Below, piece after piece: positions 1 to 64,000 of a stretch of DNA of 64,000 bases. The notes under the pieces are model-generated. The model made no database searches and was not told where the DNA came from. It saw nothing but the letters and a program-made list of their open reading frames with translations. Position 1 is the stretch's first letter. Each line of letters opens with the position of its first letter. Source of the DNA: Teichococcus coralli (GTDB lineage: Bacteria > Pseudomonadota > Alphaproteobacteria > Acetobacterales > Acetobacteraceae); NCBI RefSeq assembly GCF_009829925.1, contig NZ_SNVJ01000011.1:1-64000 (forward strand), given 5' to 3'. The position numbers were made by a program, and so were the translations under genes.

Positions 1-213
1 AACGTCAGCTTCGAGGCAACAGGCAGCGCTGCCTCGGATGAAGCGGTGGCCGCCCCTGAAGGCGCGCTGCCGGGGGCCGGAGCGGAGGAGATCCAGCTCA
101 TCGCCGAGCACCCGCCTGTCGCGGAGGGGCCGTCCCTTGCCGCGGGCATGTGGCCCGTGCCGGCCGGGTTCGTGGCGCCGACGATTACGGCGGCGGAGCT
201 GGTGCTGGCCTGA
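1..213 (+). CDS. C-terminal end of an unidentified protein (partial)
   Basis: The frame starting at base 1 is open for 70 codons and ends at a TGA at 211-213. The fragment is Ala/Gly/Pro/Glu-rich and finishes GFVAPTITAAELVLA. No start is visible, so the gene enters from the left edge. I do not recognise the family. It is followed by 163 bases holding a two-hairpin repeat and then pdxA, so it probably ends a separate transcript. The reading is supported only by an open frame with GC-rich third positions. Confidence 0.5.
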   Translation, partial: NVSFEATGSAASDEAVAAPEGALPGAGAEEIQLIAEHPPVAEGPSLAAGMWPVPAGFVAPTITAAELVLA

Positions 214-261
214 CGGCACGCGGCGGCGCTCCGCTGTGCCGGAGCCTGCCGCCCGCCGGGC

Positions 262-345
262 AATGGAGGGGGGAGTCCGGGGGCATTCAATGCCCCCGGC
301 GGGGCGAGGCCGGGAGGGGCGGCGCCCTCTGGAACCCCGCCATGA
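262..345 (+). repeat. Two-hairpin intergenic repeat, copy B1
   Basis: The first hairpin has perfect 10-base arms at 277-286 and 290-299 around TCA. A second GC-rich hairpin lies around 314-329 with a GGC-type centre. The same order and the flanking GGxGTCCGGGG / CCCCGGCGG words recur at 44461-44522 (inverted) and 46012-46080. It lies after the end of the upstream gene, so it could act as a terminator or mRNA-end stabiliser. That role is inferred. Confidence 0.6.
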
Positions 346-376
346 CGGCGAACACGGCCTGCGTTATAGCAGGCCC

Positions 377-1366
377 ATGGACACGCAGCGCCCACCCCTG
401 GCCCTGACGATGGGCGAACCCGCCGGCATCGGCGGCGAGATCGCCGCCAAGGCCTGGAGCGTGCTGCGCCAGGAAGGCCCGGCCTTTTTCTTCCTCGGCG
501 ACCCCGCGCTGCTGCCCGGCGTGCCGCACCGGCGCATCGCGAGCCCCGCCGAGGCCGCCGCGGTGTTTCCCGAAGCGGTGCCGGTGCTGCCGCTGGACCT
601 TCCCGCGCCCGTCACCCCTGGCCGGCCGGACGCACGCAACGCCGCTCCGGTGATCGCCGCCATCGAGCAGGCCGTGGCGCTGGCGCGCAGCGGCGCAGCG
701 GGCGGCGTCGTCACCAACCCGATCCAGAAGTCGGTGCTCACCGCCGCCGGCTTCCGCCATCCCGGCCATACCGAATTCCTCGCCGAGCTGGCGCCGGGCG
801 AAGGCCCGCCGGTGATGCTGCTGGCCGCCGCCGGGCTGCGCGCCGTGCCCGTCACCATCCACCAGTCGCTGCGCAGCGCCATCGCGCGGCTGGACGCGGC
901 GCTGATCTGCCGCATCGCCCGCGCCACCGCCGCCGGGCTGCGGCGGGACTTCGGCATCGCCGCGCCGCGCCTCGCCCTCGCCGGGCTGAACCCGCATGCG
1001 GGCGAGGATGGCACCATGGGCACCGAGGACCGCGACATCATCGCCCCCGCCATCGCCACCCTGCGCGCCGAGGGCATCGACGCGCGCGGCCCCTTCCCGG
1101 CCGACACGCTGTTCACGCCCCATGCCCGCGCCGGCTACGACGTGGCGCTCGGCATGTACCACGACCAGGCGCTGATCCCGGTGAAGACGCTGGACATGGC
1201 CGGCGGCGTCAACGTCACGCTGAACCTCGCGGTGGTGCGCACCAGCCCGGACCACGGCACCGCGCTCGACATCGCGGGCCAGAACCGGGCCGATCCCGGC
1301 AGCCTGATCGCCGCGCTGCGCCTCGCCGCGCAACTCGCCGACCACCGCAGGAACCAAGCCGCATGA
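377..1366 (+). CDS. pdxA: 4-hydroxythreonine-4-phosphate dehydrogenase PdxA
   Basis: This enzyme of the DXP-dependent pyridoxal phosphate pathway oxidises 4-phosphohydroxy-L-threonine with NAD+. The 329-residue length fits the family. Visible hallmarks are MGEPAGIGGE at the N-terminus, HPGHTEFLAEL, NPHAGEDGTMGTED and YHDQALIPVKTL; the histidines of these motifs supply the metal site. The ATG at 377 is chosen because the protein then begins just before the conserved glycine-rich start; the frame remains open upstream, but that part has no family similarity. The stop overlaps the pdxJ start by four bases (ATGA), so the two are translationally coupled. Confidence 0.95.
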   Translation: MDTQRPPLALTMGEPAGIGGEIAAKAWSVLRQEGPAFFFLGDPALLPGVPHRRIASPAEAAAVFPEAVPVLPLDLPAPVTPGRPDARNAAPVIAAIEQAVALARSGAAGGVVTNPIQKSVLTAAGFRHPGHTEFLAELAPGEGPPVMLLAAAGLRAVPVTIHQSLRSAIARLDAALICRIARATAAGLRRDFGIAAPRLALAGLNPHAGEDGTMGTEDRDIIAPAIATLRAEGIDARGPFPADTLFTPHARAGYDVALGMYHDQALIPVKTLDMAGGVNVTLNLAVVRTSPDHGTALDIAGQNRADPGSLIAALRLAAQLADHRRNQAA

Positions 1367-2103
1367 CCCCGCTGCGCCTCTCGGTCAACGTCGACCACGT
1401 CGCCACCCTGCGCAACGCGCGCGGCGGCCGCTTCCCCTGTCCCGTCGAGGCGGCACGCGCCTGCCTCGCCGCCGGCGCGGACGGCATCACCGTGCATCTC
1501 CGCGAGGATCGCCGCCACATCCGCGACGAGGACGTCCGCCGCCTCGGCGCCGAGCCCGGCCTGCGGCTGAACTTCGAGATGGCGGCGACCGGGGAGATGG
1601 TGGGCATCGCCGAGGGCCTGCGCCCCGCCGCCTGCTGCATCGTGCCGGAGAAGCGCGCCGAGCTGACCACCGAGGGCGGGCTGGACGCGCGCGGCGCCGG
1701 GCCCTTCCTCGGCGAGGCGGTGCGCCGCCTGGCTGCCGCCGGCATCGAGGTCGCGCTGTTCGTCGAGCCCGACCCGGCGCAGATCGCCGCCGCCGCCGCG
1801 CTCGGCGCTCAGGCGGTGGAACTGCACACCGGCACCTATGCCGATGCGCCCGAAGCCGCGCGCGGCCCGCTGCTGGCGCGGCTGCGCATGGCGGCGGCGG
1901 AGGCCGGGCGGCTCGGCCTCGCCTGCCATGCCGGCCACGGGCTGGATTTCGAGACGGTGCGCGGCGTCGCCGCCATCCCGGAGGTGGTGGAGGTCAGCAT
2001 CGGGCATTTCCTGATCGGCGCCGCCGTGTTCCAGGGCCTCCCGGCCGCGGTGTCCGGGATGCGCGCCGCCATCGCGGCCGGGCGCGGCGGCGGGAGGAAC
2101 TAG
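1363..2103 (+). CDS. pdxJ: Pyridoxine 5'-phosphate synthase PdxJ
   Basis: It condenses 1-deoxyxylulose 5-phosphate with the PdxA product to make pyridoxine 5'-phosphate. It has 246 residues, the normal TIM-barrel size. Motifs include LSVNVDHVATLRNARGG at the start (first catalytic segment), DGITVHLREDRRHI, the ELHTGTYAD loop and GHGLDFETV. It overlaps pdxA by four bases, and the two consecutive pathway steps are encoded together. No third gene follows; the next gene starts 127 bases later with its own Shine-Dalgarno site. Confidence 0.96.
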   Translation: MTPLRLSVNVDHVATLRNARGGRFPCPVEAARACLAAGADGITVHLREDRRHIRDEDVRRLGAEPGLRLNFEMAATGEMVGIAEGLRPAACCIVPEKRAELTTEGGLDARGAGPFLGEAVRRLAAAGIEVALFVEPDPAQIAAAAALGAQAVELHTGTYADAPEAARGPLLARLRMAAAEAGRLGLACHAGHGLDFETVRGVAAIPEVVEVSIGHFLIGAAVFQGLPAAVSGMRAAIAAGRGGGRN

Positions 2104-2230
2104 GCGCCCACGCCCGGCTGCCGCCTGGCCGCCCTCCAGCCTGCACGCATCGCGATCAAAATTCCCCCCGAACATTGCGCAGGGGTGGCTTCGCGGTGCA
2201 GTTTGCAGGTCCGGATGCTGGAGGAACGAT

Positions 2231-4363
2231 GTGCTTGTGAAGAGGCTCCCTGCCTGGTTGGCGGTGCTCACCTCTTCGGGCTTCAGCGGCGGGCACGACT
2301 CCGGCGGCGGGATCAGGGGCGCCAGGGGGCGGCGCCAATGGCCGCTGGCGGCCCACCTGGCCCTGCTTTGCATGGTGCTGCTGCTGCCCGTGCTGCTGCT
2401 GTCGGGGGGCCTGGGCCGCCTCTACCTGTCCACCGAACGCAACGCGCTGCGGCAGGAGGCCCTGTCCTGCGCGCGCAACATCATGACGCTGGTGGAGCGC
2501 GACATGGAGGGGCAGGTCGCCGCCCTCCAGGTGCTGGCCGCCAGCCTGCCGCTCGAATCCGCCGGCTTTCCCCATCTCGCCGCGCTGGCCAGGGAGGCCG
2601 GGCCCGCGCTCGGCGGCGAGGTTACGCTGCATCGGCCGGGCGGCGTTCCCGCGCTGGCGCCGCCCGTTCCGGTCCACAGCTTCGCCGAGGCGCGGCGCAA
2701 CCGCTCGCCCACCGTTTCCGGCCTCGTGCAGCAGGCGCCGGGCGAGCCTTTCCTGGTGGTGGTCACGGTGCCCGTCCTGCGGAACGAGGAGGTCGCCTAC
2801 CTGCTCAGCCTGAACCTCAACCCGGAGCGGCTGCTGCAGCGGCTGCGCGAGGTGCGGCTGCCGGAGGGCTGGATGGCGCTGCTGGTCGATGGCCAGCGGC
2901 ACCTCATGGCCCGCTCGTCGAGGCAGCAGGAGTTCCAGGGCCGGCTCATCTCAGAGGAGGCGCAGGAGGCCAGCAGCGCCACCTCCAACTTCTGGTCCGC
3001 GCACAGCTTCGAGGGCGAGCCGGTGCTGATCGCCTCGGCGCTGTCCTCGCCGCTGGGCTGGCGCGCCGGCGTGCTGGTGCCGACGCGTGTCGCCGAGGGG
3101 CCGCTGCGCCGCTCCCTGCTGCTGCTGGGCCTGGGCGCGGGGCTGCTGGGAACGCTGGCGCTCGGCCTGGCGATCGTGTTCGCCCGGCGCATCGCGCGCC
3201 CCGTGCAGCGCCTGGTGCGCGCCGCGCACCGGCTCGGCCGGGGCGAGCCGGTGGAGCCTCCGCCGACCTCGATCGAGGAGGTTTCGGCGGTCGGGGCGGC
3301 CATGGCGGAGGCCAGTGTCACCCTGCGGCTCCGCGAGCAGGCCCTGGCCGAGAGCGAAAGCCGCCTGGCGCGCGCCCTGGAAGCGGCGCAGGTCGGCACC
3401 TGGGAATGGGAGGTGCCGAGCGGCCGGCTTACCGGCTCGGTGGGGCGGGAAGCCCTCTACGGCCTGTCCGAGGGCAGTCTGCCGACGCATGCGGCCATGG
3501 AGGCCGTGATTCTCTCGGAGGACCGTCCCCGGCTGCACCAGGCCGTCACGGCGGCGCTCGATCCGGCCGGCCCCGGGCATTACGACGCGCTGTTCCGCGT
3601 CCTTTGGCCGGACGGGCAGGTGCGCTGGCTGCGCCGGCAGGGTGCGGTGGTGGAGCGCCTGCCCGATGGCACCCCGTTGCGGGTGAGCGGCGTGGTGATG
3701 GACGTCACCGCGGCGCGGGAGGCCGCCCTGCGCGAGCGGCGGCTCGCCAGCGAGGTGGATCACCGCACGCGCAACGTGCTGAGCGTGGTGCAGTCCGTGC
3801 TCCAGATGAGCCGCGCCGACAATCCCGCGCGCTTCGTCGATGCGGTGAAGGGCCGCGTGACGGCGCTGGCGCGGGCCCATACCCTGCTGGCCAACGCGCA
3901 GTGGCTCGGCATCGCGTTCCACGACCTCGCGCGGGAGGCGGCGGGAACCTGCCAGGCGGGCGGGCGGATCGCGCTGCAGGGGCCGCCGCTGACCATCGCG
4001 CCCCATGCCGTGCAGCCCCTTGCCCTGCTGCTGCATGAGCTGGTCAGCAACGCGGCGCATCATGGCGCGCTCTCGGAGGAGCGGGGGCAGGTCCGGCTGT
4101 CATGGACGCGCCAGCGGGAAAGCCTGCTCTTCTGCTGGCACGAACGGGGCGGCCCGCCGGCGCGCCAGCCCGCCCGCCAGGGCTTCGGGCTGAGGGTGGT
4201 GGAGAACACGGTGCGGCGGCAGCTCGGCGGCACGGTGGAGATCCACTGGGAGGCGGAAGGGCTCGATTGCCGCCTGCACTTCGAGGCAACCCGCCTGCTG
4301 CAGGAGGGTGACCTCGCCGCGCCGCCCATGCTGCCGCCGGGGCTGCTGCCGCTGCGGGCCTGA
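2231..4363 (+). CDS. Membrane sensor histidine kinase, HWE/HisKA_2 type, with HAMP and PAS
   Basis: This is a 710-residue transmembrane kinase. Order: TM1 (about 38-61), a periplasmic Cache-like region (about 62-290), TM2 (about 294-318), HAMP (to about 372), PAS (about 380-500, LEAAQVGTWEWEVPSG), then the HWE kinase core. The phospho-acceptor region reads EVDHRTRNVLSVVQSVL, the N box LLHELVSNAAHHGALS, and the FCWHERGGPP and GFGLRVVENTVRRQLGG blocks are typical of HWE kinases. The start is a GTG six bases after a clear GGAGGA. No response regulator is adjacent, so the partner is unknown. Ligand unknown. Confidence 0.88.
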   Translation: MLVKRLPAWLAVLTSSGFSGGHDSGGGIRGARGRRQWPLAAHLALLCMVLLLPVLLLSGGLGRLYLSTERNALRQEALSCARNIMTLVERDMEGQVAALQVLAASLPLESAGFPHLAALAREAGPALGGEVTLHRPGGVPALAPPVPVHSFAEARRNRSPTVSGLVQQAPGEPFLVVVTVPVLRNEEVAYLLSLNLNPERLLQRLREVRLPEGWMALLVDGQRHLMARSSRQQEFQGRLISEEAQEASSATSNFWSAHSFEGEPVLIASALSSPLGWRAGVLVPTRVAEGPLRRSLLLLGLGAGLLGTLALGLAIVFARRIARPVQRLVRAAHRLGRGEPVEPPPTSIEEVSAVGAAMAEASVTLRLREQALAESESRLARALEAAQVGTWEWEVPSGRLTGSVGREALYGLSEGSLPTHAAMEAVILSEDRPRLHQAVTAALDPAGPGHYDALFRVLWPDGQVRWLRRQGAVVERLPDGTPLRVSGVVMDVTAAREAALRERRLASEVDHRTRNVLSVVQSVLQMSRADNPARFVDAVKGRVTALARAHTLLANAQWLGIAFHDLAREAAGTCQAGGRIALQGPPLTIAPHAVQPLALLLHELVSNAAHHGALSEERGQVRLSWTRQRESLLFCWHERGGPPARQPARQGFGLRVVENTVRRQLGGTVEIHWEAEGLDCRLHFEATRLLQEGDLAAPPMLPPGLLPLRA

Positions 4364-4376
4364 GGCCGGGGCATCA

Positions 4377-4412
4377 GGAAGCCGCGGGAGAAGCCATTCT
4401 CCCCCGGCTTCC
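4377..4412. terminator. Bidirectional terminator-like hairpin between convergent genes
   Basis: There are 16-base arms at 4377-4392 and 4397-4412 with one mismatch and a GCCA loop. It lies in the 63-base gap between the end of the HWE kinase and the end of the DapA-like gene. There is no strong T tract on either side. Role inferred from position and symmetry. Confidence 0.6.
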
Positions 4413-4426
4413 GTCTGCCGCGCCGC

Positions 4427-5365
4427 TCAGCGCAGCTTGCCGGCCCGCGGGTCCTTCCGCGCCACGCGGGCGAGCAGGTACTCCACCTCGCTCCTCGCCT
4501 TGGCGGTCAGCGCCGCGCCCGGCTTGCGCTGCGCGTCGGAGGCGATGATGCCGCGCTTCGCCATCACATACTTCCGCACCGCGAGCCCGGTCGGGCCCTG
4601 CTGCTGCTCGTAGCGCAGCAGCGGCAGGTGCGCGTCGAACAGGTCGTGCGCCGCGTCCCGCTGCCCCTCGGCCTGCAGGCGCACCACGTCGCAGAGCATG
4701 TCGGGGAAGGCGTAGCCGGTCATCGCGCCGTCGGCGCCGCGCTCCACCTCGAAGTCGAGGAACAGGCCGCCATTGCCGCAGAGGATGGAGATCGGGCGCA
4801 TCGAGCCGTCCGCCTGGAAGCCGCGCAGCGTGGAGATCTTCTCCAGCCCCGGCCAGTCCTCGTGCTTCAGCATCACGCAGGAGGGGCTCTCCTGCACGAT
4901 CCTGCGGATCACCGCCGGCGTCATCACCACGGAGAAGGTCTGCGGGAAGTCCTGGATGACGAAGGGCACGTCCTCGCCGACCGCCTCCGCCGCCTGGCGG
5001 TAGTAGGTGGCGATCTGGTCGTCGGTGCGCAGCGTGTTGGGCGGCGCGATCATCACCCCGGCGGCGCCCTTGTCCATCGCGGCGCGGGCGAGGCCGCGCA
5101 TGGCGGCGAAGCCCGGGGCGGAGACGCCGACGATCACCGGCAGTCCCCCGGCGCGGCGGATGAAGCGGGTGGCGATCTCCAGCGCCTCGGCCTGGTCGAG
5201 CTTGGGCGCCTCGCCCATGACGCCGAGCACCGTCATGCCGGTGCTGCCGACCTCGCGGTAGAAGTCGGTCATGCGGTCGATCGAGTCGAAGTCGATCCGG
5301 CCATCGGCATGGAAGGGCGTGGGGGCGATGGGGTAGACGCCCCGGGCGGTGTGGTCGAGCGGCAT
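4427..5365 (-). CDS. Dihydrodipicolinate synthase/N-acetylneuraminate lyase superfamily protein
   Basis: This 312-residue TIM-barrel class I aldolase belongs to the DapA/NanA family. The Schiff-base lysine is in the segment SCVMLKHEDWPG (near residue 167), and VLGVMGEAPKL corresponds to the GTTGE-type substrate loop. The tyrosine expected in the YNxP motif of true DapA is absent: the segment reads FVIQDFPQTF. Lysine biosynthesis is therefore unlikely, and a catabolic 2-oxo-acid lyase or dehydratase is more probable. The gene stands alone on the minus strand, convergent with the upstream kinase. Confidence 0.85.
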   Translation of the reverse strand: MPLDHTARGVYPIAPTPFHADGRIDFDSIDRMTDFYREVGSTGMTVLGVMGEAPKLDQAEALEIATRFIRRAGGLPVIVGVSAPGFAAMRGLARAAMDKGAAGVMIAPPNTLRTDDQIATYYRQAAEAVGEDVPFVIQDFPQTFSVVMTPAVIRRIVQESPSCVMLKHEDWPGLEKISTLRGFQADGSMRPISILCGNGGLFLDFEVERGADGAMTGYAFPDMLCDVVRLQAEGQRDAAHDLFDAHLPLLRYEQQQGPTGLAVRKYVMAKRGIIASDAQRKPGAALTAKARSEVEYLLARVARKDPRAGKLR

Positions 5366-5439
5366 GGCTTCCTCCGGCTGACGCGACGCCCTGCTTTACC
5401 GGAGAAGCCGCCGGGCGGGAACCGGCGGCCTTTGCCGGC

Positions 5440-6087
5440 TCAGGCCAGCCCTTCCAGCATCGCCTGGGCCAGTTCGACCTCCTCGGCGTTCACCCCGTGG
5501 AAGTCGCCCTCGTAGAGCCGGGTGGTGACCGCCGCGCCGAGGCCGCGCAGCACCGCCTCCGTCTCCAGCACGCGCGGCTCGGGGATATGCGCATCCCGCC
5601 GGCCGCAGCCGAGCAGCACCGGGGTGCCGCCCAGCGCATCCACCGTCTCCGGCGCCGGCAGCCGGTCGCCGATCAGCCCGCCGCTGAGGCCGATCACCGC
5701 GCCCAGCGGCGCCCGCCGCCGCGCCAGGAACTCCAGCGCCAGGCAGGCGCCCTGCGAGAAGCCGAGCAGCGCCACCCGCTCCGGCGGCAGGCCGCTGCCC
5801 GCCACCAGGTCCTCCAGCACGGCGAGCGCCGAGGAGAGGAAGGGCTCGTTGCGCGCCACCGGCTCCAGGAAGCGGTGCGGGTACCAGGTGTTGCCCGCCG
5901 CCTCCGGCGCCAGCCAGGCCATGCCCGGCGCCGCGACGTGGCGCGCGAGGCCGAGCATGTCGGCCGCGCCGCCGCCACGCCCATGCACCAGGATCAGCGC
6001 CGCCCGCGCGCTCTCCAGCGGGGTGCCGGCCTGGGCGACGGGGCGGCCGGCATGCGGTCCCGCCCCGCCGGTCCGCAGCCCGCTCAC
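5440..6087 (-). CDS. Alpha/beta hydrolase, carboxylesterase/phospholipase (YpfH/MhqD-like)
   Basis: This 215-residue serine hydrolase has [14 protein letters not shown], the nucleophile elbow [12 protein letters not shown], an acid loop near [13 protein letters not shown] and a catalytic histidine in YEGDFHGVN. The start is a GTG overlapping the stop of the upstream dioxygenase gene (GTGA), so the two are coupled. A dioxygenase plus this carboxylesterase matches the mhqE-mhqD pairing known from Firmicutes quinone-resistance loci. The longer open frame upstream is only the shadow of the dioxygenase gene. Confidence 0.88.
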
Positions 6088-7028
6088 AGCGGCTTCAGCC
6101 CGCGCTCGATGGCCTCGCGCCGCGGCTCCAGGAAGGGCGGCAGGGCGAGGCGCTCGCCGAGCTGGTCCTTCGGCTCGTCGGCGTCGAAGCCGGGGCCGTC
6201 CGTCGCGATCTCGTAGAGGATGCCGTTCGGCTCCCGCACGTAGAGCGAGCGGAAGTAGTAGCGGTCCACCGGGCCGCTGGAGCGCAGGCGGAACTGGTTG
6301 AAGCGGTCCACCCAATAGCCGTACTCCTCGTCCCGCACGCGGAAGGCGACGTGGTGCACGCTGCCGGCGCCGGGCTGGTGCGCCGCGAGATGCGGCTCGA
6401 CCCGCATGTGCAGCTCGGCCGCCGGCCCGCCCTCGCCCATCTCGTAGACCTGGACGTCCACCGGCCTCGGCTCATCGCTGCGGTAGCTGCGGCCGCGCCG
6501 CATCGCCATCACCTCGGTGACGAAGGCGTCCGAGCGGCGCAGGTCGGGCACGCTCATGGTGATCGGGCCGAGGCCGCGGACCTGCTGCGCCGCCGGCACC
6601 GGGCTGCGCGCCCAGGGATGCGCCTCGCCGGCGCCGCCATCGTCCACCAGCGCGAGCCGCTGCCCCTCCGGGTCCTCGAAGAGGAGCTGCAGCCGGCCGT
6701 CGATCTCGCGCACCGGCTCGGCGCTGACGCCCTCGGCCGCCAGCCGCTCGGCCCAGAAGCGCAGCGCCGCCTCGCCGTTCACGCGCAGCGCGGTGCGGGT
6801 GATGCTGTGGGTGCCGCGCCGCTCGCGCTCCACCGGCCAGTCGAAGAAGGTCAGGTCGGTGCCGGGGCTGGCCTCGCCATCGGCGTAGAACAGGTGATAG
6901 GCGCTGGTGTCGTCCTGGTTCACCGTCTTCTTCACCAGCCGCATGCCCAGCACGCGGGTGTAGAAGTCGTGGTTGCCCCGCGCATCGGCGGAGACGGCGG
7001 TGAGGTGGTGAATTCCGTGCAGCTGCAT
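6084..7028 (-). CDS. Ring-cleaving dioxygenase, VOC/glyoxalase superfamily (MhqA/MhqE-like)
   Basis: It has 314 residues with two vicinal-oxygen-chelate halves. The N-terminal half starts [19 protein letters not shown], with a metal-ligand histidine. The second half has [29 protein letters not shown] and [19 protein letters not shown] (ligand histidine and glutamate). The family cleaves or detoxifies hydroquinone-type aromatics. The ATG at 7028 is preceded by AAGGAGG at good spacing, favouring it over the upstream in-frame start. It is coupled to the carboxylesterase and lies 162 bases downstream of wrbA on the same strand. Confidence 0.9.
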
Positions 7029-7190
7029 GGCTGCCTCCTTTCGCGGGCCGCATGGCGCGGCCGGCGCGGCGGGCACCGGCCCTCCGCGGCGGGGCTTGCG
7101 CCTCCAGCCTCGTCTCTGTCAGGCCCGGTTCGCGCCGCCGCCGAGGATCGGCGGCGGCGACCGGGCAAGCATGGTTGGCGCCGGGGCGCC

Positions 7191-7802
7191 TCAGCCGCGC
7201 CCGCGCACCAGCGCGGCGGTCACCTCGGCCACGTGGCGGCCCTGGTACTTCGCCATCTCCAGCTCCGCCTCGCTCGGCTGGCGGGAGCCGTCGCCATTGG
7301 CGATGGTCGAGGCGCCATAGGGCGTGCCGCCGCTCACCGCGCTGATGTCGGTCAGCCGCTTCTCGCTGTAGGGCAGGCCGACGATGATCATGCCGAAGTG
7401 CATGAGGTTGACGATGGTGGAGGTAATCGTCGTCTCCTGCCCACCATGCTGGCTGGCGGTGGAGGTGAAGACCGAGCCCACCTTGCCGACCAGCTTGTCC
7501 TGGAACCACAGACCGCCGGTCTGGTCGAGGAAGTTGGCCATCTGCGCGGTCATGCGGCCGTAGCGCGTCGGCGTGCCGATGATGATGGCGTCGTAGTCCA
7601 CCAGCTCGTTCACCGTGGCGATGGGGGCCGCCTGGTCGAGCTTGAAGTGGCTCTTCCTCGCCACCTCCTCCGGCACCAGCTCCGGCACGCGCTTCACGGT
7701 GACCTCGGCGCCGGCCACCTGCCCGGCGCCCTCGGCGATGGCCCTGGCCAGCGTCTCGATATGGCCATAGCTCGAATAGTAGAGGACCAGGATCTTGCTC
7801 AT
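7191..7802 (-). CDS. wrbA: NAD(P)H:quinone oxidoreductase WrbA
   Basis: This is a 203-residue flavodoxin-fold enzyme that reduces quinones by two electrons using FMN. The FMN phosphate loop is at the N-terminus ([14 protein letters not shown]). [34 protein letters not shown] and [16 protein letters not shown] are WrbA signatures. It diverges from the LysR gene across 102 bases that hold a strong palindrome, and a ring-cleaving dioxygenase and a carboxylesterase follow. Regulation by the divergent LysR protein is inferred. Confidence 0.95.
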
Positions 7803-7860
7803 GGGGCGGTTCCTTGCTCGGGGAAGCGATGCGGGGAAGGTGCGTTCTCGGCGGCCGATG

Positions 7861-7874
7861 CGCAACACGTTGCG
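7861..7874. promoter_or_regulatory. Short inverted repeat in the wrbA-lysR gap
   Basis: Arms CGCAA and TTGCG are separated by four bases, just outside the larger palindrome at 7881-7909. It may be a second, weaker regulator contact, since LysR proteins usually bind a recognition and an activation site. This is speculative; only the symmetry is seen. Confidence 0.3.
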
Positions 7875-7880
7875 GAGAAA

Positions 7881-7909
7881 CGCATCGTTCGCTAGACGCG
7901 AACGATGCG
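7881..7909. promoter_or_regulatory. LysR-type operator palindrome overlapping the lysR start codon
   Basis: There are perfect 12-base arms at 7881-7892 and 7898-7909 around TAGAC. The dyad contains T-N11-A (TCGCTAGACGCGA), the general LysR-type box. The right arm includes the lysR ATG at 7905-7907. Binding here would block lysR expression directly and could control wrbA, 79 bases away. Confidence 0.7.
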
Positions 7910-8864
7910 GCCTGACATCGAGGCGCTGGCCACCTTCGTCCAGGTGGTGGACAGCGGCACCATCACCGCCGCCGCGGCGCGGCTCGGCCTGGCGAAATCC
8001 GTGGTCAGCAAGCGCGTGGCGGTGCTGGAAACGCAGCTTTCCGCCAGGCTGTTGCACCGCGCCCCGCGCCGGGTGACGCCCACCGAGGCGGGCAGCCTGC
8101 TCTATGAGCGCGCACGCGCCCTGCTGGGCCAGCTCGACACCGTCGCCGACGAGGTGATGGCCCGCTCCGGCGCGCTGCAGGGCATGATCCGCCTCGCCGC
8201 GCCGCTCAGCTTCGGCATCCGCTACCTCGGCCCGCTGATCGCCGACTTCATGCGGCGCTACGAGGGCATCGAGGTGGTGCTGGACCTCGACGACCGGCAT
8301 GTGGACCTGTTCAGCGGCGGCTACGACCTGGCGCTGCGCAGCGGCCGGCTCGGCGATTCCGAGCTGCGCACGCGCCGCCTCGGCACCAGCAACCGGGCGC
8401 TGTGCTGCAGCCCCGACTACGCCGCCCGGCACGGCCCGCCCCCGAGCCTGGAGGCGCTCGCCGCGCATTCCTGCCTCGGCTACGCCAATGCCGCCGCCGG
8501 GCATATCTGGCGCTTCGCTCCCGTCGGCGGCGGCGAGCCGCGCTCCCTAGTGCTGCGCGGCCGGATGGTCGCCAACAGCGGCGAGGCATTGCTGGACGCC
8601 GCCCGCGCCGGAATCGGCCTCGTCGTGCTGCCCACCTTCCTGGTGGCCGAGGCCGTGCGCGCCGGAGACCTCATCCCGCTGCGCATCCCGGGCTGGGAGC
8701 CGGTGCCGGACACCATCCAGCTCGTCTATCCGCCGACTCCGGCCATGCCACTCAAGGTGCGGGCGCTGATCGAGCACCTGGCCGGCGCCATCCGCGAGCC
8801 CTTCGCCTGGGATGAGCCTTTCGAGCGTTTCCTGAAGCCCGGAGGCAGTGTTGGGGGAGAATGA
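7905..8864 (+). CDS. LysR-family transcriptional regulator
   Basis: It has 319 residues. The N-terminal winged helix-turn-helix (about 1-60) includes [26 protein letters not shown] and [19 protein letters not shown], followed by a type 2 periplasmic-binding-fold effector domain (about 90-300). It diverges from wrbA, and its start codon lies in a 12-bp palindrome, which suggests tight autorepression. It is therefore the likely sensor for the quinone-related genes. Its stop codon lies inside the first hairpin of an intergenic repeat element. Confidence 0.92.
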
Positions 8865-9025
8865 ATTCTCCCCCGGCCCCCCTCTTCCTTCTTTTCTGTC
8901 GGTTTGAGGCGCGTGCAGCCCCGGCGACTGCTGCCAGGCGGATCATCAGGGGTGCCTTTGTCCCAGGCGAAGCCGAAAAAACTGACAGAAAAAAGAAGGG
9001 GGCCTGGGGGAATTCATTCCCCCAG
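8852..9025. repeat. Intergenic palindromic element, copy A1 (full)
   Basis: The left hairpin has arms 8853-8862 and 8865-8874 (GGGGGAGAAT and its complement); the right hairpin has arms 9004-9013 and 9016-9025 around TC. Inside each hairpin lies a C-run/T-rich stretch ending in CTGTCGGTTT or, inverted, AACTGACAGAAAAAAG. The ends are thus imperfect inverted repeats of about 50 bases around a GC-rich core with CCCGGCGACTGCTGCCA. The lysR stop codon forms the loop of the left hairpin. Confidence 0.75.
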
Positions 9026-9070
9026 TCTTTTCCGGCACGCTGAACCCTCGTCCAGCAGGGAGCGACGCCC

Positions 9071-10015
9071 ATGACGAACGCCAAGCCCGATCCCGAGGTT
9101 CTCGCCGCCCAGGAGCAATTCCAGCGCGAGGGCCTCGCCGCCGGCGACGTGCTGACCCAGCCGGTGGAGGAGGCGCGCGCCGCGACGCGCCGCTTCCAGG
9201 CCTGGCTGAACCAGGGCGGCCCGCAGGTGGCGAGCGTCACCGAGCATGTGCTCGGCACCACGCCGCCATTGCAACTGCGGATCTACCGCCCCGCGGCCGA
9301 GGGGCCGCTGCCGACCTACCTGCACATCCATGGCGGCGGCTTCGCGCTCGGCAGCCTGGACGCGCTCGACCGCTGGAAGCGCGAGATCGCCGCCGAGGCC
9401 GGCATGATCGTGGTCGGGCTGGACTACGCCCTGGCCCCCGAGCACCCCTACCCCGCCGCCATCGACCAGGTTCTCGCCGCGCTGCGCTGGCTGCGCGACG
9501 GAGCCACCGAGTTCGGCGTGGATGGCCGCCGCCTGGCGGTGGGCGGCGATTCCGCCGGCGGCAACCTGGCGCTGGGCGCGCTGCTCCGCCTGCGCGACGC
9601 CGGCGAGGCCGGGCCACGCCTCGGCGCCATCATCTACGGCATGCTGTCCGCCGCGCACGACACGCCGTCCCACCGCGAGCTCGGCGACGGCCGCTTCGGC
9701 CTCTCCACCGCCAAGCTCGACTGGTTCTGGACGCGCTACCTGCCGGATGCCGCCCTGCGCCAGGATCCGGCCGCGGCGCCGCTGCACGCCGAGCTCGCCG
9801 GCCTGCCTGAGATGCTGCTGCAGGCGGCGGCGCTCGATCCGCTGCTGGACGACACGCTGAACCTCGACCGGCGCCTCACCGCCGCCGGCGTGCCGCACGC
9901 GATGACGGTCTATCCCGGCGTGCCGCACGGCTTCATCGGACAGACCGCCGTGCTGGAGAAGGCGCGCGCGGCCCGGGCGGAAGTGGTGGCGGCGCTGCGG
10001 CGGGCGCTCGGCTAG
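9071..10015 (+). CDS. Alpha/beta hydrolase, hormone-sensitive-lipase-like acetylesterase
   Basis: This 314-residue esterase of the HSL/bHSL family has the oxyanion motif LHIHGGGFALGSLDALDRW (HGGG), the nucleophile elbow VGGDSAGGNLALG, an acid region near LDPLLDDTLNL and the C-terminal catalytic histidine in VPHGFIGQ. It probably hydrolyses short-chain esters in the cytoplasm. No signal peptide is visible. It follows the A1 repeat, so it likely has its own promoter. Substrate unknown. Confidence 0.88.
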   Translation: MTNAKPDPEVLAAQEQFQREGLAAGDVLTQPVEEARAATRRFQAWLNQGGPQVASVTEHVLGTTPPLQLRIYRPAAEGPLPTYLHIHGGGFALGSLDALDRWKREIAAEAGMIVVGLDYALAPEHPYPAAIDQVLAALRWLRDGATEFGVDGRRLAVGGDSAGGNLALGALLRLRDAGEAGPRLGAIIYGMLSAAHDTPSHRELGDGRFGLSTAKLDWFWTRYLPDAALRQDPAAAPLHAELAGLPEMLLQAAALDPLLDDTLNLDRRLTAAGVPHAMTVYPGVPHGFIGQTAVLEKARAARAEVVAALRRALG

Positions 10016-10122
10016 GCAAGGGCCTCCCGCCGGTTGGCGCCGGGGCGGCGGCAGGGGCAGACCGCAACCCCTGCGCGGCAGCCCCGTTCCCCCGGGAGAA
10101 CTCGCTGGAGAAAGGGAACCCG

Positions 10123-10323
10123 ATGACCAACGACGCCAAGAAGCGGCAGGATGCCCGCAAGCAGGACGGCACCCCGGACGACAGCACGAAGCTCGGCACC
10201 CTCACCGGCATGATGACGGGGCATTCGACCCGCGACGCCGAGACCACCCGGCCCGGCAACAAGACCACCGGCCCCGGCGACATGGGCAACCTGCTCAAGA
10301 ACCAGCGCGAGGAGGAGGGCTGA
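10123..10323 (+). CDS. Small hydrophilic protein of unknown function
   Basis: It is 66 residues, very polar and low in aromatic residues, with Lys/Arg/Asp/Thr/Gly-rich composition (MTNDAKKRQDARKQDGTPDD at the start, NLLKNQREEEG at the end). A GGAGAAAGGG run lies before the ATG. The composition suggests an intrinsically disordered or stress-related protein. I do not recognise a family. It is bounded downstream by a three-palindrome repeat region. Confidence 0.6.
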   Translation: MTNDAKKRQDARKQDGTPDDSTKLGTLTGMMTGHSTRDAETTRPGNKTTGPGDMGNLLKNQREEEG

Positions 10324-10350
10324 CCGCCCTCCGGCGGCGCGGCCGGAGCG

Positions 10351-10550
10351 AGATCCCGATCAGGCGGCCTCGCCTGATCGGGTTGAGAGGCGCGTCAAGC
10401 CAGGAAGCCGCGGCGTTTGCAGCGAGCCAAGGCGGGCGGAAGCCGCGTTAGAGCGTTTTCCGTTCGCTCTGGCTCACGGAAAACGCTCTAGCCGTTTGTT
10501 TCGACGAGCATCTTCACCCGTCCCGATGATGCCATCGGAACGGGATCTGC
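10351..10550. repeat. Cassette of three palindromes, probable dispersed MITE-like element
   Basis: Three inverted repeats follow each other: 11-base perfect arms at 10355-10365 / 10372-10382; 14-base perfect arms at 10449-10462 / 10477-10490 (TAGAGCGTTTTCCG and complement); and 12-base arms with one mismatch at 10517-10528 / 10533-10544. The 10324-10551 gap lies between convergent genes and holds nothing else. From memory, the AGAGCGTTTTCC...GGAAAACGCTCT motif is common in intergenic DNA of related Alphaproteobacteria. No transposase is present, so any movement would be in trans. Confidence 0.6.
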
Positions 10551-10551
10551 T

Positions 10552-11766
10552 CTAATCCGCCGCAAGCGCGTCCGCCGGAAGCGAAGGCCGCGTCTCCGGC
10601 ATGGCCAACAGGGTCAGCAGCACGCAGAGCAGGCCGATCCCGCCCAGCATCATGAAGGCCATCTCCGGGCTTGCCCAGCTCGCCACCGAGCCTGCCAGCC
10701 CCGTGCTGATGGTGCCGCCCACGCCCACGGCCAGCCCGAAGAAGCCCATGCAGAGGTTGAAGCGGTTGGTGCCGCGCGTCAGGTCGGCGGCGGTGAGCGG
10801 CAGCATCACGTTCAGCGTGGCGGCGCTGACACCGTCCAGCGCCTGCACCAGCAGCAGCATGTAGGGCTCCTGCACCACCGCCAGCAGCAGGCCGCGCAGG
10901 GGCAGCATGCTGAAGCCCATCAGCAGCACCACGCGGCGCCCCTGGTCCTGCGCCAGCCGCCCCACCCAGGGCGAGATGCCGGCCACGATGAGCTGCGGCA
11001 CGACGATGCAGCCGGCGATGATGAGGTTGGCCTCGTCCCCCGCCGCCCGCGTCACCGCCGTGCCGGCCAGCGGCAGCATGGCGGCGTTGGAGAGGGTGAA
11101 CAGCAGGGCGCAGCCGGCGAAGACCAGGATGCCGCGGTCGAGCATCAGGTCGCGCAGCCTGCCGCGCGGCGCATGCGCCTGCGACTGCAGCGCCGCGACA
11201 TTCGCCGCCATGTCGCTCTCGCGGATGCTCAGCAGGGCCAGCAGGCTCGGCACGGTCAGCGCCGCGGTCAGCCAGAACACCGCCGCCGGCGCGAGATAGG
11301 TGCCGATCAGCCCCATCACCCCGGCCGCGATGGCGCCGCCCAGCGAGGCGAAGCGGGTGTTGCGCCCGAGCCGCTCGCCCAGCGCGGCGCGCCCCACCAG
11401 GGCCAGGCTGATGGCCGCGATGGAAGGCGTCAGCACGCAACTGGCGAAGCCGTGCAGCACCTCGGAGAGCAGCACCGGCAGGGTCGCCGGCCAGGCCGCC
11501 AGCAGGATCGCGGCCAGCAGGATGCCGAGCAGCCCTCCCATCGCCGCCCGCCGCTTGTGCCGCGTGGCATCCACCAGCGCGCCGGCCGGCACCTGGCTGA
11601 GCATCGCCGTCATCGTGCCCAGGCTGAGCGCGAAGCCGATCTGCACCTCCGTCCAGGCCTGCGTGGTCAGGTAGACCGCGACAAAGGGGCCGAAGCCGGT
11701 CTGCACGTCGGCGACGAAGAAGTTGAGCCAATCGAGCCCGCGCTGGCTTTGCCGTGAGATTGTCAT
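10552..11766 (-). CDS. Major facilitator superfamily transporter
   Basis: This 404-residue inner-membrane protein has about 12 hydrophobic segments. The loop between TM2 and TM3 reads GALVDATRHKRRAAMG, matching the MFS motif A region. A central cytoplasmic loop lies around IRESDMAANVAALQSQAHAPRG. The N-terminus (RGLDWLNFFVADVQTGFGPFV) resembles drug or small-molecule exporters. The substrate cannot be read from sequence. It starts six bases after the stop of the PRC-barrel gene and probably shares its transcript. Confidence 0.88.
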   Translation of the reverse strand: MTISRQSQRGLDWLNFFVADVQTGFGPFVAVYLTTQAWTEVQIGFALSLGTMTAMLSQVPAGALVDATRHKRRAAMGGLLGILLAAILLAAWPATLPVLLSEVLHGFASCVLTPSIAAISLALVGRAALGERLGRNTRFASLGGAIAAGVMGLIGTYLAPAAVFWLTAALTVPSLLALLSIRESDMAANVAALQSQAHAPRGRLRDLMLDRGILVFAGCALLFTLSNAAMLPLAGTAVTRAAGDEANLIIAGCIVVPQLIVAGISPWVGRLAQDQGRRVVLLMGFSMLPLRGLLLAVVQEPYMLLLVQALDGVSAATLNVMLPLTAADLTRGTNRFNLCMGFFGLAVGVGGTISTGLAGSVASWASPEMAFMMLGGIGLLCVLLTLLAMPETRPSLPADALAAD

Positions 11767-11772
11767 GCCGGC

Positions 11773-12228
11773 CTAATGCGGCTGCGCCACGGTGGTCGCC
11801 ATCACCGCGTCCTCACCATCGCGATATTCCGGGAAGCCCTTGAGCTGCTCGCGCGTCAGGGACAGCAGCGCGCCCTTGGCGCCGAACCGCACCATCGGCC
11901 AGGCGACGGCGACGCGCCGCTTGCCCACGCCGAGAAAGCCGCCATAGTCCAGCACCACGGCGCGCGGGTTGCCGCCGTCGTCCACCAGCACGTTCACCAC
12001 CTGGCCGACGACGATGCCGGTCGGCCCCTTCACATCCGAGCCCAGCACCCGGAAGGTGGAGTCCTTCGGCAGGGGCTCCTGGTTGGCGAGGGGCGTTGGC
12101 GCGGCCTCGGCCGCCTCCTCGTCGTCCGCCGCGGCCAGCGCCGGAGCCGAAAGGCCCGCGCACAGCAGGAGCAGGGCCGGCAATGTCACACGGGATCTGC
12201 GTCCGGAAATGGCATGGGCGATGGGCAC
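11773..12228 (-). CDS. Exported PRC-barrel domain protein
   Basis: It has 151 residues. A signal peptide (basic start, VTLPALLLLCAGLSAPALA) is followed by an acidic linker and a PRC-barrel domain (about 60-145) with FRVLGSDVKGPTGIVVGQVVNVLVDD-type strands (interrupted motif) and AVVLDYGGFLGVGKRRVAV. PRC barrels bind RNA, protein or membrane components; here the compartment is periplasmic. The GTG start at 12228 is chosen for the AGGAGGA just upstream and because the signal peptide begins there. It diverges from the HU gene and precedes the MFS gene. Confidence 0.8.
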   Translation of the reverse strand: MPIAHAISGRRSRVTLPALLLLCAGLSAPALAAADDEEAAEAAPTPLANQEPLPKDSTFRVLGSDVKGPTGIVVGQVVNVLVDDGGNPRAVVLDYGGFLGVGKRRVAVAWPMVRFGAKGALLSLTREQLKGFPEYRDGEDAVMATTVAQPH

Positions 12229-12424
12229 GGTGTCCTCCTCCTGGATCGGGTGGCCGGGCGCGCCGGCGAGGCTTGCGCCGCCGCGGGCGCCACGCATCTC
12301 TTGCCGCGCGCAACTGCGGCTTTCCTGCAAATCGCAGCGGCTTCTTGCAACCACAGCAATGCGAGGGACTTCACGCCGGGCTCTGGCTGTGCTTTGCCTA
12401 AGGAATCGCTCGAAAGGCAAGACC

Positions 12425-12736
12425 ATGTCAAAGAAGTTCCTCGCCGACACGATCCAGAATTCCATCGAGATCACCGGCGTCGGCGCCAATGCCCTGGCCG
12501 GCGACATCATCGAGGCCATGAAGGCCGAGATCATCCGCACCGGCCGCTTCACCATCCCCGAGTTCGGCGCCTTCATGGTGCGCGAGACGCCGAAGCGCAC
12601 CGCCATGAACCCGCGCACCGGCGAGAAGGTGGCCGTGAAGGCCGGCGCCACCGTGCGCTTCAAGCCTTCCCCGGCGCTGCGCGAGGCCGCCTTCGCGGCC
12701 ATGAAGAAGAGCAAGCGCAAGGCCGCCAAGGCCTGA
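12425..12736 (+). CDS. HU-family DNA-binding protein
   Basis: This 103-residue histone-like protein has the HU/IHF core: an N-terminal helical dimer region (IQNSIEITGVGANALAGDII), beta-arm segments (GRFTIPEFGAFMVRETPKR) and the arm motif TAMNPRTGEKVAVKAG, then a Lys/Ala-rich tail (KKSKRKAAKA) as in alphaproteobacterial paralogues. It bends and compacts DNA. The tail and the isolated gene suggest an accessory HU rather than hupB. The 196-base gap to the divergent PRC gene must hold its promoter. Confidence 0.9.
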   Translation: MSKKFLADTIQNSIEITGVGANALAGDIIEAMKAEIIRTGRFTIPEFGAFMVRETPKRTAMNPRTGEKVAVKAGATVRFKPSPALREAAFAAMKKSKRKAAKA

Positions 12737-12743
12737 TTGCGCA

Positions 12744-12768
12744 GCCCCGCCGGCCGCGCCGGCGGGGC
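12744..12768. terminator. GC-rich hairpin between convergent HU and kinase genes
   Basis: There are perfect 11-base arms at 12744-12754 and 12758-12768 with a CGC loop, located six bases after the HU stop. It has no T tract. It probably ends the HU transcript. Confidence 0.5.
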
Positions 12769-12803
12769 GCCGCCGCGAAACAGGCAACGCCATCCCCTGG
12801 CCT

Positions 12804-14699
12804 TCAGGCGGAGGGTGGCTTCAGCAGCAGCGCGATGCAACGCGCCAGATCCGCCTGGCGGAAGGGCTTGCGCAGCACCGGAAAGCCTTCCGGCACCACT
12901 TCGGGATCGGCATAGCCGGTCAGCAGCAGGACCGGCAGGCCGGGGCGCAGCGCCTGTGCGCGCCCCGCCAGCTCGCGCCCCGTCATGCGCGGCATCGCCA
13001 GATCCGTGACCACCACACGGATATCGTCGCTCTTCTCCAGCATCTGCAGCGCCGCCTCGCCATCCGCCACCGCCACGGCGCGGTGGCCCAGATTGGTCAG
13101 GAAGGTCTCGGTCACGCCCCGCACGCCGGGATCGTCATCCACCACCAGCACGCTGACCGGCGCCACCAGGGGCGCCGCCGCGCCGCGGCATTCCGGCGTT
13201 CGGTCCACCTCCTGTTGCGCGCGCGGCAGGAGCAGTTCCACGGTGGTGCCCTCGCCCGGCGCGCTGACGATGGTGGCCGTGCCGCCGGACTGGCGGGTCA
13301 GCCCATAGACCATCGAGAGGCCGAGCCCGGTGCCGCGCCCCACCTCCTTGGTGGTGAAGAAGGGCTCGAAGGCCTGCGCCAGCACGGCCGGCGGCATGCC
13401 GCTGCCGGTGTCGGCCACCGCCACCGACACATAGTCCCCGGCGGCGAGGTCGTGCACCATGTCCTCGCCGACCGCGAGGTTGCGGGTGATGATGCTGATG
13501 GCGCCGCCTTCCGGCATGGCGTCGCGGCTGTTGATGCAGAGGTTGAGCAGGGCGAGGCCGAGCTGCTCCGGATCCACCAGCGCCGGCCAGAGCTCCGCCT
13601 CCAGCTGGTGCCGCAGCTCGATGCCCTCCCCCAGGCTGCGCAGCAGCAGGTCGTCCATCTCGCGCACGAGCTGGTTGATGTCGCTGGCGCGCAACTGCAG
13701 CTCGCGCTTGCGGCTGAAGCTCAGGAGCCGCTGCGTCAGGGTGGAGCCCCGCTCCGCCGCGGTGATGGCGTTGCGCACCAGCCGCTGCTGCCGCGGCTCC
13801 GCGAGCCCGGTATGCGTCAGCAGGTCCAGGCTGCCCAGGATGGCGGTCAGCAGGTTGTTGAAGTCGTGCGCCACGCCGCCGGCCATGGTGCCGAGCGCCT
13901 GCATCTTCTCCGCCTGGTGCAGGCGCTCCTCCAGCCCGCGCTGCTCGGTGGTGTCGTGCTCAATGGTCGCGAGATGGGTCACCCGCCCGGCGCCGTCGAA
14001 GATCGGGATGCGGTTGACCCGCACCCAGCGCGGCGGGGCGCCCTCGGCGCTGCGCTGCTCCGTCACCTCGGCGGGCCGGCCGCTCTCCATCACCGTCCGC
14101 TCAGCCGCCAGCAGCGCCGCGCCGGCCCCGGGCGGCAGCAGCCCCGCCTCGGCGCGGCCGGCGCACTCGGCCACCGTCCGGCCGAGCGCCGAGGCCTTCA
14201 CCGCGTTCAGCCGCACGAAGCGGCCGCCAACGTCCTTGAAGCTCAGCGCATCCGTCGAGGACTCGAGCAGCCCGCGCAGCAGCGCCCGCTCGGTGTCCAG
14301 CGCGCGGGCCAGGCGGCGGCGCTCGACGGCGTTGCGCACCATGCTGAGCAATGCCGCCGGTTCCCAGGGCTTCGGCGCGTAGCCGGCGATGCGCCCGTTG
14401 TTCACCGCGCTGATCACCGCCTCCAGGTCGGCGTAACCGCTGAGCAGCAGCGCCTCGGCGCCGGACACCTCGCGCGCGCGGGCGAGGAAGGCGTCCCCCG
14501 TCATCCCGGGCATCCGCTGGTCCGAGACGATCACGTCCACCGCCGGCTCGCGCGCCAGCAGCGCCAGCCCGTCGGCTCCGCAGGGGGCGGTCAGGACGCG
14601 GAACTCGCCCTCGAACAGGTCGGCGAGGGCGACCAGGATCTCCGGTTCATCGTCCACCAGCAGCAGCGTCGCCGGCGACAGCTCGGGCATGGGGTCCAT
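12804..14699 (-). CDS. Hybrid histidine kinase (REC-PAS-HisKA-HATPase-REC), last gene of the chemosensory operon
   Basis: It has 631 residues and is soluble. An N-terminal receiver (about 8-125, phospho-Asp in IVSDQRMPGMTG) precedes a PAS domain (about 145-265). HisKA follows with MQALGTMAGGVAHDFNNLLT, then HATPase with LNLCINSRDAMPEG, DTGSGMPP and GRGTGLGLSMVYG. A C-terminal receiver (about 510-630, VVVTDLAMPRMTG) ends the protein. It starts five bases after the upstream kinase and belongs to the same operon. The input receiver suggests control by phosphotransfer from CheA or another kinase. No DNA-binding or GGDEF output is present. Transcription order makes it the eighth gene. Confidence 0.88.
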   Translation of the reverse strand: MDPMPELSPATLLLVDDEPEILVALADLFEGEFRVLTAPCGADGLALLAREPAVDVIVSDQRMPGMTGDAFLARAREVSGAEALLLSGYADLEAVISAVNNGRIAGYAPKPWEPAALLSMVRNAVERRRLARALDTERALLRGLLESSTDALSFKDVGGRFVRLNAVKASALGRTVAECAGRAEAGLLPPGAGAALLAAERTVMESGRPAEVTEQRSAEGAPPRWVRVNRIPIFDGAGRVTHLATIEHDTTEQRGLEERLHQAEKMQALGTMAGGVAHDFNNLLTAILGSLDLLTHTGLAEPRQQRLVRNAITAAERGSTLTQRLLSFSRKRELQLRASDINQLVREMDDLLLRSLGEGIELRHQLEAELWPALVDPEQLGLALLNLCINSRDAMPEGGAISIITRNLAVGEDMVHDLAAGDYVSVAVADTGSGMPPAVLAQAFEPFFTTKEVGRGTGLGLSMVYGLTRQSGGTATIVSAPGEGTTVELLLPRAQQEVDRTPECRGAAAPLVAPVSVLVVDDDPGVRGVTETFLTNLGHRAVAVADGEAALQMLEKSDDIRVVVTDLAMPRMTGRELAGRAQALRPGLPVLLLTGYADPEVVPEGFPVLRKPFRQADLARCIALLLKPPSA

Positions 14700-14704
14700 C
14701 GTGC

Positions 14705-16456
14705 TCAGCGTTCCGCCTGCATTGGTACGCTGATCACGAAGGATGCGCCACCGGCCGGCCCGTTGCCGACGGAGATCGTGCCATCATGCGCCTGGATCAC
14801 GTTGTAGGCGATGGCCAGCCCCAGGCCGGTGCCGGAACCCACCGGCTTGGTGGTGAAGAACGGCTCGAAGATCCGCTCCTGCAAGCCCGGCGGCACGCCG
14901 GGGCCGGAGTCGCTGATCGCGATGCGGTAGATGCCCGCATCGTTCGAGGTCTCGATGGTGATGGTGCCCTCGGCCGGGATGGCGTCCGCCGCGTTGCTGA
15001 CGATGTTCATCACCACCTGGTTCAGCAGCGCGGGGGAGCAGCGCAGCTCGGGCACCGCCTCGTAGCGCCGCTCGACGGTGATGCGGTCGCCGAGCTTGTG
15101 TGCCAGCAGGGTCAGCACGGTGTCCAGCGCATCCGGCACGTTGACGCGCTGGAAGGCGTCGTCCTGGCGGGAGAACTTGCGCAGCTTCAGCACCAGGTCC
15201 TGGATGCGCCGCAGCCCGAGCGCCATCGAGCCGGAGCGCTCGCGGCACTTGGCGACCAGCGGTCGGGCGGCCGCGTTCTGCTCCAGCATCCCCTCCACCT
15301 GGCCGAGCAGCCGCGCCACCGTGCCCTGATGCGCCAGGATGAAGGCCAGCGGGTTGTTGATCTCGTGCGCGATGCCGGCCACCAGCTCGCCGAGCGAGGC
15401 CATCTTGGCGGCCTGCACCAGCTTGGTCTGGGTCTCGCGGAGCTGGCGGTTGGCTTCCTCCAGCTCGCCATTGGCGCGCGCCAGCGCCTCGGCCAGCGCT
15501 GCCTTGGCCTGCGCGGCGGCGGCCTCGGCCTGGGCGCGCTGCATGGAAAGCTCGCGCGCGCGCAGCTCGGCGGCGACGCGCCGGTCCTCGTCCTGCAGCA
15601 GCTTGCGGCGCAGCGCGGCGCGGATGCGCACGCTCAGCACCTTGGGTTCCGCCGTGGCGGGGATCAGGTCGTCCGCGCCCGCCTCGAAGACGCTGGCCAG
15701 CGTTCCCCGCCCCACCGGGCTGTCGGTGCCCAGCGCCACGATCTGGAAGCTCGCCCCCTCCCCGCCCGGCGTGCCGGCGCCGCGGAGCGCGTTGAGCCGG
15801 GCGCAGAGCGCGGCGCCGTCGAAACCCGCGCTGAAGGCGTTCAGCACGACGCAGTCCCAGGCCAGCGGCTCGGCGGTGACGGCGGCCAGCGCCGCCTCGG
15901 CGCTTTCCGCCGCCTCCAGCCGGTAGCCGTCGCGCCCGAGCAGTCCGGTGAGATAGGTGCGGTAGGTCAGGCTGTCGTCCACCACCAGCACCTGCGCCCG
16001 GCGGAAGGCCAGCACCCCTGGCGCCTGCTCGCCCGGCGCCGCCGCCGTGCGGCTGCGCAGCAGCGCGCGGATGCGCAGCAGCAGCAGGTCGTGCCCGGCG
16101 GATTTCGGCACATAGGCGTCGGCGCCGCTCTCCAGCCCCTGGCGCTCCAGGTCGCCTTCCTGCGCCTCGGTCAGCATCAGCACGGGAATGGCGCGGGTGC
16201 GGCTGTTGAGGCGGATCTGCCGCACCAGCTCGTCGCCGTTCATCCCGGGCAGGTGGTAGTCGGCGATCACCAGGGCGGGCAGCGTGCGGTTCAGCGCCTC
16301 CAGCGCCAGTTCCGCCGTCGCCGCGCGGGCGGCGGCGAAGCCTTGCCGCTCCAGCAGGCGCTGCATCTGCAGGGCCTGGGTGTCGGAGTCCTCGACCAGC
16401 AGGACCGGCGGCCCCGGTGGAAAGCTGGCGCTGTTCGGCAGGGTGGCGCTGTTCAT
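14705..16456 (-). CDS. Hybrid histidine kinase with two N-terminal receivers, the second degenerate
   Basis: It has 583 residues. The first receiver (about 17-135) keeps its phospho-Asp ([13 protein letters not shown]). The second (about 152-285, [16 protein letters not shown]) has Asn where Asp is expected ([13 protein letters not shown]) and lacks the conserved Lys, so it is a pseudoreceiver. A coiled coil (about 290-355, [20 protein letters not shown]) leads to HisKA ([20 protein letters not shown]) and HATPase ([22 protein letters not shown]). It overlaps cheB by four bases (ATGA). It probably receives phosphate from CheA on receiver 1 and controls its kinase core. Confidence 0.88.
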
Positions 16457-17514
16457 GGCCGCCGGCCCGCGAGCTGCACCAGGCGCGGCCCGATCAGCGG
16501 CAGCGGCAGGCTGAGGCTGGAGCCGCCCATGCGCACGGCCGCCGCCGGCATGCCATAGACCACGGCGGTGCTCTCATGCTCGGTGATGGTCAGGCCGCCG
16601 GCCCGGCGCAGCTCGGCCAGCCCCGCCGCGCCATCCTCGCCCATGCCGGTGAGCAGCACGCCAAGGCCCTGCGGCCCCACCACCTCGGCCACCGAGCGGA
16701 ACAGCAGGGTGGCGGCGGGGCGCTGGCTGGCCAGCGGCCGCTCGCCGCTGATCCGCAGCAGGCCGCCCGGCCCGATCAGCAGGTGGCGGTCCCCCGGCGC
16801 GACATAGACCCGCCCCGGGCGCGGCGCCTCGCCCTCCTGCGCGATGCCGACGGCAAGCGGCACCAGCCCGTCCAGCCAGGCGGCGAAGCCCTCCATGAAG
16901 GCGCTGCCCATGTGCTGCACCAGCAGCACCGGCAGCGGGAAGTCGGCCGGCAGCGCGCCCAGCACCTGCGCCAGCGCCGGCGGCCCGCCGGTGGAGGCGG
17001 CGATCGCCAGCAGGGCCGGCGGCTGCGGCGCCGCCAGCGCCTCCGGCCGCGCCGCCTGCGGCGGCCGCGCCGCCCCCAGGCTGCGCTGGCGGATCACCGG
17101 CACCTGGCTCATGATGTAGAGCTGCGTGCAGATGGTGCCGGCGATGCGCTCGTGGCCGCCGGTCTCCATGCCGACCGGCTTCTCCACCACCGACAGCGCG
17201 CCGGCGCGCAGCGCGTTCATCGAGATGCGCAGCGAGGCGTCCTCGACGCTGTCGGCGATGACGACGATCGGCGTCGGCTGCTCGGCCATGATCCGCCGCG
17301 TCGCCTCCAGCCCGTCCATGCCGGGCAGGCGGATATCCATCGAGATGACGTCGGGGCGGACGCGCGGCAGCTCGCGCAGCGCCTCCTCGGCCGAGGCGAC
17401 GGCGGCCACCAGCGTCAGGCGCGGATCGCGCGAGACGATGTGGGCGAGCAGCCGCCGCACCACCAGCGAATCCTCGACGATCATGACACGGACAGGATCG
17501 GTCGGAAGTGTCAC
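16453..17514 (-). CDS. cheB: Chemotaxis protein-glutamate methylesterase CheB (WspF-like)
   Basis: This 353-residue enzyme has an N-terminal receiver (about 8-125; DVISMDIRLPGMDGLEAT) and a C-terminal methylesterase. The catalytic triad residues are visible: Ser in AIAASTGGPPAL, His in VQHMGSAF and Asp in TGMGEDGAAG. It removes methyl groups from the MCP of this operon. The GTG start overlaps the cheA stop (GTGA), and its own stop overlaps the next kinase start. Position between cheA and the output genes equals that of wspF. Confidence 0.93.
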   Translation of the reverse strand: MTLPTDPVRVMIVEDSLVVRRLLAHIVSRDPRLTLVAAVASAEEALRELPRVRPDVISMDIRLPGMDGLEATRRIMAEQPTPIVVIADSVEDASLRISMNALRAGALSVVEKPVGMETGGHERIAGTICTQLYIMSQVPVIRQRSLGAARPPQAARPEALAAPQPPALLAIAASTGGPPALAQVLGALPADFPLPVLLVQHMGSAFMEGFAAWLDGLVPLAVGIAQEGEAPRPGRVYVAPGDRHLLIGPGGLLRISGERPLASQRPAATLLFRSVAEVVGPQGLGVLLTGMGEDGAAGLAELRRAGGLTITEHESTAVVYGMPAAAVRMGGSSLSLPLPLIGPRLVQLAGRRP

Positions 17515-19727
17515 AGCATCTGGCCAATGGTTGCGAGCAACTCGCGCTGGTCGAACTTCTGCTTGGTGATGTAGGCGCCGGCGCCCAGTTCAAGGCCGCG
17601 CCGCATGTCCTCGGAACTGGCTCGCGAGGTCATCAGGATGACCGGGATCGGCGCCAGCCGCGGGTCGTTCTTCAGCGCCTGCAGCAGGCTGAAGCCGTCC
17701 ATGCGCGGCATCTCGACATCGGCGACGATCAGGTCCACCAGCGCCTCGCCGCCGCGCAGCCGGTTCAGCGCGTCCAGCCCGTCCACGCTGAGCAGCACGC
17801 GGAAGCCCTGCGCCTCCAGGATGCTCTTCTCCAGCGTGCGGGTGGTGATCGAATCGTCCACCACCAGGATCGTGGCCGCCTCTCGCGTCTCCTGCGCCGG
17901 CAGCAGGCCGAGCCCGGCGGCGGCGAGCCGCCCCTCGTCGCGCAGCCAGCGGCCCACCAGCCCTTCCGGGCTCAGCACCAGGGCCGGCGCCGCCGTTCCC
18001 AGCGGCACGGCGCCCACCACGAGGTCGCCCTCCAGCCCGGGGGCATCCACCGCATCCACCATCAGCGTGCGCACGTCGTACAGCGCGTCCACCGCCAGCG
18101 CGCAGCGGCGCTCGCCGCTGCGCAGCAGCACGGCGGTGACATGCGCATCCTCCACCGGGATGGGGCTTGCGGCCTGGCCGAGCAGGTTTGGCAGAGCGAT
18201 CATCGGGGCGATAACGTCGCGTCCCCCCGCTTCGATGCGCAGAACAGGCTTGCCCTCGACGGTTTCCACCGCCGTCGTGCGCAGGCGCAACAGGCGCTCG
18301 ATCCCGCGGCTTGGCAGCCCGTAGGTCTGCCCGCCCGCGCCGAACAGCAGCACCGGCTCGCGGGCGGCGGAAAGCGGCACGGCGATCTCGATCTCGGCGC
18401 CCCAGGGGCGGCGCGGGCGCAGCGTGGCGCTGCCGCGCAGGCGGCGCGCCGTCTCCGCCACCACCGAAAGCCCCATGCCGCGGCCGGAAAGCCGGTCCAC
18501 CGCCAGGCTGGTGGAGAAGCCCGGCTCGAACACCAGCGACAGCACGCGGTCGGGCGGCGGCGGCGGCTGGTCGGCGGTGCGCGGCGGCAACAGGCCGCGC
18601 TGCACCGCCACCGCCTCGATGCGCTCCAGGTCCGGGCCATGGCCGTCGTCGAACACCGTCAGCACCAGCAGGCCGCCGCGCGTGGCCAGCCGCAGGCCGA
18701 TCTCGGCCTCCGCCGGCTTGCTCCGGGCGGCGCGCTCCTCCGGCCCGTCCAGCCCGTGGCTGACAGCGTTGCGCAGAAGGTGGGTGGCCGGGTCCTTCAG
18801 CGCCTGCAGCACCCGGCGGTCAACCTGCAGGTCAAGCCCTTCGAGCCGCACCGCGGCCTCCCGCCCGGCCTCGCGCACCAGCTCGCGAGCCATGCGGCCG
18901 AGCGAGCCGAGCACCGCCTCGGCGGGAACCAGGGTGATGCGCTCCACCCGCTGCCGCAGGGCGCCGAGGGCAGCCTCCACGTCCCAGGCGCGGCCGCGCT
19001 GCTCCCGCCCGAGCCGGGTCACGTGGCGCTGCAGGCGCGTGAGGTCCCGCTCGAAGTCGCGCGCCCGGCCACCGGCCGCCGCCTCGCGCGGCCGGGCCTC
19101 CCAGGCACGCCGGAGACCACGGATCTCCGCCTCCAGCGCGCGCAGCTCACCGCCGAGCACCGCCTGCCCCTCCAGCGCCTCGGCCAGCGCCTGCACGGCC
19201 CCCGCCAGGCTTTCCACCTGCCCGGCATTCACCCGCAGGTATTCCACCGCGGCGCCGCCCGCCTCCGCGGCGGCCGGCGCCTCCGGCAGGGGCGAAACCG
19301 GCAGGGGCGCCGGCGCCGCGGGCACGGCTTGCTCCGGCGGGGCCTCCTCGCGGCCGAGCAGCCGGTCCAGCGCCTGCTCGGCCGCCCGGGGCGGTTCGGA
19401 AGGCGCGCCGCCCTGCAACGCCGCCACATGGCCCTCGATGCCGTCCAGCCCGAGCTGGATCGCCGCCAGCGTTTCCGGACCCAGCGTCAGCCCGCCCTCG
19501 CCGACGCGGCTGAACACCGTCTCCAGCCGGTGCGCCATTTCCTCCACGGCCGGCAGGTCCACCGCCCGCGCCGCGCCCTTCAGGCTGTGCGCGCGGCGGA
19601 ACACGTCCCGCAGGTCGAAGGGCTGGCCGCTCTCCACCGCCGCCAGCGCGGCGCGGATGGCCTGCAGGTGCTCCTGATGCTCGATGCCGAAGGCGGCCAG
19701 CAACTCCTGGCGCAGGTCATCGCTCAT
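17511..19727 (-). CDS. cheA: CheA-type histidine kinase fused to a receiver (WspE-like)
   Basis: It has 738 residues. The P1 Hpt domain carries its phospho-His at residue 47 (RRAHSLKGAARAVD). A Pro/Ala-rich linker (about 110-200) and dimerisation region precede the P4 ATPase (HLLRNAVSHGLDGPEER, FDDGHGPDLE, GRGMGLSVVAET), a CheW-like P5 domain and a C-terminal receiver (ILVVDDSITTRTLEKS; LIVADVEMPRMDG). No P2 is recognised. The ATG at 19727 follows GGAGGG at good spacing. The frame stays open upstream through seven 15-base repeats (MAGWx)n, so a longer form from ATG 19865 is formally possible. Confidence 0.92.
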   Translation of the reverse strand: MSDDLRQELLAAFGIEHQEHLQAIRAALAAVESGQPFDLRDVFRRAHSLKGAARAVDLPAVEEMAHRLETVFSRVGEGGLTLGPETLAAIQLGLDGIEGHVAALQGGAPSEPPRAAEQALDRLLGREEAPPEQAVPAAPAPLPVSPLPEAPAAAEAGGAAVEYLRVNAGQVESLAGAVQALAEALEGQAVLGGELRALEAEIRGLRRAWEARPREAAAGGRARDFERDLTRLQRHVTRLGREQRGRAWDVEAALGALRQRVERITLVPAEAVLGSLGRMARELVREAGREAAVRLEGLDLQVDRRVLQALKDPATHLLRNAVSHGLDGPEERAARSKPAEAEIGLRLATRGGLLVLTVFDDGHGPDLERIEAVAVQRGLLPPRTADQPPPPPDRVLSLVFEPGFSTSLAVDRLSGRGMGLSVVAETARRLRGSATLRPRRPWGAEIEIAVPLSAAREPVLLFGAGGQTYGLPSRGIERLLRLRTTAVETVEGKPVLRIEAGGRDVIAPMIALPNLLGQAASPIPVEDAHVTAVLLRSGERRCALAVDALYDVRTLMVDAVDAPGLEGDLVVGAVPLGTAAPALVLSPEGLVGRWLRDEGRLAAAGLGLLPAQETREAATILVVDDSITTRTLEKSILEAQGFRVLLSVDGLDALNRLRGGEALVDLIVADVEMPRMDGFSLLQALKNDPRLAPIPVILMTSRASSEDMRRGLELGAGAYITKQKFDQRELLATIGQML

Positions 19728-19760
19728 GGGCAACCCTCCGGGCCATGCCGCCGAGGCCAT

Positions 19761-19865
19761 ATCCCAACCGGCCATGCCCCAACCCGCCATATCCCAACCG
19801 GCCATATCCCAACCGGCCATATGCCAACCGGCCATGCCCCAACCGGCCATGCCCCAACCGGCCAT
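19761..19865 (-). repeat. 15-bp minisatellite (MAGWx)7 upstream of and in frame with cheA
   Basis: Seven exact-length 15-base units occupy 19761-19865. Read on the minus strand, each is ATGG-C-GGTTGG plus a variable last codon, encoding Met-Ala-Gly-Trp-(Gly/His/Asp). All ATGs are in frame with cheA with no stop between. Changes in copy number would keep the frame. The unit could be a translated N-terminal extension, a stack of weak initiation sites, or a leader spacer. Confidence 0.85.
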
Positions 19866-19940
19866 GCCGCACCGGGCGGGGGGCGGCGGGCATCGGGGCC
19901 ATGGCGGGGCGGCGGCGCATGGGGCGGCGCATGGGGCGGT

Positions 19941-21617
19941 TCAGAAGCGGTAGCGGTCGGCCAGCCCGACCAGCCGCTCGGAAAGCTGCGACAGGTTGGC
20001 CGCCGCGGTGTCGAGCTGCCGCGTGCCGGCGGCCGTCTGCTGGCTTGCCTGACGGATGTTCTGCAGCGCGCTCATCACCTGCTCGATGCCGAGCTGCTGC
20101 TGGTTGGTGCTGGCGACGATCTGCTGGAAGGTCTGCACGCTCTCCTGGATGCGGCCGGTGATCTCGGTGATCGTGGTGTGGGTGGTGTCGGTGCGCCGCC
20201 GCCCCGCCGCCACGCGCTTCACCGCCTCCTCGGTGAGCATGACGGAGGAATTGATGCCGCGCTGGATGTCGCCCAGGATCGAGCGCACCTGCCCGGTGGC
20301 CTCCTTGGCCTGGTCGGCCAGCGTCTTCATCTCGGCGGCGACCACGGCGAAGCTGCGCCCCTGCTCGCCGGCGGCGGCGGCCTCGATCGCCGCGTTCAGC
20401 GCCAGCAGGTGGCTGCGCTCCGAGATGTCGTTCACCGTGGCGATGATCTCGCCGATCGCCTGGGTCTTCTCCGAGAGCGCGACGATGTTGCTGGCCACCG
20501 CCTCCGCCTGCTCGCGGATCTGCTCCATCGCCCGCACCGTCTCGTCCACCGCCTTCAGGCCGGCGGTGGAGGTCTGCGCGGTGGCCTGGGCGGAGGCGAT
20601 CACCTCCTGCGCGCGCTTGCCGATCTGCACGCCGGAATGGGTGATCTCGTCCACCGTGGCGGCGGTCTCCTGCACGGCGGCGAGCTGCTCCTCGACGCTC
20701 GCCGCCTGCTCCTGCGTGCTGGCGCGGATCTCGGCGGCCGAGGCGTTGAGGTTCTCGGTCGCCTCGCGGCTCTGCCGGGCGAGCTGGCGCAGCCCCTCGA
20801 CCATGGCGTTGAGCGTGACGCCGAGCCGTCCCAGCTCGTCCGGCCCGGTCACCGCCGCCTCGCCGGTCAGGTCGCCGCGCCCGATGCGCTCGACGAAGCT
20901 CATGAAGGTGGCCAGCGGCTGGGTGATCGAGCGGCGGATCAGCAGGGTGATGGCGATGCCGAGCACCACCGCCCCGATCAGCACCAGGATCACGGAGAAG
21001 CGGCTGTCCTGGTAGATCTCCCGCCCGCGCGCCTGGCCGTCGGCGATCACGGCGTTCAGCGTCTCCTGCACGGCCTCGGTCAGGCGGTCGAAGGCGGTGC
21101 GGCTGGCGACGATGGCCTCCCCGGCGGCGACGGCGGCGGCCAGGTCATTGGCGCGGATGGCCTGGAGCTGCGTCTGCGTGTGGTCGCGGATCTGCCGCAG
21201 CGCCGCGGCCGCCTGGTTCAGCTGCTGGCCGATGCGTTGCCAGCCGCCCCCCCGGTCGCTGGAGACCGCCTGCGCGGCGTTGCGGCTGGCGGCCGCCTGC
21301 ATCTGCTGCAGGATCGTCTCGCCTTCCGCCGCGGCGCGCGCCCAGGATTGCGACAGGTCGTCCGCCGGCACCTCGCGGCCGAGCCCGCGCAGCAGGAAGC
21401 GCGACAGGTTGCGGCTGCGGCTGTCCTGCATGGCGCTCTCGGCGTCGCGCAGCTCCATCAGGTGGCGCAGCATTCCCAGGTCCCGCGTGACGATGGTCTC
21501 GGTGGCCTGGGTGACGACGCTGATCTGGTTCAGGCTGTACAGGCCGAGCCCGATGAGCAGCAGCGTGATGGCCATGAAGCCGGCGAGGATTCGGTTGGCG
21601 ATGCTCAAGTTCGTCAC
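19941..21617 (-). CDS. Methyl-accepting chemotaxis protein (WspA-like)
   Basis: It has 558 residues. TM1 (about 9-31, ILAGFMAITLLLIGLGLYSL) is followed by a periplasmic four-helix-bundle-like region (about 32-205), TM2 (about 207-228, ILVLIGAVVLGIAITLLI), HAMP (RSITQPLATFMSFVERIGRG) and a signalling domain. The hairpin tip reads NDISERSHLLALNAAIEAAAAGEQGRSF (interrupted here), and FAVVAAEMKTLADQAKEAT follows. It is the only receptor of this operon. The GTG start overlaps the cheW stop (GTGA). A 213-base gap with the minisatellite separates it from cheA. Confidence 0.92.
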   Translation of the reverse strand: MTNLSIANRILAGFMAITLLLIGLGLYSLNQISVVTQATETIVTRDLGMLRHLMELRDAESAMQDSRSRNLSRFLLRGLGREVPADDLSQSWARAAAEGETILQQMQAAASRNAAQAVSSDRGGGWQRIGQQLNQAAAALRQIRDHTQTQLQAIRANDLAAAVAAGEAIVASRTAFDRLTEAVQETLNAVIADGQARGREIYQDSRFSVILVLIGAVVLGIAITLLIRRSITQPLATFMSFVERIGRGDLTGEAAVTGPDELGRLGVTLNAMVEGLRQLARQSREATENLNASAAEIRASTQEQAASVEEQLAAVQETAATVDEITHSGVQIGKRAQEVIASAQATAQTSTAGLKAVDETVRAMEQIREQAEAVASNIVALSEKTQAIGEIIATVNDISERSHLLALNAAIEAAAAGEQGRSFAVVAAEMKTLADQAKEATGQVRSILGDIQRGINSSVMLTEEAVKRVAAGRRRTDTTHTTITEITGRIQESVQTFQQIVASTNQQQLGIEQVMSALQNIRQASQQTAAGTRQLDTAAANLSQLSERLVGLADRYRF

Positions 21618-22168
21618 GCTCCGGAGGGTACGGCAGGCGCCATGAAGGGTTGCAGCAGCCGGTGGGGGTCGATCAGCCCGAGCAGGGCGTGCCGGCCGCC
21701 GGCCAGTTCGGGAGGGGCAAGGGCATGGCCGGTGACGGCCCGCTCGACCGGGCGGCCGGGGTCCGGCAGCGGCGCGACCTCCGCCACGGCGGCCACGCGC
21801 TCCACCCGCAGGGCGAAGCGGCGGGAGCCGGCCGCGCGCAGCAGCAGCACATGGCCGCCCTCCGCTTGCGGTGCCGCGCGGCCGAGCGCCAGCGCCAGGT
21901 CGAGCAGGCAGACCATCTGCCCGGCATGGCTGAACAGGCCGAGCACCGCGGGCAGCGCGCCGGCCACCGGCGCCCAGGCCACCGGCGGCAGCACCTGCGC
22001 GACCGCCTCCAGCGGCAGGCCGTAGAACTCGTCGCCGAGCTGGCAGGCCAGCACCCGCAGCCGGGTCCCGGCCGGGGCTGCCGCCCCGCGCGCGGCGAGC
22101 AGCCGCGTGCGCTGCTCCAGGATGCGCGCCGCCCGCTGGGGAGGAACGATGACGCCGCGGTTCGGCAT
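21614..22168 (-). CDS. CheW-like coupling protein (second copy; WspD position)
   Basis: It has 184 residues. The CheW fold spans about 40-175: LRVLACQLGDEFYGLPLEAVAQVLPP, LGLFSHAGQMVCLLDLALAL and HVLLLRAAGSRRFALRVERV (read as separate strands). An N-terminal extension of about 35 residues (PPQRAARILEQRTRLLAARG) precedes it. It links the MCP to CheA. Its ATG overlaps the cheR stop by one base (TGATG), and its stop overlaps the mcp GTG. Confidence 0.88.
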   Translation of the reverse strand: MPNRGVIVPPQRAARILEQRTRLLAARGAAAPAGTRLRVLACQLGDEFYGLPLEAVAQVLPPVAWAPVAGALPAVLGLFSHAGQMVCLLDLALALGRAAPQAEGGHVLLLRAAGSRRFALRVERVAAVAEVAPLPDPGRPVERAVTGHALAPPELAGGRHALLGLIDPHRLLQPFMAPAVPSGA

Positions 22169-23622
22169 CAGGAATTCCGCACCGGGCCAAGCGTCTCAAG
22201 GTGCAGCCGCGCCGCGGTGCGAAGCTCCTGCGCCGTCATTCCATCTCCCTCCTCCAGCGCCGCATCGCCCGGCAGGCTCATGGCGATGCGCGACGCCACC
22301 GCCAGGGCCCTGCGGCCCGCGGCGGCGCGGCCCTCATCTAGCAACAACAGCCCAAGCTGGTAATGCGCCATGATGAAGTCGCCGCGCAGGTAGAGGGCGC
22401 GGCGGAAGGCCTGCTCCGCCGCCGCCGGCCGGCCAAGGGCACGCGCCACCAGACCCTCGTAGTAGTGCAGCGCGGGATGCGTCGGCTCGACGGCCAGCCC
22501 GGCGCGGCAGGCCTCCTGGGCGCCGGCCAGATCCCCCCGGTCGGCCCGGAGGCGCGCCTCCTCCAGCAGCGCCCCGACCGCGGGCGCCGCCGCCGGCTGC
22601 GGCGCGGCAGGCCGGGGCGGCAAGGGGTGCGGGACGGGCGGGACCGCCAGGGGAGCCCAGACAGACGGCGCGACGGGCGGCGCGAAAGGCGGCGCGACGG
22701 GCGAGGCGGCCAGCGGCGCCGCGGCAGGCGGGGAGGATGGCAGCGCCCCCCCGCCACGCCGGTAGGCGATGGTGCCCGGCAGGTTCACCACCTCCAGGAA
22801 CCGCGTGAAGGCCGGGTTGGGCTCGGCATGGCCAAGCAGCATCCAGCCGCCCGCGTTCAGCCGCTCCGCCAGGGCGTGCACCAGCCGCTCCACCACCTCG
22901 GGATGGAAGTAGATGAGGACGTTGCGGCACAGGATCAGGTCGAACTCGGTGAGCTGCAGCGGCGCGCCGGCGTCGAGCAGGCTCAGCAGGTTGTGCCGCT
23001 CGAAACGCACCATCGCGCGGTGCTGCGGGCGCAGCGCCCAGTGGCGGCCATCGGTATCGGGGGTGAAGTCGCGCGCCACCTCCTCGGGCGGCAGGCTGCG
23101 CAGCGCCCAGCGGCTGTACAGGCCACGCCGGGCCACCTGCAGCACCGCCTCGTTCAGGTCGGTGCCGGTCAGGCTGATCCGCCATTGCGGCAGCGCCTCG
23201 CCCAGCAGGCGGCGCAGCAGGATGGCGACGGAATAGGGCTCCGCCCCGCTGGCGCAGCCGGCGCTCCAGATCCGCAGGCGGCGCGTCGCCGCGTTGCGCG
23301 CGATGATGTCGGGCAGGATGGTTCCCTGCAGCGCCGCGAACTGCTCGGCATAGCGAAAGAAGAAGGTCTCGCCGATGGTGATCGCCGCAACCAGCGCCGC
23401 CCATTCCTCCTCGCCGGCGACGGGGTCCTTCAGCCGCTCGACATAAGCCGCGGTGCCGGGAAGGCCGGTTTCGCGCAGCCGGCGCCGCACCCGTTCCCAG
23501 AGCAGCGTGTCCTTGTCCTGGTAGTAGAAATGCCCGGTACGGGCGATCACCATCGACTTCAGGCGCAGGAAATCCGCGTCCGGGATGAAGGCCGGGGTGA
23601 AGGGACCGGGCGCGCGGGGCAT
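22168..23622 (-). CDS. cheR: CheR methyltransferase with C-terminal TPR region (WspC-like)
   Basis: It has 484 residues. The CheR N-domain (about 10-90, FLRLKSMVIARTGHFYYQDK) is followed by the SAM-binding domain (about 95-270: GETFFFRYAEQFAAL, RIWSAGCASGAEPYSVA, LTGTDLNEAVL, FDLILCRNVLIYF). A Pro/Ala-rich linker (about 285-365) leads to TPR helices (about 370-470). It methylates glutamates of the MCP. A TPR tail on CheR is typical of WspC/FrzF-type alternative systems, not flagellar CheR. It is coupled to both flanking cheW genes by TGATG overlaps. Confidence 0.92.
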   Translation of the reverse strand: MPRAPGPFTPAFIPDADFLRLKSMVIARTGHFYYQDKDTLLWERVRRRLRETGLPGTAAYVERLKDPVAGEEEWAALVAAITIGETFFFRYAEQFAALQGTILPDIIARNAATRRLRIWSAGCASGAEPYSVAILLRRLLGEALPQWRISLTGTDLNEAVLQVARRGLYSRWALRSLPPEEVARDFTPDTDGRHWALRPQHRAMVRFERHNLLSLLDAGAPLQLTEFDLILCRNVLIYFHPEVVERLVHALAERLNAGGWMLLGHAEPNPAFTRFLEVVNLPGTIAYRRGGGALPSSPPAAAPLAASPVAPPFAPPVAPSVWAPLAVPPVPHPLPPRPAAPQPAAAPAVGALLEEARLRADRGDLAGAQEACRAGLAVEPTHPALHYYEGLVARALGRPAAAEQAFRRALYLRGDFIMAHYQLGLLLLDEGRAAAGRRALAVASRIAMSLPGDAALEEGDGMTAQELRTAARLHLETLGPVRNS

Positions 23623-24137
23623 CAGCCCGCGCCGGCCCATTCGGCGAGCCGGGCCTGGGCGTTCTCCCGCAGGGCCTCCAGGGCGGCCTTTTCCTGCGCC
23701 AGCAGGATGCGCTCCACCGCCAGCAGGTGCACGAAGCCTTCCGGCATCTCGATCTCGGCCACGGCGCAGCCATTGGGCGTGGCCTCCGGCGCCAGCGGCC
23801 GGAGCTGCCCCCGCGGGATGCGCTGGAGGTCGAGCGCGCGGTCCACCAGCAGGCCGAGGGGCCCTTCCCGCCCCGCCGCCACCACAACATGCCGGTACAG
23901 CGCCGCCTCCCCCTCCGCGCCTTCCGCCGCGAGCCCGAACAGCCGCATCAGGTCGAGCACCGGCAGCGCCCCGCCGCCGAGGTTCAGGAAGCCGGCGAGC
24001 GGGCGCGGCAGGCCGGGCGGCCGCCACAGCCGGGGCAGCGGCAGGATCTCCCGCACCTCGGCGCCCGGCAGCGCGCAGGTCCGGCTGCCAAGCCGCAGCA
24101 ACAGGTAAGGTTCGGCGGAAGGGACGGCGAGGCTCAC
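23622..24137 (-). CDS. CheW-like coupling protein (first gene of the operon; WspB position)
   Basis: It has 171 residues with a CheW fold starting near residue 10 (EPYLLLRLGSRTCALPGAEV), then GFLNLGGGALPVLDLMRLFGL and PLGLLVDRALDLQRIP. It heads the minus-strand operon. The 131 bases to the divergent hydratase gene must hold the operon promoter; no clear consensus is visible. Two different CheW proteins flanking a TPR-CheR is the Wsp gene order. Confidence 0.85.
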   Translation of the reverse strand: MSLAVPSAEPYLLLRLGSRTCALPGAEVREILPLPRLWRPPGLPRPLAGFLNLGGGALPVLDLMRLFGLAAEGAEGEAALYRHVVVAAGREGPLGLLVDRALDLQRIPRGQLRPLAPEATPNGCAVAEIEMPEGFVHLLAVERILLAQEKAALEALRENAQARLAEWAGAG

Positions 24138-24268
24138 GGTCGACGAATCCTGGACGGCGTCCTGGTTATCACCGCCGCAAGAGAGCCGCCAGCCATCCGG
24201 GCCGCCCCTCTCGACGCCGCCGCCGGGCCTCGCCAGGATGGCGCGCCAGTTCCCGGAGGACCCGCCCC

Positions 24269-25021
24269 ATGGCTTTTGACGCCGCCGCCGCCGCCGCCGC
24301 CCTGCTACAGGCCCGCCGGACCCGCATCTGGCTGGAGGCCCTTCCCGAAGGCGCCCGGCCGGCCGACATGGAGGAGGTCCAGGCCATCCAGGCCCTGGTG
24401 GCGGCGGAGCTGGGCCCCCTCGCGGGCTGGAAGGTCGGCGCCGCCAGCCCGGACGCCGAGCCGGGCTGCGCGCCGCTGCACGCGCAGAACCTCCGCTTCG
24501 ACGCCACGCCCTTCCGCGCCGCCGACTTCAACATCACCGGCATCGAGGCCGAGATCGGCTACCGCATGGGGGCCGACCTGCCGCCGCGCGACGCGCCCTA
24601 CTCGCGCGAGGAGGTGATGGCCGCCATCGCCACCATGCACCCCACCATCGAGATCGTGGACACGCGCTTCGTCAGCCTGGGCCTCGACCCGCTGAGCCAT
24701 TCGGCGGACCAGACCAGCCACGGCGCCCTGGTGGTCGGCCCGGCGCTGGCCTACTGGCAGCGCATCGACCCGCCCGCCGTGCCGGTGCGGCTGACCTTCA
24801 ACGGCGAGGTGGCGGTGGAGCACACCGGCGGCAACTCCGCCGGCGAGCCGATCCGGCTGGTGCAGTGGCTCGCCAACACCGGCGCCCGGCGCTACGGCGG
24901 GCTCAAGGCCGGCATGGTGATCACCACCGGAAGCTGCACGGGCAACATCCTGGTCCCGCCAGGCACCAGGGTGCGGGCGGAGTTCCAGGGCGTCGGCAGC
25001 GTGGAAACCGAGATCCAGTAA
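24269..25021 (+). CDS. 2-keto-4-pentenoate hydratase/oxaloacetate decarboxylase family protein (MhpD-like)
   Basis: This 250-residue member of the fumarylacetoacetate-hydrolase superfamily (MhpD/DmpE branch) has GWKVGAAS, the metal-binding acidic segment FNITGIEAEIGYRMG, MHPTIEIVDTRF and VITTGSCTGNI near the C-terminus. Relatives hydrate 2-oxopent-4-enoate in meta-cleavage pathways. No other pathway gene is adjacent, so the substrate is uncertain. The ATG at 24269 lies nine bases after GGAGGA. Its TAA stop overlaps the A tract of the following terminator-like element. Confidence 0.87.
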   Translation: MAFDAAAAAAALLQARRTRIWLEALPEGARPADMEEVQAIQALVAAELGPLAGWKVGAASPDAEPGCAPLHAQNLRFDATPFRAADFNITGIEAEIGYRMGADLPPRDAPYSREEVMAAIATMHPTIEIVDTRFVSLGLDPLSHSADQTSHGALVVGPALAYWQRIDPPAVPVRLTFNGEVAVEHTGGNSAGEPIRLVQWLANTGARRYGGLKAGMVITTGSCTGNILVPPGTRVRAEFQGVGSVETEIQ

Positions 25022-25051
25022 AAAAGCCCGGGGGAAGGAATTCCCCCGGAC
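25020..25051 (-). terminator. Rho-independent terminator for the sigma factor transcript
   Basis: On the minus strand a GGGGG/CCCCC hairpin (arms 25029-25037 and 25042-25050) is followed by seven T (the A tract at 25020-25026). The T tract overlaps the stop codon of the convergent hydratase gene. Confidence 0.7.
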
Positions 25052-25147
25052 CCCCATCTTTTCTCTTCGCGTTTCCCGCGCGGGCGGGAAGCGCAGCCCC
25101 AACTGGCAAAAGGAAGATGGGGGGCTCGGGGGGAATTCCTGCCCCCC
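25027..25147. repeat. Intergenic palindromic element, copy A2 (ends present, short core)
   Basis: Hairpins with AATTC centres lie at both ends (25029-25050 and about 25128-25147). They flank CCCCCATCTTTTCTC and the inverted GGAAGATGGGGGG. The usual core with GCCGGGGCTGC is replaced by a CGCGGGCGGG stretch. It lies between convergent genes. Confidence 0.65.
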
Positions 25148-25158
25148 AAACTCTTTCC

Positions 25159-26982
<1,824 letters not shown>

Positions 26983-27290
26983 TGATTCACCTGCACTTCA
27001 TTCTGGGGGACCGCACAGGTCCCGGAACCCTGCCCTCGTCCTTGCCCCACAAAGAGCCCCGCACCACGCCGGAAAGCGCGGAGCGAGCGAGGGACAGGCT
27101 AGGGGATTGGCGTCACCGCCAGGTGGCCGCCGCATGATTTAGGGAGTGTAGCGCCTTTGAAACACCCCCCCTGCCGCCCTTTGCCGGGGCGGCGCGTTGC
27201 CGCCTCAAGGGGAGAGGCCGTAACGAAGCTCGAGCTGGCCGGAGGCGGCTTGCCGCGAGCCGGCGGAGGGGAAGAAGCGCAGCAGCACCG
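26983..27290. other. 308-base gap upstream of the sigma factor gene
   Basis: The gap holds the leader and promoter of the sigma gene (minus strand) and the space after the toxin gene. No open frame with coding-like composition, no convincing -35/-10 pair and no strong hairpin with a T tract was found. A G/C-run near 27160-27172 is the only marked sequence. Confidence 0.5.
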
Positions 27291-27581
27291 TCATGCCCGT
27301 TGCTCCCCGCCCCCGCCGATGCGGATCAGCGCCACCCGGCCGGCCTCATCCAGGGCGTAGCGCAGCACCAGGCCGATCCCGGCGAGCGGCACGAGCAGCT
27401 CGCGCCGCCCGGTGCCGTCGCCCATCGGGCGGCCCAGCATCGCCTCCTCCGCGAGGCGCCGTGTCACGCGGATGACCGCCTGCGCGGCGCGGCGCGCGGC
27501 CTCCGGGCTGCGGGCGCGCAGGTCATCGAGAAGACGGTCGAGATCGGCCACCGCCTCGGGCAGCCATACCAGCTTTGCCAT
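27291..27581 (-). CDS. ParE/RelE-family toxin
   Basis: This 96-residue protein has the RelE/ParE fold: MAKLVWLPEAVADLDRLLDD at the start, a helical SPEAARRAAQAVIRVTRRLA segment, then GTGRRELLVPLAGIGLVLRY and the strand VALIRIGGGGEQ. Such toxins block gyrase (ParE) or cleave mRNA on the ribosome (RelE); the subtype cannot be settled. The ATG at 27581 is 13 bases after the stop of an antitoxin-like gene, the usual antitoxin-first order. Confidence 0.82.
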   Translation of the reverse strand: MAKLVWLPEAVADLDRLLDDLRARSPEAARRAAQAVIRVTRRLAEEAMLGRPMGDGTGRRELLVPLAGIGLVLRYALDEAGRVALIRIGGGGEQRA

Positions 27582-27594
27582 GGGATCCGGCCGA

Positions 27595-27870
27595 TCACCG
27601 CCCCGGAAGGGGGCGGCTGCCTTCCGTGCCGAAACTGTCGAGCCATTCCTCGACGGCCTGCTGGGCCACAGCCTCCTCCGAAAGGCGGAACCGCTCCCAG
27701 CGCGCCAGATCCTCCCGCCTTTCCTGCTCATAGCCTTCTTCGCGAGCCAGGAACTCGAGCACGGCCTTCTTCATCAGCCAGTGCGGCGAGCGGTCGCGCG
27801 CCCGGCCAAGCGCCTGGAGCCGCTGACGCGTCGCTTCATCCAGCTTGAGCGCGAGGCTGCTCGACAACAC
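27595..27870 (-). CDS. Antitoxin-like protein with CopG/RHH-type N-terminus
   Basis: It has 91 residues. The N-terminal part (LALKLDEATRQRLQALGRAR, then SPHWLMKKAVLEFL) looks like a ribbon-helix-helix DNA-binding unit; the C-terminal half (about 45-91) is acidic and would wrap the toxin. The GTG at 27870 is chosen for an upstream GGAG and because it sits just before the RHH strand; the frame is open further upstream. The 299 bases to the divergent DUF2786 gene carry A/T-richer words (TATAGAG, GGTATGA) that may be its promoter. Confidence 0.78.
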   Translation of the reverse strand: MLSSSLALKLDEATRQRLQALGRARDRSPHWLMKKAVLEFLAREEGYEQERREDLARWERFRLSEEAVAQQAVEEWLDSFGTEGSRPLPGR

Positions 27871-28169
27871 AGGCTCCGGCGGTGGTGATCGGTCATACCT
27901 CTCTATACCGCACGGGCCTGTCACAGGGATGAAATCTCCAAAGGGCAGCCCTGCCGCAGGCGCGGCGGTGCGGAAGCGCCGGAAAGCGCGCAGGGGCGAC
28001 GTTCTACTCCCCTCCGGCACCCGGATGGGAAGGGAAATCCCCCGAGTCCCAGCCTTGCCCTGTTGTTTTTCTCACCGCACGAGACGATCCGGGGCGCCAG
28101 AGCGCTGGCCGGGCCGCTGCCGGCCGCCGCCTCCGCATGCTATGGACCGCCCATGGACAAAGGAATGCG

Positions 28170-28892
28170 ATGAACCAGGCTGCCGAACTGGCGCGGGTGA
28201 AGGCCCGCATCCGCGCCCTGACGGAAAAGACCGTCTCCAACGGCTGCACCGAGGCGGAGGCGCTGGCCGCGGCCGAGATGGTGGGCCGGCTGCTGGAGCG
28301 CTATGCCCTCAGCATGGACGAGGTGGAGCTGCGCGAGGCCCGCTGCATCCAGGTCGAGGTGCCGCTTGCCGGCCGGCGGCGCCGCCCGGTGGACGCCTGC
28401 GTGCCGGCCATCGCCCGCTTCTGCGACTGCAAGGTCTGGCTGGCCCGCGAGGCCAAGGGCCCGCACTACGTCTTCTTCGGCCTGGAGCCGGACACAGCCC
28501 TGGCTTCCTACCTCTTCGCCGTGGTGGAGCGCAGCATCGGCACGGAACTCGCCGGCTTCCGCGCCGCCCGCCCGGCGCTGCGCGGCCTGTCGCTGCGCCG
28601 TGCCTCCACCAGCTTCCAGCAGGGCATGGCCGGCCGCCTCGCCGAGCGCCTGGAAGCCATGGTCCGCGAGCGGCAGGCCGGCATGGCGGCCCGGCCCGCC
28701 ACCGGCACGGCGCTGGTGGTCGCCAAGCGGCAGGTGGTCGAGGAGGCCTTCCGGGAAGCCGCCATCCGGCTGGTTTCCAGCCGGCGCCAGGCGGTGCGGG
28801 CCGATGGCGCCTACCACCACGGCTATGCCGCCGGGGACCGCGTCAACCTGAACCGCCCCGTGCATGGCCGCGCCCCCGGCCTGATCGAATGA
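28170..28892 (+). CDS. DUF2786 domain protein
   Basis: It has 240 residues. The N-terminal 45 residues (ARVKARIRALTEKTVSNGCT, EAEALAAAEMVGRLLERYAL) match DUF2786, a helical domain common in phage- and plasmid-linked proteins. The rest (about 60-230) has a conserved-looking core, CDCKVWLAREAKGPHYVFFG, and a basic C-terminal part. Function unknown. The ATG at 28170 follows AAAGGA. It overlaps the next gene, a zinc-metallopeptidase-like protein, by four bases (ATGA), so the pair is coupled. Confidence 0.8.
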   Translation: MNQAAELARVKARIRALTEKTVSNGCTEAEALAAAEMVGRLLERYALSMDEVELREARCIQVEVPLAGRRRRPVDACVPAIARFCDCKVWLAREAKGPHYVFFGLEPDTALASYLFAVVERSIGTELAGFRAARPALRGLSLRRASTSFQQGMAGRLAERLEAMVRERQAGMAARPATGTALVVAKRQVVEEAFREAAIRLVSSRRQAVRADGAYHHGYAAGDRVNLNRPVHGRAPGLIE

Positions 28893-29326
28893 AGCGCGGG
28901 CGCGACAGCCAGCGCCAGCGCCTCTACGCCTGGGAAGACCGCGTGGTGGCCCCGCATGGCGGCACCCCGCTCCCCTTCGCCGCCGCCCAGGGCATGGTGG
29001 ACGCCATCTGGGCCGAGCTGGGCCTGCGCTACCCGCCCCGCGTCGAGCCCCTGCCCCGGCAGGCCACCCGCCGCATGGCCGATGCCAACCGCCTGCGCCT
29101 GCGCCTGCCCGCCGCGTTCCCGCCCTGGGTGCTGCTGCACGAGCTGGCCCATGCGCTCAGCAGCACGCAGGACGGCGCCTCCGACGGGCATGGCCCTGTC
29201 TTCGCCGGGCTCTATGTGCAGCTGCTGGAACGCTACCTGCGCCTGCCGGCGGACAGGCTCGCCGCCTCGCTGGCGGAAGCCGGGCTGCGCGCGGAGCTTT
29301 CGGCCAGGCCCGTGTTCGTCGGCTGA
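28889..29326 (+). CDS. SprT-like zinc metallopeptidase-type protein
   Basis: This 145-residue protein has the zinc motif HELAH (VLLHELAHALSSTQDG) near residue 90 and a third potential ligand in DGHGPVFAGLYVQLLERYL. This is the HExxH...H layout of SprT/minigluzincin-like proteins. No signal peptide is seen. The ATGA overlap with the DUF2786 gene implies the two act together. Its TGA stop runs into an A tract and the A3 repeat. Confidence 0.8.
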   Translation: MKRGRDSQRQRLYAWEDRVVAPHGGTPLPFAAAQGMVDAIWAELGLRYPPRVEPLPRQATRRMADANRLRLRLPAAFPPWVLLHELAHALSSTQDGASDGHGPVFAGLYVQLLERYLRLPADRLAASLAEAGLRAELSARPVFVG

Positions 29327-29500
29327 AAAAGGCCGGGGAAAGAAATTCCCCCAGACCCCCTTCTTCTTTTTGTCCGTTGAGGGTCCGGCCGCAGTCGCCG
29401 GGGCTGCTCCAGCCCCGGCGCGAGCGCGCGCCACCAGCGCGATGAAACTGAAAGAAAAAAAGAAGAGGGGGCCCGGGGGAGAATTCATTCTCCCCCGACC
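29327..29500. repeat. Intergenic palindromic element, copy A3 (full)
   Basis: The right hairpin has perfect 11-base arms 29474-29484 and 29487-29497 around TC; the left one is weaker (29333-29352). The flanking stretches CCCCCTTCTTCTTTTTGTCC and, inverted, GAAAGAAAAAAAGAAGAGGG are present. The core contains CGCAGTCGCCGGGGCTGC and the hairpin GCCGGGGCTG...CAGCCCCGGC. It lies between the convergent SprT-like and nrdJ genes. Confidence 0.7.
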
Positions 29501-29507
29501 TGCGCCC

Positions 29508-31931
29508 TCAGATCGGGCAAACCCCGCTGGCGCATTGCAGATGCGCCCAGTCCACCGCCTCGCGGCTGGCCTCGTCGGCGATGCCCTCCACCAGCGCGGC
29601 GAAGCGCCCGGCCGAGACCTCCTCCTCCGGCAGGTACTCATAGCCGAGCTTGCCGTCCGGCAGGCTGGGCAGCACGCTGCAGCAGCGGACCTCCGGCTGG
29701 TGCGCGGCGACGATGGCGCGGAAGGCGTCCAGGTCGTGCCGGTCGGTATAGACCTTCAGCGTGTAGCTGACCTGGTTGCCGCGCTCGGCGCCGATCCAGT
29801 GCCGCTCCAGCAGCCGCAGCCACTGGTACTGCTCCTCCGGCGTCGCCTCCGGCGCGGTGACCAGCTTCTCCGCCATCCCCAGCCGCTGCGCCAGCGGCAC
29901 GGTGGGGAAGCCGACAACCGTCATGCCGGGGAAGCTGCGCAGCTCGCGCAGCGGGTAGCCGCGCGCGGCGTAGTCAGCCAGCAGCGGGTCGGAGCCGCGG
30001 TGCCATTCGCCGGTGCCGGGGTCGCGGGTGCCCTTGAACTGCACCCAGCGCAGGTACTGCCGGCGGGCGGGAAGATGCGCGCCCTCGGTGAGGCCGAAAA
30101 GCTTGCTGGTGGTGCCGGCGGGCTTCACCGTGGTCACCGTCACCGGGCGGGCGACGCCCAGCTCGTCGGCATAGCGGTCGGCCTCGTCCTTGGCGGCGGC
30201 GGAAAGGCGGCGCAGCGCGGCCCAGAAGGGCGCCGCGCGCCTCTCGTCCAGCAGGTCGCGGAAGCCCAGGCCGAAGCGCATCCAGGCCCATTCGTGCAAG
30301 CCGGTCGGGCCGATGCCGATGCGATTGGTGCGCGCGACCTCCTCGCCATAGAGCGCGTCCATCCGGTTGGCGCGCACCAGGAAGCGCACGCCGAGCCGCA
30401 CCGCGTCCTCCACCCGGCGGTCCCAGAGATCGGCCACCGCCTCCGGCGCCGCGCCGGGGGCGAAGCTGTCGAAGGCCGCCGGGCAGGCCAGCAGCGGGGC
30501 GAAATCGGCGATCACGCAATAGCCGCCGGTGACGTGCAGCGTGATCTCGCCGCAGGGGTTGGTGGTCACCGGGAAGCGCGCCCCGGCGGCCCGGCGGGAG
30601 GCCTCGGCCAGCAGCCCGGCGGCGGCGTCCACCTGGTAGCGGTCGCTGCGGAAGTCGCGGCCATCCTCGTGGACGGGCTTGTCCCAGGCGCTGCCGGTGC
30701 GGTGGTCCTCCAGCAGGTCGCCGTTGATGAAGCCCGGCTCGCCGTTGATGTAGGCGCAGGCCGTGACTTCCTCGAACACCATGCGGGCATGCCGAGCCAG
30801 CGGCCCCTCCGCTTCGCCGCGCACCAGCGCCCAGAAGGTGCGGTCCACCATGACGGAATGATTGGCCGTCCACAGCCCACCCTCCGACTTGGCGCGGATG
30901 AAGCGGCGGATGCCCGGGTCGCGCCAGGACTTGGTGGCCATGCGCGCGGCGCGGCGGGCGCCGCCCACCTGCACCTCGACGGAAAGGTAGTGGTCCACCA
31001 GCAGCGCCTGCTCCCAGGGCTGCAGCGCCTCGCCCTCGGAGTCGCGCGCGCGGGCCGGCTCGATCACATGGCGGCGGATGTTCAGCAGGCCGCGCAGCAG
31101 CGAGATGGGGCCGGAGGAAGGCCGCCCCTGCATGCCGCGGATCGGGCTGCCGGCCGGGCGGATGGCGGAAAGGTCCAGCACCAGCACGCGGTCGGCCTCG
31201 CCGCGGAAGGCCATCGCCTCCAGCACCTCGACCGCCTTGGCCCAGCCCTCGCGGCTGTCGGCCACGCGGTGCAGCACGGCCGTCGCCGGCAGTTCCGCGA
31301 GATCGGCCACCAGTTCGCGGGCCAGGAAGCCGCGCAGCCCGGCCTCGGCGGCGGCGTCGAAGCTCTCCCCGGTGCTGTCCCAGGGCAGCAGGCCCATCTC
31401 GGTGCCGAAGCGGCGCAGGGCGGCGCGGTCCCTCGGGTAGTCCGGATGCTCCGGGGAAAGGTGCAGGCGCAGCGCCGGCGCCCGCCCCCAGTCCACCGTG
31501 GCCAGCGCGTCGTCATAGGCGCGGCCGACGCCGGAACCGTTCAGCAGCAGGTAGAACTTGGCGAAGGAGGCGATCGCCGTGGCGCAGTTGGTGAAGACCT
31601 CCAGGTTGCGCCCGCCCTGCCCGGCATCGCCGTGCTGCAGGTGGCGCCCCGAGGTGAGCAGCGCCCCAGTGGCGATGGCGTTGCGCAGCCGCGCCCGCTC
31701 CCCTTCCGGCCCGGCGCCGAGCAGCCCGAGGTTGCCCTCCGCCACCCGGTCCGCCACGCGCCCGAAGCTCTCGCCATCCTCCGGGCGGAACACGGTGCGG
31801 CGGCCCACCGCCAGGCCCATGCCGGCATCCAGCGGGCGCGCGGGCAGCGGCGCCTCGCCGAAGCTCGCGCCCGGCGGGGCATCGGCCTCCGCGCGGAGGA
31901 GGCGGGGCAAGGGGTGGCTGTATCCGTCCAT
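29508..31931 (-). CDS. nrdJ: Adenosylcobalamin-dependent ribonucleotide reductase, monomeric class II
   Basis: This 807-residue enzyme makes deoxyribonucleotides using a B12 radical, without oxygen. Motifs include TNCATAIASFAKFYLLLNGS (redox cysteine region), NPCGEITLHVTGG (thiyl-radical Cys and Glu), TTVKPAGTTSKLFGLTEG, and a C-terminal CASGVCPI whose C-x4-C spacing matches the swinging cysteines of Lactobacillus-type triphosphate reductase. No ATP cone is recognised. The ATG at 31931 follows CCGGAG. Two NrdR-type boxes lie upstream. It stands alone, with no nrdAB or nrdD nearby. Confidence 0.92.
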   Translation of the reverse strand: MDGYSHPLPRLLRAEADAPPGASFGEAPLPARPLDAGMGLAVGRRTVFRPEDGESFGRVADRVAEGNLGLLGAGPEGERARLRNAIATGALLTSGRHLQHGDAGQGGRNLEVFTNCATAIASFAKFYLLLNGSGVGRAYDDALATVDWGRAPALRLHLSPEHPDYPRDRAALRRFGTEMGLLPWDSTGESFDAAAEAGLRGFLARELVADLAELPATAVLHRVADSREGWAKAVEVLEAMAFRGEADRVLVLDLSAIRPAGSPIRGMQGRPSSGPISLLRGLLNIRRHVIEPARARDSEGEALQPWEQALLVDHYLSVEVQVGGARRAARMATKSWRDPGIRRFIRAKSEGGLWTANHSVMVDRTFWALVRGEAEGPLARHARMVFEEVTACAYINGEPGFINGDLLEDHRTGSAWDKPVHEDGRDFRSDRYQVDAAAGLLAEASRRAAGARFPVTTNPCGEITLHVTGGYCVIADFAPLLACPAAFDSFAPGAAPEAVADLWDRRVEDAVRLGVRFLVRANRMDALYGEEVARTNRIGIGPTGLHEWAWMRFGLGFRDLLDERRAAPFWAALRRLSAAAKDEADRYADELGVARPVTVTTVKPAGTTSKLFGLTEGAHLPARRQYLRWVQFKGTRDPGTGEWHRGSDPLLADYAARGYPLRELRSFPGMTVVGFPTVPLAQRLGMAEKLVTAPEATPEEQYQWLRLLERHWIGAERGNQVSYTLKVYTDRHDLDAFRAIVAAHQPEVRCCSVLPSLPDGKLGYEYLPEEEVSAGRFAALVEGIADEASREAVDWAHLQCASGVCPI

Positions 31932-31987
31932 GCAGGCTCCGGTGGGCAAGGCGTGCCGGCGCCAGCCCTGCGAATCGGCCGGCGCCA

Positions 31988-32003
31988 CTACCAGATATGG
32001 TAT
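31988..32003 (-). promoter_or_regulatory. NrdR box, proximal, upstream of nrdJ
   Basis: On the minus strand it reads ATACCATATCTGGTAG. This matches 11 of 16 positions of the consensus ACACwATATCTwGTGT as I remember it, with an intact ATATC core. It lies 56 bases upstream of the nrdJ start and is paired with a second box at 32020-32035. Confidence 0.6.
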
Positions 32004-32019
32004 GGAGCTTCGCTTCGTA

Positions 32020-32035
32020 ACACCAGACCTCGTTT
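32020..32035 (-). promoter_or_regulatory. NrdR box, distal, upstream of nrdJ
   Basis: On the minus strand it reads AAACGAGGTCTGGTGT, again 11 of 16 matches to the consensus. Exactly 16 bases separate it from the proximal box, so the box starts are 32 bases (about three helical turns) apart, the spacing known for NrdR. Confidence 0.6.
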
Positions 32036-32075
32036 TCCCGTGGCCATGACCAAGCTGCTGCCCTGCCCCGCCGCC

Positions 32076-32963
32076 TCAGCGCAGCGTCGGGTCGAGGCGG
32101 TCGCGCAGCCAGTCGCCCAGCAGGCTGACCGAGAGGGTGGTCAGCACGATCACCAGGGAGGGCGCCAGCAGGATCCAGGGCGCCCGCGTCAGGTATTCCC
32201 GCCCATAGCCCACCATGTTGCCGAGCGAGCTGTCCGGCGGCTGCACGCCCAGGCCCAGAAAGGAAAGGCCGCTTTCCAGCAGGATGATCTCCGGGAAGGC
32301 CAGCGTCATGGAGACGATCAGGGTGGAGGCGATGTTGGGCAGCACGTGCCGGGCATAGGTCCGCCAGGGCGTGGCGCCGAGCTGCCGCACGGCGGCGGCA
32401 TAGCCCTGGCTGCCGGCGCTGATCGCCAGGCCGCGGGCGATGCGGGCATAGCGCTCCCAGCCATGCAGCCCGAGCAGGCAGACGAAAAGCGGCAGCGCGT
32501 TGCCGAAAAAGGCGAGGACGGAAAGCGCCAGGATCAGGAAGGGCATCGAGGCCTGGAAATCCGCCAGCGCCATCACCGCCTGCTCGACCAGCCCGCGGAA
32601 ATGCGCCGCCAGGAAGCCCAGCGTGACGCCCAGCACCGCGCCGATGATGGCCGCCCCGAAGGCGATCAGCAGCGACATGCGGATGGAGACGATCAGGCGG
32701 CTCAGCACGTCCCGCCCCAGCTCGTCGCTGCCCAGCGGGTGCAGCCAGGAGCCGCCCATGAAGGCCGGCGGCGCGAGGCGCGCCCGCAGGTCGAGCGCGG
32801 TGGGGGAGAACGGCGTGATCCAGTCCGCCAGCAGGGCGATGCCCAGCATCAGCGCGATCCAGCACAGCGCGAAGGCGACCATTGGCGGCACGCGCCCGCC
32901 CTTGCGGGCCAGCGGCGCGGCGACGACGGCCGGCGGCGGCGTGGCGGCGGTGGCGCCGGACAT
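32076..32963 (-). CDS. Peptide/nickel-type ABC transporter permease (DppC family)
   Basis: This 295-residue inner-membrane permease has HPLGSDELGRDVLSRLIVSI after the first periplasmic segment, the cytoplasmic EAA loop YAAAVRQLGATPWRTYARHV, and SGLSFLGLGVQPPDSSLG near the end, all DppC hallmarks. The ATG at 32963 overlaps the dppB-like stop (TGATG). It is the last gene of a six-gene minus-strand operon. Unlike its partner, its ATPase-contact loop is complete. Confidence 0.9.
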   Translation of the reverse strand: MSGATAATPPPAVVAAPLARKGGRVPPMVAFALCWIALMLGIALLADWITPFSPTALDLRARLAPPAFMGGSWLHPLGSDELGRDVLSRLIVSIRMSLLIAFGAAIIGAVLGVTLGFLAAHFRGLVEQAVMALADFQASMPFLILALSVLAFFGNALPLFVCLLGLHGWERYARIARGLAISAGSQGYAAAVRQLGATPWRTYARHVLPNIASTLIVSMTLAFPEIILLESGLSFLGLGVQPPDSSLGNMVGYGREYLTRAPWILLAPSLVIVLTTLSVSLLGDWLRDRLDPTLR

Positions 32964-33730
32964 CACGCGGCCTCCCGCGCGCCGAGCCGCAGCCGCGGGT
33001 CCAGCACGCCATAGAGCAGGTCCACCACCAGGTTGGCGGTGATCATGGTGGCGGCCACCAGCAGCAGGATGCACTGCACGACGGCCAGGTCGCGGTTGGC
33101 GACGGCCACCACCAGCAGCCGCCCGACGCCGGGCCAGGAAAAGACGCTCTCCACCACCACCGCGCCCGCCAGCAGCGAGCCGACCATGAAGCCGATGATG
33201 GTGACGGTGGGAATGGCGTGCATCCAGCTGTCCTGCCCGCCCGAGGGAAGCCAGCCCAGCTGCACCGCGAACACCAGCACCAGCAGCAGGCCGAGCACGA
33301 AGGAGGGCACGGTGAAGCCGGCGACCGCCAGCAGCATCACCGCGCGGTCGGCGAAGGAGTTGCGGTGCAGCGCCGCGTAGATGCCCGCCGGGATGCCGAG
33401 GCCGAGCTTCAGCGCCAGCGCCGGCAGGGTGAGCGCCAGGGTGGCCGGGATGCGCTCGGCGACGAGCGCGATGGCGCTGCGCCCGTCGCGCATCGAGTTG
33501 CCGAGGTCGCCGTGCAGGATGGCGGTGAAGTAGCGGAGGTACTGCATCCAGAGCGGGTCATCGAGGCCCCAGGCGCGGCGGAAGGCGGCCACCGCCTCGG
33601 GCGGCGCGTCGGGCGACATGATGATCTGCGCCGGATCGCCGGAAAGCCGCAGCACGACAAAGGCGAAGGTCACCACCAGCACCAGGGTCAGCAGCGCGCG
33701 GGCCAGGCGGAAGGCGAGGAAACGCAGCAT
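32963..33730 (-). CDS. Peptide/nickel-type ABC transporter permease (DppB family), internally shortened
   Basis: It has 255 residues; DppB proteins usually have about 305-340. TM1 (about 6-28), GLDDPLWMQYLRYFTAILHG, TM2 and TM3 are normal up to LGWLPSGGQDSW. The sequence then jumps directly to MHAIPTVTIIGFMVGSLLAG, which aligns with the last-but-one membrane segment of the family. About 50 residues are missing, including a membrane helix and the cytoplasmic EAA loop (YVRTARAKG-type). The frame stays open. Function is doubtful unless the subunit works in an unusual way. Neighbours encode both ATPases and the second permease. Confidence 0.82.
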   Translation of the reverse strand: MLRFLAFRLARALLTLVLVVTFAFVVLRLSGDPAQIIMSPDAPPEAVAAFRRAWGLDDPLWMQYLRYFTAILHGDLGNSMRDGRSAIALVAERIPATLALTLPALALKLGLGIPAGIYAALHRNSFADRAVMLLAVAGFTVPSFVLGLLLVLVFAVQLGWLPSGGQDSWMHAIPTVTIIGFMVGSLLAGAVVVESVFSWPGVGRLLVVAVANRDLAVVQCILLLVAATMITANLVVDLLYGVLDPRLRLGAREAA

Positions 33731-34738
33731 TCAGGCGGCTTCCCGGATGGACGGGGTGGCGATGCCCTGCCCGGCCGGGATCTCCCCCTGGGCCACGTGG
33801 CAGGCAACAAGGCGGCCGTCGCCGGGGCGCGGCTTCAAGGCCGGGCTTTCGGCGGCGCAGCGGCGGCTGGCCACCGGGCAGCGCGGGTGGAAGGCGCAGC
33901 CGGTCGGCCGCGCGGCGGGGTTGGGCGGGTCGCCCTGCAGCACGATGCGCCGCCCGCGCCGGCCGGGATGCGGGATGGCCGAGACCAGCGCCCGGGCATA
34001 GGGGTGGGCCGGATCGTGCAGCACCGCGTCCGGCTCGCCCTCCTCGACGATGCGGCCGAGATACATCACCGCCACGCGGTGGCTGACCTGCCGCACCGCG
34101 CGCAGGTCGTGGCTGATGAACAGCAGCGCGACGCCGCGCGCCGCCTGCACCTCGGCCAGCAGGTTCATCACCTGCGCCTGGATGGAGACGTCGAGCGCGC
34201 TGATCGGCTCGTCGCAGACCAGCAGCGCGGGGTCGGTGGCGAGCGCGCGGGCCAACACGGCGCGCTGCCGCTGGCCGCCGGACAGCTCGTGCGGGTAGCG
34301 CGCCGCCTGGTCCGGCCGCAGCCCGACCGCGCGCAACAGCGCCGCGACCTTCTCCGCGCCGGCGCCGAGGCGGTGGATCTCCAGCGGCTCGGCGACCTGC
34401 GCGCCGATGGTCAGCCGCCGGTCCAGCGCGCCGAGCGGGTCCTGGTAGACCATCTGCATCCGCGCCCGCTGCGCCCGCCAGGCGGCGGTGCCGGGCGGCG
34501 GCAGCGGCGCGCCCTCGAAGCGGACGCTGCCTTCGTCGGGCGTCTCGGCGCCCAGCACCAGCCGCCCGGTGGTGGACTTGCCGCAGCCGGATTCGCCGAC
34601 CAGGCCGAGGGTCCGGCCACGCTCCAGGGTGAGGGAGACGCCGTCCAGCGCCCGTACCGCGACCGGCCGGCCGAGCCAGCCGCGCCGCATGGCGTAGCGG
34701 CGCACCAGCCCTTCGGCCTGCAGCAGCGGCGCGCTCAT
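33731..34738 (-). CDS. Oligopeptide/dipeptide-type ABC transporter ATP-binding protein (DppF family)
   Basis: This 335-residue ATPase has Walker [12 protein letters not shown], signature LSGGQRQRAVLARAL, Walker B LLVCDEPISALD and the switch histidine in LLFISHDLRAV. The C-terminal Cys-rich extension (TGCAFHPRCPVASRRCAAES) is typical of Opp/Dpp ATPases. Its ATG overlaps the stop of the partner ATPase (ATGA), and the next gene follows with no gap. Confidence 0.92.
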   Translation of the reverse strand: MSAPLLQAEGLVRRYAMRRGWLGRPVAVRALDGVSLTLERGRTLGLVGESGCGKSTTGRLVLGAETPDEGSVRFEGAPLPPPGTAAWRAQRARMQMVYQDPLGALDRRLTIGAQVAEPLEIHRLGAGAEKVAALLRAVGLRPDQAARYPHELSGGQRQRAVLARALATDPALLVCDEPISALDVSIQAQVMNLLAEVQAARGVALLFISHDLRAVRQVSHRVAVMYLGRIVEEGEPDAVLHDPAHPYARALVSAIPHPGRRGRRIVLQGDPPNPAARPTGCAFHPRCPVASRRCAAESPALKPRPGDGRLVACHVAQGEIPAGQGIATPSIREAA

Positions 34739-35730
34739 GCCGGCTGCAGCTCAGGCGCCCGCGCCGCCGCCACGGCCGGGGCGAAGGGGCGGATGCAGGC
34801 GGCGCGGTGGCCGGGCGAGACGGTGGCGAGGCCCGGCACGCCGGCCTCGCAGGCGCTGCTGGCCTTGGGGCAGCGCGGCGCGAAGGCGCAGCCGGGCGGC
34901 ATCGCCCAGGGTTCCGGCACGCCGCCGGGAATCGCGGCCAGCGGGCGGCGCGGCCCCTGCATCGGCGGCAGCGCGGCGAGCAGGCCTTGCGCATAAGGAT
35001 GCGCCGGGCCGCTGAACAGCCGGTCGGCCGCCGTCTCCTCGACGATGCGGCCGGCATACATGACGCAAACCCGGTCACAGGTCTCCGCCACCACGCCGAG
35101 ATCGTGGCTGACCAGCACCAGCGCCATGCCGGTGTCGCGCCGGATCTCCGACAGCAGCTCCAGGATCTGCGCCTGGATGGTGACGTCGAGCGCGGTGGTC
35201 GGCTCGTCCGCCACCAGCAGCTCGGGTTGTCCCGCCAGGGCCATGGCGATCATCACGCGCTGGTTCTGCCCGCCCGAGAGCTCGTGCGGATAGGCCTCCA
35301 GCCGCCGCCGGGCATCCGGCATGCCGACCTGGTCGAGCAGGCGCCGCGCCGCCTCGCGCGCGGCGGCGCCGTCCAGCCCGCGATGCAGCCGCAGCGCCTC
35401 CACGATCTGCCGGCCGATGCGGTGCACCGGGTTGAGGCTGCTGGCGGGGTCCTGGAAGATCATCGCCACGCGGCCGCCGCGCACCTTGTCCAGGGTGGCG
35501 GGGGCGGCGCCGAGCAGCTCGGCGCCCTCCAGCCGCACGCTGCCGGAAACCCGCGCCCTGGCGGGCAGCAGCCCCAGCGCGGCCAGCCAGGTGACCGACT
35601 TGCCGCAACCGGATTCGCCGACCAGCGCCACCGCCTCGCCGCGCCCGACCGCAAGGTCCACGCCGCGCAGCGCCGGCACGCCGTCGAAGCTGACGGCGAG
35701 GCCGCGGATCTCGACGAGGGGCCCCGCCAT
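34735..35730 (-). CDS. Oligopeptide/dipeptide-type ABC transporter ATP-binding protein (DppD family)
   Basis: This 331-residue ATPase has Walker [12 protein letters not shown], signature [15 protein letters not shown], Walker [13 protein letters not shown] and [11 protein letters not shown]. The C-terminal motif [18 protein letters not shown] is the Opp/Dpp Cys-rich tail. It starts three bases after the binding-protein stop and overlaps the DppF-like gene by four bases. The two ATPases should form a heterodimer. Confidence 0.92.
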
Positions 35731-35733
35731 GCC

Positions 35734-37386
35734 TCAGGCCTTCCAGTTGTGCGCGCGGAACTCCATCGCGAAGGCCGGCGCCGCCTTCCAGCCGAGGCGG
35801 CGCGGCAGCGCGGTGAAGGTCGCGTTCTGGTGCAGCACCGTGTAGGCCGGGTCCTCCCGCTCGCAGATCGCCAGCATGCGGCGGAAGATCTGCTTGCGAC
35901 GGGCGTGGTCGGTCGAGGTCTCCATCTCCACGGAGAGCTTGTTCATCTCCTCGTTGCTCCATTCGCCGACCTGCTGCTGCTGGCCGTTCGGCCCGTGCTG
36001 GTTGACGATGGAGGAGACGGGATCGTTGAAGGGCGCGCTGTTCGACCAGTCGCGCACCGCCCGGCCCGGCTCGCGCGAGAGGATCTGCGACCAGTTCTCC
36101 TTCATCTCGATCTGCACGTTCAGGCCGACCTGCTTCCACATCTCGACCAGGACCTGCGCCGTCGGCACCTGGTTGGTGTAGTAGTTGTTGAGCAGGCGAT
36201 AGGGGATCGGGTCGCCCTTGTAGCCGGCCGCCTTCAGCAGGCGCTGCGCCTCGGCCGGGTCGTATTCCGGCACCGACCAGTCGGCTACGAACATGTCGTC
36301 GTAGTAGGGCCATTGCAGGCCCTTCGGCACCTCGGTGCGGCCGGCCCAGAGGCTGTCCACGATGGCCTGCCGGTCGATCGCATGGGTGAAGGCGCGGCGC
36401 ACGCGCGCGTCGGCGAGCTGCGGGTGCGTCTTGTCGAAGCAGGTCAGGCGGTGGTTGAGGATGGTGCCGCCCTGCACCTGCAGGCGCTTGTCGCCCTCCA
36501 CCGTGCCGATCTGGTCCGGCGGGATGTCGCAGGCGAACTGCACCTCGCCCGAGCGGAGCATGTTGATGCGCGAGGAGACCTCGGGGATCTCGATCAGCCG
36601 GACCGACTTCAGCGGCGGCCGCTCGCCCCAGTACTCGTCATGCGCGGCGAGCAGGAGGGACTGGTCGGCGGTGAACTCCACCACCTTGTAGGGGCCGGTG
36701 AGCACGGGCCTGCGCGCCCAGTCGAACCAGGTCTCCGCCTCGATGAAGGCGCGCTTGCTGATGATCTCGCTGCCATAGCGCGAAAGGCGGCCTTCCAGCG
36801 TGACATCGGGCGTCGCGTTGTGGAACCGCAGCTTGTACTTGTCGACGATCTCGACGCGCTCCAGCGCCGGCCAGGAGCGGCGGGCGACGGCCGGCACCTC
36901 GGGGGGCAGGTCGCGCCCGGCGCGGGTCGGGATGCGGTCGCCGCCGATCTCGATGGTGCGGCCCTGCGCGGTCGGGCGGGTGTCGCCGAACATCCGCTCG
37001 GGGCCGAAGGAGAAGACGACGTCCTCGGCGGTCATCTCGTCGCCGTTGTGGAACTTCACGCCGCGCCGCAGGTCCAGCTCGACCACGCTGTCGCTGACGC
37101 GGCGCCAGGCGGTGGCGAGGCGCGGGATGGGCTTCAGCCCGCCCAGCAGGTCACGCCCGATCAGCCCTTCCCAGAGCATCGAGAAGGCGCGCTCGCCGAC
37201 GTTAGACTGCTCGCGCAACACCTCCAGCGTGTTGCTGTTGCTGATCTTCTGCACGGCGATGGTGATCGCGGGGCGCTGGTCCGCCTGCGCGATGGCGAAG
37301 CGCGGCAGGGCGGAAAGGCCCAGCGTGCCGCCGGCGCCGAGCAGCAGGGAACGGCGCTGCAGGGAAGGAGGGGGGGCGAGAATCAT
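35734..37386 (-). CDS. Periplasmic solute-binding protein of a peptide/nickel-type ABC transporter
   Basis: This 550-residue family 5 binding protein has a Tat-like signal (LQRRSLLLGAGGTLGLSALP) ending near residue 33. The family motif appears as VVELDLRRGVKFHNGDEMTA, and later parts include RVRRAFTHAIDRQAIVDSLW and YDPAEAQRLLKAAGYKGD. The start overlaps the stop of the phosphonate-hydrolase-like gene (ATGA). The cargo is not evident; co-transcription with that hydrolase suggests an ester-containing solute rather than a plain peptide. Confidence 0.9.
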   Translation of the reverse strand: MILAPPPSLQRRSLLLGAGGTLGLSALPRFAIAQADQRPAITIAVQKISNSNTLEVLREQSNVGERAFSMLWEGLIGRDLLGGLKPIPRLATAWRRVSDSVVELDLRRGVKFHNGDEMTAEDVVFSFGPERMFGDTRPTAQGRTIEIGGDRIPTRAGRDLPPEVPAVARRSWPALERVEIVDKYKLRFHNATPDVTLEGRLSRYGSEIISKRAFIEAETWFDWARRPVLTGPYKVVEFTADQSLLLAAHDEYWGERPPLKSVRLIEIPEVSSRINMLRSGEVQFACDIPPDQIGTVEGDKRLQVQGGTILNHRLTCFDKTHPQLADARVRRAFTHAIDRQAIVDSLWAGRTEVPKGLQWPYYDDMFVADWSVPEYDPAEAQRLLKAAGYKGDPIPYRLLNNYYTNQVPTAQVLVEMWKQVGLNVQIEMKENWSQILSREPGRAVRDWSNSAPFNDPVSSIVNQHGPNGQQQQVGEWSNEEMNKLSVEMETSTDHARRKQIFRRMLAICEREDPAYTVLHQNATFTALPRRLGWKAAPAFAMEFRAHNWKA

Positions 37387-38921
37387 GGCGTGCGCTCCTC
37401 GAGGCCGCGCGGCGTGGCGCGGAAATGCGTCAGGGTGCGTTCGGCGTGGCGCATGCGGTGGGAGAGCGCCTTCCGCGCGTATTCGGCCACCACGGCGGCA
37501 TGGGCCGGGTCTTCGGCGAGGTTGGTGAACTGGTCCGGATCGCGCTCCAGGTCGAAGAGCAGCGGCGGAAGGGCGGCGAAATGGACGTATTTCCAGCGCG
37601 CGTCCTGCACCACGCAGAGCGCGCTCTCGTCCATCGAGAGGCCGAGCGCCGTCTCGGGCTGCGAGTAGTGCACGTCGCGGAAGTCGTATTCGTAGAAGAG
37701 ATGGTCGCGCCAGCCGGCGGGCTTCCGGCCCTGCACCAGCGGCACCAGGGAATGGCCGTCGCAGGCGCGCGGCGGCGCGCCGCCGAGCCAGTCCAGGATG
37801 GTCGGCAGCACGTCCACGCTCTCGGTGAAGCTGTCCTCGATGCGGCCGGCGCCGAGCCTGCTCTCCGGGTCCTTCACCACCAGCGGGATGCGGAAGCTCT
37901 CGTCGTGGTAGCCGATCTTGCCAAGCAGGTAGTGGTCGCCGAGCTGCTCGCCATGGTCGGAGGTGAAGATGACCAGCGTGTCGTCCCACTGCCCGGTCTC
38001 GTCGAGATGGGCGAAGACCTGGCCGAGCGCCGCGTCCACCTCGGTGATCAGCCCGGCATAGGTGGCGCGCATCTGCCGGATGGCGGCCTCGTCCAGCTCC
38101 GAGGCGGCGCCGCCCGCCCCGTGGAAGAAGGAGCCCTGGCTGATGCCCTTCAGGTAGAAGTCGAGCAGCGGGTGCTGCGCCGCCTCCTGCTGCCAGGTCT
38201 CGCGCCGGCGCAGCGCCGGCATCGCGGCCGGGCTGTACAGGGTGTTGTAGGGCGCGGGCGCGATGAAGGGCGGGTGCGGCCGCCAGTAGCCGAGATGCAG
38301 GAACCAGGGCTTCCCGCCCTTGCCCTTCAGGTAGGTGAGCGCCCGCTCGGTGAAGTAAGCGGTGTCCGACAGCGCGGCGGGGATGCGGCTCGGGCGGTCC
38401 GTGGCGCCGGGCACCGAATCCTCGCCCTCCGGCAGCCAGATGTTCTCGCGGTTCGCCGGCAGTTCGTAGCCCTTCTGCGCCAGCCAGCCGAAATAGCCGT
38501 CCATGCTGGGCTCGAAAGCGCCGACGGCGCGGAAGCCCTCCATCAGGTCGCCCAGCGTGGTGAAGCGCGGGTCGCGCGCGCCCGATGTGCGCGGGTCGGG
38601 CGTGGTGGTGGTGTAGCCGATCAGCGCCGGGTCATAGCCGATCTGCCGCAGCGCCTTGCCCAGGTTCATGTGCCGGGCATCCAGCGGCACCGTGTTCTGC
38701 ACGGCGCGGTGGTTCATCAGGTAGAGGCCGGTCAGCAGGCTGGCCCGCGCCGGGCCGCAGGGCACGGTGGTGGTGACGTGGTTGCGGAAGGTCACGCCCT
38801 CCCGGCAGAGCCGGTCCAGGTTCGGCGTGCGCAGGAAATCCGCGCCCAGCGCCGGCACGAAGTCCGCCCGCCACTGGTCCACCACGATCAGCAATACGTT
38901 CTTCCGGCGCGCCATGGGCAT
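37383..38921 (-). CDS. Sulfatase-family hydrolase, phosphonate monoester hydrolase type
   Basis: This 512-residue alkaline-phosphatase-superfamily enzyme starts RRKNVLLIVVDQWRADFVPA with the metal-ligand Asp. It has the formylglycine motif C-G-P-A-R in TTTVPCGPARASLLTGLYLM (Cys matured to formylglycine) and FTSDHGEQLGDHYLLGKIG with more metal ligands. Length and the MNHRAVQNTVPLD segment resemble phosphonate monoester/phosphodiester hydrolases more than arylsulfatases. No signal peptide is seen, so it acts in the cytoplasm. It leads the six-gene transporter operon. Confidence 0.87.
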   Translation of the reverse strand: MPMARRKNVLLIVVDQWRADFVPALGADFLRTPNLDRLCREGVTFRNHVTTTVPCGPARASLLTGLYLMNHRAVQNTVPLDARHMNLGKALRQIGYDPALIGYTTTTPDPRTSGARDPRFTTLGDLMEGFRAVGAFEPSMDGYFGWLAQKGYELPANRENIWLPEGEDSVPGATDRPSRIPAALSDTAYFTERALTYLKGKGGKPWFLHLGYWRPHPPFIAPAPYNTLYSPAAMPALRRRETWQQEAAQHPLLDFYLKGISQGSFFHGAGGAASELDEAAIRQMRATYAGLITEVDAALGQVFAHLDETGQWDDTLVIFTSDHGEQLGDHYLLGKIGYHDESFRIPLVVKDPESRLGAGRIEDSFTESVDVLPTILDWLGGAPPRACDGHSLVPLVQGRKPAGWRDHLFYEYDFRDVHYSQPETALGLSMDESALCVVQDARWKYVHFAALPPLLFDLERDPDQFTNLAEDPAHAAVVAEYARKALSHRMRHAERTLTHFRATPRGLEERTP

Positions 38922-39089
38922 CCCGTCTTCCGGCCTTGATGGCGCGACGGCTTAGTCCGCGGCGGCGACAGGCCGATGACGCTTGCATGGCGGGGCGATG
39001 ACAACCGCGCCGCCCCTCCTCGCTTGACGCGTCCGGACAACGGCGCGACATGATCCGGCATCGCACGCGCCAGAAGGGGAGAACCGCCC

Positions 39090-39599
39090 ATGCCGCATGA
39101 CGGCCACGACCATTCCGACCTGCCGGCCGGCACCCCGCAGGATGGCTGGAAGCACAGCGGCGTCCGGGTCATCCCGGGCGACCAGCTCGACGCCAACACG
39201 GCGCAGACGCCGGGCATGAACCGCCAGGCGGCGATCAACCTGGCCCGCGTCGGCGCGCAGAAGATCTGGGCCGGCACCGTGCACATCCATGCCAACGCCA
39301 AGACCGGCGCGCACCACCACGGGCCGCTGGAAAGCGTGATCTACGTGCTGAAGGGGCGCGCCCGCATGCGCTGGGGCGAGCACCTGGAGTTCACCGCCGA
39401 GGCCGGGCCGGGCGACTTCATCTACGTGCCGCCCTACGTGCCGCACCAGGAGATCAACGCTTCCACCGACGAGACGCTGGAATGCGTGCTGGTGCGCAGC
39501 GACAACGAGGCGGTGGTGGTCAACCTCGACATCGAGCCGGTGGAGAAGCCGGAGAACGTCCCCTGGGTGGACCCGATCCACAAGGCGCCGGGCGCCTGA
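39090..39599 (+). CDS. Cupin-domain protein
   Basis: It has 169 residues with one cupin barrel (about 55-155). Motif 1 is GAHHHGPLESVIYVLKGRAR, with three consecutive histidines and a Glu as metal ligands; motif 2 is GPGDFIYVPPYVPHQEIN. The protein may be a small metalloenzyme or a sugar/aromatic-binding protein; no specific reaction can be assigned. It diverges from the hydrolase gene across 168 bases. Confidence 0.85.
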   Translation: MPHDGHDHSDLPAGTPQDGWKHSGVRVIPGDQLDANTAQTPGMNRQAAINLARVGAQKIWAGTVHIHANAKTGAHHHGPLESVIYVLKGRARMRWGEHLEFTAEAGPGDFIYVPPYVPHQEINASTDETLECVLVRSDNEAVVVNLDIEPVEKPENVPWVDPIHKAPGA

Positions 39600-39601
39600 G
39601 G

Positions 39602-39680
39602 TAAAAAAGTCGGGGGGACACGAGCGCGCCCTCGGACCCCTGACTGAAGCGGAGGCCGGGGGAGAGAACTCCCCCCTGCC
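39602..39680. repeat. Intergenic palindromic element, copy A4 (degenerate)
   Basis: AAAAAAGTCGGGGGG at the left and a GGGGGAGAGAACTCCCCCC hairpin near 39658-39676 are all that remain of the element, with a short unrelated middle. Read on the minus strand, the left end gives a G/C-rich stretch followed by six T after the DoxX gene. Confidence 0.5.
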
Positions 39681-39744
39681 TGCCCATGCTCCCGCCCCTG
39701 GGCGGATCGGAGGACAGGCCCTCCTTTCCCCGGCCTCGCGCCGG

Positions 39745-40188
39745 CTACTCGGCGGGCACGCCCATCATCCGCGCCCCGCTGCGGCCGCGGTCGCGCCGCG
39801 CCGCCAGGATCGAGACCACCACCAGCGCGCCGATCATGCCGACATGCTCGGTCGCGGTATGGAAGGCGACGATGCCGCGCTCGCCCTCCAGGCTCCAGAA
39901 ATGGTGCACCAGCGGGATGGTCAGCGCGGTGAACACGCCGAGCGCCCCGGCGCCCAGCCAGGTATGGCGGCCCAGGATGATCAGCGCCGAGCCGCCGAGC
40001 TGGGTGATGATGACGGCGGCGTTGAAGGCGGCGGGCGGGTTGAGCCCGAACATGGCCATTTCCGCCACCCCGCCCTGGAAGTCGATGAGCTTCGCCAGCC
40101 CGCTGCCCCAGAAGGGAAAGGTCAGCAGGATGCGGGCGATGACTTCCACCGCCGGCTGGCACAGAAAAGTCTCGATTGCGCGGGCCAT
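39745..40188 (-). CDS. DoxX-family membrane protein
   Basis: This 147-residue protein has four hydrophobic segments. LTFPFWGSGLAKLIDFQGGV is the DoxX start motif, followed by MAMFGLNPPAAFNAAVIITQ and HHFWSLEGERGI. DoxX proteins are linked to thiol-redox and quinone metabolism, but the role here is unknown. The ATG at 40188 follows GAGGGGA. A standalone gene. Confidence 0.85.
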   Translation of the reverse strand: MARAIETFLCQPAVEVIARILLTFPFWGSGLAKLIDFQGGVAEMAMFGLNPPAAFNAAVIITQLGGSALIILGRHTWLGAGALGVFTALTIPLVHHFWSLEGERGIVAFHTATEHVGMIGALVVVSILAARRDRGRSGARMMGVPAE

Positions 40189-40320
40189 GGTCTTCCCCTC
40201 CAACGGCGCGCGAAGCGCCACGCCATGGCTTAACTCGTTTCGATGCCGGAGGAAATATGCGCTAGGAAATATGCGCGCGGGAAGGTGCGCGCCCCCGGGC
40301 CGGGGCGCGCCAGGGCGGCC

Positions 40321-41721
40321 TCAGCGGCCCGACATGATCCGCTCGACCAGTTGCTTCACCGTCGGGATGAAGCCGTTCGAGTAGAAGGGATCGGCGCCGA
40401 AGCGATAGGCGTTGTGTCCGGCGAACATCAGGTTGTGGTCGATGTCGCCGTCATGCGCGATGTCCCGCAGCGTCTTCTGGATGCAGAAGGAGCGCGGATC
40501 GGCCTTCTTGCCGTTGGTGTAGTCCGGCCCGTGCTGCGTCCAGTTGGAGAAGCGGCAATGGCTGAGGCAGCCCATGCAGTCCGTCTGGTCCTTCAGGATC
40601 AGCTTCGCGCTTTCGGGCGTGACGAAGACCAGCGTGCTGTCCGGCGTGCGCAGCGCCTCGGTGAAGCCCTGCGCCTCCCAGTGATGCACGCGCTCCAGGT
40701 CGCCCGGCGCCAGCCAGACCAGCCGCTTGCGCGGCCCGACGCCATACTCGGCGGTGTGCTCGCCGACCGGCTCGGGGCTGACCGCCACCTGCCGCTCGTT
40801 GCGCGCCTCCAGGTCCCGCAGGAACTCGTTGCGCACGGCCGAGGAATAGAAGCCGGTGGGCGAGAAGGGCTGCAGCAGCACGTCGCCGGGCTGGAGCGAA
40901 AGCAGCTTCTGCTTCCAGGCCTCGCTGATCGGGCTTTCCTTGGTCACCAGCGGGCGGGTGCCGAACTGGAAGGCGATCGGGCCCAGTTCCGGGTTGTCGA
41001 TCCAGTCCTCCCACTCCTCCAGCCACCAGACGCCGCCGGCCATGATGATGGGGACGTCGCCGAGGCCGAACTGGCGCATCTGCTCGCGCAGCTTCAGCAC
41101 CCGCGCATAGGGCGCCTCAGGCTTGTTCGGGTCCTCGGAGTTGGAAAGGCCGTTATGGCCGCCGGCGAGCCAGGGATCCTCGTAGACCACCCCTCCCAGC
41201 AACTCCGAAACCTTGGAGTAGCTGCGCTTCCACAGCGCCGTGAAGGCGCGGCCGGAGGAGACGATCGGGTAGTAGAAGACGTTGAACTCGCGGGCGATCT
41301 CGGCGAGCTTGTAGGGCATGCCGGCGCCGCAGGTGACGCCGTTGATCAGCCCCCGCGCGCCTTCCAGCACGCCGCGCAGCACGCGCTCGGCGCCGCCCAT
41401 CTCCCACAGCACGTTCATGTGGATGCGGCCCTGGCCATCGGCCCGCTCATAGGCCTCGCGCGCCTGGGCGATGCCGCCGGCGATGCCGTAGGCCACCAGC
41501 TCCTCGTGCCGCTCGCGGCGCGTGCGGCCGTGATAGACCTGATCGACGAGGTTGCCTTCGGCGTCGTAGCTGTCGGCATTGACGCCGGAGAAGGTGCCGA
41601 TGCCGCCGGCACCCGCCCATTCCCCGCAGGACGTCCCCGTGGAAACGGCAACACCCTTGCCGCCTTCCACCAGCGGAAGCACGTCCACACCGCCCATCCG
41701 AATCGCGTTGATTGCCTTCAC
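40321..41721 (-). CDS. NAD(P)H-dependent flavin oxidoreductase/nitronate monooxygenase family protein
   Basis: It has 466 residues. The FMN-binding TIM barrel of the 2-nitropropane dioxygenase family is seen in SGRAFTALWKR, GGVVYEDPWLAGGHNG, VPIIMAGGVWWLEEW and IAFQFGTRPLVTKESPISEA (segments). A C-terminal extension has DCMGCLSHCRFSNW, a C-x2-C-x3-C cluster that could bind a metal or iron-sulfur centre and is not in classical nitronate monooxygenase. The substrate is uncertain. The gene stands alone between doxX and pnp. Confidence 0.82.
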   Translation of the reverse strand: MKAINAIRMGGVDVLPLVEGGKGVAVSTGTSCGEWAGAGGIGTFSGVNADSYDAEGNLVDQVYHGRTRRERHEELVAYGIAGGIAQAREAYERADGQGRIHMNVLWEMGGAERVLRGVLEGARGLINGVTCGAGMPYKLAEIAREFNVFYYPIVSSGRAFTALWKRSYSKVSELLGGVVYEDPWLAGGHNGLSNSEDPNKPEAPYARVLKLREQMRQFGLGDVPIIMAGGVWWLEEWEDWIDNPELGPIAFQFGTRPLVTKESPISEAWKQKLLSLQPGDVLLQPFSPTGFYSSAVRNEFLRDLEARNERQVAVSPEPVGEHTAEYGVGPRKRLVWLAPGDLERVHHWEAQGFTEALRTPDSTLVFVTPESAKLILKDQTDCMGCLSHCRFSNWTQHGPDYTNGKKADPRSFCIQKTLRDIAHDGDIDHNLMFAGHNAYRFGADPFYSNGFIPTVKQLVERIMSGR

Positions 41722-41824
41722 CGCAGCCTACCGCCCTCAGGAACCGAGTTTCACAGTATCGTCATTTAGGGCCGGCAATACCAGCTTCTTAGGGCCAGCC
41801 CTGAAATTTACGGAAATACGCCGT

Positions 41825-41854
41825 GAGGGGGCGGTGGGTTTCCGCCGCCCCCTC
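41825..41854 (-). terminator. Hairpin downstream of pnp
   Basis: A 13-base stem (arms 41825-41837 and 41842-41854, one G-T pair) with a GTTT loop lies 10 bases after the pnp stop. There is no T tract, so it may protect the 3' end or terminate weakly. Confidence 0.6.
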
Positions 41855-41863
41855 AAGCCTGCG

Positions 41864-44068
41864 TCAATCCGCGGCGTGGCCGCGGTCGCGGCGCGGGCGG
41901 CGGTCACGCCGCTCCTCGCCCTCGCCGCCGTTCTCACCCTGCTCGCGCGGCCGGCGGGCGCCGACCTGCTCGCTGATATCGGCACCCGTGGCCTGGTCCA
42001 CAACCCGCATGGAGAGCTTCACCTTGCCGCGGTCGTCGAAGCCGAGCACCTTCACCTTCACCTTGTCGCCCTGCTTGACCACGTCGGTGGTCTTGGCGAC
42101 GCGCTCGTTGGCCAGCTCGCTGATGTGCACGAGGCCGTCCTTGGCGCCGAGGAAGTTCACGAAGGCGCCGAAATCGGCGGTCTTCACCACGGTGCCGTTG
42201 TAGATCACGCCGATCTCGGGCTCGGCGGTGATGCCGCGGATGCGGTCGATTGCCGCCTGGGTCGCCTCGGGGCTGGTCGAGGCGATCTTGATCGTCCCGT
42301 CATCCTCGATGTCGATCTTGGTGCCGGTGGTCTCGACGATGTCGCGGATCACCTTGCCGCCCGTGCCGATCACCTCGCGGATCTTGTCCTTGGGGACGTT
42401 GATCACAGTGATCTTGGGCGCGTTGGCGGCCACGTCGCTGCGGGCGCCGGTCAGGCCCTTGGCCATCTCGCCGAGGATGTGAAGCCGGCCGCCCTTAGCC
42501 TGCTCCAGGGCGATCTTCATGATCTCCGGCGTGATGGAGGTGATCTTGATGTCCATCTGCAGGGCGGTGATGCCCTGCTCGGTGCCGGCCACCTTGAAGT
42601 CCATGTCGCCGAGATGGTCCTCGTCGCCGAGGATGTCGGACAGCACGGCGAAGCCCTTCTCCTCCTTGATCAGGCCCATGGCGATGCCGGCGCAGGGGCG
42701 CTTCAGCGGCACGCCGGCGTCCATCAGGGAGAGCGAGGTGCCGCAGACCGTCGCCATCGAGGAGGAGCCGTTCGACTCCGTGATCTCGGAGACCACGCGC
42801 AGCGTGTAGGGGAAGGTCGACTTCTCCGGCAGCAGCGGGTGCAGGGCGCGCCAGGCCAGCTTGCCATGGCCGACCTCGCGGCGGCCGGGCGAGCCCATCC
42901 GGCCCGTCTCGTTCACCGAGTAGGGCGGGAAGTTGTAGTGCAGCATGAAGTTCTCGCGGTACTCGCCCGCGAGCTGGTCGATGATCTGCTCATCCTGCCC
43001 GGTGCCGAGCGTCGCCACGCAGAAGGCCTGCGTCTCGCCACGGGTGAACAGCGCCGAGCCATGCGCGCGCGGCAGCACGCCGACCTCGGCCAGGATCGGC
43101 CGCACGGTCTTGGTGTCGCGCCCGTCGATGCGCATGCCGGTGTCGAGGATGGCGTTGCGGACGACGTCCGCCTCCAGCTCCTTCAGCAGGCCCTTGGCCT
43201 TCTCGGCCTCCTCCGGCGTCAGCTGCGCCAGGATCGCCTTCTTGGCCTCGCCCACCTTGCCCTGGCGGACGAGCTTCTGGGTCTCCTTGTAGGCCTCGGC
43301 GATCGGGGCGCTGCCCAGCTCGGCCAGCTTGGCCTTCAGCGCGGCCTCCTCCGAGGAGGGCTCCGGCAGGTCCCAGGGCTCCTTGGCGGCGCGCTCGGCG
43401 AGCTCGATGATGCCCTCGATCACCGGCTGGAAGCCCTGATGGCCGAAGGTCACGGCGCCGAGCATGTCGTCCTCGGACAGCTCATGCGCCTCCGACTCGA
43501 CCATCAGCACGCCCTCGGCGGTGCCGGCGACAACCAGGTCGAGCTTGCTGGACTTCATCTGCTCCAGCGTCGGGTTCAGCACATAGGCGCCCTCGATCAG
43601 GCCGACGCGCGCCGCGCCCACCGGGCCGAAGAACGGGATGCCCGAGAGCGTCAGCGCGGCCGAGCAGCCGACCAGCGCGACGATGTCCGGGCTGTTCTCC
43701 ATGTCATGCGACAGCACCGTCGCGATGACCTGCACCTCGTTGCGGAAGCCCTCGGGGAAGAGCGGGCGGATCGGCCGGTCGATCAGGCGGGAGATCAGCG
43801 TCTCCGCCTCGGAGGGCCGGCCCTCGCGCTTGAAGAAGCCGCCCGGGATCTTGCCGGCCGCGAAGGCCTTCTCCTGGTAGTTCACGGTGAGCGGGAAGAA
43901 GTCCTGCCCCGGCTTCACCGAGCGGGCGCCGACCACCGTGCAGAGCACAATGGTGTCGCCGAGCCGCGCCATCACCGCGCCATCCGCCTGGCGGGCCACC
44001 TTGCCCGTCTCCAGCGTCAGGGTCTTGCCACCCCAGGCGATGTCCTTGCGGAAGTAATTGTCGAACAT
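41864..44068 (-). CDS. pnp: Polyribonucleotide nucleotidyltransferase (PNPase)
   Basis: This 734-residue exoribonuclease degrades RNA by phosphorolysis. Two RNase PH domains (about 1-220 and 310-540) flank an alpha-helical domain. [60 protein letters not shown] and [18 protein letters not shown] are hallmarks. KH ([15 protein letters not shown]) and S1 ([20 protein letters not shown]) domains follow, with a basic tail ending RRDRGHAAD. The ATG at 44068 gives the standard N-terminus [17 protein letters not shown]. The usual upstream rpsO is not in the next 470 bases. Confidence 0.97.
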
Positions 44069-44541
44069 GGATCGTCCTTGGCATCGCGGCCCACGCCATC
44101 CCTGGCGGCGGGCCCTGCTCTCCCCGGCTTGGCCGGAGGCCGAAAGAGCGGCACGGGACGCCCAGGCCCAGACCGGATGTGAAGGCCCCGTGAAGGAGGC
44201 CCACCGGCGTCTCGGGCGGCATGGCTGGCCGCGGGAGCACCGCGGGTCGCACCATGTGGCCGGAAACGCCGCCCCGCCGCCCCGATCCCCGGGGGAACAC
44301 CCCAGGGCAGTCTCGGGAGGCGCCCGGTGCAGACGCTGACATCCCGCACGCTCGCGGGTCCGGGCGCCCGGCTTGCAGGCCGCCCGGTGCGCCTTATGGA
44401 CCGCACCGGGCCAGGACGCCACGGGTTTTTTCGTCGGCTTCTCAAGGCCAAGCCTGGGCCAGAGGGGGCGCCGCCCCCTCTGAAACGCCCCCGCCGGGGT
44501 GGTTGAACCACCCCGGACCCCGACATCAGAGGGCACCAGCC
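44069..44541. other. 473-base gap upstream of pnp
   Basis: It holds the pnp leader and promoter and, at its left end, the space after the putative immunity gene with repeat copy B2 (44461-44522). No gene-like frame and no rpsO are seen. A T6 run at 44425-44430 has no hairpin of matching orientation directly before it. Confidence 0.5.
44461..44522 (-). repeat. Two-hairpin intergenic repeat, copy B2 (inverted)
   Basis: Perfect 9-base arms at 44461-44469 / 44473-44481 (AGAGGGGGC, centre GCC) and perfect 10-base arms at 44494-44503 / 44507-44516 (CCGGGGTGGT, loop TGA). On the minus strand the order and flanks match copies at 262-345 and 46012-46080. Confidence 0.65.
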
Positions 44542-45162
44542 TCACGCATGGGCGATGATGGGTTCGTAGTGGGCCATGAAGGCGTCAAAATAGGCCTTGG
44601 CGGGAGGGTACCGTTCGGATTGTGGAATCCGAACTTCTTCCTCGAAGTCTGTCCACCGTTTCCGGAGATCGCCCAGAGCTTCACACAGAAACGCCATTGG
44701 GCCGGCCAGTGTAACGAGCCCGTCGCCATCGCCGATGAAGGCGAAGTCCCGTTCCGCTGTGAAGCCCATCACCCAGACGCCGCTATGCGCAGTGTGAAAC
44801 CAGCCGAAATCGCCTTCGGCAAATCCCCACTTCCACACGGCGGTCAGTTCTGCCCCTCTAGGATCGACTGCCGTACCGAACCATCCGTTGTGACCCCGGC
44901 TGCGTACAGCTTGGAATAATCTAGCCTCATCTGTTGCGGACAACTGATCTGAGACAAAGGCCACACACCAACCTTTATGCCGCAGCCAATCCGCCGAGAA
45001 GCGTGTCGCGCGTTCGCCATGTGGCGGCGGAACCGTCCAGATTTCCGCCATTTCCCACGCCAGAAGCCCAAGACGGCGCTGTTCTGCGTCATCGCCTGCC
45101 CGGGGAACATGGCGATCCAGATCGGGATCGAGGGCCCGTAATCCGCTGGGAGACTGGGTCAT
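44542..45162 (-). CDS. Unrecognised protein, possible immunity protein
   Basis: It has 206 residues and is soluble, acidic and rich in Trp and Phe ([50 protein letters not shown]). I do not recognise the family. Base composition is visibly lower in GC than surrounding genes. Its ATG overlaps the stop of the upstream gene by four bases (ATGA). A small upstream protein with a distinct C-terminal domain and a coupled Trp-rich acidic partner is the layout of toxin-immunity pairs; this is inference from context only. Confidence 0.65.
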
Positions 45163-45869
45163 TCAACCGGTCCATAACGGAATTTATGGGTTCGGATGCC
45201 GCCTCGGCCATCCGGCTTTGGAACCTGGATCTCCATCGCTAATTCCTTGCTTAGAGTACCTGGGCGGATCAGGGCCCATCGCCCGTCCGGCAGAGAATAC
45301 ATCTGATATCCTTGTCCAACCTCTCGTTCGAAACGGCCGGCAAGTCCCTCCAAGTCGGCCTGTCGCTGCGCCACACCGCCGCCTCGGTCGTATTCAGGCG
45401 TTCCTGTGTACCGACCCCCGGCTCGCGCCTGCACGCGCGGCGTGGCCGCCGTCAGTTCCTCCACGGTGCCGGGCGAGGGCCGCAGCGGGCCGGCAGCGCT
45501 GGGTGCTCTGAGCGGCAGCGTGACCGGCGGCGGTGAGGGCCGGAACCCGCCGCCGCCTGCATCGAGATCCTCCGGCCCAGGTGGACCATCGAGGGCGCTC
45601 CGGCCACTGCCGGGATAGCGCCCCGCGGCAACCGGAAGCACGGCAGCGGGCTGGCTCGTCCCCCTGCCGGACGTTCCCGCGCCTCGCACATAGGCGGAGA
45701 CATGCTCCGCCTTCCCATTCCGGCTGCGGTCATAGGCCCGGACGAAAACCAGCCCGCCGGTTCCACCGCCATGGGATGATGATCCTAGAGCCTGCCAGCC
45801 TTCCGTGACCCAGCCGACATAGGCGGGGCGCTCCGGATGTCCGCTCTGCCAATGGCGCTTTTCCGCCAT
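45159..45869 (-). CDS. Unrecognised protein, possible small polymorphic toxin
   Basis: It has 236 residues in three parts: a basic/aromatic N-terminal region (KRHWQSGHPERPAYVGWVTE, KAEHVSAYVRGAGTSGRG), a Pro/Gly/Ala-rich low-complexity middle (about 75-150), and a C-terminal domain of about 80 residues (GYQMYSLPDGRWALIRPGTL ... [14 protein letters not shown]). The AYVRG-type N-terminus recalls short motifs in Rhs/phage-linked proteins. No signal peptide. It is coupled to the downstream gene by ATGA. GC content falls towards the 3' end, suggesting acquisition. Toxin activity is unproven. Confidence 0.6.
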   Translation of the reverse strand: MAEKRHWQSGHPERPAYVGWVTEGWQALGSSSHGGGTGGLVFVRAYDRSRNGKAEHVSAYVRGAGTSGRGTSQPAAVLPVAAGRYPGSGRSALDGPPGPEDLDAGGGGFRPSPPPVTLPLRAPSAAGPLRPSPGTVEELTAATPRVQARAGGRYTGTPEYDRGGGVAQRQADLEGLAGRFEREVGQGYQMYSLPDGRWALIRPGTLSKELAMEIQVPKPDGRGGIRTHKFRYGPVE

Positions 45870-46011
45870 GGCAGGCTTGAGGCCGGCCTCGGTGACGGGA
45901 ACAAGGTTCCTGCGCCACCTCCTGTCTTGCGGACTTTATTCCTATTTCGGCTCAAAAGCCAAGCTCAGGCTCACACCGTGCCGGCGCTGCCTGTGCCAGA
46001 GCCGTTCGAGG

Positions 46012-46080
46012 CGGGGTCCGGGGTGGCCCTGCCACCCCGGCGGATGGGGCCTGGGGAAGGCGGCGCCTTCCCCAGGGGTG
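46012..46080 (+). repeat. Two-hairpin intergenic repeat, copy B3
   Basis: Perfect 10-base arms at 46018-46027 / 46031-46040 and perfect 11-base arms at 46051-46061 / 46065-46075 (centre GGC). Flanking words GGGGTCCGGGG and CCCCGGCGG are shared with the other copies. It lies between the start of the putative toxin gene and the pckA terminator. Confidence 0.65.
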
Positions 46081-46084
46081 CCCA

Positions 46085-46119
46085 AAGAAAAAGGGCGGAG
46101 CCGTATCCGGCCCCGCCCT
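46085..46119 (-). terminator. Rho-independent terminator of pckA
   Basis: On the minus strand an 11-base stem (46109-46119 with 46092-46102, one G-T pair) is followed by TTTTTCTTT. It begins 26 bases after the pckA stop. Confidence 0.8.
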
Positions 46120-46144
46120 CTTCAATCGCGAAGGATGCTGCCGG

Positions 46145-47758
<1,614 letters not shown>

Positions 47759-47979
47759 ACGAGTCTGTTCTCCAGTCAAGGCGCTATGCCTCCGGGGAGT
47801 GATTCCGCCGGGGTAGTGGCCATTGAATTGCCCAGGCCGGGATCCGCATCTCGTACAACAACGTACCGCATGGGCATGGCCGGCGCAGGCGAATGGACCC
47901 TAGGGCAGCGCCGAGGACGCGGTCAACGTTCGTGCACTCGTCATATTATACGACGACAGAGGCATCTCGCGGCACGCGA

Positions 47980-48717
47980 TCATTCACGTTTTAGAGACGA
48001 AGCCCGCGCCTGCCGGGCCGCCTGCACCAGCGCCTCCCGGACCTCCTGCACCTCCCCGGCGGGCGCCGGGAAGTCGAGCCGGCAGCGGCGCTCCTCCGCC
48101 ACGAAGTCGCAGCCATCCACGTCCAGGCTCACCATCCGCCATTCGCCATGCGCCTGCCCCAGCAGGTTGACCACAATGTTTTCAACGGCTTCGGCATGAT
48201 CCTCGTTCATGTGCGCGCAAACTCCCGCCTCCGCCGCAGCGATCGCCGCCACCTCCCCGGGGGTTGGCAGAAGCTCACTCGCCCGCAGCCGCGTGGCCGC
48301 CGCGAAACCGCCCACCAGCAACGCCGCCACGGGTCGGACGCGCCAAAGGGCGAAGTCCGCGAATCCGGCATACGGCGCTGCATAGGGGTGCAGGGCCAGC
48401 CAGCGTGCCTTCAGCGCGGCCTTTTGATCGCCCTCCACCCGCTCCGCCACGCCGGTCACTGTCACGCGAGGAGCGGTCTGCGGGTTCGCCTCGGGCGCGT
48501 CTCCCTGCACCAGCAGGGCGCAGCGCGGCTCCCGCAGCAGCTGGCGGGTGTGTTCGGAAAGGCTGGAGAGCCAGAGCAGCAGCGAAAGGTCCGGCGCGGC
48601 GGCAGGGGTCACCAGGCTGGCGAAGGGCTGGCCCTCCTGCTGGGTGGCCAGCGTGGCGGCGCGCGCGCCACGCAGCAATGCGCGCGCCTGGCGAACCGGT
48701 TCGGCCTTGTCCATCAT
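47980..48717 (-). CDS. HugZ-like haem-utilisation/PNPOx-fold protein
   Basis: It has 245 residues. The N-terminal split-barrel of the pyridoxamine-phosphate-oxidase fold (about 8-150: [40 protein letters not shown]) is followed by a DUF2470-type domain with [14 protein letters not shown]. Relatives include HugZ, which degrades haem, and plant chloroplast proteins of similar fold. Haem degradation here is likely but not shown. It sits between pckA and chvI, divergent from chvI. Confidence 0.87.
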
Positions 48718-48827
48718 CCCTCCGAAGCCCTAATGCGCATCCGGCGGCCCGGCTTGCGCCACAATCTCCGGCCATCAGGGTGCCAGGGGGCCCCTCGCCC
48801 CACGGAACCGCGCTCCGCCGGACCTAT

Positions 48828-48902
48828 ATGCCGAATGGACCTATGCCCAGTGGCCCGATGCCCAGTGGACCTATGCCCGTTGGACACAACCCGAGTGGAC
48901 GC
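48828..48902 (+). repeat. 15-bp minisatellite upstream of and in frame with chvI
   Basis: Five 15-base units (starts 48828, 48843, 48858, 48873, 48888) resemble ATGCCCAGTGGACCT. Four begin with ATG. Read in the chvI frame they encode [25 protein letters not shown] and continue without stop into the chvI start at 48921. Unit length and ATG phasing match the repeat before cheA, though the sequence differs. Confidence 0.8.
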
Positions 48903-48920
48903 CTCAGGAGCTCCGCGCCC

Positions 48921-49621
<701 letters not shown>

Positions 49622-49622
<1 letters not shown>

Positions 49623-51316
49623 TGCCCGACGCCAGCGGCCCCGCCGCCGAGGCCCGCGCCCCGGCCCCGAAGGAGCGGCACCCGCGCAAGCGGGTCTCGC
49701 CGCTGCTGCGCCGCATCCTGCTGCTGAACATGATGGCGCCCGCCCTGTTGGCCGCCGCCCTGCTCTACCTCGACCAGTACCAGAACGGGCTGATCGCCGC
49801 CGAGGTGGAGGCGCTGCGCACCCAGGCCCGCATCTATGCCGGCGGCATCGCCGAGGCGGCGGTGCGCATCCAGGACGACCGCGCCGTGCTGGTGCCCGAC
49901 ACCGCCCGCCCGCTGCTCCGGCGCCTCGTCGAGCCCAGCCCCAACACCCAGGCCAAGCTGTTCGACACCACCGGCCTGCTGGTGGCCGACAGCCGCGTGC
50001 GCGAGGGCCAGGGCGGCGCCATTGTAACCGAGCCGCTGCCGCCGCCCGAGCACCGCAGCCTTCTCGCCGGCACCATCGGCGGCCTCTACGACCGCATTCT
50101 CGCCCTGCTGCCGCGCAGCGTCTTCGGCCCGCGCAGCGCCGATGACGACGTTTTCGTGGATGTCGGCCCGAATGCCGGCTCCTTCGACTGGCAGCCCGCC
50201 CTCGGCCCCGACCGGCGCGAGGAGCTGCGCCTGGCGCTGGAAGGCGGCGTGCGCCCTTATATCCGCCGCACCCCGGACGGCCGGCTGCTGGTCTCGGTGG
50301 CCGAGCCCGCCCGCCGCGGCAACCAGAGCATCGGCATCGTGCTGCTGACCCGCGAGGCGCGGCAGGTGGACGAGCGGCTGCTGGAGATCCGCTCCTCCGT
50401 CCTCGGCCTGTTCCTGCTGGCGCTGCTGCTGACCGTCGCCGCCTCGCTCTACCTGTCGCGCACCATCGCCTCGCCCATCCTGGCGCTCGCCGGCGCCGCG
50501 GCGGCCATGCGCCAGGGCAAGGGCCGCGCCGGCTCGGTGCCGCCACCTCTGCTGGAGCGGGAGGACGAGATCGGCGTGCTGGCGCGCGACCTGCAATCCT
50601 CCGCCACCGCCCTCTGGGCCCGCATCGACCAGAACGAGCGGTTCGCCGCCGACGTGGCGCACGAGCTGCGCAACCCGCTGACCAGCGTGCGCTCCGCCAT
50701 CGAGACGCTGCGCCGCATCGAGAACCCGGAGCACCAGAGGCGCCTGCTCGCCATCATCGCCGACGACGCCGTGCGGATGGACCGGCTGATCGCCGACATC
50801 GCCGACTCCTCGCGGGTGGACGCGGAGCTTTCCCGCACCGCCTCCGAGCCGGTGGACATCGCCCCCATCCTGCCGGCGCTGACCGAGCTGCACAACGCCA
50901 CCCGCAAGCCGGACGCGCCCGTGGTGGAGCTGGAAATGCCGTCCGGGCCGCTGGTGGTGCGCGGCGTGGAGGGGCGGCTGGTGCAGGTGTTCCGCAACCT
51001 GCTGGGCAACGCCATCTCCTTCTCGCCGCCCGGCGGCCATGTGCGCATGCGGGCGCGGCCGACCGGCGCCATGATGGAGTTCACCGTGGAGGACGAGGGC
51101 CCCGGCATTCCCGAGGCCAAGCTGGAAGGCATCTTCGCCCGCTTCTACAGCGAACGGCCGCATGGCGAGCAGTTCGGCCAGCATTCCGGCCTCGGGCTCT
51201 CGATCAGCCGGCAGATCGTCGAGGGCCTCGGCGGGCGCATCAGCGCCGAGAACCGGCGCGACGAGAGCGGCAAGGTGATCGGCGCGCGCTTCGTGGTCCG
51301 GCTGCCGCTGGGCTGA
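49622..51316 (+). CDS. chvG: Sensor histidine kinase ChvG
   Basis: This 564-residue membrane kinase has TM1 (about 29-50, LLRRILLLNMMAPALLAAAL), a periplasmic sensor region (about 55-250), TM2 (about 258-280, SSVLGLFLLALLLTVAASLY), HAMP (SRTIASPILALAGAAAAMRQ), HisKA (FAADVAHELRNPLTSVRSAI) and HATPase (FRNLLGNAISFSPPGGHV, DEGPGIP, HSGLGLSISRQIV). It is the partner of ChvI, and the TGATG overlap ensures co-translation. In relatives the periplasmic inhibitor ExoR acts on it; exoR is not in this window. Confidence 0.94.
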
Positions 51317-51347
51317 GGCGAGCCGGGAGAGGGCCCCACCCCCTCGT

Positions 51348-51530
51348 GCTCCGACCAGGAGAAAATTGCGAGAGAGCTCCGCCCTCTCGCGCTCCGGCCA
51401 GGAGGAAGTTGCGAGAGAGCTCCGCCCTCTCGCGCTCCGACCAGGAGGAAATTGCGAGAGAGCTCCGCCCTCTCGCGCTCTCCGGCCAGGAGAAAATTGC
51501 GAGAGAGCTCCGCCCTCTCGCGCTCTCCGG
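51348..51530. repeat. 43-45-bp tandem repeat array behind chvG
   Basis: Four complete units (51348-51390, 51391-51433, 51434-51476, 51477-51521) and a partial fifth. Each contains CCAGGAG-AAATTGCGAGAG and the small hairpin GCGAGAG...CTCTCGC. The unit length is not a multiple of three and no frame is conserved, so it is non-coding. It starts 31 bases after the chvG stop. Confidence 0.85.
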
Positions 51531-51551
51531 CCAGGAAACTGAGTTTCCTGG
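51531..51551. terminator. Hairpin closing the tandem array
   Basis: Perfect 9-base arms CCAGGAAAC and GTTTCCTGG surround TGA. Its left arm is the start of the truncated fifth repeat unit. The 51552-51731 stretch that follows shows no gene. Confidence 0.5.
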
Positions 51552-51731
51552 ACCTTCCCTCAGTGGCTCCGGCCCGGCCTTGCGGCGGAACCCTGCCGCG
51601 CCGCGACGAGGCCGAGGCCGAGGCCACACCCTTCGGGCCTGGCTCGGGTCGGTGGCATCAGTCAGCGGAAGGCATCTTCCAGCTGCGCCGCCATTGCCCC
51701 CAAGAGGATCACCCCTCCAAGCCTGCGGACT

Positions 51732-51773
51732 CGAAGAAGGAAGATGGGGGTCTGCGGGAATTCCTTCCCCCAG
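51732..51773 (+). repeat. Intergenic palindromic element, half copy A5
   Basis: GAAGAAGGAAGATGGGGGTC followed by a GCGGGAATTCCTTCCCCC hairpin corresponds to one end of the element family. The other end and the core are missing. It lies just downstream of the PLP dehydratase gene. Confidence 0.6.
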
Positions 51774-51785
51774 CCGTTTCACCTT

Positions 51786-52751
51786 TCAGCCGTTGAGCGA
51801 CGCCGGGTCGGTGTTCCCCCCGCACACCAGGACGCCCACCCGCGCGCCATCCGGCGGCACGAAGGCGCCGCAGAGCAGCGCCGCCAGGGCGGTGGCGCCG
51901 CCCGGCTCGGCGACGATGCGGCAGGCTTCCCACAGCGCCTGCCGCGCCGCGCGGATCGCGTCGTCCGGCACCAGCACGGCGGTGCCGATATGCTGGCGGG
52001 CCACCTCGAACATCAGCGCGCCGACCTGCCGCGCGCCCAAGCTGTCGGCCGCCACGCCGCCGACGGGCGCCGACACCGGGTGCCCCTCGCGCAGGGCGGT
52101 GTAGAGCGTCGGGCAGCCTTCCGGCTCCACGCTCACCACCTCGGCGCGCTCGCCGTACCAGGCGGCCATGCCGCCGATCAGCCCGCCGCCACCGGTGGCC
52201 ACCAGCACATGCGTCAGCTCCGGCGCCTGCTCCTCCAGCTCCAGCGCCACCGTGCCCTGGCCGGCCAGCACCTCGGGCTGGTCATAGGCGTGCACCATCA
52301 GGGCGCCGGTCTCGGCGGCGCGGGCCTCGCAGGCCTGGCGGGCCTCGTCGTAGCTGGCGCCACCCTGCACCAGGGTGGCGCCATAGGCGCGAATACGGGC
52401 CAGCTTGGCCGGGCCGGTGATTTCGGGCACAAAGATCTCGGCCTTCACCCCCAGCGCCCGCGCGGCATAGGCAACCGCGGCGCCATGGTTTCCACCGGAG
52501 GCGGCAATCACCCCCGAGGCCGGCAATGGGCCGGAAAGCAGGCGATTGAAGGCGCCGCGCGGCTTGAAGGAGCCGCTGGCCTGCAGAAGTTCGAGCTTCA
52601 GCGTCACGTCGCATGGCGTGCCGAGGTCGGCGGCGCTCAGCCGCAGCAGCGGCGTGCGGCGGATCCTGGAGGCGATGCGCGCCGCGGCGGCGCGGATGGC
52701 GGCCGCGTCCGGTGGAACGGGCCCCGGAGCGGGAGAGGCGGATTGGGTCAT
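51786..52751 (-). CDS. PLP-dependent threonine/serine dehydratase family protein
   Basis: This 321-residue fold-type II enzyme has the PLP lysine in ASGSFKPRGAFNRLL, the substrate loop ASGGNHGAAVAYAA and the phosphate-binding VATGGGGLIGGMAAW. There is no C-terminal ACT domain, so it is of the catabolic dehydratase or serine-racemase type rather than biosynthetic IlvA. ATG 52751 is used; an in-frame ATG at 52772 would add seven residues. It diverges from hprK and is inserted into the chvG-hprK interval found in relatives. Confidence 0.85.
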   Translation of the reverse strand: MTQSASPAPGPVPPDAAAIRAAAARIASRIRRTPLLRLSAADLGTPCDVTLKLELLQASGSFKPRGAFNRLLSGPLPASGVIAASGGNHGAAVAYAARALGVKAEIFVPEITGPAKLARIRAYGATLVQGGASYDEARQACEARAAETGALMVHAYDQPEVLAGQGTVALELEEQAPELTHVLVATGGGGLIGGMAAWYGERAEVVSVEPEGCPTLYTALREGHPVSAPVGGVAADSLGARQVGALMFEVARQHIGTAVLVPDDAIRAARQALWEACRIVAEPGGATALAALLCGAFVPPDGARVGVLVCGGNTDPASLNG

Positions 52752-52888
52752 GGCGGCGAACGGTGGCATCACCCGCCCGGAGCCGCAACCTGGCAGCGTG
52801 GAGGGGGGGAGCTTTCACACCCGCCTTCAGAATGCCATATTTCAGCAGGTTTCAGAGCGCCCCGGTTCCGGGGAGGCCAGGAGCAGAA

Positions 52889-53335
52889 ATGTTGCTGCAT
52901 GGGAGCTGCGCGGCGTCGCAAGGCGCAGGCGTGTTGTTCCTGGGTCCTCCGGGATCCGGAAAGTCCGATCTGGTGCTGCGGCTGATGCAGCGGGGCTGGC
53001 AGCTGGTCGCCGACGACCAGGTGGTGCTGCGCGGGGACAACGCGGGCACCGAGGCCGAGGCGCCGCCGCCGCTGGCCGGGCTGCTGGAGGTCCGTGGCGT
53101 CGGCATCTTCCAGGGCCTGCCGCATGGCCCCGCGCCGCTGCGGCTGGTGGTGGACCTCGCCCCCCAGGCCGCGGTGCCGCGCCTGCCGGAGCCGCGCCGC
53201 TTCGCCGCCCCCGGCGGCCCGCTGCCCCGCCTGGCGCTGCATGCCTTTGAAGCTTCCGCTCCCGCCAAGCTGGAGCTGGCCCTCGCCGCCGCGCAGGCAC
53301 GGCTGGCGCAGCGCGCCGGAGCCTTCGTCGCGTGA
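52889..53335 (+). CDS. hprK: HPr kinase/phosphorylase, short alphaproteobacterial form
   Basis: It has 148 residues and corresponds only to the catalytic C-terminal domain of Firmicutes HprK. The P-loop is LGPPGSGKSDLVLRLMQRGW, followed by LVADDQVVL and the HprK signature around GLLEVRGVGIFQG. It phosphorylates HPr on the regulatory serine. ATG 52889 follows CAGGAG. Its stop overlaps the rapZ GTG (GTGA). Confidence 0.92.
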   Translation: MLLHGSCAASQGAGVLFLGPPGSGKSDLVLRLMQRGWQLVADDQVVLRGDNAGTEAEAPPPLAGLLEVRGVGIFQGLPHGPAPLRLVVDLAPQAAVPRLPEPRRFAAPGGPLPRLALHAFEASAPAKLELALAAAQARLAQRAGAFVA

Positions 53336-54300
53336 GCACGCCCGCTCCCTCGGCGCGTCCGGTGGTGGTGGTCACCGGCCTCTCCGGCGCCGGCAAGGCC
53401 TCCATCCTGCGCGCCATGGAGGATCTGGGCTTTGAAAGCGTCGACAACCCGCCGCTCTCGGTGCTGGAGGAAGTGGTGCGCGAGGCCGGCGGCGTGCCGC
53501 TCGCCGTCGGCGTGGACGCCCGCACCCGTGGCTTCGACGCCGGCGGCCTGCTGGCGCTGATGGACCGGCTGCACAACGTTCCCGGCGTGGCGCCGCAGCT
53601 CCTCTACGTGACGGCGGAGGAGACGGTGCTGCTGCGCCGCTTCTCCGAGACGCGGCGGCGGCACCCGCTGGCGCCGGGCGGCTCGCTCGGCGGCTCGGTG
53701 GCCGACGGCGTCGCGCGGGAGGAGGCGCTGCTCGCCCCGCTGCGCGACGCGGCGGACTGGGTGGTGGACACCACCGAGCTGCCGCTGCCCGAGCTGCGCC
53801 GGATGGTGGAGCGCCGCTTCCGGCAGGCGGAGGGGCATGGCCTGGGCGTCGCCGTGCTGTCCTTCGCCTTTCCGCGCGGCCTGCCGCGCGAGGCGGAACT
53901 GGTGTTCGACCTGCGCTTCCTGCGCAACCCGCACTACGACCCCGCGCTGCGGCCACTGACCGGGCAGGAAGCGGCGGTGGCTGCCTTTATCCGCGAGGAT
54001 CAAGACTTCGCCCCATTCTGGCAGCGCATGACGGCGCTGCTGGACCCGCTGTTGCCCCGCTACGCGGCGGAGGGCAAGAAATACCTCACCGTGGCCTTCG
54101 GCTGCACCGGCGGCAGGCATCGCTCCGTCCTGCTGGCCGAGATGCTCACTGCCCATTTGGCGGCGCAGGGCTGGCGGGTTGACCTGACGCATCGTGAACT
54201 GACCGCCACCCGCGGCCTCGCGGGTGCGCAACGCGGCGCCGCATCGCCGGGCGCGCCGCATTCCCTACCGGGTCGGGAGGCCCCTTCTTGCAAACTATGA
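53332..54300 (+). CDS. rapZ: RNase adapter RapZ family protein
   Basis: It has 322 residues. The N-terminal nucleotide-binding domain has VVVTGLSGAGKASILRAMED, in which the residue after the P-loop Lys is Ala rather than Ser/Thr. LGFESVDNPPLSVLE and FSETRRRHPL follow. The C-terminal domain has FLRNPHYDPALRPLTGQEAA and VAFGCTGGRHRSVLLAEML, fully conserved. In enterobacteria RapZ controls GlmZ sRNA; in Alphaproteobacteria it sits with hprK and PTS genes and the role is unclear. It uses a GTG start overlapping hprK. Confidence 0.92.
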   Translation: MSTPAPSARPVVVVTGLSGAGKASILRAMEDLGFESVDNPPLSVLEEVVREAGGVPLAVGVDARTRGFDAGGLLALMDRLHNVPGVAPQLLYVTAEETVLLRRFSETRRRHPLAPGGSLGGSVADGVAREEALLAPLRDAADWVVDTTELPLPELRRMVERRFRQAEGHGLGVAVLSFAFPRGLPREAELVFDLRFLRNPHYDPALRPLTGQEAAVAAFIREDQDFAPFWQRMTALLDPLLPRYAAEGKKYLTVAFGCTGGRHRSVLLAEMLTAHLAAQGWRVDLTHRELTATRGLAGAQRGAASPGAPHSLPGREAPSCKL

Positions 54301-54313
54301 TGGCTTATCTCTC

Positions 54314-54757
54314 ATGATCGGGCTCGTGCTGGTCAGCCACGGCCACCTGGCGGAGGAGTTCCGCCTGGCGATGGAGCACGTCGTCGGGCCGCAACCCCAG
54401 GTCGAGACGGTCTGCATCGGGCCGGAGGACGACCTGGAGGCGCGCAAGCGCGACATCCTCGGCCGCATCGTGGCGGTTGACCGCGGCGACGGCGTGGTGA
54501 TCCTGACCGACATGATCGGCGGCACCCCCTCCAACCTGGCCACCGCCGTGGCGCAGGGCGCGGCTCCCGAGCGCATGGTGGAGGTAATCGCCGGGCTGAA
54601 CCTGCCGCTGCTGGTCAAGCTGGCGCGCATCCGCGGCGCCGAGACGCTGGGCCCGGCCGTCGAGCACGCGCTGGCGGCGGGACGCAAATATATCGCCTGC
54701 CCCACCCATATGAACTGCGCTCCCCCCGCGGGAGCCGTCCCGGACAAGCCTGCCTGA
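54314..54757 (+). CDS. PTS EIIA component, mannose type
   Basis: This 147-residue protein carries the phospho-His in GLVLVSHGHLAEEF (residue 9-10). GVVILTDMIGGTPSNLA and VIAGLNLPLL are EIIA-Man hallmarks. No EIIB or membrane EIIC/EIID is nearby, so it is a regulatory end-point of the phosphorelay rather than part of a sugar importer. The ATG at 54314 gives the normal family start; 13 bases separate it from rapZ. Confidence 0.93.
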   Translation: MIGLVLVSHGHLAEEFRLAMEHVVGPQPQVETVCIGPEDDLEARKRDILGRIVAVDRGDGVVILTDMIGGTPSNLATAVAQGAAPERMVEVIAGLNLPLLVKLARIRGAETLGPAVEHALAAGRKYIACPTHMNCAPPAGAVPDKPA

Positions 54758-54790
54758 CCCGGCGCCGGGCGCACCCAACGGAGGCTACCG

Positions 54791-55159
54791 ATGACCCTGC
54801 TGTTCCACCGCACCGTGCCGCTGCGCGCCCCCTCCGACGTGTTCCGGGCCCAGGCGGCGGCGCAGGCCTCGGCCGAGGCAGGCAACCCGCTGCTGCTGCG
54901 CCGGGTGGTCGTGGTGCCCAACAGCCGCGGGCTGCACGCCCGCGCCGCCGCCAAGCTGGTGTCCTGCGCCGAGCGGTTTTCCGCCTGCGTGACCGTCTCC
55001 CGTGATGGCGAGAAGGTGCCTGCCTGCTCCATCATGGGGCTGATGATGCTGGGAGCCGGAAAGGGCAGCGAGGTCGTGGTGGAAGCCGAAGGGTGGGACG
55101 CCAGGGAGGCGCTTGATGCTGTGGCCGGCCTGATCGAGGCCGGTTTCCATGAAGACTGA
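54791..55159 (+). CDS. ptsH: HPr family phosphocarrier protein
   Basis: It has 122 residues against about 90 for typical HPr. The first 33 residues (MTLLFHRTVPLRAPSDVFRA...) are an extra N-terminal segment. The HPr core follows with the EI-phosphorylated His in VVVPNSRGLHARAAAKLV and the HprK-target Ser in PACSIMGLMMLGAG. A GGAGG lies just before the ATG, supporting the long form. Its end overlaps ptsI by 11 bases. Confidence 0.93.
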   Translation: MTLLFHRTVPLRAPSDVFRAQAAAQASAEAGNPLLLRRVVVVPNSRGLHARAAAKLVSCAERFSACVTVSRDGEKVPACSIMGLMMLGAGKGSEVVVEAEGWDAREALDAVAGLIEAGFHED

Positions 55160-56993
55160 GAAGAGCGAGAGGACCGAAGCCGCCAAGTCCGCCGAGCCGC
55201 CGCGCCGCGCCGGGCGGAAGACGCGCGAGGTCGCCATCCGCGGCATCGCCATCAGCCCCGGCGTCGCCATCGGCGCCGTCTATGACACCAGCGAGGCGCC
55301 GACCGAGGCGCCGCGCCGCAGCGTCCCGGCCGGGCAGGTAGAGGCGGAGAAGGCCCGCCTCGCCGCCGCCGTGGTCGCCAGCCGCAAGCAGGTCGGCAAG
55401 CTCAAGGGCCGCCTCGCGGTCCTGCCCGAGGAGGCGCAGGACGAGCTGGAGCCGCTGCTCGACGCCTATTCGATGATGCTGGGCGACAGCCGCCTGCTGC
55501 GTGGCGCCCGCCGCCGAATCGCCGAGGAGCTGCTGGCCGCCGAGACGGCGGTGCAGGACGAGGCGGAATCGATCGCCGGCACCATCCTCGCCGCCAAGGA
55601 CGACGACAAGCCCGGCCTGCGGCGCCGCGCCGGCGAGGTGCGCGAGATCGCCCGCCGCCTCACCCGCAACCTGACCGCCATGCCGTTCCGCAGCCTGAAA
55701 GGCGTCCCGCCCGGCGCCATCCTGGTGGCCGAGGAGCTGACGCCGGCCGACGCCGCCCTGCTCGACCCCACCAGGATCGCCGGCGTCGCCACCGAGGAGG
55801 GCGGCGCCGACGGCCATACCGCCATCATGCTGCGGGCGCTCGGCATCCCGAGCGTGCTCGGCTGCCCCGGCCTGACCGAGGCGGCGCGGCGCGGCGACGA
55901 GGCGGTGCTGGACGGCGGCACCGGCATCATCGTCATCCGCCCGGGCGCCGCGGCGCTGGAGGCCGGACGCGAGGCGCTGGCCGGCTACGCCAAGGAGAAG
56001 CAGCGGCTGGCCAAGCTGCGCCGCCTGCCCTCCGTCACGCTGGACGGCGAGGAGGTGGAGCTGCAGGCCAACCTGGAGATCCCGGCCGAGCTGCCGCTGA
56101 TCGCCCAGGCCGGCGCCCAGGGCATCGGCCTGCTGCGCACCGAGTTCCTCTTCATGAACCGCGAGGACCTGCCGGACGAGGACGCGCAGTTCGAGGCCTA
56201 CAGCCAGATCGTCGGCCCGCTCGCCGGGGATGGCGTGACCATCCGCGTGCTCGACTGGGGCGGCGAGAAGGACATGCAGGCGCTGGCCGAGGGCGTGGTG
56301 CCCTGGCACACCGGCCCCAACCCGGCGCTTGGCCTGCGCGGCATCCGCATGCTGCTGAAGCGGCCCGAGCTGCTGGAGGCGCAGTTCGCCGCCATCCTGC
56401 GCGTCGCCACCCAGGGTCCGGTGCGCATCCTGCTGCCGCTGGTCACCATTCCGGCCGAGGTGGCGCAGGCGCGCGAGATCTACGAGCGGGTGGCCCGCCG
56501 GCTGCGCCGCAAGGGCATCCCCCTGCCGGACAAGCTGCCGCCCCTCGGCGCCATGATCGAGACGCCCGGCGCCGCCCTGGCCGCCGACGCCATCGCCCTG
56601 GAGGCCGACTTCTTCGCCATCGGCACCAACGACCTGGCGATGTACACCCTGGCGGTGGACCGCGCCGAGACGGAGGTTTCCCACCTCTACGACCCCCTGC
56701 ACCCGGCGGTGCTGCGGCTGGTGCAGTTCGCCACCGAGGCGGCGCTGCGCCTGCGCATGCCGGTCTCCGTCTGCGGCGAGATGGCCGGCAACCCCCGCCT
56801 GGTACCGCTGCTGCTGGGCCTCGGCATCCGCGCCCTCTCGATGAACGCCAGCGCCATCCCGCGCGTGAAGCAGATGGTGCGGACGCTGAAGATCGACGAC
56901 TGCGCCCGCTTCGCCCGCCGCGTCATGGAGCAGGGCGACCCGCGCCTGATCCAGGAGCTGGTGATGAACTTCGGCAACCCCGACGGGGCGTGA
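55149..56993 (+). CDS. ptsI: PEP-protein phosphotransferase, enzyme I
   Basis: This 614-residue enzyme transfers phosphate from PEP to HPr. About 28 basic residues precede the HPr-binding domain (IRGIAISPGVAIGAVY). The active His is in TEEGGADGHTAIMLRALGIP. PEP-binding motifs are GIGLLRTEFLFMNREDLP, PLVTIPAEV, GAMIETPGAALAAD and FFAIGTNDLAMYTLAVDR. There is no GAF domain, so it is not the PtsP form. It is the last gene of the hprK-rapZ-EIIA-ptsH-ptsI run; ahcY follows after 685 bases with two repeat elements. Confidence 0.94.
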   Translation: MKTEKSERTEAAKSAEPPRRAGRKTREVAIRGIAISPGVAIGAVYDTSEAPTEAPRRSVPAGQVEAEKARLAAAVVASRKQVGKLKGRLAVLPEEAQDELEPLLDAYSMMLGDSRLLRGARRRIAEELLAAETAVQDEAESIAGTILAAKDDDKPGLRRRAGEVREIARRLTRNLTAMPFRSLKGVPPGAILVAEELTPADAALLDPTRIAGVATEEGGADGHTAIMLRALGIPSVLGCPGLTEAARRGDEAVLDGGTGIIVIRPGAAALEAGREALAGYAKEKQRLAKLRRLPSVTLDGEEVELQANLEIPAELPLIAQAGAQGIGLLRTEFLFMNREDLPDEDAQFEAYSQIVGPLAGDGVTIRVLDWGGEKDMQALAEGVVPWHTGPNPALGLRGIRMLLKRPELLEAQFAAILRVATQGPVRILLPLVTIPAEVAQAREIYERVARRLRRKGIPLPDKLPPLGAMIETPGAALAADAIALEADFFAIGTNDLAMYTLAVDRAETEVSHLYDPLHPAVLRLVQFATEAALRLRMPVSVCGEMAGNPRLVPLLLGLGIRALSMNASAIPRVKQMVRTLKIDDCARFARRVMEQGDPRLIQELVMNFGNPDGA

Positions 56994-57029
56994 CGCGGCG
57001 GGAGGGCCGCCTCAGCCGCAGCACAACGG

Positions 57030-57235
57030 CCGGGGAGCCGTCCGAGGCAGTGCCTCGCCCCTCCCAAACCCCTCTTTTCCACTCGGTTCCCGGCCCCGCC
57101 TGAGGCAATCGCGACTCTGATGATCCGTGTGGCAATCGTCGCCGGGACTGTCGCAACCCGGCGCGCGCCCGCGCCACCCGCACAACAGGCTGACAAAAAA
57201 GAATAAAATTGGGGTCCGGGGGAGAAATCGGGCCT
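57030..57235. repeat. Intergenic palindromic element, copy A6 (diverged full copy)
   Basis: The core TGATGATCCG...GTCGCCGGGACTG and the right-hand AGGCTGACAAAAAAGAATAA followed by GGGGTCCGGGGGAGAA match the family. The left end is diverged (CCCAAACCCCTCTTTTCC). It lies directly before A7, so two copies stand in tandem between ptsI and ahcY. Confidence 0.6.
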
Positions 57236-57261
57236 GCCCTCCAACGCTCGGCTGAAGCAAG

Positions 57262-57469
57262 GTCAGGGGGAGTGAACTCCCCCCGAACCCCCCTCCTTTT
57301 TCTGTCAGTTTCCGGCGCTGCCTTTGAAGCAACGGTCCCGCCGATGATCCGCCCGGTGGTGACAGTCGCCGGGGCTGCTCCAGCCCCGGCGTGGGTCCGC
57401 TCCACCGGCACAACAGACGGATCAAAAAGAAAGAAGAGGGGGCCTGGGGGAGAATTCATTCTCCCCCAG
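57262..57469. repeat. Intergenic palindromic element, copy A7 (full)
   Basis: The left hairpin arms are 57266-57273 / 57276-57283 (GGGGGAGT, loop GA). The right hairpin is GGGGGAGAAT-TC-ATTCTCCCCC ending near 57469. CTCCTTTTTCTGTCAGTTTC lies inside the left end; AAAAAGAAAGAAGAGGGGG inside the right. The core has GATGATCCGCCC and CAGTCGCCGGGGCTGC. It is the best-preserved copy in the window. Confidence 0.75.
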
Positions 57470-57589
57470 ACCTGACCATGATCCTGCCCATGGGCGGTTT
57501 CGAAGACCGGCTCCGGTCCCGTATGGCCGCGGGCGCCACCACGCATGAGGGCGGTGCAGTGCGTGCCGTGCGCCCTGAAGGGCCAAAAC

Positions 57590-57611
57590 ACATAAAGACA
57601 TTATTATGTCT
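57590..57611. promoter_or_regulatory. Palindromic operator candidate in the ahcY leader
   Basis: AGACAT-TATT-ATGTCT is a perfect palindrome (57596-57611) nested with ACATAA...TTATGT (57590-57609). It is strikingly A/T-rich in a GC-rich region and lies 68 bases before ahcY. It resembles the ACATAAAGATATCTTTATGT-type operators of ArsR-family SAM/SAH regulators that I recall for Alphaproteobacteria. The regulator is not in this window. Confidence 0.45.
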
Positions 57612-57678
57612 CGCTGCATCCCTTGGCCCTGCGGGGCGGGCCGTGCTATCGGGCGGGCACCTTCTGGAGAACAGACCC

Positions 57679-58986
57679 ATGCCCGACGCGAACACCGCCG
57701 CCGCCGACCACAAGGTGAAGGACATCTCCCTGGCCGAATGGGGCCGGAAGGAGATCTCGATGGCCGAGGACGAGATGCCCGGCCTGATGGCGATCCGCGC
57801 GGAATACGGTCCCTCCCAGCCGCTGAAGGGCGCCCGCATCGCCGGCTGCCTGCACATGACGATCCAGACCGCGGTGCTGATCGAGACGCTGACCGCGCTC
57901 GGCGCCGAGGTCCGCTGGTCGTCGTGCAACATCTTCTCCACCCAGGACCACGCCGCCGCCGCCATCGCCGCCGCCGGCATTCCCGTCTTCGCCTGGAAGG
58001 GCATGAACGAGGAGGAGTTCTGGTGGTGCATCGAGCAGACCGTCCGCGGGCCGGACGGCTGGGAGATCAACATGATCCTCGATGACGGCGGCGACCTCAC
58101 CGTGCTGATGCACGACAAGTACCCCGAGCTGCTGAAGAACGTCCGCGGCCTCTCGGAGGAGACCACGACCGGCGTGCACCGGCTGTGGGAAATGGCGCGC
58201 AAGGGCACGCTGAAGGTGCCCGCCATCAACGTGAACGACAGCGTCACCAAGTCGAAGTTCGACAACCTCTACGGCTGCCGCGAGTCGCTGGTGGACGCCA
58301 TCCGCCGCGGCACGGACGTGATGATGGCCGGCAAGGTCGCCGTGGTCGCCGGCTACGGCGATGTCGGCAAGGGCTCCGCCGCCTCGCTGAGCAAGGCCGG
58401 CTGCCGCGTGATGGTGACCGAGGCCGACCCGATCTGCGCCCTGCAGGCCGCCATGGAAGGCTATGAGGTCGTGACCATGGAGGATGCCGCGCCGAAGGGC
58501 GACATCTTCGTCACCGCGACCGGCAATGTGGACGTCATCACGATCGACCACATGCGGGCGATGAAGCACCGCGCCATCGTCTGCAACATCGGCCACTTCG
58601 ACTCCGAGATCCAGATCGGCGCGCTGCGCAACTTCCATTGGGACAACGTGAAGCCGCAGGTGGACGAGGTGATCTTCCCCGACGGCAAGCGCCTGATCGT
58701 GCTCTCCGAGGGGCGCCTGGTGAACCTGGGCAACGCCACCGGCCATCCGAGCTTCGTGATGTCGGCCAGCTTCTCCAACCAGACGCTGGCGCAGATCGAG
58801 CTGTGGACCAACCACCAGGCCTACGAGAACAAGGTCTACACCCTGCCCAAGAAGCTGGACGAGAAGGTGGCCGCCCTGCACCTCGCCAAGGTCGGCGCCC
58901 AGCTCACCAGGCTGAGCCCGAAGCAGGCCGAGTATATCGGCGTCGAGGTCAGCGGCCCGTTCAAGCACGACCTCTACCGCTACTGA
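57679..58986 (+). CDS. ahcY: Adenosylhomocysteinase
   Basis: This 435-residue NAD-dependent enzyme splits S-adenosylhomocysteine into adenosine and homocysteine, removing the product of methyltransferases. Motifs: [53 protein letters not shown], the NAD loop [36 protein letters not shown] and the C-terminal [11 protein letters not shown] 57679 follows TGGAGA and gives the normal start. Its place after the PTS genes is conserved in Alphaproteobacteria. Confidence 0.97.
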
Positions 58987-59025
58987 GGCGGCAGCGGCGG
59001 TCCCGCCGGGCTGGCGGGCCGTGCA

Positions 59026-59246
59026 AGGCCCGGGGGGAAGGAATTCTCCCCCCGACCCCCTCATTCTTTCTTTTTGTCAGTCTGACTTTCTTTTTGTCAG
59101 TCTGATCCGCGGGCGCGCGCCGGCGCTGGGCCAGTCCCGGCGACTGCTGCCACGCGGGTCGTCAGGGGCGCCATGGCCTCAGGCGGCGCCGAAAACCGAC
59201 AGAGGAAGGAGGGGGGTTCGGGGGGAGTTCACTCCCCCTGACCTGG
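59026..59246. repeat. Intergenic palindromic element, copy A8 (full, with internal duplication)
   Basis: The left hairpin GGGGGGAAGGAATTCTCCCCCC is near 59034-59053; the right hairpin arms are 59221-59228 / 59231-59238 (GGGGGAGT, loop TC). CTTTCTTTTTGTCAGTCTGA is duplicated in tandem (about 59065-59106). The core CCCGGCGACTGCTGCCACGC is nearly identical to that of A1. The rest of the 58987-59433 gap (59247-59433) shows only an A/T-richer leader before the TRAP gene. Confidence 0.7.
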
Positions 59247-59433
59247 CTTCCGCAGGGAGTTACGTGGCAGCCCTGCCTCTTGCGGCGTCCGGCAAGCACC
59301 AAAAGAGCCGAAATTTTCGCTCTTCGCGCAATAAAATTGCGCGGCACCCCTTCCCCGGCAGCTTGATCGAGGGGATAAGCCCCTGCATGGCCCAAGCCGG
59401 GCCGCAAGCAACTGCCTGCGAAGGATCCCGCCA

Positions 59434-60522
59434 ATGAACCGCCGCGCCCTGCTCGGCGCCGCCGCTGCCGCGGCGCCGGCTGCCCTTGCCACCCCCGCCC
59501 TGGCGCAGTCGGCGCCGGAGGTGCGGTGGCGCCTGACCAGCAGTTTCCCGCGCAACCTCGACATCCTCTTCGGCGCGCCGGAGGTGATCGCCCGCCGCGT
59601 CGCCGCGCTGACGGACAACAAGTTCCAGATCCGCGTTTTCCCGGCCGGCGAGATCGTCGGCGGGCTGCAGGCGCTGGACGCGGTGCAGGCCGGCACGGTG
59701 GAGTGCGCCCACACCGCCTCCTACTACTACGTGGGCAAGGAGCCCTCCTTCGCCTTCTTCACCGCCATGCCCTTTGGGCTGAACACCCGCATGTACAACG
59801 CGTGGTACCGCCATGGCGGCGGCGCCAAGCTGGCGGCCGACCTGTTCGGCGCCTACAACTGCGTGGGCTTCACCGCCGGCGACACCGGCGCCCAGATGGG
59901 CGGCTGGTTCCGCAAGGAAGTGAAGACGCTGGCCGACATCCAGGGCCTGAAGTTCCGCATCGCCGGCTTCGCCGGCCAGGTCTTCGCCAAGATGGGCGCG
60001 GTGCCGACCCAGGTCGCGGCGGCCGACATCTACCCCTCGCTGGAGCGCGGCACGCTGGACGCGGTGGAGTTCGTCGGTCCCTATGACGACGAGAAGCTCG
60101 GCTTCGCCCGGGTGGCGCCGAACTACTATTTCCCCGGCTTCTGGGAGCCCGGCGCTCGGCTGCACCTGCTGGTCGGCAAGAACGCCTGGGAGGCCCTGCC
60201 GCCGGCCTACAAGGCGGCCATCGAGATCGCCTGCGCCGATGCCGACATGGACATGACGGCCCGCTACGACGCCAGCAACCCGCAGGCGCTGCGCCGGCTG
60301 CTCGCCAATGGCGCCCAGCTCCGCCCCTGGTCGCGCGAGATCCTCTCCGCCGCCTGGAAGGCCACGCACGAGCTGTATGACGAGACCAGCGCCAAGGACG
60401 CGCGCTTCAAGACGATCTGGGACTCCTACCGCCCCTTCCGCGACGACGAGTACGCCTGGTTCCGCGTCGCCGAGAACTCCTTCGACAACTTCGCCTTCAC
60501 CGCGGCCCAAACGGTAAAGTAA
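59434..60522 (+). CDS. TRAP transporter substrate-binding protein (DctP/TakP-like)
   Basis: It has 362 residues. A signal with an Arg-Arg pair (MNRRALLGAAAAAAPAALAT) is cleaved near ALAQ. The mature protein has VFPAGEIVGGLQALDAVQAG, GGWFRKEVKTLADIQGLKFR and the ligand-binding AVEFVGPYDDEKLGFARVAP followed by YYFPGFWEPG. This resembles TakP-type 2-oxo-acid-binding proteins. The membrane subunits (DctQ/DctM) are not adjacent, so it is an orphan here. The ligand (2-oxo acid or hydroxy acid) is an inference. Confidence 0.88.
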   Translation: MNRRALLGAAAAAAPAALATPALAQSAPEVRWRLTSSFPRNLDILFGAPEVIARRVAALTDNKFQIRVFPAGEIVGGLQALDAVQAGTVECAHTASYYYVGKEPSFAFFTAMPFGLNTRMYNAWYRHGGGAKLAADLFGAYNCVGFTAGDTGAQMGGWFRKEVKTLADIQGLKFRIAGFAGQVFAKMGAVPTQVAAADIYPSLERGTLDAVEFVGPYDDEKLGFARVAPNYYFPGFWEPGARLHLLVGKNAWEALPPAYKAAIEIACADADMDMTARYDASNPQALRRLLANGAQLRPWSREILSAAWKATHELYDETSAKDARFKTIWDSYRPFRDDEYAWFRVAENSFDNFAFTAAQTVK

Positions 60523-60665
60523 TCCCGGCACCGGAGCGGGGCTTCGTTCCACTCCGGTGAAGCTGACCTCGATTTCATCCCGTGCGCAGCCTTAACCGCG
60601 GCTTCGCGCGGTGACAGATGTTGCGCTGCACGCTATCGGGTCCGCTCCAGCGCAGGACCGACGCC

Positions 60666-61472
60666 ATGGATCTCGTCTCGCTCCTTTCCGCCATGCTCAT
60701 GGGCGTGGTGGAGGGGGTCACCGAATTCCTCCCGATCTCCTCGACCGGCCACCTGATCCTCCTCGGCGAGGTGATCGGCTTTCAGGGACCGCCCGGCAAG
60801 ACCTTCGAGATCAGCATCCAGCTCGGCGCTATCCTGGCGGTGATCTGGCTGTTCCGGGAAACGCTGCTGCGCATCGCCTTCGGCATGTGGCGGCGCGGCA
60901 GCACCGAATACTACTTCGCCATCAACCTGCTGCTGGCCTTCCTGCCCGCGCTGGTGCTGGGCGCCACGCTCTACAAGCCGATCACCGAGATGCTCTACAC
61001 GCCGCTGGTCATCGCCCTGGCGCTGATCGCGGGTGGGGTGGCCATCATCCTCATCGAGCGCAACCGCCCCGCTCCCACCATCCATTCGGTGCCGGAGATC
61101 GGACCGCTGGCGGCCCTGCTGATCGGCTTCGGGCAGGCTCTGGCGATGATCCCCGGCACCAGCCGCTCTGGCGCCACCATCATCAGCGCCCTGCTGGTGG
61201 GGGTGGACCGCCGCGTCGCCGCCGAGTTCAGCTTCCTGCTGGCGGTGCCCACCATGCTGGCCGCCACCGTGTTCAGCCTGTGGAAGAACCGGGCGGAGCT
61301 GGACCTCTCGGCGGCCGGGCAGATCGGCGTGGGCTTCGTCGTCACCTTCCTCGTCTCGCTGCTGGTGGTGCGCTGGCTGATGTCGGTGATCAGCCGCATC
61401 GGCTTCACGCCCTTCGCCTGGTACCGCATCATCCTGGGCGTGCTGATCCTGGCCTGGCTGGGCCTGCGCTGA
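60666..61472 (+). CDS. uppP: Undecaprenyl-diphosphatase UppP/BacA
   Basis: This 268-residue membrane enzyme recycles undecaprenyl pyrophosphate to the monophosphate carrier for cell-wall synthesis. The two active-site motifs are visible: VEGVTEFLPISSTGHLILLG near the N-terminus and IPGTSRSGATIISALLVGV. About eight hydrophobic segments. ATG 60666 gives the standard family start (MDLVSLLSAMLMGVVEG). Confidence 0.96.
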   Translation: MDLVSLLSAMLMGVVEGVTEFLPISSTGHLILLGEVIGFQGPPGKTFEISIQLGAILAVIWLFRETLLRIAFGMWRRGSTEYYFAINLLLAFLPALVLGATLYKPITEMLYTPLVIALALIAGGVAIILIERNRPAPTIHSVPEIGPLAALLIGFGQALAMIPGTSRSGATIISALLVGVDRRVAAEFSFLLAVPTMLAATVFSLWKNRAELDLSAAGQIGVGFVVTFLVSLLVVRWLMSVISRIGFTPFAWYRIILGVLILAWLGLR

Positions 61473-61545
61473 AGCGCCATCAGATCGCTTGATCCGGGAA
61501 ACACGAGCCGTCATCTTCGCCTCATCTTCCGGATGGTGAGGCCCG

Positions 61546-61998
61546 ATGCGGCTCGCGGCGCAGACTTTCATATTCCTGATCCTGCTGGCCCTTCCGGCCC
61601 TGGCCCAGACATGGCCGAACGAGACCGGGCCGGGTGGCGACCTCTTCCGCAACTCTTCCCGCCAGTTCGACCGGCTGTGGCAGGCGACACCGCCGGCAAG
61701 CAGCCAGCCGGAGGCGCGGCCCGGCCTGCCGCGCCCGGTGGCGCAGCCGGCGGTCCCCATGCTCGACTGGACGCCCCCGCCGCCCGCCGCGCGCGCCACG
61801 GCCCCGAGGCGGCCGGTCCAGCGCCGCAGCACGCCCCGCCCCGCTCCGGCGCCGGCGACGCAGGCCGCCGCCCCGAACCGGCAGGACTGGGAGCGCAGCC
61901 TGAAAGAGCGGGAGCGGGAGATGGACACCATGCGCCGGCGCCTGGATGAGGAGCGGCAACGCTTTGACGCGCAGGGCAAGGCCACGCCGAACCCATAA
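61546..61998 (+). CDS. Small exported protein with Pro/Ala-rich middle and C-terminal coiled coil
   Basis: It has 150 residues. A clear signal peptide (MRLAAQTFIFLILLALPALA) cleaves before QTWPNETGPG. A Pro/Ala/Arg-rich stretch (about 50-110) follows, and a charged helix DWERSLKEREREMDTMRRRL probably forms a coiled coil. I do not recognise the family; a periplasmic or envelope-associated role is likely. The TAA stop is part of the A tract that forms the T run of the convergent terminator. Confidence 0.72.
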   Translation: MRLAAQTFIFLILLALPALAQTWPNETGPGGDLFRNSSRQFDRLWQATPPASSQPEARPGLPRPVAQPAVPMLDWTPPPPAARATAPRRPVQRRSTPRPAPAPATQAAAPNRQDWERSLKEREREMDTMRRRLDEERQRFDAQGKATPNP

Positions 61999-62028
61999 AA
62001 AAGTCCGGGGGAAGGTATTCCCCCGGAC
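61997..62028 (-). terminator. Rho-independent terminator of the CoA-transferase genes
   Basis: Perfect 11-base arms at 62003-62013 and 62018-62028 (GTCCGGGGGAA and complement) are followed on the minus strand by six T. The T run overlaps the stop codon of the convergent exported-protein gene. Confidence 0.8.
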
Positions 62029-62048
62029 CCCCATCTTCCTTCTGTCAG
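62003..62048. repeat. Intergenic palindromic element, half copy A9
   Basis: The left end only: GTCCGGGGGAAGGTATTCCC hairpin, then CCCCCATCTTCCTTCTGTCAGTG. The core and the right end are absent. The hairpin works as the terminator of the minus-strand genes. Confidence 0.65.
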
Positions 62049-62081
62049 TGCGCCGGCGGGGAGGCGGAAGGCGACCCGCTT

Positions 62082-62729
62082 TCAGGCCAGGCCAGGGCCG
62101 GCCTGGAAGGCGGCCTCGGTCTTCTCCCGCAGCTCGCCCGGCGTGACGCCCGGCGCCAGCTCCACCAGCGTCATGCCGCCCGCCTGGCGGTCGATCTCGA
62201 ACACGCCGAGCTCGGTGATCACCATGTCCACCACCGCCTTGCCGGTCAGCGGCAGGGTGCATTCGCGCAGCAGCTTCGGCTTGCCGCCGGCGGTGTGTTC
62301 CATCAGCACCACCACCTTCTTCACCCCGGCCACCAGGTCCATGGCGCCGCCCATGCCCTTCACCATCTTGCCGGGGATCATCCAGTTGGCGAGGTCGCCG
62401 TTCTCCGCCACCTGCAGCGCGCCGAGGATGGAGAGGTCCACGTGCCCGCCGCGGATCATGGCGAAGCTGTCGGCGGAGGAGAAGAAGCTGGTGGTGGGCA
62501 GCTCCGTCACGGTCTGCTTGCCGGCGTTGATCAGGTCCGGGTCCTCGTCGCCCTCGTAGGGGAAGGGCCCCATGCCGAGCATGCCGTTCTCGGACTGGAG
62601 CTGCACGCTGATGCCGTCGGGGATGTGGTTCGCCACCAGCGTCGGGATGCCGATGCCGAGGTTGACGTAGAAGCCGTCCTGCAGCTCACGCGCGGCGCGG
62701 GCCGCCATTTCATCGCGGGTCCAGGGCAT
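62082..62729 (-). CDS. 3-oxoacid CoA-transferase subunit B
   Basis: This 215-residue beta subunit of a succinyl-CoA:3-ketoacid-type CoA-transferase has the catalytic Glu in [51 protein letters not shown] and [14 protein letters not shown] are family segments. It acts with the alpha subunit encoded 15 bases upstream. It moves CoA to acetoacetate or a related 3-oxo acid for degradation; the exact acid (acetoacetate or 3-oxoadipate) is not fixed by sequence. Confidence 0.92.
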
Positions 62730-62744
62730 GTCTCGTCCTCCCTC

Positions 62745-63506
62745 TCAGGCCAGGCTCTCGGCGCCGGCGGCCGAGGCGTTCGCGTTGGCCGGGATCGCAT
62801 CCGTCACCCGCTTGCGGGTGGTGCGCTGCTCGATCCGCTTCTGGTAGCCTTCGGGCAGCTTCACGATGCGCTTCACGTAGATGCCGGGGGTGTGGATCTG
62901 GTCAGGGTCGATCTCGCCCGGCTGCACCAGGTGCTCCACCTGCACCACCGTCACCTTCGCGGCGGTGGCCATCATCGGGTTGAAGTTGCGCGCCGTCTTG
63001 CGGAAGACGAGGTTGCCCTCGGTGTCGGCCTTCCAGGCGTGGACGATGGCGAGGTCGGCGAAGAGGCCGCGCTCCATCACATAGTTCTCGCCGTCGAACG
63101 CGCGGGTCTCCTTCCCCTCCGCCACGGCGGTGCCGTAGCCGGTTTTGGTGAAGAAGGCCGGGATGCCGGCGCCGCCGGCGCGGATGCGCTCGGCCAGCGT
63201 GCCCTGCGGGTTGAACTCGATCTCCAGCTCGCCGGCCAGGAACTGCTCGGCGAAGGTCTTGTTCTCACCCACATAGGAGGAGATCATCTTGCGGATCTGC
63301 CGCGTCTTCAGCAGCAGGCCGAGCCCCGCGTCGTCGATGCCCGCGTTGTTGGAGACGACCGTGAGGTCCTTCACGCCGGAATCGCGGATCGCCTCGATCA
63401 GCGCCGCCGGGATGCCGCAAAGGCCGAAGCCGCCGGAGTGGATCAGCATGCCGTCCTGCAGCAGCCCCTCCAGCGCGGCACGTGCATCCGGGTAGATTTT
63501 CCGCAT
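62745..63506 (-). CDS. 3-oxoacid CoA-transferase subunit A
   Basis: This 253-residue alpha subunit has the glycine-rich SGGFGLCGIPAALIEAI, TVVSNNAGIDDAGLGLLL, MISSYVGENKTFAEQFL, EIEFNPQGTLAERIRAGGAG and GIPAFFTKTGYGT. The ATG at 63506 has GGGGAG upstream at good spacing; an adjacent GTG would add one residue. It is the first gene of the two-gene unit and probably has its promoter in the 63507-63640 stretch. Confidence 0.92.
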   Translation of the reverse strand: MRKIYPDARAALEGLLQDGMLIHSGGFGLCGIPAALIEAIRDSGVKDLTVVSNNAGIDDAGLGLLLKTRQIRKMISSYVGENKTFAEQFLAGELEIEFNPQGTLAERIRAGGAGIPAFFTKTGYGTAVAEGKETRAFDGENYVMERGLFADLAIVHAWKADTEGNLVFRKTARNFNPMMATAAKVTVVQVEHLVQPGEIDPDQIHTPGIYVKRIVKLPEGYQKRIEQRTTRKRVTDAIPANANASAAGAESLA

Positions 63507-63638
63507 CACAGACGCTCCCCAGTTCGGAATGCGCCGAAGCTACCCACCCGGCCGGGCGGGCGAAAGGGGGGCGGCGTGTGCACCGCACCGGAGCGGCCGG
63601 AGCCGACGAAAAAACACGAAAAACAGCGTCTCGCCCGC

Positions 63639-63666
63639 TTGCGCGCCCCTGGCCGCATGGTTATAC
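63639..63666 (+). promoter_or_regulatory. Probable sigma-70-type promoter of tRNA-Ala
   Basis: TTGCGC (63639-63644), a 16-base spacer and TTATAC (63661-63666) lie 17 bases before the mature tRNA. Position and hexamers fit, but the match is only moderate. Confidence 0.5.
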
Positions 63667-63683
63667 CCCGGCCACTTCCCTGA

Positions 63684-63759
<76 letters not shown>

Positions 63760-63766
63760 GTTTCCG

Positions 63767-63796
63767 GAAACCCGGCCTCGCGAGAGGCCGGGTTTC
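63767..63796 (+). terminator. Terminator downstream of tRNA-Ala
   Basis: Perfect 13-base arms (63767-63779 and 63784-63796, GAAACCCGGCCTC and complement) with a GCGA loop lie seven bases after the tRNA. Its TTTC is within the stem, and only a weak pyrimidine run follows. Confidence 0.65.
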
Positions 63797-63877
63797 CTGC
63801 TTCCGGGAGCCAGCATTCCTGGTGAAGCGTATCCGGCGTTCCGCTATACAACCGGAACGTTCACGGAGATCCTGCCC

Positions 63878-64000
63878 TTGAAGCCGCTTCTGTTTCTGCT
63901 CACCGCCGCGGCCCTGGCCTGCGCGACCCCTGCCCTCGCGCGCGGCAAGGCCACCGGGGAGGCTGTCCAGCACCGCGCCCCCTCCCCCGCGCGCCTGGCG
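63878..64000 (+). CDS. N-terminus of an exported protein (partial)
   Basis: A TTG start after CGGAG opens a 41-codon frame running off the right edge. It encodes a typical signal peptide: KPLLFLLTAAALACATPALA, with cleavage expected after ALA, then RGKATGEAVQHRAPSPARLA. The family cannot be told from the fragment. The start choice rests on the ribosome site and on the signal peptide beginning there. Confidence 0.6.
   Translation, partial: MKPLLFLLTAAALACATPALARGKATGEAVQHRAPSPARLA

What the first reader, a model, noticed from the sequence alone, without database searches (positions are those of the whole stretch)
12804..24137. Wsp-like chemosensory operon in which WspR is replaced by two hybrid histidine kinases
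Seen: eight minus-strand genes with overlaps or tiny gaps, in the order cheW, cheR-TPR, cheW, mcp, cheA-REC, cheB, hybrid kinase (REC-pseudoREC-kinase), hybrid kinase (REC-PAS-kinase-REC). Known: the first six match wspB-C-D-A-E-F components of Pseudomonas, where the output is the diguanylate cyclase WspR. Inference: here the array feeds a multi-step phosphorelay of stand-alone hybrid kinases, with no GGDEF or DNA-binding output and no flagellar gene. This would be a different output logic for an alternative-cellular-function chemosensory system.
Basis: partly seen in the sequence, partly recalled or inferred. Interest (0 to 1): 0.72.

Follow-up and report, generated by a model that had tools for sequence, protein, structure and literature searches.

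The report
Che3-type operon with two-kinase output
This is a chemosensory gene set of the kind that controls cyst formation in a related bacterium: its signal appears to be fed into a pair of sensor kinases, and many related bacteria that lack the sensor genes keep the kinases but have lost the site where the signal would enter.

Summary
The eight-gene operon is real. It is not a Wsp operon with WspR replaced: its CheA groups, at 100/100, with CheA3 of Rhodospirillum centenum and apart from Wsp CheAs, and relative G019 carries both systems. The first hybrid kinase (HK1) shares its REC-pseudoREC-coiled-coil part with R. centenum CheS3 (40% over 332 aa), whose REC1 is phosphorylated by CheA3 (PMC3868531). 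So the CheA-to-hybrid-kinase logic is published. What differs here: CheS3's PAS-HWE kinase and CheY3 are exchanged for a HisKA kinase and a CckA-like hybrid kinase (HK2), and the HK1-HK2 pair outlives the che genes. Of 150 Acetobacteraceae genomes 44 have HK1, 23 of them with this CheA (E<=1e-60). HK1's REC1 quintet is intact in 23 of 23 with it, 2 of 21 without, while HK2's N-terminal REC is intact in 43 of 44. All 13 inferred REC1 site losses lie on che-less branches, but only three independent che changes exist. CheA acting on HK1 REC1 is well supported; HK1 to HK2 is inferred; the final output is unknown.

The parts
23622..24137 (-). cheW (171 aa)
   Evidence: Pfam CheW 7.3e-20
22168..23622 (-). 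cheR-TPR (484 aa from MPRAPG)
   Evidence: Pfam CheR 5.3e-45; TPR matches below curated cut-off; start
21614..22168 (-). second cheW (184 aa)
   Evidence: Pfam CheW 1.2e-14, profile positions 2-98 of 138
19941..21617 (-). mcp, receptor with HAMP (558 aa)
   Evidence: Pfam MCPsignal 3.9e-32, HAMP
17511..19727 (-). cheA-REC (738 aa; H47, REC D670)
   Evidence: Pfam Hpt, HATPase_c, CheW, REC; residue numbers; trees
16453..17514 (-). cheB (353 aa)
   Evidence: Pfam CheB_methylest 2.3e-54 plus REC
14705..16456 (-). HK1: REC1 (D66) - pseudoREC2 (N206) - coiled coil - HisKA (H364) - HATPase; CheS3-type input
   Evidence: Pfam; 40% over 332 aa to CheS3 of the genome taken as R. centenum; PleD REC-REC in one stretch
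12804..14699 (-). HK2: REC1 (D60) - PAS - HisKA (H278) - HATPase - REC2 (D566); CckA-like kinase core
   Evidence: Pfam; NCBIfam CckA 3.4e-100, below cut-off
19755..19865 (-). 15-bp tandem repeat in the mcp-cheA gap

Best explanation
This is a Che3-type (R. centenum CheA3/CheS3 family) non-flagellar chemosensory operon with a two-kinase output. The MCP, the two CheWs and CheA-REC form the sensor array; CheR and CheB adapt it; CheA's own C-terminal REC is probably a phosphate sink, as proposed for CheA3 (PMC3868531). CheA phosphorylates REC1 (D66) of HK1. REC1 with the pseudo-REC2 works as a PleD-like paired-receiver switch, coupled by a coiled coil to the HisKA kinase of HK1. HK1 in turn acts on the N-terminal REC (D60) of HK2, which takes the place that CheY3 has in R. 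centenum, and HK2's CckA-like kinase passes the signal on to a distal regulator, unknown. Shown by comparison: common descent of CheA and of the HK1 input with CheA3/CheS3, and the dependence of REC1 conservation on CheA. Inferred: direction of phosphate flow, sign of control, HK1 to HK2, and the final output.
For: CheA clade with R. centenum CheA3 100/100, Wsp separate. HK1 residues 18-341 are 40% identical to CheS3, REC1 53%, and the match ends at the kinase; CheS3 kinase is HWE by Pfam, HK1 HisKA. Genome G623, unnamed, is taken as R. centenum because six published residue numbers all fit. REC1 quintet E-D-D-T-K intact in 23 of 23 family genomes with CheA, 2 of 21 without (5 of 21 if E is allowed at the second acidic place); phospho-Asp lost in 11 of 21, while HK1 His is intact in 44 of 44 and HK2 REC1 in 43 of 44. 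Che presence changes three times on the tree; 13 of 13 REC1 site losses on che-less branches, 49% of tree length. The same acyltransferase-ftsX-ftsE / HK1-HK2-hslVU flanks stand with and without the che genes between them. In a Hyphomonadaceae MAG the HK1 REC-REC part is fused straight to a PAS-HisKA-HATPase-REC kinase resembling HK2. In 14 further loci REC1 is E-D-D-T-K in 14 of 14; 13 of these have che genes including CheA in the same stretch, the 14th (L207) only weak che matches.
Against: No biochemistry. Only three independent che changes: the independent-pairs test gives median p 0.25 and cannot reach 0.05, and the 13 site losses are not independent of each other. Two che-less genomes keep an exact quintet and 10 of 21 keep the phospho-Asp. 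'Without CheA' means no match to this CheA at E 1e-60 and no che gene found beside the pair; other che systems there were not excluded. HK2 REC1 is only weakly similar to R. centenum CheY3 (29% over 82 aa, E 0.03), so the CheY3 place is by position in the scheme, not by homology. In G060 the che genes and the pair lie on different contigs and not next to each other in the stretches read, so linkage is not essential.
Confidence: 0.72

Rival explanations
1. A Wsp operon in which WspR was replaced by two hybrid kinases.
For: Same component list as Wsp up to CheB.
Against: The CheA tree puts Wsp-type loci (REC-GGDEF after cheB in L087, L192, L194, L195, plus L191) in a separate group, 100/100. The REC-GGDEF protein of L195 matches PDB 3bre at 9e-123 (that entry is WspR by recall) and the WspR-named fragments 3i5b and 3i5c at 3e-49 and 4e-51. 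G019 holds both systems and the gene order differs.
Confidence: 0.05
2. CheA feeds both kinases in parallel: HK1 REC1 and HK2 REC1 (or HK2's C-terminal REC) are all CheA targets, and HK1 and HK2 do not talk to each other.
For: HK2 carries intact receivers and sits in the same operon.
Against: HK2 REC1 stays intact in 20 of 21 che-less genomes (the 21st, L084, is broken), so its upkeep does not depend on CheA; HK2 was found directly after HK1 in 44 of 44.
Confidence: 0.2
3. HK2 runs a CckA-like phosphorelay: HK2 kinase to its C-terminal REC to ChpT/Hpt to CtrA or another regulator.
For: Kinase-REC part nearest to CckA among named NCBIfam families; Geminicoccus L095 has a REC-HK-REC-Hpt protein at the same place.
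Against: C-terminal REC absent in 9 of 43 readable HK2, with a separate REC gene downstream in 3 of the 9. In three small che-less genomes the CtrA-like regulator (label from recall) has E or A in place of the phospho-Asp (by reading). ChpT was not searched.
Confidence: 0.3
4. The operon only tunes the flagellar motor through the CheY of the other che cluster on contig C12.
For: The genome has CheY on C12 and FliG on C16.
Against: CheA groups with a studied member that controls encystment (PMC3868531); the C12 set has its own CheA; REC1 conservation ties CheA to HK1.
Confidence: 0.07

Closest known systems
Rhodospirillum centenum Che3 (CheA3-CheS3-CheY3, encystment; PMC3868531, text parts 1-4 of 7 read)
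   Same: Same che gene order, with cheB before the REC-REC kinase (L197); CheA-REC; REC1 active, REC2 without phospho-Asp (A191 there, N206 here); homologous REC-REC-coiled-coil input; same CheA group.
   Different: CheS3 ends in a PAS-HWE kinase and signals to the single receiver CheY3, whose gene precedes cheW in L197; here a HisKA kinase without PAS and a second hybrid kinase (REC-PAS-HK-REC), and no CheY in the operon.
Pseudomonas Wsp (WspA-F, WspR)
   Same: Same component list up to CheB: two CheWs, CheR-TPR, MCP, CheA-REC.
   Different: Wsp-type CheAs (from Cupriavidus, Burkholderia, Novosphingobium and two relatives; no Pseudomonas WspE was in the tree) form a separate group; mcp-first gene order and REC-GGDEF output.
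Azospirillum che cluster (L031, L032, L034)
   Same: Same order up to CheB and a REC-REC protein after it; same larger CheA group.
   Different: REC-REC stands alone with the second REC, not the first, keeping the Asp; it is followed by a HisKA-REC hybrid kinase.
PleD
   Same: HK1 residues 18-290 align in one stretch with PleD REC-REC.
   Different: Output is a histidine kinase, not GGDEF.
CckA
   Same: HK2 PAS/HK/REC core is nearest to CckA among NCBIfam models, after one generic kinase family.
   Different: Score far below the CckA cut-off (336 against 1000); extra N-terminal REC.
Hybrid kinases after cheB outside alphaproteobacteria (L099, L102, L108, L116, L169)
   Same: A REC- and kinase-bearing gene follows cheB.
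   Different: Those CheAs that were put in a tree (L099, L102, L116, L169) fall outside the Che3-type group; L108 was not in a tree.

Membership tests
Che3 (CheA3-CheS3) type system | CheA in one group with R. centenum CheA3 | tested here: met
   28 rows on one side of a branch, 100/100, in 200 of 200 bootstrap trees
Che3 (CheA3-CheS3) type system | CheS3-like kinase with REC1 active, REC2 inactive, encoded after cheB | tested here: met
   paper. Activity judged from residues only
Che3 (CheA3-CheS3) type system | PAS-HWE kinase part of CheS3 | tested here: not met
   HK1 is HisKA without PAS; CheS3 HWE
Che3 (CheA3-CheS3) type system | CheY3 single-domain receiver in the cluster | tested here: not met
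   Receiver scan of 525 open frames: the only one outside the operon is 24 kb away, in a 483-codon frame
Che3 (CheA3-CheS3) type system | CheA phosphorylates REC1 of the hybrid kinase | not testable with these tools
   Indirect: REC1 conservation follows CheA presence
Che3 (CheA3-CheS3) type system | Controls encystment | not testable with these tools
   No phenotype data
Wsp | CheA in the Wsp group | tested here: not met
   (no Pseudomonas WspE in the tree)
Wsp | REC-GGDEF (WspR) in the operon | tested here: not met
   Of 10 GGDEF places in the genome three show a REC, in a PleD-like, an Hpt-REC-REC-GGDEF and a longer protein; the loci reach 1.5 kb each side
ACF (alternative cellular function) class | CheR-TPR and multidomain response regulators in the cluster | tested here: met
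   (TPR below curated cut-off); feature taken from passages of PMC3447774
ACF (alternative cellular function) class | Formal class by the published chemosensory classifier | not tested
   Classifier models not at hand; PMC10782961 (passages) cites the R. centenum CheA3/CheS3 paper for an F5-class CheA with two CheW domains, so the formal class is open

The most novel reading that the evidence does not exclude
The HK1-HK2 pair is the conserved regulatory core and the six che genes are a detachable input cassette: lost in place about three times in Acetobacteraceae, after which the HK1 receiver that took CheA's signal decays while both kinases and the HK2 receiver stay intact. Across alphaproteobacteria one CheA-REC1 interface has been joined to exchangeable kinase/acceptor pairs (HWE+CheY3, HisKA+HK2, direct fusion to a CckA-like kinase).
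Probability: 0.6. Interest if true: 0.62.

Novelty: new variant of a known kind. Interest (0 to 1): 0.52.

Why it matters
It extends the CheA-to-hybrid-kinase logic from one studied species to a wider group (Pseudoroseomonas, Komagataeibacter, Methylobacterium, Microvirga) and gives a natural deletion series in one family: genomes with the whole che cassette, one in which only mcp and cheA were found, and 21 with none found but the kinase pair kept. That makes the question of which receiver a chemosensory kinase feeds directly testable.

Tried and rejected
Wsp descent: rejected by the CheA trees. A cognate response regulator just downstream of HK2: none conserved among the 15 loci read by eye; 26 of 46 loci have hslV-hslU downstream instead. 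The 121-aa ORF at 12428-12793 just after HK2 is not a receiver. The Hpt-REC-REC-GGDEF protein on C19 as distal partner: dropped, because it has a kinase-like gene (by reading) and a receiver gene directly upstream, and the small che-less genome G071, with only 7 REC matches at E 1e-6, shows nothing like it. Looking for the output among the regulators of small genomes (search of six genomes; 20 places in four of them fetched; read): types recalled as OmpR-, NtrX- and CtrA-like and some single receivers, no specific candidate. First named scan with the Indioceanicola CheS3-like protein found nothing. The ORF before mcp in L071 was suspected to be a cheW remnant, but Pfam gave no match.

Corrections made on the way: the CheR query was in the wrong frame and CheA carried the in-frame repeat; both were fixed from then on.
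Full report
OBSERVATION. The eight genes are present at 12804-24137 on the minus strand with the order and overlaps described, and Pfam confirms the domains, with HK1's HisKA and CheR's TPR below their curated cut-offs. Corrections: the MCP-CheA gap is 213 bp and holds a 15-bp tandem array, and CheA most likely begins at 19727. HK1 has phospho-Asp D66 in REC1, N206 at the matching place in REC2, and H364; HK2 has D60, H278 and D566; CheA has H47 and D670. Among 525 open frames in the window the only receiver outside the operon is at 48171-49619.

CONSERVATION. HK1 was found in 17 of 17 genomes of the genus (own included; 21 of 58 genomes in that call), with HK2 after it and cheB before it in 16 of 16 relatives fetched, four cut by contig ends. 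In a draw of 150 genomes of the family, 44 have HK1 (E 1e-50) and 24 have a CheA match (E 1e-60); 23 genomes have both, and the 24th (G160) has a CheA of the Wsp group followed by REC-GGDEF. HK2 follows HK1 in 44 of 44, in one of them (L084) in pieces. In 21 of the 23 the che genes stand next to HK1 on one stretch; in G025 the pieces fit a contig break inside cheB; in G060 the che genes and the pair lie on different contigs, with no che gene found beside the pair. Named carriers of the whole operon or most of it are Pseudoroseomonas cervicalis (plasmid), P. vastitatis, Komagataeibacter intermedius, Methylobacterium (M. bullatum, and six more loci) and Microvirga roseola. In a class-wide draw 6 of 387 genomes reach E 1e-80 with HK1, so it is patchy; of the four outside the family two (L204, L205) have the full operon, one (L206) has HK1 and an HK2-like kinase placed before the che genes, and one (L207) shows no HK2 match in the stretch fetched.

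DESCENT. CheA trees (59 rows; 44 rows, after I dropped 17 rows, among them the longest branches and near-copies, and added two) place the window with Azospirillum, Indioceanicola and R. centenum on one side of a 100/100 branch. Loci with a REC-GGDEF gene after cheB (L087, L192, L194, L195) and L191 form a second 100/100 group; L191 itself showed no REC-GGDEF gene in the stretch fetched. No Pseudomonas WspE was in the tree. The REC-GGDEF protein of G019's second cluster matches PDB 3bre at 9e-123 (titled only as a response regulator; WspR by recall) and the WspR-named fragments 3i5b and 3i5c. So Wsp and this system are separate and can live in one genome. Other CheAs of beta-, gamma- and deltaproteobacteria lie outside the Che3-type group; in several of them a longer REC-GGDEF protein (for example L098, L104, L109) or a hybrid kinase (L099, L102, L108, L116, L169) follows cheB, so a kinase after cheB is not confined to this group.

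THE CHES3 LINK. The R. centenum paper (PMC3868531, text parts 1-4 of 7 read) reports that CheA3 phosphorylates REC1 (D54) of CheS3, seen in vitro only with the CheA3 D663A form, that REC2 has A191 instead of Asp, that CheS3 (H453) phosphorylates CheY3 (D64), and that CheA3 has H49 and D663. HK1 residues 18-341 match its CheS3 at 40% (REC1 53%) and the match stops where the kinases begin: HWE with a weak PAS hit there, HisKA here. Indioceanicola (L033) has the CheS3 form and a receiver gene before its cheW. Azospirillum has the REC-REC part as a free protein. A Hyphomonadaceae MAG has it fused to a PAS-HisKA-HATPase-REC kinase resembling HK2 (34% over 659 aa; HK1 REC-REC part 44%).

THE NATURAL EXPERIMENT. 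In the 23 family genomes with this CheA the REC1 quintet is E-D-D-T-K in 23 of 23. In the 21 without it (no match at E 1e-60, no che gene beside the pair; other che systems not excluded) it is exact in 2 (L066, L075), or 5 if E is allowed at the second place; the phospho-Asp is lost in 11 and kept in 10. HK1's His is intact in 44 of 44 and HK2 REC1 in 43 of 44, so the pair is not decaying as a whole. HK1 REC2 keeps no complete Asp-Thr/Ser-Lys set in any of the 23, although 12 still have the Asp; outside the family REC2 can be complete (L206, L207). On a tree from HK1 kinase and HK2 columns only (48 rows: 43 of the 44, L084 left out, plus L010, L021, L024, L029, L030) che presence changes three times; with Methylobacterium as outgroup these read as losses. 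All 13 REC1 site losses fall on che-less branches, which make up 49% of the tree length (p about 1e-4 if uniform, counting each loss as not reversed and sites as independent, which they are not). The independent-pairs test has only three pairs (median p 0.25; for the phospho-Asp alone median p 1) and cannot be significant. Mean pairwise identity with che against without: REC1 0.70 and 0.48, REC2 0.39 and 0.49, kinase 0.64 and 0.59. Flanks are shared: acyltransferase-ftsX-ftsE on one side and HK1-HK2-hslV-hslU-sufE on the other stand with the che genes between them in some genomes (L059, L060, L063-L065, and L062 as far as fetched) and without them in others (for example L027, L066-L068); these flank names are from recall of the sequences. 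In L071 only mcp and cheA of the set were found, and REC1 is intact.

MECHANISM. Best reading: array to CheA to HK1 REC1 (comparative support plus precedent), HK1 to HK2 REC1 (inferred from constant pairing and che-independent upkeep of that receiver), HK2 onward to an unknown regulator. HK1's REC-REC aligns in one stretch with PleD, which suggests a dimer switch with REC2 as adaptor. HK2's C-terminal REC is missing in 9 of 43 readable copies, 3 of which have a separate REC gene downstream, so an obligatory relay through it is unlikely in general. Whether REC1 phosphorylation turns HK1 off, as proposed for CheS3, or on cannot be told.

OWN GENOME. Ten GGDEF places; three show REC domains: a PleD-like protein, an Hpt-REC-REC-GGDEF protein with a kinase-like and a receiver gene upstream, and a REC-GGDEF protein in a 739-codon frame. 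Six Hpt places at E 0.01, two of them in the two CheAs. A second che set (cheA, cheW, cheY, cheB, cheR by reading and BLAST) on C12 and FliG on C16.

LITERATURE. The rows listed by the searches (20 listed of 16,365; 20 of 25; 20 of 36; 20 of 33; 10 of 37; 12 of 92; 8 of 11) show no title or abstract start that describes this two-kinase operon in Acetobacteraceae or Methylobacterium. Of the papers I read parts 1-4 of PMC3868531 and passages of PMC3447774, PMC6159551 and PMC10782961. Two directly relevant papers (PMC4436063, PMC4273944) were not held. So absence from print is not established.

VERDICT. A real, conserved operon; a new variant of the known Che3 kind.

Noticed in passing
25159-26982 (-): A second, divergent RpoD-type sigma factor lies upstream of the operon; the genome has another, better-scoring one on C23. 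An rpoD-like gene also stands upstream of the operon on a P. cervicalis plasmid and in 7 of 16 genus relatives fetched (others may be cut or lack it).
   Followed up: partly
19755-19865: 15-bp tandem array in the mcp-cheA gap, in frame with cheA (MAGWx repeats).
   Followed up: partly
L029 (NZ_CP115854.1, 3911-24148): In Pseudoroseomonas cervicalis the operon and the sigma gene are on a 194-kb plasmid near repA.
   Followed up: no
L176, L182, L188: In three small che-less genomes the CtrA-like regulator (name from recall) has E or A in place of the phospho-Asp; one copy also looks truncated (by reading).
   Followed up: no
L084: In G151 the HK1 match holds a stop and HK2 lies in pieces: the pair seems to be decaying.
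   Followed up: partly
L095 3894-6503 (+): Geminicoccus flavidas has a REC-HisKA-HATPase-REC-Hpt protein after cheB, a phosphorelay in one chain.
   Followed up: no
L038 355-1980; L090 3075-7595: Hpt-REC-REC-GGDEF protein behind a kinase-like gene and a receiver gene, on contig C19 of the own genome.
   Followed up: partly
48171-51313 (+): A receiver-bearing frame followed by a HATPase-bearing frame, a separate two-component pair in the window.
   Followed up: no
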